From: a virus
Virus record (IMG/VR): IMGVR_UViG_3300044855_000172
Span: 1 to 30,183 of that record
Direction: 5' to 3' (one strand)
Length of the DNA: 30,183 nt
Shown here one piece after another: positions 1-30,183 of the stretch. Within the stretch, counting starts at the first letter, position 1; each line of letters begins with the position of its first letter. The notes under the pieces were generated by a model that did no database searches, was not told where the DNA came from, and saw only the letters and a list, made by a program, of their open reading frames with translations. The position numbers and the translations under genes are program-made.

Positions 1-145
1 ACGGGTAGGTCGCGGAACATGGCGGCATGATAGCCGAAGTGTGTGCAAAAAAAAATGGCTGTGGGGGGTCCGTACCATTTCACTCCAAGCCAAGGCCCTA
101 CCCGGGGCGTCAATCCTGCGCACACTCATCATCCACCCCCCGATG

Positions 146-250
146 ATCAGCACACTGACGATCCTCGAGCTGATGGTTAGCACGCGCTTAGTCAGTACGC
201 TGACGATCCCGACGCTGACAATCCTCGAGCTGGTAATCAGCACACTGACG
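146..250. repeat. 15-bp imperfect tandem repeat, seven units
   Basis: Seven consecutive 15-bp units. Units at 146-160 and 236-250 are identical (ATCAGCACACTGACG). Units at 161-175 and 221-235 share their first 12 bases (ATCCTCGAGCTG). The unit at 191-205 (GTCAGTACGCTGACG) is a near copy of the first. All spacings are multiples of 15, so reading frames on both strands stay open through the array, and the + strand reads as a hydrophobic pentapeptide repeat (ISTLT type). It could be an iteron-like protein-binding array or the remnant of a repeat-coding sequence; the sequence alone does not decide. Confidence 0.7.
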
Positions 251-290
251 ATCGCCTGGGCGCTCGGGCCGGGCGCTTGAGCGCTGGAAC

Positions 291-600
291 GGGGGGCTAT
301 TTTCGCGCCCCCCGTTGCCCCCGTACTTGAAGACGTGCCATCGGGGGCTATGGGGGGCTACGGTCAGACTGCAGTAGGCAGCACTGCGAGCATAGCCCCC
401 CGTTGCCCCCCATTTTGTTGGGGGCTATGGGGGGCTACGGTCAGACTAAGACCCCCGATAGCGCAAGCATAGCCCCCCCCTGCCCCACGCAGGGCCCGGC
501 ATGATTCCGGGGGGCAGGGGGGCTATGGGGGGCATAGCCCCTCGCATTCCACCCAGTAAACGTACAGTCCCAAACCTATCGTCGAAACCATAGCCCCCCA
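291..600. repeat. GGGGGCTAT motif array with 28-bp direct repeat
   Basis: The motif GGGG(G)CTAT or its complement occurs at about 291, 343, 391, 420, 468, 517, 531 and 588, in both orientations. A perfect 28-bp direct repeat lies at 343-370 and 420-447, 77 bp apart. Each copy is followed after 15-20 bases by a similar inverted arm (CATAGCCCCCC, at 391 and 468), giving two composite units. At 509-532 three runs of six G are separated by CA and CTAT, with a GGG at 492, so a G-quadruplex is possible. Function is unknown; candidates are integrase arm sites, an origin or an operator array. Confidence 0.75.
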
Positions 601-756
601 TAACCCCCCGAGAGGGAAGCCCCCCGAAAACGCTGCCCCCCGATTCCACCCCCCGAAAGACCCCACGCTGCGCTGGGTTGTAAGTTTCGCGTCAGGAAAG
701 CCGCCGATGATGCGTGCGTGGCGCCGATGGGCGGCGCCGATAACCTGGAGAGAGAG

Positions 757-948
757 ATGACGAAGACTCAGCAGCGCGACGCGAGGATGGCCCGCCTGGC
801 ATGCCTGCAGCGCATGCCCGACATGGCTGCTCGGATCCTGAGTGCAGCCCACAGGGCCGCGATGAGGCAGGCCGATAAGCGTGAGATTGAAGACCTGGCG
901 CGCGAGCTGGGCGTGACGAGCCAGCGCGACTGGGTGATCTGCGGCTGA
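757..948 (+). CDS. Small basic helical protein, unknown function
   Basis: A 63-residue protein, unrecognised. It starts at ATG 757 right behind a purine run GGAGAGAGAG (747-756) that serves as ribosome binding site. It is rich in Arg, Ala and Met, predicted largely helical, with an Ala/Arg amphipathic middle and a C-terminal segment reading IEDLARELGVTSQRDW that looks like a small helix-turn-helix or a protein-binding helix pair. It is the first gene of the rightward block of small genes. A compact nucleic-acid-binding role is possible but not shown by any known motif. Confidence 0.65.
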   Translation: MTKTQQRDARMARLACLQRMPDMAARILSAAHRAAMRQADKREIEDLARELGVTSQRDWVICG

Positions 949-958
949 CGAATAACCA

Positions 959-974
959 CGGGCCTACGGGCCCG
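959..974 (+). other. Intergenic hairpin with TACG loop
   Basis: A perfect 6-bp stem CGGGCC/GGCCCG closes a TACG loop. C(UACG)G belongs to the very stable UNCG tetraloop class in RNA. There is no T run, so it is not a classical terminator. It sits between the stop at 948 and the ribosome binding site of the gene at 995 and may shape mRNA ends or stability. Confidence 0.6.
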
Positions 975-994
975 GTAATCGAAGGAGAGAGAAA

Positions 995-1069
995 ATGGAA
1001 TTTTTAATGATGATTGCATGTGTCGGCGTGCTGGTGTCGATAGTCGCGCTTGCGATGTTTTTGGACTGA
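995..1069 (+). CDS. 24-residue single-helix membrane peptide
   Basis: ATG 995 follows a strong GAAGGAGAGAG site (981-991). The product is a 24-residue peptide that is almost entirely hydrophobic (MEFLMMIACVGVLVSIVALA) and ends FLD, as expected for one membrane span with an acidic end. It is followed immediately by a hairpin. The Shine-Dalgarno quality and clean hydrophobic profile argue that it is translated; its size makes it easy to miss. No family is recognised. Similar mini-ORFs lie at 1594 and 3640. Confidence 0.5.
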   Translation: MEFLMMIACVGVLVSIVALAMFLD

Positions 1070-1078
1070 CCCCGAGTT

Positions 1079-1101
1079 ATAACCCCGCGAGTCGGGGTTA
1101 T
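1079..1101 (+). terminator. Hairpin, possible terminator or attenuator
   Basis: Perfect 9-bp stem ATAACCCCG/CGGGGTTAT with a 5-nt loop, directly after the membrane mini-gene. No T run follows, so termination would be weak or factor-dependent. It may act as an mRNA processing or stability element. Confidence 0.5.
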
Positions 1102-1131
1102 GGCGCGCGGTTTGCGCGGACAGGAGAAGAC

Positions 1132-1314
1132 ATGGAATATCGAGGTTTCGCCCTGCAGCGCGCCGGCTCTGACTGGTGCGTGACGTTCCCGACGGGAAAC
1201 TCCCAGACTGGCGGCGCCCGCACCCGTTGGGGCACGCTGGCCGAGGTCCGCGCCGATGTGGATGCGTACCTGGCGTCCACGCTGGAGCCGCACCGTCGGC
1301 CGATGTGGGCGTAA
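1132..1314 (+). CDS. Small phage protein, unknown function
   Basis: A 60-residue protein beginning at ATG 1132 with AGGAG at 1122-1126. It reads as a short beta-rich N-terminal part (FALQRAGSDWCVTFPTG) followed by a helix, LAEVRADVDAYLAS. The same order, a GFAL.R strand and later a helix ending AYLA, appears in the gene at 1752, so the two may be distant relatives. No known domain is recognised. It belongs to the early-type small-gene block, with a hairpin (1349-1364) between it and the next gene. Confidence 0.65.
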   Translation: MEYRGFALQRAGSDWCVTFPTGNSQTGGARTRWGTLAEVRADVDAYLASTLEPHRRPMWA

Positions 1315-1348
1315 GCCCCGCGTAAGCCTGTCCCCCGACACTACCCAC

Positions 1349-1364
1349 GCCGGCCGATGCCGGC
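1349..1364 (+). other. Intergenic hairpin
   Basis: 6-bp perfect stem GCCGGC/GCCGGC around a 4-nt loop CGAT. It lies 17 bases ahead of the next start codon and just before its ribosome binding site (CTGGAG), so it could affect access to that site. No T run. Confidence 0.45.
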
Positions 1365-1381
1365 TCACCTGGAGAACGACG

Positions 1382-1591
1382 ATGGACACGAAGACGATTA
1401 CGATGAGCTCCGCACTGCGGGAAAAGTTGCTGGCCTTGGGCTGGAAGCCCGAGCGCGTCACCTGGGGGCGCCGCGTCGACGGCTCTCCGCACGGGATGAC
1501 CCTTGAGAGAGACGGCGTGGAACGCTATCACTTGGGACCGTTCGTCCCCGTGCACGCAGGGGATCAATCGGCGATCGTTCGCTGGGGCTGA
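1382..1591 (+). CDS. Small phage protein, unknown function
   Basis: A 69-residue protein. ATG 1382 is preceded by CTGGAGAACGAC, which sets the start; the open frame extends further upstream but without a better site. The sequence has one helical segment near the N-terminus (ALREKLLALGWKPERV) and then a beta-rich, Gly/Arg/His-containing part (TWGRRVDGSPHGMTLERDG). No known domain is recognised. The next mini-gene starts two bases after its stop, so the two are probably co-translated. Confidence 0.65.
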   Translation: MDTKTITMSSALREKLLALGWKPERVTWGRRVDGSPHGMTLERDGVERYHLGPFVPVHAGDQSAIVRWG

Positions 1592-1593
1592 AG

Positions 1594-1683
1594 ATGCACG
1601 ACACCCCCCTGACCCTCGCCTGCGTGGCGTTCGCAGTCGCATTCGGCCTCGCCCTGGGCGCCTTGGTGGCGCTCGGGCTCTGA
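1594..1683 (+). CDS. 29-residue single-helix membrane peptide
   Basis: ATG 1594 lies two bases after the preceding stop, suggesting translational coupling; its own ribosome binding site is weak. After MHDTP the remaining 24 residues are uninterrupted hydrophobic and small residues (LTLACVAFAVAFGLALGALV), a textbook single transmembrane helix. It is followed at once by a large hairpin structure. No family is recognised. It is supported by the hydrophobic profile and by the repeated pattern of mini membrane gene plus hairpin in this block. Confidence 0.45.
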   Translation: MHDTPLTLACVAFAVAFGLALGALVALGL

Positions 1684-1722
1684 CGCATCCACCGAGCCCC
1701 GCGCGCGGGGTTCTAGGATGCG
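1684..1722 (+). terminator. Long two-part hairpin after membrane mini-gene
   Basis: An outer stem CGCATCC (1684-1690) / GGATGCG (1716-1722) encloses an inner stem of about nine pairs centred on CCCCGCGCGCGGGG (1697-1710). It begins on the base after the stop codon. It is very stable but has no U tract, so it is either a factor-assisted terminator or an RNA processing/stability element. Confidence 0.5.
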
Positions 1723-1751
1723 CCACAGTGGCGCAGACAAAGAGGAAGACG

Positions 1752-2036
1752 ATGAACCGTATTACTGTTGTCCAGCTGCAGGCCGCAGTTGACCGCCTGA
1801 ACCGCGAAACTGGCTCCCCGATGCAGCCTTACGCCCCCGATACCGACGGCCGCCAGCGTGCGCAGATCGGCAACTTCCACCTGTCGCGCGCCTACGGCGG
1901 CTTCGCGCTGCATCGCATGGTGACTGACGGCGGCAACGTTTCGTCGCCCCTGAGCACCGGCCACATTCCGGCGCGCGAGCTGCTGGATCGCATGCATGCC
2001 TATCTGGCGGGTATCGATGCAGCCCGCCGCGCCTGA
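1752..2036 (+). CDS. Small phage protein, unknown function
   Basis: A 94-residue protein starting at ATG 1752 with AGAGGAAGA (1740-1748) as ribosome binding site. It opens with a helix (ITVVQLQAAVDRLNRETG), then a Pro-rich turn, a beta-like stretch (NFHLSRAYGGFALHRMVTDGG) and a C-terminal helix (ARELLDRMHAYLAGIDAARRA). It looks like a compact, complete domain with good codon use. I do not recognise a named family. The GFAL.R and AYLA segments recall the protein encoded at 1132. Confidence 0.7.
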   Translation: MNRITVVQLQAAVDRLNRETGSPMQPYAPDTDGRQRAQIGNFHLSRAYGGFALHRMVTDGGNVSSPLSTGHIPARELLDRMHAYLAGIDAARRA

Positions 2037-2064
2037 CACCCCCACCGAGCCCCTACGCGGGCCT

Positions 2065-2172
2065 ATGTGGCCCTTTCCGCCCCAGCTGCTGGACTACCCC
2101 TGCCAGCCGCCTGGCGCGCGCCCTGTGCGCCCGCCTGCGGCGCCCCTGCCGGACGAACCGGCGCTATTTTGA
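2065..2172 (+). CDS. Possible 35-residue Pro-rich peptide
   Basis: ATG 2065 to TGA 2172 encodes a 35-residue Pro-rich peptide starting MWPFPPQLLDYPCQPPGARP. No strong ribosome binding site precedes it; a weak 4-bp hairpin (GCCC/GGGC, 2049-2062) lies just upstream. It fills the gap between two clear genes, and its stop overlaps the ribosome binding site of the next gene, which suits coupled translation. It may equally be untranslated leader. No known family. Confidence 0.3.
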   Translation: MWPFPPQLLDYPCQPPGARPVRPPAAPLPDEPALF

Positions 2173-2184
2173 GGAGATGATGAG

Positions 2185-2493
2185 ATGCACACCGGACCCT
2201 GGACCCCCGAGCCCCCGGCGCCGACGCGCCTGTACTCCTGCACCGACTACCCGCGCCGCGTGCGCGCCGAGAGCCCCAACGCTGCTGCCGCCATCGTGGC
2301 GCGCTACTTGGCGCGCCAGCGTTTCGGGCGCCCTGCTCGTTGCCATGGGCTACGCACTGACGGCTGGGCGCAGGACCGCCACACCGGAAAAATTGTCGCC
2401 TGGCACTATCAATCGACCATCGTCGGGCGCGCGTCGCGCCGTGGCGGCGGACACCCGATCCTCGGGGAACTGCGCATCGTCGTGCGGGCCTAA
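2185..2493 (+). CDS. MHTGPW-type small phage protein
   Basis: A 102-residue protein. GAGGAG (2171-2176) eight bases ahead fixes ATG 2185. It begins MHTGPWTPEPP, like the next gene (MHTPGPWTF), so both carry the HT-GPW opening seen in many small phage proteins. The rest contains a helix (PNAAAAIVARYLARQRFG) and a His/Trp/Arg-rich strand region (GKIVAWHYQSTIVG). No catalytic motif is visible. Function unknown; the shared N-terminus may be a common folding or partner-binding element. Confidence 0.7.
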   Translation: MHTGPWTPEPPAPTRLYSCTDYPRRVRAESPNAAAAIVARYLARQRFGRPARCHGLRTDGWAQDRHTGKIVAWHYQSTIVGRASRRGGGHPILGELRIVVRA

Positions 2494-2505
2494 AGGAGAA
2501 CGAAA

Positions 2506-2781
2506 ATGCACACCCCTGGACCTTGGACCTTTGGACGCGCGATCCCTGCGGACGATACCGTCTCGCGCATTGTGCGCGCTGGTGATGATCACATCGCCGT
2601 CGTGATGGATCTAGACGGCGCCGCACAGGAGGCGGTGGACAATGCCCGCCTGATCGCCGCCGCCCCCCAGCTGCTCCTTGCCCTGCAGCGCCTGACGCGT
2701 CCGGACGATGGTCGCGGGCCTGCAGATGAAGATCTGGCGTATGCGCTGGACGCTATCCGCGCCGCCACGGGGAGCCAGTGA
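2506..2781 (+). CDS. HTPGPW-family small phage protein
   Basis: A 91-residue protein with AAAGGAG (2492-2498) before ATG 2506. The opening HTPGPW and the later block NARLIAAAPQLLLALQ are hallmarks of a widespread family of small phage and prophage proteins of unknown function. The length fits that family. It probably folds as a small alpha/beta domain ending in a helical tail (DEDLAYALDAIRAATG). The next start codon shares the last base of its stop (TGATG), so they are translated together. Confidence 0.8.
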   Translation: MHTPGPWTFGRAIPADDTVSRIVRAGDDHIAVVMDLDGAAQEAVDNARLIAAAPQLLLALQRLTRPDDGRGPADEDLAYALDAIRAATGSQ

Positions 2782-3059
2782 TGCCCCTCGTGTTACGTAA
2801 TTGCGACCCACCCCCCGAGGCACTAGCCCGGGGCCTTGACGCCGCCCACGCAGTCCTATCGGCTGCCGGCATTACCCCGCGCGCCGCCTGGCTGCAATCT
2901 GGCTATCACGTGGCTTGGACGGATGCCTTAGCCATGCAGGCCTGGTATCGCGCCGAGGATGCCTGCGTGCGGGCCGCATTCGGCTCTTGGCGCGGCGCGC
3001 CGCTGGCGGTGGCGATGGAGTGGGAACCCGATGCGGAGGGCGAGCGATGCGAGTCCTGA
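2781..3059 (+). CDS. Hypothetical protein, 92 residues
   Basis: Starts at ATG 2781, overlapping the previous stop by one base; a GTG one codon earlier is possible but less likely. GGGGAG (2769-2774) can serve as ribosome binding site. The protein has an Ala-rich helix (ALARGLDAAHAVLSAAGITP) followed by Trp-rich segments (AWLQSGYHVAWTDALAMQAWY) and an acidic end. No known domain is recognised. Its last 13 bases overlap the methyltransferase-like gene, so translation of the two is likely coupled. Confidence 0.7.
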   Translation: MPLVLRNCDPPPEALARGLDAAHAVLSAAGITPRAAWLQSGYHVAWTDALAMQAWYRAEDACVRAAFGSWRGAPLAVAMEWEPDAEGERCES

Positions 3060-3643
3060 TAGCCTGCGAGTATTCCGGCGCCGTGCGCGGCGCGTTTCGC
3101 GCTGTTGGCCACGATGCGATGTCCTGCGATCTGCTGCCGACAGACGTTCCCGGCCCGCACTATCAAGGCGACGTGCGCGACGTGCTGGGCGACGGGTGGG
3201 ATTTGATGGTGGCACATCCGCCTTGCACGTATTTGAGCGTCAGCGGCATGCACTGGACGCGGCGCGGGTTGCGCGATGAGCAACTGACCCACAACGCGTT
3301 GATGTTTGTTCACATATTGATGGACGCGCCAATCCCACGCATTGCCATCGAGAACCCGGTCAGCATGATCAGCACATGGATTCGCAAGCCTGAGCAGATC
3401 ATTCAGCCGTGGCAATTTGGGCACGATGCGTCGAAGAAAACCTGCCTGTGGTTGCAGAATTTGCCGCCATTGCGGCCAACGCAGATCGTCGAGCCGCGCA
3501 TCGTCAACGGACGGAAGCGCTGGGGCAACCAGACCGACAGCGGACAGAACCGCCTGAGCCCGAGCCCGGATCGCTGGAAGATCCGCAGCGCCACTTATGC
3601 CGGCATAGCTGGCGCCATGGCCGACCAATGGGGGCGCCTATGA
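3047..3643 (+). CDS. C5-cytosine-DNA-methyltransferase-like protein
   Basis: A 198-residue protein of the Dcm-type cytosine methyltransferase superfamily. It has an N-terminal SAM-binding strand and loop (VLIACEYSGAVR, residues 3-14), a Pro-Pro-Cys motif at 58-60 whose Cys would be the catalytic nucleophile, and ENP at 102-104 in the place of the usual ENV motif. It is roughly half the length of full C5 methyltransferases and shows no separate target-recognition domain, so sequence specificity and even activity are uncertain. The open frame extends upstream to 2915, but ATG 3047 is where the methylase fold begins. No cognate restriction enzyme lies beside it; a role in protecting phage DNA is inference. 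Confidence 0.75.
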   Translation: MRVLIACEYSGAVRGAFRAVGHDAMSCDLLPTDVPGPHYQGDVRDVLGDGWDLMVAHPPCTYLSVSGMHWTRRGLRDEQLTHNALMFVHILMDAPIPRIAIENPVSMISTWIRKPEQIIQPWQFGHDASKKTCLWLQNLPPLRPTQIVEPRIVNGRKRWGNQTDSGQNRLSPSPDRWKIRSATYAGIAGAMADQWGRL

Positions 3644-3702
3644 TCTGGGCCGCCCTAGCCTTCCTGCTGGCGCTTGCGCTGGCCCTGCTGCTCGACCTAT
3701 AA
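3640..3702 (+). CDS. 20-residue single-helix membrane peptide
   Basis: ATG 3640 overlaps the methyltransferase-like stop (ATGA). The product is a 20-residue peptide, MIWAALAFLLALALALLLDL, hydrophobic from end to end except the final Asp. It is the last gene of the block and is followed six bases later by a terminator-like hairpin. No family is recognised. The overlap with the upstream stop and the similarity in type to the mini-genes at 995 and 1594 support it. Confidence 0.45.
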   Translation: MIWAALAFLLALALALLLDL

Positions 3703-3708
3703 TCGGGC

Positions 3709-3728
3709 GCCCGCTCGCGGCGGGCTTT
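3709..3728 (+). terminator. Terminator hairpin ending the left rightward block
   Basis: Perfect 6-bp stem GCCCGC (3709-3714) / GCGGGC (3720-3725), loop TCGCG, followed by TTT and a pyrimidine-rich stretch. It lies just after the last rightward gene. Confidence 0.6.
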
Positions 3729-3767
3729 CGCTGTTGTCTCCTCCTGCCGGGCACTTTGCCGGCTTCC

Positions 3768-3805
3768 TCCCCGGGTCGAGTGTCGCGCTCCCCGGGGATT
3801 TTTTT
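3768..3805 (+). terminator. Strong rho-independent terminator
   Basis: Stem TCCCCGGG (3768-3775) / CCCGGGGA (3791-3798) with a 15-nt loop, followed directly by seven T (3799-3805). This is the best classical terminator in the window. It stops rightward transcription just where the convergent primase-helicase gene ends; the T run overlaps that gene's stop codon. Confidence 0.8.
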
Positions 3806-6128
3806 AGTCCGGCACTACGCGGCGCAGTTCGTGAACAGAAGCAGTGTGCAAGGTTTCTGCCGCATCGCGCGCTTCCGTTTTCGTCCCGCGCCAATCCGGT
3901 GAAAGCCAGATATGCCGGCGCGTGCCATAACGTTTTGTTTTCACTAAACCAACGTCGACCCACCCGCATTCAGATAGCGCGTGCAGCAGCGCCGGCACGT
4001 TCAGCCTGACATTCTGCGGCGCATGATCTTGCAGCCGATCAACGACCGCCTGCCACGGTCCACACGCGAACCCGTGGCGGAATTCCAGCGCTTTCTTTTC
4101 GATCCGCTCGACCAGCCACGATTCCGCGCCCGTGCGCGCGCTGCCGACCATGATCGTTTTGGCGTCGGTCCACGGCGGTGTTGCGGCCGGATTGAACCGG
4201 CTCACGTTACGCTGGCGCAGATACGCCGCACCGGCCTGCAGCCCACCGGCCTTGAAATAGCTCCACAGGGCAAGCGAATCCTGTTCGCGCATCCGTGGCG
4301 CATCGGTCCACGTCACCCACCAGCGTCGATCCTCCGATGGTATTGCAATGGCGTCCCGATAATTGGTCATGCCTATGACCAGCGATTGATTCACGACCGA
4401 TATGGGATGCTGGCCCTTGCGCTGCACAGTCAATAGCTCGGGCGGCGCCGCAAGAATCGGTTTCAGCCGGTTTTCCAGTGCGCGACGGTCAATCGCTTCT
4501 GACTGTCTTAGTTCATTGAAGATAATTACCTCGTTTTCAAGGAAATAGCCCCAGACCTGCTGCAGCTCCGCTGCCTCCACGCTGGTGCAATTGCTTTTCG
4601 TCTCGCCGCCAATCGCGTATAACAGCGGGGCGATCATCGAGTCCTTGCCTGCGCCAGGCACGCCGCCGATGAGCAGCGCATGATTGATTTTGACGCCGGG
4701 ATGCTGGACCTTGTATGCCATTGCATCCAGCAAATGCTGCCGCTCTGCCGGGTCCGAGATCAGCCGCTCAACGTGAGCCAGCCACGGGCCGGGGTCACCG
4801 CCCACGCAGTCCGGGCGGGCGTTACGCCACTTGTTCCCGTAGACCTGCCCGACGTGCTCGCACAGGACCGCGCGCCCAGGCGCGTAGGTGATACCCTGCA
4901 GCATCCGGCCACGCATCGCCGCGCGGTTTTCATCGTATGACGTTGCCGCCTCGACCCGGCGCGCCCCGCCTGATGCACTGGCGTGAATCGAGTGGCACCG
5001 GACGTGCCTGTACATTGCATTGAACGAGTTGCGCGTGTATTCCACGCACTGCTGGATGTCGAAATACCCGTCGTCGGGCACGACGTAGGCAAAACGCTTG
5101 TGCCACTCGCCGATCTCAAGCGCAGACGGGTCGCGCTCGTCTGCTGCGGCCTGCGCCTCGGCGTGCTCTGTGGCCTGCGGCTCGGGCTTCGCTGCAGGCT
5201 CGGGTGCTGCGGGCTTCCAGAGCGTCGTCCTCGGCGCGATCCAGGCCCGCGCGTCGGACCACCGCGTCCACCCGCTATCGGCGCAGTCCCATGCGTCGGG
5301 CTGCCCGCTGGGGTCGATGACCTTGACCTCGGCCGCCAGCGGCTGCAGGATGGCCGCCAGGCGCTGCATAGCCTCGATGCCGGCCTGATCCGCGTCGGGC
5401 CACAGGAGGATTTTCCGGCCCCGGAGGGTCTGCCAGTTCGCTCTGCTGAGAGCCTGCGCGCCCCCGGGCCAGGTCACGGCGACGTAAGGCGAGCCCGCTA
5501 GGGCTGCGGCAGCGTCTGCGGCTTTCTCGCCCTCGACCACCAGCACCGGATCCTCGGGGCGGGCCTCCAGTTCCTGCAGGCGATACAGCGGCCTCGGCAC
5601 CGGCCACTGGCCCATGCCCCAGCCGTCTGCGGAGAAAGTCCAAGGCACGATCTGCTTGCGCTCCCCGGGCGGGTCATAGCGGGCCACGTAGCCCAAGACG
5701 TCCCCGTTGCCGTCGAAGTACGTCCAGCGCGCTGACGGCGCGCCGTGGATCGGGTGGATACAGTCGCAGTCTGCGGCCTCGCTGGGGACCGGCGTGATAA
5801 CCTGCCGCTGCGGTTTCGCTGGGCGCGGCTTGGCAGGCACGCTGCTGGCGGGCGCGTCGTCGCTCAGTTCGCGGTAGGCCTCGGCCATGCTCAGTTCATG
5901 GATCGCGGCATAGAGTGAGATCAGATCCCCACCGCGCTCGCTGGTGGCGAAGTCTGCCCAGCGGCCGCTCAGGAGGTTGACGGAGCAGGAGTCGCCCTCG
6001 CCGCCGGCCAGGTCGCCGCAGACCCACTCATGGCCCCGCCTGCGACCGCCTGCGAGCCACTGGGGAACGAGGGTGTCGGCGCTGATCAGCAGGCGCTGGG
6101 CCAATGCGGTGAAGTCGAGTTTATTCAC
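3804..6128 (-). CDS. Toprim primase / SF3-type helicase
   Basis: A 774-residue replication protein that should synthesise primers and unwind DNA. Residues 30-80 resemble the zinc-binding primase N-terminus (GHEWVCGDL, then RWADFATSERGGDLISL). A Toprim domain follows with VVEGEK near 197-202 and the PDAD acidic pair near 244-247. The C-terminal half is a D5/DUF5906-type ATPase with Walker A GVPGAGKDS (about 489-497), Walker B VIIFNEL (534-540) and a sensor VIGMTNY (584-590). I chose GTG 6128 because GAGGGA sits just upstream and the methyltransferase gene stops eight bases before; a longer frame would overlap that gene. It is the last gene of the leftward operon. Confidence 0.88.
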   Translation of the reverse strand: MNKLDFTALAQRLLISADTLVPQWLAGGRRRGHEWVCGDLAGGEGDSCSVNLLSGRWADFATSERGGDLISLYAAIHELSMAEAYRELSDDAPASSVPAKPRPAKPQRQVITPVPSEAADCDCIHPIHGAPSARWTYFDGNGDVLGYVARYDPPGERKQIVPWTFSADGWGMGQWPVPRPLYRLQELEARPEDPVLVVEGEKAADAAAALAGSPYVAVTWPGGAQALSRANWQTLRGRKILLWPDADQAGIEAMQRLAAILQPLAAEVKVIDPSGQPDAWDCADSGWTRWSDARAWIAPRTTLWKPAAPEPAAKPEPQATEHAEAQAAADERDPSALEIGEWHKRFAYVVPDDGYFDIQQCVEYTRNSFNAMYRHVRCHSIHASASGGARRVEAATSYDENRAAMRGRMLQGITYAPGRAVLCEHVGQVYGNKWRNARPDCVGGDPGPWLAHVERLISDPAERQHLLDAMAYKVQHPGVKINHALLIGGVPGAGKDSMIAPLLYAIGGETKSNCTSVEAAELQQVWGYFLENEVIIFNELRQSEAIDRRALENRLKPILAAPPELLTVQRKGQHPISVVNQSLVIGMTNYRDAIAIPSEDRRWWVTWTDAPRMREQDSLALWSYFKAGGLQAGAAYLRQRNVSRFNPAATPPWTDAKTIMVGSARTGAESWLVERIEKKALEFRHGFACGPWQAVVDRLQDHAPQNVRLNVPALLHALSECGWVDVGLVKTKRYGTRRHIWLSPDWRGTKTEARDAAETLHTASVHELRRVVPD

Positions 6129-6136
6129 GGTGTCCC

Positions 6137-7075
6137 TCAAGCCAGCAGCAATGCCTGCTGCGCTGTCCGTTCTGATTGCAGGCTCAGGTACTGCGGGTTC
6201 AGTTCGCACCCGATGTACTGCCTGCCGAGTTGTTGCGCCACCTGCGCCGTCGTTCCGCTGCCCATGAATGGGTCGAGCACGATGTCTGCGAGCCTGCTGC
6301 CAGCAAGGATGCACGGCTCGATCAGTGCAGGCGGGAAGGTGGCGAAGTGTGCGCCGCTGTAGGGCTGGATGGCCACGGTCCAGACACTGCGCTTGTTGGC
6401 GCGTTCGTATTCCTTGCTGACATTTCCGGATTTGGTGGCGTGTTTCGGGTCATTGCTGTCGCCATATTTGCTTCCTCCAAACCGGATGCCCTCGCTGCTC
6501 ACTTTTGCCTGCTCTTTGATTGATTCGTGGTCAAAGTAATACCGCTCCGACTTTGACAGCAAAAAGATGTATTCATGCGCCTTTGTGCAGCGGTCGCGCA
6601 CCGACTCCGGCATCGGGTTCGGCTTGTGCCAGATGATGTCTTGGCGCAGATACCAGCCGTCGGCGCGGAGGGCAAAGGCTAACATCCACGGGATGCCGAT
6701 CAGGTCTTTGGGTTTAATTCTTGGCATCTTTCGATATGTGCCGTGGTTAAACCCCAAGGTTTTGTCTCGATCAGTGTCTTCGCCGCCGTTAACCTGTCTG
6801 CGGGCATCGTTTCTATTGTTTGCTGCGCCGTAGCTGTCCCCAATGTTCAGCCACAGCGTCCCATCGTCGGCCAGCACGTCGCGCACGCACCGGAACACTT
6901 CGACCATCGCGGCGATGTACTGCTCGGGCGTCTGCTCCAGGCCAATCTGGCCCGGGTGCCCGTAGTCCCGCAGGCCGAAGTACGGCGGCGATGTCACGCA
7001 CATCTGCGCTTTCACGCCCTGCTGCACCCAGCGCCGCATGGTGTCGCGGCAGTCACCTATTTCAATGCGGTTCAT
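6137..7075 (-). CDS. DNA amino-methyltransferase (N6-adenine or N4-cytosine)
   Basis: A 312-residue beta-class DNA methyltransferase. The catalytic motif TSPPYF is at residues 28-33 and the SAM-binding motif DPFMGSGTT at 268-276, the order typical of the class. It transfers a methyl group from SAM to an exocyclic amino group of DNA; the SPPY form is common in N4-cytosine enzymes, but N6-adenine is not excluded. ATG 7075 overlaps the nuclease stop (ATGA), which fixes the start. Its neighbours are a VRR-NUC nuclease upstream and primase-helicase downstream. Such phage enzymes usually act without a partner, for protection against host restriction; that role is inferred. Confidence 0.9.
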   Translation of the reverse strand: MNRIEIGDCRDTMRRWVQQGVKAQMCVTSPPYFGLRDYGHPGQIGLEQTPEQYIAAMVEVFRCVRDVLADDGTLWLNIGDSYGAANNRNDARRQVNGGEDTDRDKTLGFNHGTYRKMPRIKPKDLIGIPWMLAFALRADGWYLRQDIIWHKPNPMPESVRDRCTKAHEYIFLLSKSERYYFDHESIKEQAKVSSEGIRFGGSKYGDSNDPKHATKSGNVSKEYERANKRSVWTVAIQPYSGAHFATFPPALIEPCILAGSRLADIVLDPFMGSGTTAQVAQQLGRQYIGCELNPQYLSLQSERTAQQALLLA

Positions 7076-7554
7076 GCATCCCCCAGCAGCCGCTGCGCAT
7101 CGTCCACACTGCGGCAAACGCCCGCCACGCCCCCGGCCTGCCGGATGGTCTGCAGGAACTCATCCTGTCCGGGGCGCATCTTGCCGACGCGCGACTTGAC
7201 CTCGATGGCCAGCGTCCGCCCGTCTTTCAGAACGCCCATGATGTCGCTCATGCCTTTCTGCGTGTTGGCCCGGATATACCGCGTCGAGCCGTCCCTGTTG
7301 CGCTCCGCAAAGGTGCCGCTGTTCTGTCGCCAGCACTGCGCCACGCGAGGGTGGCGCTTTAGCAGCGCCATGATCGCCCGCAGGATGTCGGCCTCGCTCG
7401 GCTCCGTGCCGGGCTTCGCTGGGGCCCGCTTCTTCGGCTCCGGAGGTATCGGCAGTTCTCGCGCCGGCTTGCCGCTGAGCGCGGCGTACAGCGACTCTGT
7501 CTGCTGGTTGCGGAGCATCTGCTCGCGCAGGGTTCGGCGGCCACGTTCGGTCAT
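7072..7554 (-). CDS. VRR-NUC domain nuclease
   Basis: A 160-residue protein ending in a VRR-NUC domain, a PD-(D/E)xK nuclease fold found in phage structure-specific nucleases and in FAN1. The core reads KGMSDIMGVLKDGRTLAIEVKS, cut here into two pieces: Asp104 in GMSDI and the E-x-K pair at 118-120 in AIEVKS, with Gln130 downstream. The first 50 residues are basic and Pro-rich and probably flexible. ATG 7554 overlaps the upstream stop as ATGA; a GTG at 7563 would also be in frame. In phages such proteins are thought to resolve branched DNA. It is co-transcribed with the methyltransferase. Confidence 0.88.
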   Translation of the reverse strand: MTERGRRTLREQMLRNQQTESLYAALSGKPARELPIPPEPKKRAPAKPGTEPSEADILRAIMALLKRHPRVAQCWRQNSGTFAERNRDGSTRYIRANTQKGMSDIMGVLKDGRTLAIEVKSRVGKMRPGQDEFLQTIRQAGGVAGVCRSVDDAQRLLGDA

Positions 7555-7853
7555 GCTGCGCACCTCGCCGCGTAATCCCAGACACTCGCCACTTGCTCAT
7601 GCGCCTTCAGCTTGTGCTGCACCAGCGGTTTGACGGCCAAATTCGGCGGCGGCGGAGCACCGGCAATCACCCACACCCAGATGTGCTCATTGATGCGGCG
7701 TTTCTGCAGCCTGCCCTGCACGCGCAGCTTCCTCAGATGCTGCGCCGCAGTATCCTGCTTGCAGCCCAGATGCGCCGCCACTTGCTCACGCAGCACCGGC
7801 TGATGCGCCTGCACGAAAGCCAGAACCGCCAGTTTTTCGTCGCTCAGTTTCAT
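7551..7853 (-). CDS. Winged-helix DNA-binding protein (paralogue A)
   Basis: A 100-residue protein with an N-terminal winged helix-turn-helix: LSDEKLAVLAFVQAHQPV, then a recognition-helix region (CKQDTAAQHLRKLRVQGRL) and a wing ending in IWVWV. After a Pro-rich linker the C-terminus reads ASVWDYAARCAA. The same arrangement, including the ASVW(D/E)YA end, occurs in the gene at 8271-8546, so the two are paralogues. ATG 7853 overlaps the upstream stop. It likely binds DNA as a regulator or replication accessory factor; the target is unknown. Confidence 0.75.
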   Translation of the reverse strand: MKLSDEKLAVLAFVQAHQPVLREQVAAHLGCKQDTAAQHLRKLRVQGRLQKRRINEHIWVWVIAGAPPPPNLAVKPLVQHKLKAHEQVASVWDYAARCAA

Positions 7854-8056
7854 TCGACTGGCCTCCACGGAACCATCTTCGTTCGCAGCTGCGCCTCCGC
7901 AGCACGGATCAGAAACCGTGCCTGCGTTTCCGTCACGCCAGGCAGCGCGGCCTTGAACCACAGACGGCCGATTTCGTCGTCCGTCAGGCTGACGTGCCGG
8001 CACTTGTCCAGCAGGGCGAGCGTGCCTGCTGGGGCAACTTCCCAGTCTGAGGTCAT
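7850..8056 (-). CDS. Small phage protein, unknown function
   Basis: A 68-residue protein; ATG 8056 overlaps the preceding stop and its own TGA overlaps the next ATG. It is acidic and helical, with a segment LTDDEIGRLWFKAA followed by TETQARFLIRAAEAQLR. No known domain is recognised with confidence. It lies between the two winged-helix paralogues and may work with them, but that is only positional. Confidence 0.65.
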   Translation of the reverse strand: MTSDWEVAPAGTLALLDKCRHVSLTDDEIGRLWFKAALPGVTETQARFLIRAAEAQLRTKMVPWRPVE

Positions 8057-8274
8057 TTCTTTTCCTCCATCCAAGACCACCAAATGCGCCGCTGCACGGT
8101 TGCTGGCGCCGCCATCGCGGCCACTTGGGCGGCCTCGTCGCGGTCAAACCACGGGGTCGCAGGGCGCGACCACTTCGCGCCGTCCCACCAGCGGAGAAAC
8201 TGTCCCTTACGGGCCACGCTGGCCCGATACCAGCCCACAGCCGGCGGCGGGCCGGGGTTCCATTCAATCGTCAT
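8053..8274 (-). CDS. GPPPxxGWYxA-type Trp-rich small protein
   Basis: A 73-residue Trp-rich protein starting MTIEWNPGPPPAVGWYRAS, followed by FLRWWDGAKWS. The gene at 13011 on the other strand starts MTTWHKGPPPSIGWWPAS and continues FRWWNGKWWS, so the two are clear relatives. The pattern resembles a small Trp-rich beta domain. No function is known to me. ATG 8274 overlaps the previous stop and the stop overlaps the next ATG, keeping it inside the leftward operon. Confidence 0.7.
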   Translation of the reverse strand: MTIEWNPGPPPAVGWYRASVARKGQFLRWWDGAKWSRPATPWFDRDEAAQVAAMAAPATVQRRIWWSWMEEKK

Positions 8275-8546
8275 GGCGCAACCTCTAAACGTCGAGCATA
8301 TTCCCACACGCTAGCGGCCTGAGCTATTGCAACGTCCGCCGCCGTGTTGCGCGGCTCGGCCAGCACCCACGACGAATGACGCCCTACTCTGCTCGGCCGG
8401 ATCAAGCCGGCGCGACGCAGTGCGTCAAGGTATTGCGAGGCCGTCTCCTCACGCACATGCAGGGCGCGAGCGATGGTGCGTCTGTTGACGGGCTGCAGCC
8501 GCTCGACGGCGGCAAGCGTCTCTTGCTGGCGTGGTGTCAGGTCCAT
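8271..8546 (-). CDS. Winged-helix regulator-like protein (paralogue B), leaderless
   Basis: A 91-residue winged-helix protein: LTPRQQETLAAVERLQPVN, recognition region (VREETASQYLDALRRAGLI), wing (RVGRHSSWVLAEP) and C-terminal tail ASVWEYARRLEVAP. It is a paralogue of the protein at 7551-7853. It is the first gene of the leftward operon. No Shine-Dalgarno sequence precedes ATG 8546, and a predicted promoter would start transcription about two bases upstream, so the message may be leaderless, as for lambda cI. It faces a strong rightward promoter, so it may be a regulator of this control region; that is inference. Confidence 0.75.
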   Translation of the reverse strand: MDLTPRQQETLAAVERLQPVNRRTIARALHVREETASQYLDALRRAGLIRPSRVGRHSSWVLAEPRNTAADVAIAQAASVWEYARRLEVAP

Positions 8547-8554
8547 GGGCCGCG

Positions 8555-8584
8555 ATCATAGGCCCGCACCGCCCGACGCGTCCA
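8555..8584 (-). promoter_or_regulatory. Leftward sigma70-like promoter, leaderless start
   Basis: Read on the minus strand: TGGACG (8584-8579, four of six matches to the -35 consensus), 18-base spacer, TATGAT (8560-8555, five of six matches to -10). The expected start is near 8548, within about two bases of ATG 8546. The -35 is moderate, so confidence rests mostly on the -10 and the lack of any other leader. Confidence 0.5.
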
Positions 8585-8619
8585 TATCCCGACTATTCCA
8601 CGCGGGTATACGATGCTGC

Positions 8620-8647
8620 TTGACGCTCCGCGACTGTCTTGTATGAT
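8620..8647 (+). promoter_or_regulatory. Rightward sigma70 promoter
   Basis: TTGACG (8620-8625, five of six matches), 16-base spacer, TATGAT (8642-8647, five of six). It should start transcription near 8654 and drive the recombination operon beginning at 8693. It faces away from the leftward promoter across the same 146-bp control region. Confidence 0.75.
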
Positions 8648-8692
8648 GCCCTTGCGTTGCGGCGCATCCCGCAAACAAAAGGAGCGATGGCG

Positions 8693-9088
8693 ATGAATTA
8701 CTCTGCGATTCCCGGCCCTGGCGACGTGGCCACCTGGCCCACGCATTCTGCCGGTTTTGAGGGCGACCACCCGTACAAACAGGAAGCGCGCGACCATTTG
8801 CTGGCCTGTTCGGCAGACTGGCAGGAGTGGCTTGCCGAAGTGAGCCGCGCTCGCGAGGGTGCGGCGTTCTCGACGCTCAACGTGCGCGAGGAGGACATGG
8901 ATTCCGTCTGCGTGGACACGCTGCTGGCTTGCCTGTTGGCCGGCACCCGTGCGCAGTCCGAGGCGGCGCGCTACGAACTGCAGTCGCGGTTTCTGCGGGA
9001 CAGCGCCGACCGGCTGCGGCGGCTTGAGGATCAGTTGTGCGCTTCGCAGCAAGGCGACCCTGAGCCTGAGTTCTACGACGATTTCTGA
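8693..9088 (+). CDS. Acidic helical protein, first gene of recombination operon
   Basis: A 131-residue acidic protein. AAAGGAG (8678-8684) lies eight bases before ATG 8693; an in-frame ATG at 8687 is too close to this site, and the frame upstream of about 8654 would precede the predicted transcription start. The protein is mostly helical (ARDHLLACSADWQEWLAEVSRAREG; later a heptad-like stretch of Leu/Arg/Asp) and ends in Asp/Glu-rich residues. No known domain is recognised. Its position ahead of the exonuclease/annealing pair suggests an early function. Confidence 0.75.
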   Translation: MNYSAIPGPGDVATWPTHSAGFEGDHPYKQEARDHLLACSADWQEWLAEVSRAREGAAFSTLNVREEDMDSVCVDTLLACLLAGTRAQSEAARYELQSRFLRDSADRLRRLEDQLCASQQGDPEPEFYDDF

Positions 9089-9098
9089 GGAGGTTTGG

Positions 9099-9734
9099 AT
9101 GATCCTCGAAACCGCCACCCAGCGCACCGAAGACTGGTACGCCGCCCGCATCGGCAAGGCCACGGCCAGCCGGTTCCGTGACGCCATCGCCGCGCTGAAA
9201 TCCGGCGCCCCAGCGCAGGCGCAGCGCGACTACCTGACGGAGCTTGTCGTGGAGCGCCTGACGCAGCAGCCGATCCAGCGCTTTCAGAACGCCGCCATGA
9301 CCTGGGGCACAGAGCAGGAGCCTGCGGCGCGTGCAGCCTACGAGCGCGTCACCGGCATCAGCGTCGAGGAAACCGGCTTCGTCGCCCATGACACCCTGAT
9401 GGCAGGCTGCTCGCCTGACGGCCTAGTGGACTGGGACGGCCTGGTCGAGATCAAGTGCCCGTGGAACACCGCCGTGCATATTGAGACGCTGCTGAACGGC
9501 ATGCCGGCAGAGCACATTCCGCAGGTGCAGGGCCAGATGTGGATCACTGGCCGGCAGTGGTGCGATTTCGTTTCCTTCGACCCCCGCATGCCTGCTGAAC
9601 TGCAACTGCACGTCCAGCGCATCAACCGTGACCCGGCGTATGTTGCCGACCTCGAGCGCAGGGTCACGGAATTCCTTGCCGAGGTCGGCACCCAAGTCGA
9701 GGCGCTGCGGCGTCTCGCGGAAAGCAGAAAATGA
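9099..9734 (+). CDS. YqaJ-family recombination exonuclease
   Basis: A 211-residue lambda-Exo-like exonuclease of the YqaJ family, which resects double-stranded DNA ends to leave 3' single strands for annealing. The N-terminal QRTEDWYAARIGKATAS motif, the TWGTEQEPAAR helix, the metal-binding Asp107 in CSPDG, Glu117 and Lys119 in LVEIKCP and the QVQGQMW helix near 142-148 are all present in order. GAGGAGG (9087-9093) sets ATG 9099. With the RecT-like protein at 10070 it makes a Red-type pair; the small gene between them starts on its stop. Confidence 0.92.
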   Translation: MILETATQRTEDWYAARIGKATASRFRDAIAALKSGAPAQAQRDYLTELVVERLTQQPIQRFQNAAMTWGTEQEPAARAAYERVTGISVEETGFVAHDTLMAGCSPDGLVDWDGLVEIKCPWNTAVHIETLLNGMPAEHIPQVQGQMWITGRQWCDFVSFDPRMPAELQLHVQRINRDPAYVADLERRVTEFLAEVGTQVEALRRLAESRK

Positions 9735-10033
9735 CTCAGGAAAAGCAGAAGCGACCCTACACGCGCAAGATGAAGGTCTTCGTCGTGACGGACATGCACG
9801 CCAACGAGCGGCTGGTGCGGGCCTACACCTCGGCCGACGCGCTGCGCCATGTCACGCCCACGTTCCTCGTGACGCCGGCCAATCAGGACGACATCATCAG
9901 CCTAATGGCCGCCGGCACGCCCGTGGAAACCGTTGACATCATCAGCCTGATGGTTGCAGGCACGCCCGTGGAAACCGCGGGAATTCCGGAGCAGGAACTG
10001 CCGGCGGGTGAAGCCGCGGGCCTGAGCGACTAA
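9731..10033 (+). CDS. Small protein with 15-residue tandem duplication
   Basis: A 100-residue protein; ATG 9731 overlaps the exonuclease stop (ATGA). The N-terminal half (RKMKVFVVTDMHANERLVRAY) looks like a small alpha/beta fold. Residues 54-68 and 69-83 are a tandem copy, DIISLM(A/V)AGTPVET(V/A), encoded by a 45-bp duplication. It lies between the exonuclease and the annealing protein. No known family is recognised; a partner role in recombination is possible from position only. Confidence 0.7.
   Translation: MTQEKQKRPYTRKMKVFVVTDMHANERLVRAYTSADALRHVTPTFLVTPANQDDIISLMAAGTPVETVDIISLMVAGTPVETAGIPEQELPAGEAAGLSD
9890..9979 (+). repeat. 45-bp in-frame tandem duplication
   Basis: Units 9890-9934 and 9935-9979 differ at only a few bases, mostly third codon positions, and encode the repeated DIISLM.AGTPVET segment. 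Confidence 0.9.
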
Positions 10034-10039
10034 CCTACA

Positions 10040-10057
10040 GGGGCGGTACGCCGCCCC
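10040..10057 (+). other. Hairpin with TACG loop before annealing gene
   Basis: Perfect 7-bp stem GGGGCGG/CCGCCCC with a TACG loop, in the only sizeable gap of the recombination operon. No T run follows. It may set the end of the upstream message or tune translation of the next gene; the loop matches that at 959-974. Confidence 0.55.
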
Positions 10058-10069
10058 GGAAAGAACACC

Positions 10070-10828
10070 ATGACAGCACTTGTCCCCGTAGACCAAATTG
10101 AGCGCATGGCGCTTGCGGTCGCCAAGTCCGGCCTGTTCGGCGTCAAGACGCCCGACCAAGCGATGGCCCTGATGCTGATCGCCCAGGCCGAGGGTCTGCA
10201 CCCCGCCATCGCCGCCCGCGACTACCACGTCATCAACGGCCGCCCCGCCCTGCGCGCCGACGCCATGCTGGCCCGCTTCCAAGCCGCAGGCGGCAGCGTT
10301 CGCTGGCATGAATACGCCGATCAGCGCGTTGTCGGCACGTTCACGCACCCGCAAGGCGGCAATGTCGAGGTCACTTGGACGCTGGAGATGGCAAGCGCCG
10401 CCGGCCTGACGCGCAACCCAACGTGGAAGTCCTACCCGCGCCAGATGCTGCGCTCGCGCTGCATCTCTGAGGGCATCCGCACCGTGTTTCCGGGCGTTTT
10501 GGTCGGCACCTACACCCCCGAGGAAGTCGGCGACATGGAACCCCGCGAACCCGTCCGCATGCGTGACATGGGCACTGTGGACGAGGTCGCGCCGCCCGCA
10601 CCGCCCGCACCGCCTGAGCCCCCAGAGGGTCTGATTGACGTTGACGAATTGCTGGAGTCAATTGAGCTTGCCAGCACGCTGGAGGGGCTCGAGATGCTCC
10701 GCGCCGACATGCGCCGCGTCCCGAAAGGCGCTGACCGTGACCGCATCATTGCCGCAGCCAAGCGCCGCGCGGAGGAGATCCGCGCCGAGCAGGCGCCTGC
10801 GCCCGAGGCGGAAGGGGGTGCGTTGTGA
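10070..10828 (+). CDS. RecT-like single-strand annealing protein
   Basis: A 252-residue protein of the RecT-like annealing group. Residues 1-150 carry the conserved core: LMLIAQAEGLHPAIAARDY, INGRPALRADAMLARFQAAGG, and LTRNPTWKSYPRQMLRSRC with EGIRTVFPGV. It should coat and anneal single-stranded DNA made by the YqaJ exonuclease encoded just upstream. After about residue 170 comes a Pro-rich linker (APPAPPAPPEPPEG) and an acidic helical tail that may bind partners such as host SSB. GGAAAGA (10057-10063) precedes ATG 10070. The next gene overlaps its stop. Confidence 0.85.
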   Translation: MTALVPVDQIERMALAVAKSGLFGVKTPDQAMALMLIAQAEGLHPAIAARDYHVINGRPALRADAMLARFQAAGGSVRWHEYADQRVVGTFTHPQGGNVEVTWTLEMASAAGLTRNPTWKSYPRQMLRSRCISEGIRTVFPGVLVGTYTPEEVGDMEPREPVRMRDMGTVDEVAPPAPPAPPEPPEGLIDVDELLESIELASTLEGLEMLRADMRRVPKGADRDRIIAAAKRRAEEIRAEQAPAPEAEGGAL

Positions 10829-11037
10829 GCGCCGCCAGCCAACCCCCCGATCAGCACCTGATCACACCCGCACAGCTTGCCATCCGCTGGGGCCTGAGCC
10901 TGCACACGCTCAGTCAGTGGCGGGTCAATAACAGCGGGCCGTCTTACCTGCGCCTCGGTGACGGCGATCGACCGCGCATCAGGTATCGGATGAGCGATAT
11001 CTTGGCCTACGAGCGCCGGGCGAAGGAGGGCGCATGA
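10825..11037 (+). CDS. AlpA/excisionase-like helix-turn-helix protein
   Basis: A 70-residue protein starting at GTG 10825, which overlaps the annealing-protein stop (GTGA). It is of the MerR-like AlpA/HTH_17 type: LITPAQLAIRWGLSLHTLSQW forms the helix-turn-helix, and PSYLRLGDGDRPRIRYRMSDILAYE gives the small wing and the DIxAYE end typical of the family. Such proteins act as excisionases or transcription regulators. No integrase is visible in this window, so which role applies is unknown. Confidence 0.8.
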   Translation: MSAASQPPDQHLITPAQLAIRWGLSLHTLSQWRVNNSGPSYLRLGDGDRPRIRYRMSDILAYERRAKEGA

Positions 11038-11231
11038 ACTGGTGGCGCCAATCACTGACGGGAATGTTCCGCCCCGCGTCGCCCGAGGTTCTGGCGGCGC
11101 GTGAGCTGGACGAGGCCCGCCGGCAGTTGCTGGCCGCAGAGTCCGCTGCGGAATACGCGGACGCGATGTGCGCTTACCACCGCTCGCGGATTGATCGGCT
11201 GCAGCGGTATTTGAAAGGAGAAAAGGAATGA
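11034..11231 (+). CDS. Small coiled-coil phage protein
   Basis: A 65-residue protein; ATG 11034 overlaps the preceding stop. After a Trp-rich start (MNWWRQSLTGMFRPASPEVL) it is one long helix (ARELDEARRQLLAAESAAEY and onward to RIDRLQRYLKG) with coiled-coil spacing. The P-x-LAARELDEARRQLL pattern is common in small phage proteins of unknown function. It may form dimers. Confidence 0.7.
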   Translation: MNWWRQSLTGMFRPASPEVLAARELDEARRQLLAAESAAEYADAMCAYHRSRIDRLQRYLKGEKE

Positions 11232-11479
11232 CCACCGAAGACGAAATCCGCCGCGTGCTGCACCCTGAAGCGCACGAACCCATGCGATACGAGCCGCGCA
11301 TCCCGCTGGGTTGCGACCAGCAGGGTCGCTACCCGCAAGCTGCAGAGCCGTGCGTGGACCTCGATGAACTGGGCGTCAAGCTGCCGCCGCAGGAGCCGTG
11401 GTGGCCGTACATCCTGGGCGCAGTGGTGGGCCTGCTGGCGCTGGTGCTGGTGTTTGCGCCGCTGGGGGTGATCAAGTGA
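11228..11479 (+). CDS. Small membrane protein, C-terminal anchor
   Basis: An 83-residue protein; ATG 11228 overlaps the previous stop. The N-terminal 58 residues are hydrophilic, then a clear transmembrane helix runs about residues 59-79 (YILGAVVGLLALVLVFAPLG) and the chain ends IK. The orientation is probably N-terminus in the cytoplasm. No family is recognised. The next gene starts on its stop. Confidence 0.65.
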   Translation: MTTEDEIRRVLHPEAHEPMRYEPRIPLGCDQQGRYPQAAEPCVDLDELGVKLPPQEPWWPYILGAVVGLLALVLVFAPLGVIK

Positions 11480-12144
11480 CGCCCCTTATCACTGAGTTTG
11501 TAAAAGTCACTAATGATGCTGAACGGTGGACTTGGTTTGATGTAGGAAACATTCCAGAACTTGTGGAGGCAAGGCTTGATGATGAATTATTTGCTATGCC
11601 ATATCCGCGCACCGCGTTTTGCGGGGTTGATGTGGACGGAAGTAAGTTTTGCGTGGCGCTGATTACTGGTGACAACCATGTAAGCGTAACCGGCAGGTAT
11701 GACACCGGCAAATTTCCCGCAATTATTAAGCCGTTCTCTTACATAAACACCGACGAAGGGATACGCATCTACGGAGGAGAAGGCATGGAGTCTCCTTCTC
11801 GGGCGCATTACCTGCCAGTCATCGCGCTCGTCAGTCGTTTTGTACAAAGCCTAAACGCTGTGACGCAGACGGCATATTTTCCGACGCCCAAAAAGTCCCT
11901 TCTGAATGCCGCTCGGGCCGCCAAGGGAAAGCCATTGGCGTTGTTTGATTGGCACACCGTTGAGATTGCGCCCAAAAAACCCAAGGGCGAGCCGCAAGGC
12001 GGCACCCACGCATCACCAAGATTGCACGACAGGCGCGGTCATTGGCGCATTTGTAAAGGCGGCAAAAAGGCTTGGGTCAAAGCCTGCAAAGTTGGTAATG
12101 CCAGCAAGGGCGTTGTGTTCAAGGACTACGAGGTGAAAGCATGA
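11476..12144 (+). CDS. Hypothetical protein, AT-richer than its neighbours
   Basis: A 222-residue protein. GTG 11476 overlaps the previous stop (GTGA); no better start is seen. The middle is a mixed alpha/beta domain (CGVDVDGSKFCVALITGDNH; LPVIALVSRFVQSLNAV). The C-terminal 50 residues are basic with the pattern HDRRGHWR, GKKAWVKACKVG and VFKDYEV, which recurs at the ends of various phage proteins. Codons such as gat, tta and aaa are frequent, so base composition is visibly lower in GC than in adjoining genes, a sign of separate acquisition. Function unknown. Confidence 0.7.
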   Translation: MTPLITEFVKVTNDAERWTWFDVGNIPELVEARLDDELFAMPYPRTAFCGVDVDGSKFCVALITGDNHVSVTGRYDTGKFPAIIKPFSYINTDEGIRIYGGEGMESPSRAHYLPVIALVSRFVQSLNAVTQTAYFPTPKKSLLNAARAAKGKPLALFDWHTVEIAPKKPKGEPQGGTHASPRLHDRRGHWRICKGGKKAWVKACKVGNASKGVVFKDYEVKA

Positions 12145-12359
12145 CCACCCTAAGACAAGCCGTCCAAGAGTTCGTGTCCGACTACGACTGCGGTGGGTGC
12201 GGCCACTTTCAATACTACGCCGAGCGGTTCCGCACCGCCCTCATGTACCCCGGGACCGAATATGAGCAGGGGTTCATCGACGGCATGAGCGAGCAGGCAC
12301 GCCGCAGCGTGGACCGCTTTGCCAACGCCATGACGAAGACCAAGGAAGGAAACGCATGA
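12141..12359 (+). CDS. Small phage protein, unknown function
   Basis: A 72-residue protein whose ATG overlaps the previous stop. It begins MTTLRQAVQEF, close to the MTTLREAAQQA of the next gene. It contains YDCGGCGHFQYYAERF, with two Cys and a His that are too few for a confident zinc site, then GFIDGMSEQARRSVDRFANAM. No known family is recognised. Confidence 0.65.
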   Translation: MTTLRQAVQEFVSDYDCGGCGHFQYYAERFRTALMYPGTEYEQGFIDGMSEQARRSVDRFANAMTKTKEGNA

Positions 12360-12754
12360 CCACACTACGTGAAGCCGCCCAGCAGGCGCTGGAGTCGTTG
12401 GAGGCAACGCATTACGACGTTGGTTCCGCTGAAAAACAGCGATTGCAGGTTATGGACGCCATCACCGCCCTCTGCAAAGCGCTGGCGCAGGAGGAGCAGG
12501 AGCCGGTGACGACCCCGCCCTGTAAAGGCATGAACTGCGGGGCTATTGATGGCCGGTCGCACTCGCTGGAGTGCCACGCGGAGCATTCGGCAGCAATAGC
12601 TGGTGGACGGTTTGTGCCCTTGCCCCGCCGCGAGTGGCGCTCGTTGAGTGAGGAGGAGATTCTTCCGCTGTACAACACCACACCAAGCAGCCACGCGGAA
12701 ATGCTTGAGTTCGCCCGCGACATCGAGGCCAAGCTGAAGGAGAAGAACCAATGA
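12356..12754 (+). CDS. Small phage protein with Cys/His motif
   Basis: A 132-residue protein; ATG 12356 overlaps the previous stop. The N-terminus (MTTLREAAQQALESLE) is helical and resembles the upstream gene's start. A central segment has Cys-rich spacing (PPCKGMNCGAIDG then LECHAEHSAA), which might bind a metal. The C-terminal helix (SHAEMLEFARDIEAKLKEK) is a likely coiled coil. Function unknown. Confidence 0.65.
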   Translation: MTTLREAAQQALESLEATHYDVGSAEKQRLQVMDAITALCKALAQEEQEPVTTPPCKGMNCGAIDGRSHSLECHAEHSAAIAGGRFVPLPRREWRSLSEEEILPLYNTTPSSHAEMLEFARDIEAKLKEKNQ

Positions 12755-13014
12755 GCCAACCCAAAGCCCTATTTCTTGCTGATGTCATTGAGGCAGACCC
12801 CGCAAGCAAAACACATCACGACGAGGCCGCAGCCGAACTGCGCCGGTTGCACGCGGAGAGCGCCGAACTGCTGGAGGCGTTGAAGAACTTGGAAAAAGAG
12901 TTCCGCAAGGTCTACCCGATTTACTACTACGCAGAGCCTTGGGGCCACGAAACCAATGTTCCGCTGCAAGCGGCCCGCGCCGCCATCGCCAAAGCGGAAG
13001 GAGAGAAAACATGA
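12751..13014 (+). CDS. Small coiled-coil phage protein
   Basis: An 87-residue protein with ATGA overlap at its start. An N-terminal segment (LFLADVIEADPASKTHHDEA) leads into a long charged helix (AAELRRLHAESAELLEALKN and on to EKEFRKV) with coiled-coil character, then a Tyr-rich turn (YPIYYYAEPWG) and a final helix. No named family is recognised; such AELRRLHAE segments are common in phage accessory proteins. Confidence 0.65.
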   Translation: MSQPKALFLADVIEADPASKTHHDEAAAELRRLHAESAELLEALKNLEKEFRKVYPIYYYAEPWGHETNVPLQAARAAIAKAEGEKT

Positions 13015-13241
13015 CCACATGGCACAAAGGCCCGCCGCCTAGCATCGGCTGGTGGCCGGCGAGTATTTGTCGTGATCCAAGCATCTTCCGCTGGTGGAAC
13101 GGTAAGTGGTGGAGTTGTGGTTGTGTTGCCCGCTATTCTGCGCAAACAGCGGCAAGAGATGCCACGGTGAAATCTCAGTTTCAAGACGAAATCGAATGGA
13201 CCGAACGGCCCGCATCGTGGCCGGAAAGGGCAAGGACATGA
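13011..13241 (+). CDS. GPPPxxGWWxA-type Trp-rich protein, paralogue of the 8053 gene
   Basis: A 76-residue Trp-rich protein; ATG 13011 overlaps the previous stop. It starts MTTWHKGPPPSIGWWPAS and continues FRWWNGKWWS, which matches the protein encoded on the minus strand at 8053-8274. After this shared 35-residue part the two diverge; here the tail is more acidic (QDEIEWTERPASWPERA). This suggests a small beta domain with a variable tail. Function unknown. Confidence 0.7.
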   Translation: MTTWHKGPPPSIGWWPASICRDPSIFRWWNGKWWSCGCVARYSAQTAARDATVKSQFQDEIEWTERPASWPERART

Positions 13242-13594
13242 CCGACAGAGAGATGCTGGAACTCGCTGCGAAGGCGGCGGGACTGCGCGTAGGGTTTGAG
13301 CCAAATAGAGTAGAGCGTGGGCGCTACGACCTTTACTGGAGCCATGTTCATCATCGACTTTGCTGGCATGGTAAGACCGCAGGGTCAGAATATCCTGTTC
13401 CCGTCTTCTGGCACCCTTTGACCGACGACGGCGATGCGCTGCGGCTGGCGGTGAAGTTGGACCTAACCGTGATGATTGGGGCTGTCCGGGATGTCTCGGG
13501 CCAGCTATCTCTAGACAAAAGCGAAGACGATTTAGAGGCCACCCGCCGCGCCATCGTCAGGGCTGCGGCTGAGATTGGGAGGAACATGGAATGA
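13238..13594 (+). CDS. Phage ABA-sandwich domain protein
   Basis: A 118-residue protein with ATGA overlap at its start. The pattern FWHPLTDDGDALRLAVKLDL, followed by a strand and EATRRAIVRAAAEIGRNM, is the signature of the Phage_ABA_S (ABA sandwich) family of small phage proteins. N-terminal residues 1-60 contain a helix (REMLELAAKAAGL) and Trp/His-rich turns. The biochemical role of the family is unknown. It lies in the rightward early operon. Confidence 0.75.
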   Translation: MTDREMLELAAKAAGLRVGFEPNRVERGRYDLYWSHVHHRLCWHGKTAGSEYPVPVFWHPLTDDGDALRLAVKLDLTVMIGAVRDVSGQLSLDKSEDDLEATRRAIVRAAAEIGRNME

Positions 13595-13800
13595 CCCAAG
13601 AAGACATCATCCGCATGGCGCGGGAGGCTGGAATTGACGCAGATTCCGATACCTTGTGCCGACATGGCGGCTGGGTCGAGCCCATTGAACGCTTTGCCGC
13701 CGCCGTGCGCAAGGAGTTTGCGCTTGAGTGCATAGACCTTGTGGCTTTTTACGGTGGCCCGGTTGATCTTGAGGCCGCCATCCGCGCCCGCACCCCATGA
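13591..13800 (+). CDS. Small phage protein, unknown function
   Basis: A 69-residue protein; ATG 13591 overlaps the previous stop. It starts MTQEDIIRMAREAGID and continues with a helix around ERFAAAVRKEFALECIDLVA, an arrangement frequent in small phage proteins of this operon position. The N-terminal helix resembles that of the preceding protein (REMLELAAKAAGL), so both may share a binding surface. Function unknown. Confidence 0.7.
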   Translation: MTQEDIIRMAREAGIDADSDTLCRHGGWVEPIERFAAAVRKEFALECIDLVAFYGGPVDLEAAIRARTP

Positions 13801-14021
13801 AATGCCCCATCTGCAGCACCTGGGCCATCAGGCTGGAAACGCGCAGCAATGCTATGTACAACACCGTGCGCCGCCGCTACGAGTGCGGCTACCTGCACAG
13901 ATTCAGCACCGTTGAGCGCGTGGTGAGTTCGGGCCTCTCTACCCGGCGGAAGCCTGCACAGAGCTTGGAGCCGAAGATCCGGATACGTTCCCCGAAGGGT
14001 TCTAAGCCTGGCTCGCCCTGA
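13797..14021 (+). CDS. NrdR-like zinc-ribbon small protein
   Basis: A 74-residue protein; ATG 13797 overlaps the previous stop. The N-terminal 40 residues match the zinc-ribbon pattern of NrdR-like phage proteins: Cys3 and Cys6 (MKCPIC), then RRRYEC with Cys30 and His34 followed by RFSTVE. The second metal pair is Cys/His in place of the two Cys of NrdR. The rest is basic and Ser/Pro-rich. It probably binds nucleic acid. It is the last gene of the rightward operon, 12 bases from the convergent Rz gene; no clear terminator is seen between them. Confidence 0.75.
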   Translation: MKCPICSTWAIRLETRSNAMYNTVRRRYECGYLHRFSTVERVVSSGLSTRRKPAQSLEPKIRIRSPKGSKPGSP

Positions 14022-14033
14022 CGGCAATCGTCG

Positions 14034-14570
14034 CTACTGTGCTGGTGGCCGACCTGGTGCTGAGATAGCGTCGTAGGCCCGCTCGCAGGCGGTGCCGGCA
14101 GCGCCGCGAGCGTCGGCTACGGCAGCAAGCTCTCCAGCCGCTTGCGCAACCCCTCGGAGCAGGTTGGCAAGCACAACTCCGGGGTCTTGGGCTGCCGCGC
14201 CTCCGGGGGCAGGGCCGGCGCCGTCGCGCTGGGGATTGGCGCACTGGGCGGCGATGACTTCGGCGCGGCGCTGCAGGCTGTCAGCAGCACTGCGAGCACG
14301 GGCGGCGTCAGCGGCCGCAGTGCGGATTCGGTTCTGGGCATCGGTCTGCACCTCCGTGTGCTGGGCTCGCCAGCGGGCCTCCAAGGCTCGCGCGGCTTCG
14401 CTGGCTGCCAGAGCCTCGGCCACCAGTTTCTCGCGCTCCTGAGCCCGTTCTGCGCGTTCTCGGGCCAGTGTGATCTCGGCGCCGCGCAACTCCCACAGCA
14501 ACATGCCCGATAGCACCACCAGGCCGATGCAGGCAGCACCCAGAGCGTAGGCGACGGGGCGGTAGATCAT
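14034..14570 (-). CDS. Rz-like inner-membrane spanin
   Basis: A 178-residue protein, last of the late operon. It has an N-terminal membrane anchor (about residues 8-27, AYALGAACIGLVVLSGMLLW) and then a long Ala/Glu/Arg-rich coiled coil (roughly 30-105), the architecture of Rz i-spanins that with Rz1 fuse inner and outer membranes at lysis. ATG 14570 overlaps the endolysin stop. A second gene, Rz1, lies entirely within it in another frame, which strongly supports the call. Confidence 0.85.
   Translation of the reverse strand: MIYRPVAYALGAACIGLVVLSGMLLWELRGAEITLARERAERAQEREKLVAEALAASEAARALEARWRAQHTEVQTDAQNRIRTAAADAARARSAADSLQRRAEVIAAQCANPQRDGAGPAPGGAAAQDPGVVLANLLRGVAQAAGELAAVADARGAAGTACERAYDAISAPGRPPAQ
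14117..14341 (-). CDS. Rz1-like outer-membrane spanin lipoprotein, nested in Rz
   Basis: A 74-residue lipoprotein encoded wholly inside Rz in a different frame. The signal peptide ends in a lipobox, LLTAC, with the lipidated Cys at residue 23. The mature part is Pro-rich (SSPPSAPIPSATAPALPPEA), as in Rz1. ATG 14341 is preceded on the minus strand by GGAGG nine bases upstream. The nested arrangement is the lambda Rz/Rz1 layout. It would partner Rz across the periplasm. Confidence 0.85.
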   Translation of the reverse strand: MPRTESALRPLTPPVLAVLLTACSAAPKSSPPSAPIPSATAPALPPEARQPKTPELCLPTCSEGLRKRLESLLP

Positions 14571-15025
14571 AGGCCCAAGCACTGCCGGTTCTCAGCCTGC
14601 CGGCGCAGCGTCAGACCGCGCAAAGGCTCACCACGGAAGCGATCCCAGCGCAGGATCTCGGCGCAGGCGCCAGCGTAATCGCCCGCGTTCAGACGGCGCA
14701 CCAGCGTCGAGCCGCAGAACGCGCCCGGGCCGATGTTGTACGCTAGGCTCAGGAAAGCGTCGTATTCGTGCTGATGCAGCGGCACCCGCACACACTGCTG
14801 GAGCGCACCCTCGAAGCGCTGCACGTCGGCGAGCTTGCGCACCAGAGCCTGCACGGGCTCGATGCGGTCGCCGGGTTTCACGCCGGCAGTCGTGCCAAAG
14901 CCGATGGTCGGCACATCGCCCTTGACTGGGGTATACGCCTCGCCACGGTAGCCCTCATGGACGGCAATACCGACCAAAGCAGACGCTGAGAGCGTCAGGG
15001 CGCCGATGACGATGCGGGCTTTCAT
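14567..15025 (-). CDS. SAR endolysin, GH24 lysozyme
   Basis: A 152-residue lysozyme of glycoside hydrolase family 24. Residues 4-22 are weakly hydrophobic and Ala/Gly/Ser-rich, a signal-anchor-release segment, followed at once by the catalytic Glu24 (HEG). The active-site region continues through AYTPVKGDVPTIGFGTT (Asp37, Thr40). Family-typical blocks YDAFLSLAYNIGPGAFCGST and RLNAGDYAGACAEI follow. It degrades peptidoglycan after release from the membrane by holin or membrane depolarisation. ATG 15025 overlaps the holin stop. Confidence 0.93.
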   Translation of the reverse strand: MKARIVIGALTLSASALVGIAVHEGYRGEAYTPVKGDVPTIGFGTTAGVKPGDRIEPVQALVRKLADVQRFEGALQQCVRVPLHQHEYDAFLSLAYNIGPGAFCGSTLVRRLNAGDYAGACAEILRWDRFRGEPLRGLTLRRQAENRQCLGL

Positions 15026-15231
15026 TCAGTATCCGGCGCGCGCTGGAAGTGCATCTTGCCCCAGCGATACAGCAGGAAGCCGATCTGCAGCACCAGGTAG
15101 ATCAGCGTCACCCACAGCACCAGGTCATTGATCGGCATCCCCGCTACGGTGGCGCCCACGACGGCAACTGGAGGCGAAGCCTTAGCGGCTTCGGCGGCGA
15201 TGTCGGCTTTCTGTTGCATCGTCAGGCTCAT
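15022..15231 (-). CDS. Holin, T7-like class II
   Basis: A 69-residue protein with one strong transmembrane helix (36-56, DLVLWVTLIYLVLQIGFLLYR) and a second, weaker Ala/Val/Gly-rich segment (20-33) before it. The pattern of a small polar N-terminus, VVGATVAGM and then a helix ending YRW resembles T7-type class II holins. It triggers lysis by permeabilising the inner membrane. Its place directly upstream of the endolysin supports the call; both ends overlap neighbours as ATGA. Confidence 0.8.
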   Translation of the reverse strand: MSLTMQQKADIAAEAAKASPPVAVVGATVAGMPINDLVLWVTLIYLVLQIGFLLYRWGKMHFQRAPDTE

Positions 15232-15497
15232 GGCTGATGTTCGGCCGCGCGGGCTTCAAGTTCCATTGGATGGTTGCGGTATCCGTGGCGCACCAAGCCC
15301 CATAGGTACGTGACGTAGTATCGCAGAAGGCCCATGCGCTGGTATTGCCGCCAGTGGGCGATTTCGTGCCTAGTCAGACGCTGGTTTGCCAGATGTTCCG
15401 GCAGGATGTAAATCCCCCACGGCGCCAGCGCCACGCCTGCGAAGCCGAAGCGGCGCAGGAACCAGGCGATGATGTGGCGGGCTGGGCGGGGGGTCAT
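15228..15497 (-). CDS. HExxH (zincin-like) small protein in lysis cassette
   Basis: An 89-residue protein with a HEIAH zinc-peptidase motif at residues 44-48 and a Glu-rich HPMELEARAAE helix near 76-86 that could give the third ligand. The N-terminal part (GFAGVALAPWGIYILPEHL) is hydrophobic and may be membrane-associated. Its size and the motif layout match small HExxH phage proteins found beside lysis or structural genes, but peptidase activity is unproven. It lies between the last structural gene and the holin, overlapping both. Confidence 0.65.
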   Translation of the reverse strand: MTPRPARHIIAWFLRRFGFAGVALAPWGIYILPEHLANQRLTRHEIAHWRQYQRMGLLRYYVTYLWGLVRHGYRNHPMELEARAAEHQP

Positions 15498-17386
15498 GGG
15501 GCAAGGTTGTTGCGGTTTTCGGCGCCAAGCATTTCGTTCTGCTGGGTTGCTTGGAACTGCGCACCGAGACGCGGTTTCGCCGTGCTAAGCTTTTCGCTAG
15601 CCTCGCCCAATGCCCGCAGCACCTCAACGCGGTCTTTCGCCGGCACCTTGCCAATCAGGGCGTCAAGGCTTTGCGCCGACTGAAAGCCCTTCTCAAGCTC
15701 GTCAAATACTTTGACGTTCAGCCTGCCTTGCAGAAGCGCCAAAGTGTCGTTTGCCAACTGAATTTTGGCGCTGAACAGGCCCGGCAGCCGGAAGCCGTAG
15801 GTGTTGGCCTGAATGATCTGATCCAACGCCTGACGGCCGCGAGTCACTTGGTCAGCCATAGACGCGCCGCGTTTCAGCTCGCCCGAAACCGATTGGACGG
15901 CCTCCATCTGCTGAGGCGTCAGAACATCCGCAAGAGTTTCGTAGCGAGGGAAACCAGTGGATCGCTTGAGCATGGCGCCTTCGCCACGGCCAAGCACGTT
16001 CATGAACGCAGGAGCACGCTCGCCAACGCCAAGCGGCTGAGCAAGCACGTTCTGCATTTCAGTCAGAACTTTGGACTGATTTACTGGCGGAGAAAGCCTC
16101 GCAAATTCTTGCCGAGCTTGGCCGTATGCGGGAATAACATTCTCGACTTCGCTGAGAAATTGGGTTTTTAGGCCCGCAAGCGACCTGCGCATGGTGTCAG
16201 AGATGGCTTTGTCGCCAACGCCGCCCAGCGCATCATCAATACCGAGCTTGATGTAATGCAGCGTGTTGCCGCTGATCTGCGCCGGTGCAGGCGTTCCGCT
16301 GGGGCCGATGATGCCGCTAGATGGCATAACAAACGGCTGCCCCTCCATTTTTGCAAGCTGAGCCGCCTGCCGCAGCACTTTGGGCGGCACGCGATTGATG
16401 ATGCTTTCCAAAGATGGTGTCAGCGGCACAACCTGAGTGCGCGCAACGTCATACAGCGGGCCCGCGGCAGCGGTGCGCGCTGATTCTGCGGTTTGCAGAT
16501 CGGGCGTGACGGACTGCAGCAGGTTGCGTCGGCCTGCCTCTTGTGCCTGCTGCACAACGCCGGCAACACCTGGGGCACGCTGCTGGCTCACAATGTCGGC
16601 CATTGCCTGCAACTGCGGAGCCTCAATGTTTGCCGCAGCCTCAGCGCCAGTAAGCCCCGGCGCAGCCTGCCGCAGATCACCGCGTAACACTGCCACGTTA
16701 GACGGCCGGCGGCCTTGGTCTGTAACCGCTTGGCGCACAATTTCGCCAGCACGAACTGCTGGCCGCTCGCCACGTGCCGCGTCAATAACGTTGCCTGCCA
16801 CCGTTGCGGCGCCGCGCATACCGGCGCCCGCCACTTTGACCGCGCCGGTTGTAATCGGGTCGGTGATCTTGGCTGCAGCATTCAGCACGCCAGCAGTCTT
16901 GGGGGCAATGCCGCCGACCGCCATTGCGCCGCCGGAAAGCAACGTTGACAAATCTGCAGCCGCGCCAACTGGGTCTATCGCCAGCGTTTGTTTCAGTTGA
17001 TCAACGCTGCCGTAGCGTTCTTTGTAAAAACCCCCGACAGCATCAGCAGTCTTAACGGCTTGGTCGTAAAGCTCGGGCCGCGCAGACAGCGAGCGAACAA
17101 AGGCCGTAACAGACTCTGGCAGCACGGCTTGTTCGACTTTTGCAATACCGCCAGCAGCAGCCATGCCAAGGCCCTTGGCCGTTTCTACTGGGCTGGTGAC
17201 GGCTTGGTACAGATTGGACGCGAACCTTTGTGCGCTCCCGGGGATGTTGCGCACCGCCTCACTTGCAGTCTGAGCCCACGTGCGGCGTGGCCCCGGAATC
17301 TCTGACGCAGACCGGGCGGTTGTAAGGTCAAACCCCGCAGGCTGCTCTTGCTCAACCGGCTTGGCCGTGGAAAGGTCGAACGCCAT
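15494..17386 (-). CDS. Large virion/ejection-type protein
   Basis: A 630-residue, Ala/Gly/Gln-rich protein, third of three consecutive large genes after the fibres. That is the place of the P22 ejection proteins gp7, gp20 and gp16. It opens with a duplicated motif FDLSTAKPVEQ and FDLTTARSASE (residues 3-28), then many amphipathic and Gly/Ala-rich helices (GMAAAGGIAKVEQA; LLSGGAMAVGGIAPKTAG). No enzyme motif is visible. ATG 17386 overlaps the upstream stop by one base (TAATG). A role as internal protein delivered with the DNA is inferred from position and composition; I do not recognise a named family. Confidence 0.65.
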   Translation of the reverse strand: MAFDLSTAKPVEQEQPAGFDLTTARSASEIPGPRRTWAQTASEAVRNIPGSAQRFASNLYQAVTSPVETAKGLGMAAAGGIAKVEQAVLPESVTAFVRSLSARPELYDQAVKTADAVGGFYKERYGSVDQLKQTLAIDPVGAAADLSTLLSGGAMAVGGIAPKTAGVLNAAAKITDPITTGAVKVAGAGMRGAATVAGNVIDAARGERPAVRAGEIVRQAVTDQGRRPSNVAVLRGDLRQAAPGLTGAEAAANIEAPQLQAMADIVSQQRAPGVAGVVQQAQEAGRRNLLQSVTPDLQTAESARTAAAGPLYDVARTQVVPLTPSLESIINRVPPKVLRQAAQLAKMEGQPFVMPSSGIIGPSGTPAPAQISGNTLHYIKLGIDDALGGVGDKAISDTMRRSLAGLKTQFLSEVENVIPAYGQARQEFARLSPPVNQSKVLTEMQNVLAQPLGVGERAPAFMNVLGRGEGAMLKRSTGFPRYETLADVLTPQQMEAVQSVSGELKRGASMADQVTRGRQALDQIIQANTYGFRLPGLFSAKIQLANDTLALLQGRLNVKVFDELEKGFQSAQSLDALIGKVPAKDRVEVLRALGEASEKLSTAKPRLGAQFQATQQNEMLGAENRNNLAP

Positions 17387-19266
17387 TACTTGACCTCCAC
17401 AAAACTCTTGCCATCAGGACTGACCCACGCTCGACTGCCTTTGGCGTCTTGCTTCAGCGTCCAGTCGGCTCCAACACCAGCGGGACGCCCCGCCGGCGCC
17501 GCAGTACCCGAAGGCGCTGCAATTTCGGACGGAAGCTCAACCCGCAACGGAATGTTGGTTTTTATGCCCTCCACGTTTTTATTGTGGCGGTTGATAACAT
17601 TCTTTGCGGCGCGCTCGTTGATTTCAAGAATTTTAAGCAAAGCAGCTTTGTCAAGAGACACTTTGCCGCCGGCCATTTTTTCCGCGTACTCTCTGTCCGC
17701 GTTAGACAGGCCAGTGCCGGCGCCGAACTGCTTGATGATCTTGGCGACGTTCTGCGCCATGTTCGCCGCAAACGCTTGCGTGTTTGCAACAGAATCTGCG
17801 GCAAATGAAAAGCCGGCCTGATTCAGCGCAGAGCCTGCGGCGGCCAGGAATTCCGCACCAAAGCCAGTGATGATCGGGCCAGACAAAAGCTCTCTGCCGC
17901 GTCGGGCTGTTTCTATGATAGAAACTGCGTCATCGGCGACCGCTTTGTCGGCGAGAACCTTGTCCGCCTGACCCTTCCCAAGGGCGGACTCAAAGGCTTT
18001 TTCTTGCGGCCCAGTAGAAACCTGCACCGATGTTGCGCCAGACTTTCTAAAGTCCTCAATAGTTCCCCTGTAGCCCTGCGCAACTGCCGCCTGATAGTTG
18101 CGCAGAAGCTCGGTAGGCTTGCTCTGCTCTCGCAAAATCCCCAGCTTCCTGTCAATCTCTGCGATTTCGTCTTTCTTTCGGGCGGCGCTCAAGTCCCCCG
18201 TGCGAACACGCTCTCTCCGCGCTTCCAAACGGTTGATCTCGGTTTGGTTTGCATCTGGCGCCGCGCCGGCAACCATCGGGCCGGCAACTTGCGTGCCAGC
18301 GGCGGCAGAGGCGCGAGGCGTGACAACGGGCGCCGGCTCTGGTTGCGGTGCGGCGGCGGGAGCTAGTTCTGGCGGCATTTGCAGCCGAACGGGAACTTGA
18401 GCGGGCTCAATCAGTCCGCCAGGCAAGTCGGCCTCACCCATGTTGGCAAGATAGTTGCCAATCGTTTGTTGTGCCTTTTGCAGTTCCGTAGATTGCAGAG
18501 TTGCAATTTCTCTTGCCTGCAGTCTTTCCTGCTCTGTAAGTCCTGGGTCTTGCGCCCTTGTTATCTGCAGTGAGATGCTGCGACGCATGGCATCTATTCT
18601 TGCCGTCGCCTCATCATATTCCGTGCGCGGCGGCATCGGTGGCATAAATTGAGTCAGCATAGGCGCGCCCACGCCTCTGCCAACAGCAGAGGTAGTCGCA
18701 GTTCCTGCCGCGCCACCTTGAATCATGTCTGACTGTCGCAGTTCTGGCAACATCGCGTTTGCGGCTGGCGCAGATGGCGCCATCGCGTTCTGCGCAACTG
18801 CAGGCGCAGCAGATGGTGCAACCGATGCCGCAGGAGCAACACCACCAGCAGGTGCCGCAGGAACACTGACGCCGGAAGATGTTTCTTCCCCCAAAATGCG
18901 CGCCATTGACGCTTCGTCGCGCTCCTGCTGCCGCAGCGCCTGCTCAAGCTCACCCGCACGCTGAATCAGCGTCATACCCTTGGTCATGAACTCGGGCATC
19001 TGCGACGACACCAAAGCCTGGCCCATCTGGCGAAGGCTGGCGGGCGTCTCTCCCGATGCCGCCAGTTGCGACAGCATCTGGCTCAGGCTGCCGACGCGCT
19101 GCTCCTTTTCCCGCTCTTGGCGCATCGCCATCGCATTCCGCTGCAGCCCCTGCATAGCACTGGCAGCCTGCGCCACCTCAGCAAGCATGTTGGCCTGCGA
19201 CGGCGCCTGGTAGGTGATCGGCTTGAACTGGCCGGCCAGCAGCGGGAGTCTGGTGTCGAGCGGCAT
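17386..19266 (-). CDS. Large virion/ejection-type protein
   Basis: A 626-residue protein. I start it at ATG 19266, one base after the preceding stop, because GGAGG lies five bases upstream; the frame extends ten codons further. Residues about 25-120 are Met/Gln/Ala-rich helices with coiled-coil character, then an Ala/Pro/Val-rich flexible region, a second helical part and a compact end (ADWTLKQDAKGSRAWVSPDG). This fits a DNA-ejection protein by position, second of three. No known enzyme motif. Function inferred from context. Confidence 0.65.
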   Translation of the reverse strand: MPLDTRLPLLAGQFKPITYQAPSQANMLAEVAQAASAMQGLQRNAMAMRQEREKEQRVGSLSQMLSQLAASGETPASLRQMGQALVSSQMPEFMTKGMTLIQRAGELEQALRQQERDEASMARILGEETSSGVSVPAAPAGGVAPAASVAPSAAPAVAQNAMAPSAPAANAMLPELRQSDMIQGGAAGTATTSAVGRGVGAPMLTQFMPPMPPRTEYDEATARIDAMRRSISLQITRAQDPGLTEQERLQAREIATLQSTELQKAQQTIGNYLANMGEADLPGGLIEPAQVPVRLQMPPELAPAAAPQPEPAPVVTPRASAAAGTQVAGPMVAGAAPDANQTEINRLEARRERVRTGDLSAARKKDEIAEIDRKLGILREQSKPTELLRNYQAAVAQGYRGTIEDFRKSGATSVQVSTGPQEKAFESALGKGQADKVLADKAVADDAVSIIETARRGRELLSGPIITGFGAEFLAAAGSALNQAGFSFAADSVANTQAFAANMAQNVAKIIKQFGAGTGLSNADREYAEKMAGGKVSLDKAALLKILEINERAAKNVINRHNKNVEGIKTNIPLRVELPSEIAAPSGTAAPAGRPAGVGADWTLKQDAKGSRAWVSPDGKSFVEVK

Positions 19267-19267
19267 G

Positions 19268-20737
19268 TCAGCCTCCAGTGCGTCCGTAGATGTCAAGCAT
19301 TCGGTTCAAAAGCTGGTCTTGCCGCTGTTGGGCCTGATACCCCTGCAGCGCATTAATTGCCCCTTGCGCGCCCCCAGTGTACGCCGAGGTACGCCCGATG
19401 CGCCCCGAAACCAGCGCGTTCGCGCCCTGCATGCCGAGTTCGCCAGCTTGGCCGGCGTAGTTCTGGCCTGCGGTGCCCGCCTCCGATGCGGCGGTCTGCC
19501 CGATGCCGGCGATATTGGCCAGTCGGTTGAACGACTTGCCGTATTCCTCGGACGCCAGATCCTGCGCAAACCGCTGGCCTGCTTTCATCGCCCCGCCACT
19601 CAGCAGGTTGCCCCGCGAAGCCTGCAGACGCTCCAGCGCTTTCATGCCCTCACCCAAGCGGAAGCCGTAGCCAGGCTCAGCAGTCACTTCGCCGCGCGTG
19701 ATCTGCCCCAGAGCATTGACACCAGCCTCGTAATAAGGCTTGTTCATCTCCATGAACTTGTTGTAGATGTCTCGCCGCAGCTCGAGGGCTTTGTCTGCCG
19801 ATGCCGCCTGCGTCTGCGCCGCGTCCTTGGCCGCACTGCCCGCAGCTATGCCGCCCACGATGTTGCCCGCGCCGGTGACGATGGCCGCGCCGGCAGGGGT
19901 GGTGACGAAGTTGATCGCCCTGTCCAGCAGGTCAATGCCGGTGAGGGCGGGAGTTGACCCGGTTGCGGAATAGCCTTGGCCCACGGTTGGGTCGAATCCG
20001 CGCACCTCAGTTGCGGCAGTTCCATAATTGGCGGACGGCGCAGTGGTTCCGCCAGTCAGCACATCGCCGCCAGCAGCCCCCGTTGCATCTCCGCCACCGG
20101 CCAGCACGTTGGTGGGCAGGTTGGTCAGATCGACAGCAGTCAGAGCCCCGGTGCCTCCAGTCACCGCCGGCATGATCGGCACACCAGAAGCGCCGACGAT
20201 GTTGCCGCTGACAGCGCCGAGTCCCTCCAGCGCACCACCTGCGGCAATAGATCCTGCGCCACCAACTCCCGTCAGCGCATTTGTCACAGGCGCCAGCGCG
20301 TTGCCAAGTGCCCCTGCGCCAAAGTAAGCGCCCACGGCCGGCAGAACAAACTCTTTGAAGAAATCGCCAAAGCCGCCGACTTTGGCGGTTCGTTGGTTCG
20401 TTACTTCGCCAGTGGGCAAGCGGAAACCAATGGTCTGCCTGTCCTTGTTGATCTGGCTGGCATCGGTGACGAAATCGTAGCCCTCGGCCCGCTTTGACTG
20501 AATCCAGTTCAGGAACTCGGGCGAGTAGTCCTCCATGACGTTGCCGTCAGGTCCGATGTACTGCGCCCTAAGCGGCCCTGTCCACCCGAGCTGCGGCGCA
20601 ACCGCCTCCCAGTTCTGCGGGCTCTGCAGCCCCGCAACCTGCGAGTCATACGGCCCCGCAACATAGCCGCTCTCGTCGTAGGTGCCGGGGTACTGCGAGA
20701 AAAACGGGTCACTCGCGGAAAGCCATTGCTGTGCCAT
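19268..20737 (-). CDS. DNA transfer / ejection protein
   Basis: A 489-residue protein. The N-terminal 120 residues are polar, the middle is Gly/Ala/Thr-rich, and the C-terminal third reads PYYEAGVNALGQITRG, then PGYGFRLGEGMKALERLQAS, RGNLLSGGAMKAGQRFAQD and FNRLANIAGIGQTAASEAG. This end is typical of phage DNA-transfer/injection proteins of podoviruses. GAGGTGA precedes ATG 20737. It is the first of the three large genes at the P22 gp7-gp20-gp16 position. Confidence 0.75.
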   Translation of the reverse strand: MAQQWLSASDPFFSQYPGTYDESGYVAGPYDSQVAGLQSPQNWEAVAPQLGWTGPLRAQYIGPDGNVMEDYSPEFLNWIQSKRAEGYDFVTDASQINKDRQTIGFRLPTGEVTNQRTAKVGGFGDFFKEFVLPAVGAYFGAGALGNALAPVTNALTGVGGAGSIAAGGALEGLGAVSGNIVGASGVPIMPAVTGGTGALTAVDLTNLPTNVLAGGGDATGAAGGDVLTGGTTAPSANYGTAATEVRGFDPTVGQGYSATGSTPALTGIDLLDRAINFVTTPAGAAIVTGAGNIVGGIAAGSAAKDAAQTQAASADKALELRRDIYNKFMEMNKPYYEAGVNALGQITRGEVTAEPGYGFRLGEGMKALERLQASRGNLLSGGAMKAGQRFAQDLASEEYGKSFNRLANIAGIGQTAASEAGTAGQNYAGQAGELGMQGANALVSGRIGRTSAYTGGAQGAINALQGYQAQQRQDQLLNRMLDIYGRTGG

Positions 20738-20745
20738 GATTCACC

Positions 20746-22008
20746 TCACCCAATCCGCCAGTCGGTGCCGTCGCTGTACACGGGGACTTTGTTTGCCCCG
20801 CCGGCAGCCACAACCGAGTGGAACGTCGTCGCGCTGGCATCGGTGACAAAAGCCCGCGCGCCAACCCCAGCAGTAGCCGCTGTTGGCAGTGTACCCACGG
20901 TCAGCGTGCCGTGGTTGAAGTACTTGACGCTGAACGTCAGCGTCAGACCTGGTATGCGAAACGACGTCACGCTGCTATTGCCCAGCGTGATTTCGTTGCT
21001 GACACCGACTGCCGACACATCGGCGTCGTAGCCAATCACCGTGTTGTTGCTGCCGGTTGTGAGCGAGTCGCCGGCTTGAAAGCCCAGAGCCACGTTGTTT
21101 GCGCCAGAGGTCAGCGCCCCCAGTGCCGACGCGCCCACCGCCGTGTTGTTGCTGGTGGTAGCCGCATCCAGCGCAGTCCACCCGATGGCAACGTTATACG
21201 CGCCCGTGACCACCAGCAGAGCCGCATCTTTGCCCACCGCAGTGTTGCCGGTGCCGCTGGTATTTGCCCCCAGCGCCGAGCGGCCTACGGCCACGGCATC
21301 GCTGCCGGTGTAGGCGTCCAGCGCCGCGTAGCCCACCGCCACGTTGTCCGCTCCCGTGGACACCAGCAACAGCGCATCGCTGCCCAGCGCCGTGTTTCCT
21401 GCGCCCGTCGTTGCCGCGTTCAACGCTCGGTATCCCGCGCCAGTGTTGTAGTTCGCAGTCGTAGCCGCCGACAGCGAATCGTAGCCCACGGCGGTGTTGT
21501 AATCGCCGCTGGTGTTGGCATCCAGAGCCTGCGAGCCGACGGCGGTGTTCTGGAAGCCGTCCGTGTTGGCCGTCAGGGCGTTGTAGCCCACTGCGGTGTT
21601 GTTCGACCCCGTGGTGTTGCTGTCCAGCGCCGTGTCGCCCACGGCAATGTTCTCGTTGCCTCCGCCGCCACCTTTACCAACCGGCACGCCAACCGCCACC
21701 GCCAGCTCAAACGACGCAAAGATGTTGTCGTCGGTCTTGATCGTGACGCCAAGAGCCGTTTCCAGCACGAATTTGTACGACGATCCTTCCGTCAGCCAGA
21801 TCTGCGCGGGCGTTCGGCCGGCGCTGTCCAGCACGATGCCCACCGGATACACGGGATTAGCCGTGTTGCCCGTGTAATCCGTGTAGGTTGCTAGCGGCGT
21901 CGTCGTGCCGGCGGCATAAGTAAAAATTTTACCACCGGCCAACGGGTTGCCGTTGTTGTCGAAGAACTGCGCCCCGGCGCCAGCGTATGGGGAAAGCGAA
22001 ACGCTCAT
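20746..22008 (-). CDS. Tail fibre-like protein with YadA-type head repeats
   Basis: A 420-residue fibre. Residues 1-100 form a common phage tail N-terminal domain (GAGAQFFDNNGNPLAGGKIF and AQIWLTEGSSYKFVLET). Residues 120-337 are about 13 copies of a 17-residue repeat of the form NTAVGYNALTANTSGAN, as in trimeric adhesin heads. NEITLGNSSVTSFRIPG follows; that segment often precedes an S74 chaperone, but here the C-terminus is a short GARAFVTDASATTFHSVV domain instead. It likely forms a trimeric host-contact fibre on the tail. Confidence 0.8.
   Translation of the reverse strand: MSVSLSPYAGAGAQFFDNNGNPLAGGKIFTYAAGTTTPLATYTDYTGNTANPVYPVGIVLDSAGRTPAQIWLTEGSSYKFVLETALGVTIKTDDNIFASFELAVAVGVPVGKGGGGGNENIAVGDTALDSNTTGSNNTAVGYNALTANTDGFQNTAVGSQALDANTSGDYNTAVGYDSLSAATTANYNTGAGYRALNAATTGAGNTALGSDALLLVSTGADNVAVGYAALDAYTGSDAVAVGRSALGANTSGTGNTAVGKDAALLVVTGAYNVAIGWTALDAATTSNNTAVGASALGALTSGANNVALGFQAGDSLTTGSNNTVIGYDADVSAVGVSNEITLGNSSVTSFRIPGLTLTFSVKYFNHGTLTVGTLPTAATAGVGARAFVTDASATTFHSVVAAGGANKVPVYSDGTDWRIG
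20998..21651 (-). repeat. 51-bp coding repeat array, about 13 units
   Basis: The array encodes the NTAVGxxAL head repeats of the fibre gene. Most units are 51 bp; a few are 48 bp. Units are diverged in DNA but conserved in NTAVG. Confidence 0.8.
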
Positions 22009-22015
22009 GATGCTC

Positions 22016-22978
22016 TCACTGTTGAATCTGGCTCACCGCCAGCACGACGGCAGGGGCTGCTGGGGCAAACGCAGTGGCTGCGACATTATCCACCGTGATG
22101 GCCGTATTGTCTGCGGCGAACATGATCTCGATGCGGTCGTTTGCCGCCAGCGAGAAAAACTCGCTCATGGACACAGCGGTGTACCCGTTGTTGATGTTGA
22201 TCGTCACCAGCCTAGCAGAGTTAGCGACATCTGTTCCGTTTTTGCGGAACCACAGCCAAACCGTCTTGGCGCTGCTGCTGCTGCTGCTGATCTGAACGGT
22301 GGCGTCAAACTGGTACAGGCCCGATTGCACCACCACAATCCGCGACGCAGGCGAGCCGATGCTGATGCCCTCAGCAATCTCGGTGTTGTCGAACGTCAGC
22401 GCGTAGGCCGTGTTCGTCGAAGCGGGAGTCTGATCCGTGGTCTTAGTGAACTCGCCGTAATACTTCTGCTGCTCAATTGTCGGCCGCACGAAAATCACGC
22501 CGTCAGTGGCGCTTTTGATCAGCACCGCCGCCACCGGGATCACGTTGTCAGGCGCCGTGGGCTTGACGTTGGTAAACCCGCCCGCCACCGCTGGGCTAGC
22601 GTACAGGATGTCGCCCACGTTGAACGCGCTGGTGTCGATGCCCGTTACCGGCCCCCAGACGCTACACAGGCCCGTAGAGCCGCTGTCGGGGATGGTTTCG
22701 TCCAGCACACCGAGGATGTACAGCGAAGGCGTGGAGCCGTCAGCCAAGTACGCCGCCACAGACAGCAGGTTGGCCGCGCCGACGCCGGCAAAGCCCACCA
22801 CAGTACCCTTGGGCAGCGTCGCGCCCGTGGAGTTCTGCACCAGCGTGAACGTCTCTCTGCTGGCCTGGCCAATACTCTCCTGCAGCAGAGAGAAGAACCG
22901 GAACCACGCGCGAGTGGTCAGCGCCTCGCGGTCCACCAGTGGATCGCGGCTGGCAGGGACGCGGGGCAGCGTTTGCAT
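22016..22978 (-). CDS. Fibre-like structural protein with C1q-type end
   Basis: A 320-residue protein. It begins with a virion-attachment-like segment (RDPLVDREALTTRAWFRFFS), then a beta-rich domain (FTLVQNSTGATLPKGTVVGF) and ends with a jelly-roll-like part (VVQSGLYQFDATVQI, WLWFRKNGTDVANS, NGYTAVSMSEFFSLAANDRI) that resembles the C1q/TNF-like ends of phage fibres. A run of six Ser is encoded by a (CTG)6 tract on the + strand (22272-22289). It lies between gp10-like and the repeat fibre, so a tail-associated fibre is likely. Confidence 0.7.
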   Translation of the reverse strand: MQTLPRVPASRDPLVDREALTTRAWFRFFSLLQESIGQASRETFTLVQNSTGATLPKGTVVGFAGVGAANLLSVAAYLADGSTPSLYILGVLDETIPDSGSTGLCSVWGPVTGIDTSAFNVGDILYASPAVAGGFTNVKPTAPDNVIPVAAVLIKSATDGVIFVRPTIEQQKYYGEFTKTTDQTPASTNTAYALTFDNTEIAEGISIGSPASRIVVVQSGLYQFDATVQISSSSSSAKTVWLWFRKNGTDVANSARLVTININNGYTAVSMSEFFSLAANDRIEIMFAADNTAITVDNVAATAFAPAAPAVVLAVSQIQQ

Positions 22979-22979
22979 C

Positions 22980-24497
22980 TTAGGCGCTCGTCGGGGTCGC
23001 CGTCAGTTCAGCGCCCATGATGGCAATCTTCACCGGATCACTGCCGCTGATCTCGTACACGCGATCCCGCAGCTTGGTGGTCATGCCGAGCCGCCGCCAG
23101 ATCACGCGCTTGCCGTACTCGCCTACGCGACCCATGCTGGCCCAGTGCTCATTGCTCCAAGTGTGGCCGCCGTCGTCGGACCAGCGCAGCATGACCTGTG
23201 GGTTGGCGCCGTCTGTCAGCGACACCAGCGACGTCACCAGTTGCAAGCCAGACTCAGTGGTCAGGTTGACGCTGTTCTCGGTCAGTAGGAAGAACGTGCT
23301 CACCGTGCCGGCGCCGACGCCAGACTCGCAGTCCAGTTGCAACGTGTGGTGCGCCGTGCGTTTCAGCGTGTTCTGCCCCGTCGGCAGCGCACGCCACGAC
23401 CGCAGCCAACGCTGAGCTTGGCCGTTGTCGTTGTACGTGTCCTGGCTGAAAGCGTAGATGAACCCCGTCTCCCAGTCGCCCACTAGCACTTGGCCGTTGA
23501 AATTGGCCTGGCAGTTGCTGCGGTGCCGGAGGTACTGCACGCCGTCCCAGTACGCCCGTTCATGCCACAGGCCGGTGGAGACGTCAAACACCCACGTAGC
23601 CTGCGCCGTCGGAAACACCAGCACGTAGAACGAGTGCCCGTCCTGCTGGTACGAGTAGCCGATGGCATCGTTCAGCACCGCGTACTGCTGGATCTGCCAC
23701 TCCACAGCGTGCGTGCTGATGCGCCGGCCGTTGTAGCCCTGATTGCGGTACACGATGCCGTTGCCGCGAGCGTCAGAACCAAGCCAGAAAACGCTGTTGT
23801 CCAGCTTGGCCACGCTGTACGGCGCAAGGCAACCGGTTTCCATAAACGCGCCTTGGATGCGCTCCAGCGGAAAATCTGCCGCCCCGGCGTTGTACCAAAC
23901 CTCGATGGTGTTGTTGCCAAACAGCCAGACCTCGCGGTGGTCAACCATCAGCGACACGATGTTGTCGGGGTTACCCTCGGCGCTGGCAAAGTCCAGCGGG
24001 TCCACCGACAGACCGTCCAGCAGCGCCGTCACCCACACGCGCTGGCTATTGGGCTCGTTAAACACGAAGTAGCTGTCCAGATACCCCACGCTCACCGCGC
24101 CCGGGAAGTCGGGGTCGGTGACCTGCGAGAACACGCCCGTGTTGGCGTTGTAGATGAACGCATCGGGGTTGCACGCCACGAACAGTTGCACGCCGTTGTC
24201 GGCCATGCTCACCGGACCGCTGCCGTTGATCAGCCCCAGTTCCGTGATGGCGTAGTTGCCGTCCACGCGGTACAGCTTGCCGCCAGAGGCGACGTACAGG
24301 AAGTCGCCGAATTTCCACATGCCACGGATGGGGCCCGCGCCAACGATGGCCACCAGTTCCAGCCCCGGGCATCGCTGCAGGAACGCGGGCTCTTTGCCGC
24401 CCTCGGGTACCACCTCGGGGAACAGATTGACGCACCTGTTCGCCGCAGCATTGACGCTGCGGGCAACGTAGGCGGCTCCGAGGATAGGGGTTTTCAT
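22980..24497 (-). CDS. P22 gp10-like packaged-DNA stabilisation protein
   Basis: A 505-residue protein of the P22 gp10 family, the tail-hub component that binds gp4 and closes the portal channel. The N-terminus has the family hallmark GAAYVARSVNAAANRCVNLF followed by GKEPAFLQRCPGLE. The length is close to P22 gp10. The middle is beta-propeller-like (KLYRVDGNYAITELG; REVWLFGNNTIEVWYNAGAA). ATG 24497 overlaps the upstream stop as ATGA. Confidence 0.9.
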   Translation of the reverse strand: MKTPILGAAYVARSVNAAANRCVNLFPEVVPEGGKEPAFLQRCPGLELVAIVGAGPIRGMWKFGDFLYVASGGKLYRVDGNYAITELGLINGSGPVSMADNGVQLFVACNPDAFIYNANTGVFSQVTDPDFPGAVSVGYLDSYFVFNEPNSQRVWVTALLDGLSVDPLDFASAEGNPDNIVSLMVDHREVWLFGNNTIEVWYNAGAADFPLERIQGAFMETGCLAPYSVAKLDNSVFWLGSDARGNGIVYRNQGYNGRRISTHAVEWQIQQYAVLNDAIGYSYQQDGHSFYVLVFPTAQATWVFDVSTGLWHERAYWDGVQYLRHRSNCQANFNGQVLVGDWETGFIYAFSQDTYNDNGQAQRWLRSWRALPTGQNTLKRTAHHTLQLDCESGVGAGTVSTFFLLTENSVNLTTESGLQLVTSLVSLTDGANPQVMLRWSDDGGHTWSNEHWASMGRVGEYGKRVIWRRLGMTTKLRDRVYEISGSDPVKIAIMGAELTATPTSA

Positions 24498-25594
24498 GCT
24501 TCCAGTGCTGCAACGCGGGCGCGGAGAGACTGCACCTCTTTGATAAGCATCGGCACGAGTTTAGAGTAGTCCACGCCCCAAGGGCGCGCTACTTCTTCGT
24601 TGCTGTCGCCAGGGGTGACCACTTCCGGCGCTATAAGATGCAGGTCTTGAGCAATGACGCCGTAGCGAACATGCCCGCCAACTTTCCAATCAAACTCAAC
24701 TACTTGAACAGCGTCAAGAAGCGCTCCGGCATCGGCAGCGGGGGCAACGGCAGTTTTTAGACGACGGTCTGACGATTGGTTGTAAGCGGTGGTTGTTGGG
24801 GTGCAGGAAATAGACCCAACGGCACTAGTATTAAACTGAAAAATAATAGCGTTCCAAGACGTTGTGCTGCCGTTTGAGTTGACAAGAGATAGGTTTGTCC
24901 CCCCGTTACCGCCGTTGGTAAAAGACACAAATGAAGCGCCTGCGGAACCGGTCGGGAGAAAGCGGATTCCGTCTGAGGTATCTACGTTTGTATTGGTAGT
25001 TCCAACAAGCACATTCCCCGACGTATCCACACGAACGCGCTCTGCGCCTCCGGTGTGCAAAGTCAAAGGAACGTAAGTCCCGGAGCCCGTTATTGCGCTG
25101 AGTACTCGCGCATCTGTTGAGGTCATTGCCAACACGGCAGCCGCAGAATTCGTCGGGCCGCTGTTTGCAAAAACCGCAACGTTGGCTTCTGTTGACGAAC
25201 CATTGGGCAACACAGAAACGCTTGTTGCGCCGTTCGTCGTACTTGTCTGAAACGCCACGCGGCTTGTAAGCGTCGCGTTGCTAAAATCGCCCGTGATCCG
25301 CTGCGCAGTTCCGCTAAACGTGACGTTTCCACTGCTTACAGTCGGACCAACCAACGTCGGCGAATCCGCAAACACCGCAGCACCAGTGCCAGTCTCATCC
25401 GTCAGCGCAGCCCGCAGGTTTGCTGACGACGGCGTGGCAAAAAACGTCGCCATGCCAGATGCAAACAACGACGGCGAGGCCAGCATGCCGGTGAACGTGA
25501 CCTGCTTCGTCACGCCGCCTTCCACGACGGGAAACGACGACGCGCCGTCAACGCTGGCGGCAACCGGCAGTTCCGAGATCTTTACGTTTGCCAT
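24494..25594 (-). CDS. Tail fibre with peptidase S74 intramolecular chaperone
   Basis: A 366-residue fibre. The first 60 residues (VKISELPVAASVDGASSFPV) are a common attachment start. The body is Thr/Ser/Gly-rich beta structure. The last 93 residues are an S74 chaperone: SSDRRLK at 274-280 gives the Ser275/Lys280 self-cleavage dyad, followed by FDWKVGGHVRYGVIAQDL and a C-terminal coiled coil (VPMLIKEVQSLRARVAALEA). It should trimerise and cleave itself. It sits between gp4-like and gp10-like genes, whose products normally touch each other. Confidence 0.9.
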   Translation of the reverse strand: MANVKISELPVAASVDGASSFPVVEGGVTKQVTFTGMLASPSLFASGMATFFATPSSANLRAALTDETGTGAAVFADSPTLVGPTVSSGNVTFSGTAQRITGDFSNATLTSRVAFQTSTTNGATSVSVLPNGSSTEANVAVFANSGPTNSAAAVLAMTSTDARVLSAITGSGTYVPLTLHTGGAERVRVDTSGNVLVGTTNTNVDTSDGIRFLPTGSAGASFVSFTNGGNGGTNLSLVNSNGSTTSWNAIIFQFNTSAVGSISCTPTTTAYNQSSDRRLKTAVAPAADAGALLDAVQVVEFDWKVGGHVRYGVIAQDLHLIAPEVVTPGDSNEEVARPWGVDYSKLVPMLIKEVQSLRARVAALEA

Positions 25595-26310
25595 CAGTAA
25601 TTCCCCGTGAAGATATTGAACCGTTGATTGCGCCGACCCATGATGTTGTACGGCATGGCCAACAGGTCATCGGGGTTGTTGATGCGCTTGAGGTTGCGCT
25701 TTGAGGTCATGGCGATGCGCTGCACCGTGGGCGGGGCCTCAACGCCGAACTCGGCAGCAATTTCGCACGCAAGGTTGTACTTGAAGCACCGCAAGTAGCC
25801 CGGGGGAAACGCGAGCGTGGTGTTCAGCAGCGCGGGCTGCGCCAGTTCCTGCACGCTGACCAAGTGCCATTCCAGCGGCTTGGTAGGCACCGGGTACAGC
25901 GCCATGGTGATGTCGGGGTGCGTGTTGTTCACCCACATCATCTGCGGGTAGGTGGACGTCACCGTCTTCAGCGCGATGTTGTTGTACTGGTCCTGGTTGA
26001 TGAAGTACACCCCGAACGACACGCCGCTTTCGGTGTCGCGGAAGTACGACGAGGTGTCCAGTTGCACCGGCCGCGTGCCGACAAAATTTCCGGTCGGCCC
26101 CAGTGTGCGGATGGCGTCGTTTGCGGGCCAGGTGAACACCTGATCCTGCGTGGAGTACACGGCCAGGCGCTCAGTGCTCCATGAGTCGAGCATCTGGTTC
26201 AGAGCCGCCAGCGCGTCCTGCGAGGTGGCGGCGGAGGGCGTTTCGCCCTCGGCAAGCTGGCCGATCAGCCGCAGTGCTGCGTTGATCTGGTCACCGGCTG
26301 TGGTGGACAT
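25594..26310 (-). CDS. P22 gp4-like tail adaptor
   Basis: A 238-residue protein of the P22 gp4 (head-to-tail adaptor) family. The N-terminus NAALRLIGQLAEGETPSAAT and NQMLDSWSTERLAVYSTQ are typical, and the length is in range. It should bind below the portal and receive gp10. The next gene starts on the last base of its stop (TGATG). It begins within the small gene upstream, a 20-base overlap. Confidence 0.88.
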   Translation of the reverse strand: MSTTAGDQINAALRLIGQLAEGETPSAATSQDALAALNQMLDSWSTERLAVYSTQDQVFTWPANDAIRTLGPTGNFVGTRPVQLDTSSYFRDTESGVSFGVYFINQDQYNNIALKTVTSTYPQMMWVNNTHPDITMALYPVPTKPLEWHLVSVQELAQPALLNTTLAFPPGYLRCFKYNLACEIAAEFGVEAPPTVQRIAMTSKRNLKRINNPDDLLAMPYNIMGRRNQRFNIFTGNY

Positions 26311-26482
26311 CGGCAGACTCCCGTCGCCGCCTGCGCACGATCAGATCATTGACGGCAACAGGTGGCGTATCTTGCCCCGGAGTATACCTCTCCCACCCGT
26401 TTTGTTCGTCATGTTCGGCCTCCAGATCCATCGTGGCGATCTTGGTGCCGTGAATTTCGTGTCTTAGGTAGATGATGGGCAC
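26291..26482 (-). CDS. Small basic late-operon protein, unknown function
   Basis: A 63-residue protein starting at GTG 26482 with GGAGG six bases upstream. It begins MPIIYLRHEIHGTKIATMDLE, then EAEHDEQNGWERYTPG, and ends in a very basic tail with five consecutive Arg (VRRRRRES). It overlaps the glycosyltransferase gene by 19 bases and gp4 by 20. Small proteins with a KIA...E...GW pattern are found near phage structural genes, but I know no function. Confidence 0.6.
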   Translation of the reverse strand: MPIIYLRHEIHGTKIATMDLEAEHDEQNGWERYTPGQDTPPVAVNDLIVRRRRRESADVHHSR

Positions 26483-27153
26483 AGGTCGCCTCCGGGCCTG
26501 CGTCGCAGGTACATGTGATAGTTGCCGGGATACGCTTTGTCGGCGCTATGGTGCGTGATGTCCGCGTCGGGGATCAGCCAGATAGACCCGCCGCAGTCGT
26601 TCCAATTGCGACTGAAAGAGTAATCCTCGCCGTACCAGATGCCTTTGTGCGCGCCGTGGTTGAACAGGTCAACGTGCGGCTTGTGCGCCTTGCCGTACAT
26701 GAGGTGCGGGTACGCGCGCATGAACTTCTCGACTGCCGCCTCGGTCACGCGCAAAAACCCGGCAGGCACCCACTCTGCGTGGATAGCGCCGTCTGCCAGG
26801 CGCACGATGGGATGCCCGCCCGCGTCGGTGAACAGGCAGCCCATGTAGTCTTCTTCGTCCCGCTTGAAGCGGTACGTTCCGGCAACCACGTCGCCCTCTG
26901 TCTGGATGAGCTTCAGCAACGCTTCCGGCGGGAACGACACATCGTGGTCAAGGAAGATGACCTGATCCGCGCCCGCATCCAGCGCCTTGCGCAGCATGAC
27001 GTTGCGCGCTTGGCTGATGTAGGGGTTGCCGACTTCCATCACCATCTGGTGCGTGATGCCCGCCGCATCCAGTGCCGGTACGGCGGCCTCTATGGCCTCT
27101 AGAAGCGCCGAATGCGGGCGGGTAAGGGTGGGCACACACAAGACGACTTTCAT
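26464..27153 (-). CDS. Phage glycosyltransferase (GT-A type)
   Basis: A 229-residue protein with a GT-A fold start (VVLCVPTLTRPHSALLEAI), the metal-binding acidic motif DHD at 69-71 (VIFLDHDVSFPPEALLKLI) and EDYSFSRNWNDCGGSIWLIP near the C-terminus, a typical catalytic and acceptor region. It should transfer a sugar from a nucleotide donor; the acceptor is unknown. ATG 27153 overlaps the methyltransferase stop. Its place among coat, adaptor and tail genes suggests modification of a virion protein or of the host surface, which is inference. Confidence 0.8.
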   Translation of the reverse strand: MKVVLCVPTLTRPHSALLEAIEAAVPALDAAGITHQMVMEVGNPYISQARNVMLRKALDAGADQVIFLDHDVSFPPEALLKLIQTEGDVVAGTYRFKRDEEDYMGCLFTDAGGHPIVRLADGAIHAEWVPAGFLRVTEAAVEKFMRAYPHLMYGKAHKPHVDLFNHGAHKGIWYGEDYSFSRNWNDCGGSIWLIPDADITHHSADKAYPGNYHMYLRRRPGGDLCPSST

Positions 27154-27659
27154 TGCGTCACGGGCCTTTGTGCGGTGATCATGAGCTGGTGGTTGATGGA
27201 CGGGCCGGCATGGCGAACCTCAAACCCGGCGTGCTCAACAAAATCGATCAGCGTTTTGCGAACGAACCCGTACTTGTGCGCCATGTACGGATTGCTCTGC
27301 ACCAGTCTGGCCATGCCGTAGTACATGTCCAGCCCCGTAACCGGGCCTGCTGGCGACTCGTAGACGACGGTGTTGTCGGGCTTGATGCCCTCCAGATCCG
27401 GCACCACGGCGATGAGAAACCCACCCGGCATCAGCACGCGGTGCAGTTCGTTCAACGCTTGCACGATTTCGTGCGGCGGCATGTGTTCCAGCACATGCGA
27501 GCAGTATGCGATGTGGTATTGGCCAATGTCCCCCATGTCGGTCATGGGAGCAACAAAGTCAGGAGAGACGCCTGGATCAATGTCCAGACGAGTCTCCTGA
27601 CCCTGTATCCACTCGGGAAGCGGCTCTCGGCCGCATCCCGCATGAAGCACCTTGATCAC
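27150..27659 (-). CDS. Class I SAM-dependent methyltransferase
   Basis: A 169-residue protein starting at GTG 27659 (GTGA overlap). Motif I is VLHAGCGREPLP, the acidic SAM ligand is in LDIDPG, and CSHVLEHMPPHEIVQALNEL is the Methyltransf_11-type motif. VLMPGGFLIAVVPDLEG follows. It is not a DNA methyltransferase by motif; such enzymes next to a glycosyltransferase often act on sugars or small molecules. Substrate unknown. Confidence 0.82.
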   Translation of the reverse strand: MIKVLHAGCGREPLPEWIQGQETRLDIDPGVSPDFVAPMTDMGDIGQYHIAYCSHVLEHMPPHEIVQALNELHRVLMPGGFLIAVVPDLEGIKPDNTVVYESPAGPVTGLDMYYGMARLVQSNPYMAHKYGFVRKTLIDFVEHAGFEVRHAGPSINHQLMITAQRPVTQ

Positions 27660-27949
27660 GCAGCCTTGGCCAGGCCGAGAGCGGCCAGCGTGTTCATGAT
27701 GTCGATCACGGCAGCCTTCAGCGTTGTGGTGACATCAGCAGACGACGCGGTGCCGACTGCTGAGGTAGCCACGGCAGCGGTGCGCTGCGTGATCGGCGTC
27801 GTGCCGTAGAACCCGACCTTGCCGGTGGCAGTGGGTTGCATCTGCACGGGCTGGCCGCTGCGGCCGACGTTGAGGGTTTCCTCGACGTTGCCGTCGCCCA
27901 TCTGCTGGCCGTCGCCAATCTTGGGCGCTTCAAAGTTTGCGTTGGACAT
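27656..27949 (-). CDS. Small decoration/head-fibre-like protein (copy 2)
   Basis: A 97-residue protein with AAAGGA before ATG 27949. The N-terminus is polar (APKIGDGQQMGDGNVEETLN). The C-terminal 50 residues, from KVGFYGTTPITQR to SAVGTASSADVTTTLKAAVI and IMNTLAALGL, nearly duplicate those of the gene upstream at 27968-28225. The GFYGTTP start and helical TLKAAVIDIMN end resemble small head-fibre or decoration proteins coded near phage coat genes. Capsid surface location is inferred. Confidence 0.7.
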   Translation of the reverse strand: MSNANFEAPKIGDGQQMGDGNVEETLNVGRSGQPVQMQPTATGKVGFYGTTPITQRTAAVATSAVGTASSADVTTTLKAAVIDIMNTLAALGLAKAA

Positions 27950-27961
27950 GATGTTCCTTTC

Positions 27962-27977
27962 TGGCGCTTAAGCGCCA
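27962..27977. repeat. 16-bp perfect palindrome at gene end
   Basis: TGGCGCTTAAGCGCCA is self-complementary over 16 bases and contains the stop codon of the upstream paralogue. With no central loop, it is more likely a protein-binding site or cruciform than a terminator; no T run follows on the transcribed strand. Confidence 0.7.
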
Positions 27978-28225
27978 CCCTTCCACAGACCAATAGCCTG
28001 CAGCGTGTTCATGATCTCGATGACGGCGGCCTTGAGGGCAGTCGTCACGTCCGCGCTGCTGGCAGTGCCAACGGCGGACGTTGCTTGTGCTGCGTTGGAA
28101 CGCTGCGTGACAGGCGTGGTGCCGTAGAACCCGACCTTGCCGCCGGCGCTGGGGGAGGCCCCCAGCGTGGCATCGTCAAGATCCTGGTCCGTGAACGCAA
28201 CACCAATGGGCTTGGTGAAGGACAT
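27968..28225 (-). CDS. Small decoration/head-fibre-like protein (copy 1)
   Basis: An 85-residue protein starting at ATG 28225, five bases after the coat stop, with a weak GGGGGTGA site. The N-terminus reads MSFTKPIGVAFTDQDLDDAT. From KVGFYGTTPVTQR to the end (SAVGTASSADVTTALKAAVI, IMNTLQAIGLW) it is a near copy of the downstream protein. Directly behind the coat gene, it is a candidate capsid decoration or head-fibre protein. Confidence 0.7.
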   Translation of the reverse strand: MSFTKPIGVAFTDQDLDDATLGASPSAGGKVGFYGTTPVTQRSNAAQATSAVGTASSADVTTALKAAVIEIMNTLQAIGLWKGGA

Positions 28226-28229
28226 GGCA

Positions 28230-29441
28230 TCACCCCCAGATCCGCACGCCCATCTGCGGGCGGATGACGCTGTACCCGTACAGGACGTCAATCCGGCAGG
28301 GCATCCGGTCGTTGTTGATGTCGTACTGGCGCACGATCCGCATCGAGATCCCGTTGTGCACCTTGCGGGAGGCCATGTCCACGCCTTGCGGCAGGAGCAG
28401 GTCCGCCGTGGCGAAGGTGATGGCATCCTTGTGGTACACCAGGTTCTGCGGGTAGCCCGTCGAAGCCGCACCCAGGTAGGTGACGACATCGCTGGCGGCC
28501 GGCAGCTTGCTGACCGTGGCCAGAGCCTGCGTGGGCGCGTACACGGCCGGCGTGAACTCGACGTCCACGAACTCGGTGGAGGCCGAGGTGACCGTGTTCT
28601 GCACCACGAACTGCTGCAGCGAGCCGGTGGACTCGCGGGTCTGCGGGTTGACCGCGAACACGCCAGCAATGGTGAACACGTCGCCCGGGACCAGCGTGAG
28701 GCCGTCCGTGCAGTTGTCCAGCGTCAGCTTGGTCGCGCCGTTGGTCAGCGTGGTCTTCACGATGGGCGTGTCCGACCGCGAGGCCGAGCCGGTCGTGTGG
28801 ACCTTGATGGACTGCGACATGTTGATCTCCTCGTAGCCGAGGATGCCTTCGCCCATCATGCCGTTCTTGAACTGGCGCGAGATCGTGCTGGTCGGGTTGA
28901 ACAGGCCCTTCATGCCTTCCACCAGGCCCGCGTTGGCCGCCGGGTTGACGGTGGCGTAACGCGGCGACATGACGGCAGCGGCCTCGTTGAGCTTCTGCTG
29001 CGCTTGCAGCAGCACCAGCGAGGTGGCCGGCACGGTGCCGGGGGTGCCCACGGACTGGAAGATGTCCTTGTAGGCGTTGGCAACGTCAGCGTCGATGCTG
29101 GCGGCCAGTTGCGAAACGCGGGGCTTGAGCACGCGGTCAGCGAAGTCGTCCATCGACAGCGCCAGCTCGGCCGACGTGAAGTTCACGCCGATGTGCTTTT
29201 GCGATGCAATGGTCAGCGTGGTGAACTGCTGATTGACCTCTTGGACTTGCAGGGCGGCGCCATCGGTGACCAGCGCGCGATCCGGCAGGCGGATGCGCAG
29301 CGTGTCGCCGATCTTGGCGCCCTCGACGGCGAACGAGTCGTCGTACTGACGGTTGACGTTGCGGGTGATGACCAGATTGTTCTCCAAGATCTCCAACGCC
29401 TTGTTGGTGATCATGTCGATGGTCAGAAGCGACTGAGCCAT
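28230..29441 (-). CDS. Major capsid (coat) protein, P22 gp5-like
   Basis: A 403-residue coat protein of the P22 coat family, close to the 430 residues of P22 gp5. The N-terminus MAQSLLTIDMITNKALEILE and NLVITRNVNRQYDDSFAVEG is characteristic, as are GAKIGDTLRIRLPDR and FTSAELALSMDDFADR. It assembles the icosahedral shell around scaffold. I start at ATG 29441 because AAAGG lies just upstream; the longer frame overlaps the scaffold gene. Confidence 0.92.
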   Translation of the reverse strand: MAQSLLTIDMITNKALEILENNLVITRNVNRQYDDSFAVEGAKIGDTLRIRLPDRALVTDGAALQVQEVNQQFTTLTIASQKHIGVNFTSAELALSMDDFADRVLKPRVSQLAASIDADVANAYKDIFQSVGTPGTVPATSLVLLQAQQKLNEAAAVMSPRYATVNPAANAGLVEGMKGLFNPTSTISRQFKNGMMGEGILGYEEINMSQSIKVHTTGSASRSDTPIVKTTLTNGATKLTLDNCTDGLTLVPGDVFTIAGVFAVNPQTRESTGSLQQFVVQNTVTSASTEFVDVEFTPAVYAPTQALATVSKLPAASDVVTYLGAASTGYPQNLVYHKDAITFATADLLLPQGVDMASRKVHNGISMRIVRQYDINNDRMPCRIDVLYGYSVIRPQMGVRIWG

Positions 29442-29455
29442 TTTTAACCTTTCAG

Positions 29456-30183
29456 TTAGCGATTGCGATGCTGTGCTTCCCACTTCCTGACCTGGCGCTC
29501 GCGTTCGGCCGCGATCCATTCGCTGGTAGACATCGACTTGGCGGCACGGGGGTCCGTCGTATCGTAGGCCGGCGTGGACGTTTGGCGCGAGTTCACTGGC
29601 GTGATCGGTGAAGGGGCTGCGGACGTGCGTTTGACCGGGGGAGCGTTGGCCACCTTGGCCTCAATCTTCCCAATCTCCTTGGCCTGCAGAAAAGCCGGCA
29701 GTTTGGAAATACGATCCGCCTCCTTGGGATTGCTCCCGAGGTAGTACGCGACGTCCGGGCCTGCATCTGAGGCACGAATCGTCTCGGCCATCACAACGGT
29801 AATCGGCAGCTTCGGGTTCAGCGCCACCGACTCAAAATCGGTGTACTTTTCCCGGGCAACTTCTTCCCGCTCTTGATAGGCTTCCAGCGTAGTTTCCTGC
29901 TGCCGGCGAGCCTCTTGCTGCTGCACCAGTTCATGCGCCTTGCGTTCGGCGAGTGCTTGCGCATACTCTTCGACGCTGGCGAACTGGTCAGCACTGGGCG
30001 GCGCTGCCGGCGCAGCAGTTTGCTGCGGCTGGGCGATGCGTTTTTCCCACTTGCGCTGCTCTTTTGCGAGCCGCTTGGTGATCAGAGCATCAACCTCCTC
30101 CTGAGAGAAAGTCCTTGACTGCTGATCTGCCGGCTGTTCGGTTGCGTTTTCCGGGGCCGCCGTCGCCTCGGGCGCTTGCACGG
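29456..30183 (-). CDS. Scaffolding protein (5' end cut by window)
   Basis: At least 241 residues of an acidic/basic helical protein with the layout of P22-type scaffold: a Pro/Ala-rich start (EATAAPENATEQPADQQSRT), a long charged helix (FSQEEVDALITKRLAKEQRK, then a second Gln/Glu/Arg-rich helix) and a basic C-terminus (AERERQVRKWEAQHRNR) as needed to bind coat. A GTG at 30181 is in frame, but the true start probably lies beyond the edge. It is directly upstream of coat, as in P22. Confidence 0.8.
   Translation of the reverse strand, partial: VQAPEATAAPENATEQPADQQSRTFSQEEVDALITKRLAKEQRKWEKRIAQPQQTAAPAAPPSADQFASVEEYAQALAERKAHELVQQQEARRQQETTLEAYQEREEVAREKYTDFESVALNPKLPITVVMAETIRASDAGPDVAYYLGSNPKEADRISKLPAFLQAKEIGKIEAKVANAPPVKRTSAAPSPITPVNSRQTSTPAYDTTDPRAAKSMSTSEWIAAERERQVRKWEAQHRNR

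Follow-up and report, generated by a model that had tools for sequence, protein, structure and literature searches.

The window analysed here is one virus record of 30,183 bases. Its left end carries the first codons of terS, and an early ORF starts at about position 757. The roughly 730 bp of non-coding DNA between them separate the divergent late and early operons. They contain an array of short G-rich repeats in both orientations. The features of this region, and of the gene that we connect with it, are as follows:

20-1, minus strand: first codons of terS (MFRDLPV...); the reverse complement reads ATGTTCCGCGACCTACCCGT, the start matches terS in the related contig L009, and the late operon runs leftward
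112-253, no strand assigned: a second repeat family, GATCGTCAGCACACTGAC-like, between the array and terS; common to phages of different iteron classes and unrelated to the array
291-609, both orientations: iteron array, proposed replication origin, with half-site GGGGGGCTAT
291-300, plus strand: single iteron GGGGGGCTAT
343-362, plus strand: iteron pair inside the first copy of a 28-bp repeat
392-411, minus strand: iteron pair with a degenerate second half (GGGGGGCAAC)
420-439, plus strand: iteron pair inside the second 28-bp copy
469-488, minus strand: iteron pair, second half degenerate
509-532, plus strand: three G6 runs, amounting to one full and two partial iterons
534-543, minus strand: iteron with one mismatch (GAGGGGCTAT)
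544-587, no strand: iteron-free, AT-richer gap, proposed unwinding site
588-609, minus strand: iteron pair past the gap (CATAGCCCCCCATAACCCCCC)
679-698, plus strand: box TGTAAGTTTCGCGTCAGGA, which bounds the array on the early-gene side; the nearer relatives have it next to their arrays, with 0-4 mismatches
3804-6314, minus strand: Toprim primase-SF3 helicase with a C-terminal winged helix, proposed initiator; the actual start is probably near 6131
3807-4145, minus strand: C-terminal winged-helix domain, proposed to bind the origin (AlphaFold pLDDT 84.6; all winged-helix matches are weak)
3915-3941, minus strand: wing KTKRYGTRR, proposed specificity loop

The GGGGGCTA core occurs nine times in the whole window, and every copy lies within 292-598. 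The positions are 292, 343, 353, 420, 430, and 518 on the plus strand and 393, 470, and 591 on the minus strand. Dinucleotide shuffles of 291-610 give an expectation of 0.15 copies (maximum 3), and none of 1000 reaches nine. With shuffles of the whole window, the expectation is 0.58 (again, maximum 3). A perfect 28-bp direct repeat occupies 343-370 and 420-447, at a spacing of 77 bp; the longest exact repeat across 200 shuffles of positions 1-760 measures 15 bp. After each copy comes an inverted CATAGCCCCCC arm (391-401 and 468-478). The iterons of a pair are spaced 10 bp, about one helical turn. The G6 runs, read directly, are at 509-514, 517-522, and 527-532.

All this agrees with the initial annotation of the region. 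It had described eight or more G-rich motif copies in both orientations, the 28-bp repeat with its 77-bp spacing, an inverted arm after each copy, and three G6 runs, all in non-coding DNA. It had bounded the array at 291-600. The location stands, and the right border moves to about 609; beyond it, C6 boxes of degenerate sequence continue to about 655. Near this border, positions 553-592 are 55% AT, compared with 37% for the region. The gap also holds a box, AAACCTATC, whose counterpart in several further iteron classes reads GATAGGTTT.

Both ends of the window are matched by L008, a contig of a relative. The phage genome is therefore probably circular, with a size of about 37-38 kb, and G004 (37,654 bases) and G005 (38,277 bases) have sizes near this. 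The nearest TerL proteins belong to the records MW202483 and DSL-LC05. The next, among named phages, are of the epsilon15/phiV10 type. We take the phage to be a podovirus with an epsilon15/phiV10-type terminase. At the nucleotide level, positions 1-2400 of the window show no similarity to phage records.

The array was found again in L007-L014 and in many other relatives by terL. Relatives with TerL 95-100% identical and TerS about 84% identical or more have the same array layout in the same place, built from another unit. The shared anatomy consists of tandem pairs of 9-10 bp, an AT-richer gap, and an opposed set. Among relatives of near-identical TerL, the units are GAGGGGTACC (L032 and L040), GAGGGGACA (L020), GAGGGGACC (L026), and GAGGGGTAT (L027). 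Other relatives, mostly more distant, present GTGGCA, GTTGTCA, TGTGGACA, or ATGGGTCA, and some distant loci that we inspected showed no clear motif. L019 and L020 have TerL proteins 100% identical and terS regions 93% identical, yet their arrays differ. The iteron copies inside one genome change together, as would be expected if a single DNA-binding protein recognised them all. Sixteen arrays were compared in layout, and in most of them the 40 bp richest in AT fall in or beside the gap between the opposed iteron sets. The AT content of this gap reaches 82% (L245), against 55% in the window, whose array type is also less regular in its opposed sets than those of relatives.

We compared nine genes or domains in 15 related genomes, setting pairs with the same unit against pairs with different units. 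The helicase half of the Toprim-helicase tracks the unit with an AUC of 0.989 (identity of 95.8% in same-unit and 54.3% in different-unit pairs), and its C-terminal winged-helix region with an AUC of 0.997; the iteron classes behind these values were first assigned by eye and then counted, and, since the contigs are related to one another, each association counted cannot be treated as an independent event. Elsewhere, the AUC is 0.61 for TerL, 0.71 for TerS, 0.62 for the primase N-terminus, 0.43 for VRR-NUC, 0.33 for RecT, 0.55 for the exonuclease, and 0.62 for the early gene w7. Gene by gene, only the Toprim-helicase protein follows the unit. Along this protein, sliding identity shows that the N-terminal 300 residues are independent of the unit and that the remainder follows it.

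The Toprim-helicase gene is 3.2 kb from the array. It encodes a Toprim domain (Pfam Toprim_2, 23.1 bits, with a cut-off of 22.1) and an SF3/D5-like helicase domain (DUF5906, above its cut-off). PHROGs matches are to general DNA primase families only. By fold, the helicase matches NrS-1, SaPI5, poxvirus D5, and papillomavirus E1. The closest solved fold of the helicase half is the C-terminal region of the NrS-1 primase-polymerase (Z 24.4, rmsd 5.1, 367 residues, 14% identity), whose primase differs in type from the Toprim primase here. The SaPI5 primase-helicase matches with Z 16.6 in the helicase fold comparison (aligned 41-469). By sequence, the helicase half has no match among solved structures. 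The best fold matches of the winged-helix domain are winged helices, weak ones (Z 7.2 and below), and the P4 origin-binding domain is absent among the matches listed.

Within the winged helix, the signal narrows further. We aligned 12 helicases (11 distinct) over 439 columns, with a cross-class identity that averages 92-94% and reaches 96% at most. Between phages with GAGGGGACA and phages with GAGGGGTAT (ACA versus TAT), the perfectly separating columns are only 389, 390, 392, 394, and 396. All five are inside one stretch of eight residues, modelled as the wing of the winged helix (AlphaFold, mean pLDDT 83 and 85). Such a separation arises under just one of 462 labelings, the true one. When variable columns are drawn at random, none of 200,000 draws clusters in this way. 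These substitutions point to the wing loop as the part of the protein that reads the repeat. Because the GAGGGG core is common to both classes although the wing differs, the wing may read the variable end of the unit and another part of the protein the core.

Larger samples of helicases (one drawn from 421 matches, of which 80 were kept) show that the residues from DLGxx to the next H, near the C-terminus, vary along with the unit. The correspondence recurs across many contigs, with these pairs of wing and unit:

KTKRYGTRRH with GGGGGCTA
RCPEHPVKKH with AGGGGACA
K[AT]N[DE]L[PA]QK[KR]H with AGGGGTAT
RTKAEHSVKKH with GGGGTACC
RARGEHATKKH with GGGGACC
ASR[ATS]NPGKRH with GTTGTCA
KSRR[YFH]D[NST]KKH with TGTGGACA
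K[AT]..NG[SN]KVH with ATGGGTCA

Besides these, the helicases of L192 and L193 have the wing KTPEHPTKKH in common. L192 contains GGGGACG repeats, and in L193 there is no array in the region read.

We propose, with a probability of roughly 0.87, that the array is a replication origin, where the phage's own Toprim-helicase would bind the GGGGGGCTAT iterons, melt the gap, and prime synthesis. The covariation with the helicase half and with the wing suggests that the repeats are matched to the phage's own initiator. More precisely, the GGGGGGCTAT decamers would act as iterons, bound by the Toprim-helicase through its C-terminal winged helix, and the wing would read at least the variable bases of the unit. 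Opposed helicase rings would assemble on the two iteron sets that flank the AT-richer gap. The rings would melt this gap and then prime synthesis, so that replication would start at the array. Weighing against an origin are the modest AT content of the gap in the window, just 55%, the less regular opposed sets of its array, the distance between the array and the helicase gene, and the distant loci that showed no clear motif. The initial annotation had considered an origin or an operator array equally possible, and had regarded the lack of a nearby integrase or replication gene, together with a lack of recurrence in related phages, as evidence against its reading. The Toprim-helicase gene and the many arrays in relatives provide both, and the origin is the part that gains support. 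The operator is kept as a rival.

In other phages, packaging signals commonly lie in terS or close to it, and the array adjoins the terS start. The repeats could thus be a pac or cosB site, bound by the small terminase to mark where packaging begins. However, TerS is nearly unchanged between phages of different units, as its AUC and the pair L019 and L020 indicate. The repeats at 112-253, nearer to terS and common to the iteron classes, are a better candidate for a packaging site, and might otherwise be a late-control site. We rejected the array as a packaging site because TerS does not track the unit, and we consider this explanation very unlikely.

The position between divergent operons would also suit an operator array for a repressor or an activator. 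Small winged-helix proteins are encoded elsewhere (7551-7856 and 8271-8546), and the winged helix of the helicase might itself autoregulate at the array, possibly in a double role. Nevertheless, the small winged-helix genes (w12, w15, and w20) are either missing or vary independently of the unit; it is a helicase that tracks it, and an AT-rich gap between opposed sets is origin-like. The chance of an operator array is, in our view, slim.

Under mere linkage, recombination would carry the array and the helicase end along together although they made no functional contact. The 3' end of the helicase gene is just 3.2 kb from the array, and the gene has a mosaic structure that breaks near residue 310. 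Conversely, the genes between the array and the helicase have been reassorted without regard to the unit: w7 is 86-89% identical to other classes and about 50% within the same class. Simple linkage is therefore a poor explanation, and it does not account for the only separating residues all being in one wing. Likewise, the repeats might act as hairpin or quadruplex DNA, and the initial annotation had noted that the G6 runs could form a quadruplex. A quadruplex as the function was rejected, since some relatives have, at the corresponding place, arrays whose units (GTGGCA and GTTGTCA) lack G runs. Linkage and DNA structure together are scarcely credible.

Finally, the short direct and inverted repeats in non-coding DNA had been likened to arm-type integrase sites near an attP, which have next to no likelihood. 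No tyrosine integrase (PF00589) is encoded in the studied record or in nine relatives, which include fragments; the control was positive in all 14 of its genomes. On its left, the array is neighboured by terS/terL. The unit appears in bacterial genomes as three single chance-like matches (a Leptolyngbya MAG, Robiginitalea, and a Thiodiazotropha MAG) and never as arrays, and it changes with the helicase C-terminus.

The proposed origin and its initiator resemble several known systems. In the P4 alpha protein, a Toprim primase and a helicase are joined to a winged helix, through which the protein binds the repeats of its origin (PMC4234260). Here too, one protein has a Toprim-type primase, a helicase, and a winged helix, with binding of the repeats predicted. 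Unlike P4, the system belongs to a full-size podovirus, and its repeats differ from those of P4 and vary widely among close relatives. The SaPI Rep protein reads iterons with its C-terminal domain (PMC7581432), and in PICI origins an AT-rich region lies between two sets of iterons (PMC6092414). In many relatives of our phage, the iteron sets also flank an AT-rich region, and the fold match with SaPI5 adds to this likeness. In contrast, SaPI origins are directly downstream of rep, while here the array is 3 kb away, beside terS. The SaPI5 primase is of the archaeo-eukaryotic type and not Toprim. By analogy, the array and the helicase may work like the P4 alpha and SaPI Rep origins; this would be a likeness of working, and not necessarily of descent.

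In PLE, a Vibrio cholerae satellite, the initiator RepA varies together with the origin, and replication requires a cognate pair (PMC8263062). As in PLE, the DNA-binding part covaries with the origin and the rest of the initiator is conserved. The PLE initiator, though, is of the RepA_N family, and two specificity groups are described there, compared with at least eight well-supported ones here.

An iteron origin is of a known kind, and the unusual part of the finding is the apparent wing-iteron code. We hold the balance to be about even for a near one-to-one code with at least eight well-supported specificities, rapidly swapped among otherwise near-identical phages; the swapping might serve to evade relatives or satellites that cross-replicate, or nucleases directed at the origin. 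The parallel to initiator-origin swapping in PLE suggests that diversifying selection may act on origin specificity in full phages as well. For a large, mostly uncultured group of podoviruses, a likely replication origin and its initiator can now be named. In addition, these natural sequence pairs, where a handful of wing residues appears to switch the DNA specificity, make a recognition code of helicase initiators directly testable.

Some other observations concern the surroundings of the array and the relatives. In G004, the GC skew extremum falls no more than 0.5 kb from the array; in G005, the distance is about 5 kb. The contig G003 (95,467 bases; L123 and L124) has one terL and one helicase match of the studied phage type, and no tyrosine integrase; it may be a chimeric assembly or something else. 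An extra ORF is present directly before terS in L062, and one in L015 is annotated as a homing endonuclease. Shortly upstream of terS, the window (50-75, minus strand) and many relatives show a GGACCCCCC run and, after it, an A/T-rich stretch similar to CACAAATTTTTT. The nearest named records, DSL-LC05 and MW202483, present repeats upstream of terS as well, with TGACCCACTGGGT at 3600-4120 of L016, and TTGGTAGT and GTTTACAT at 9800-10020 and 10430-10600 of L015.
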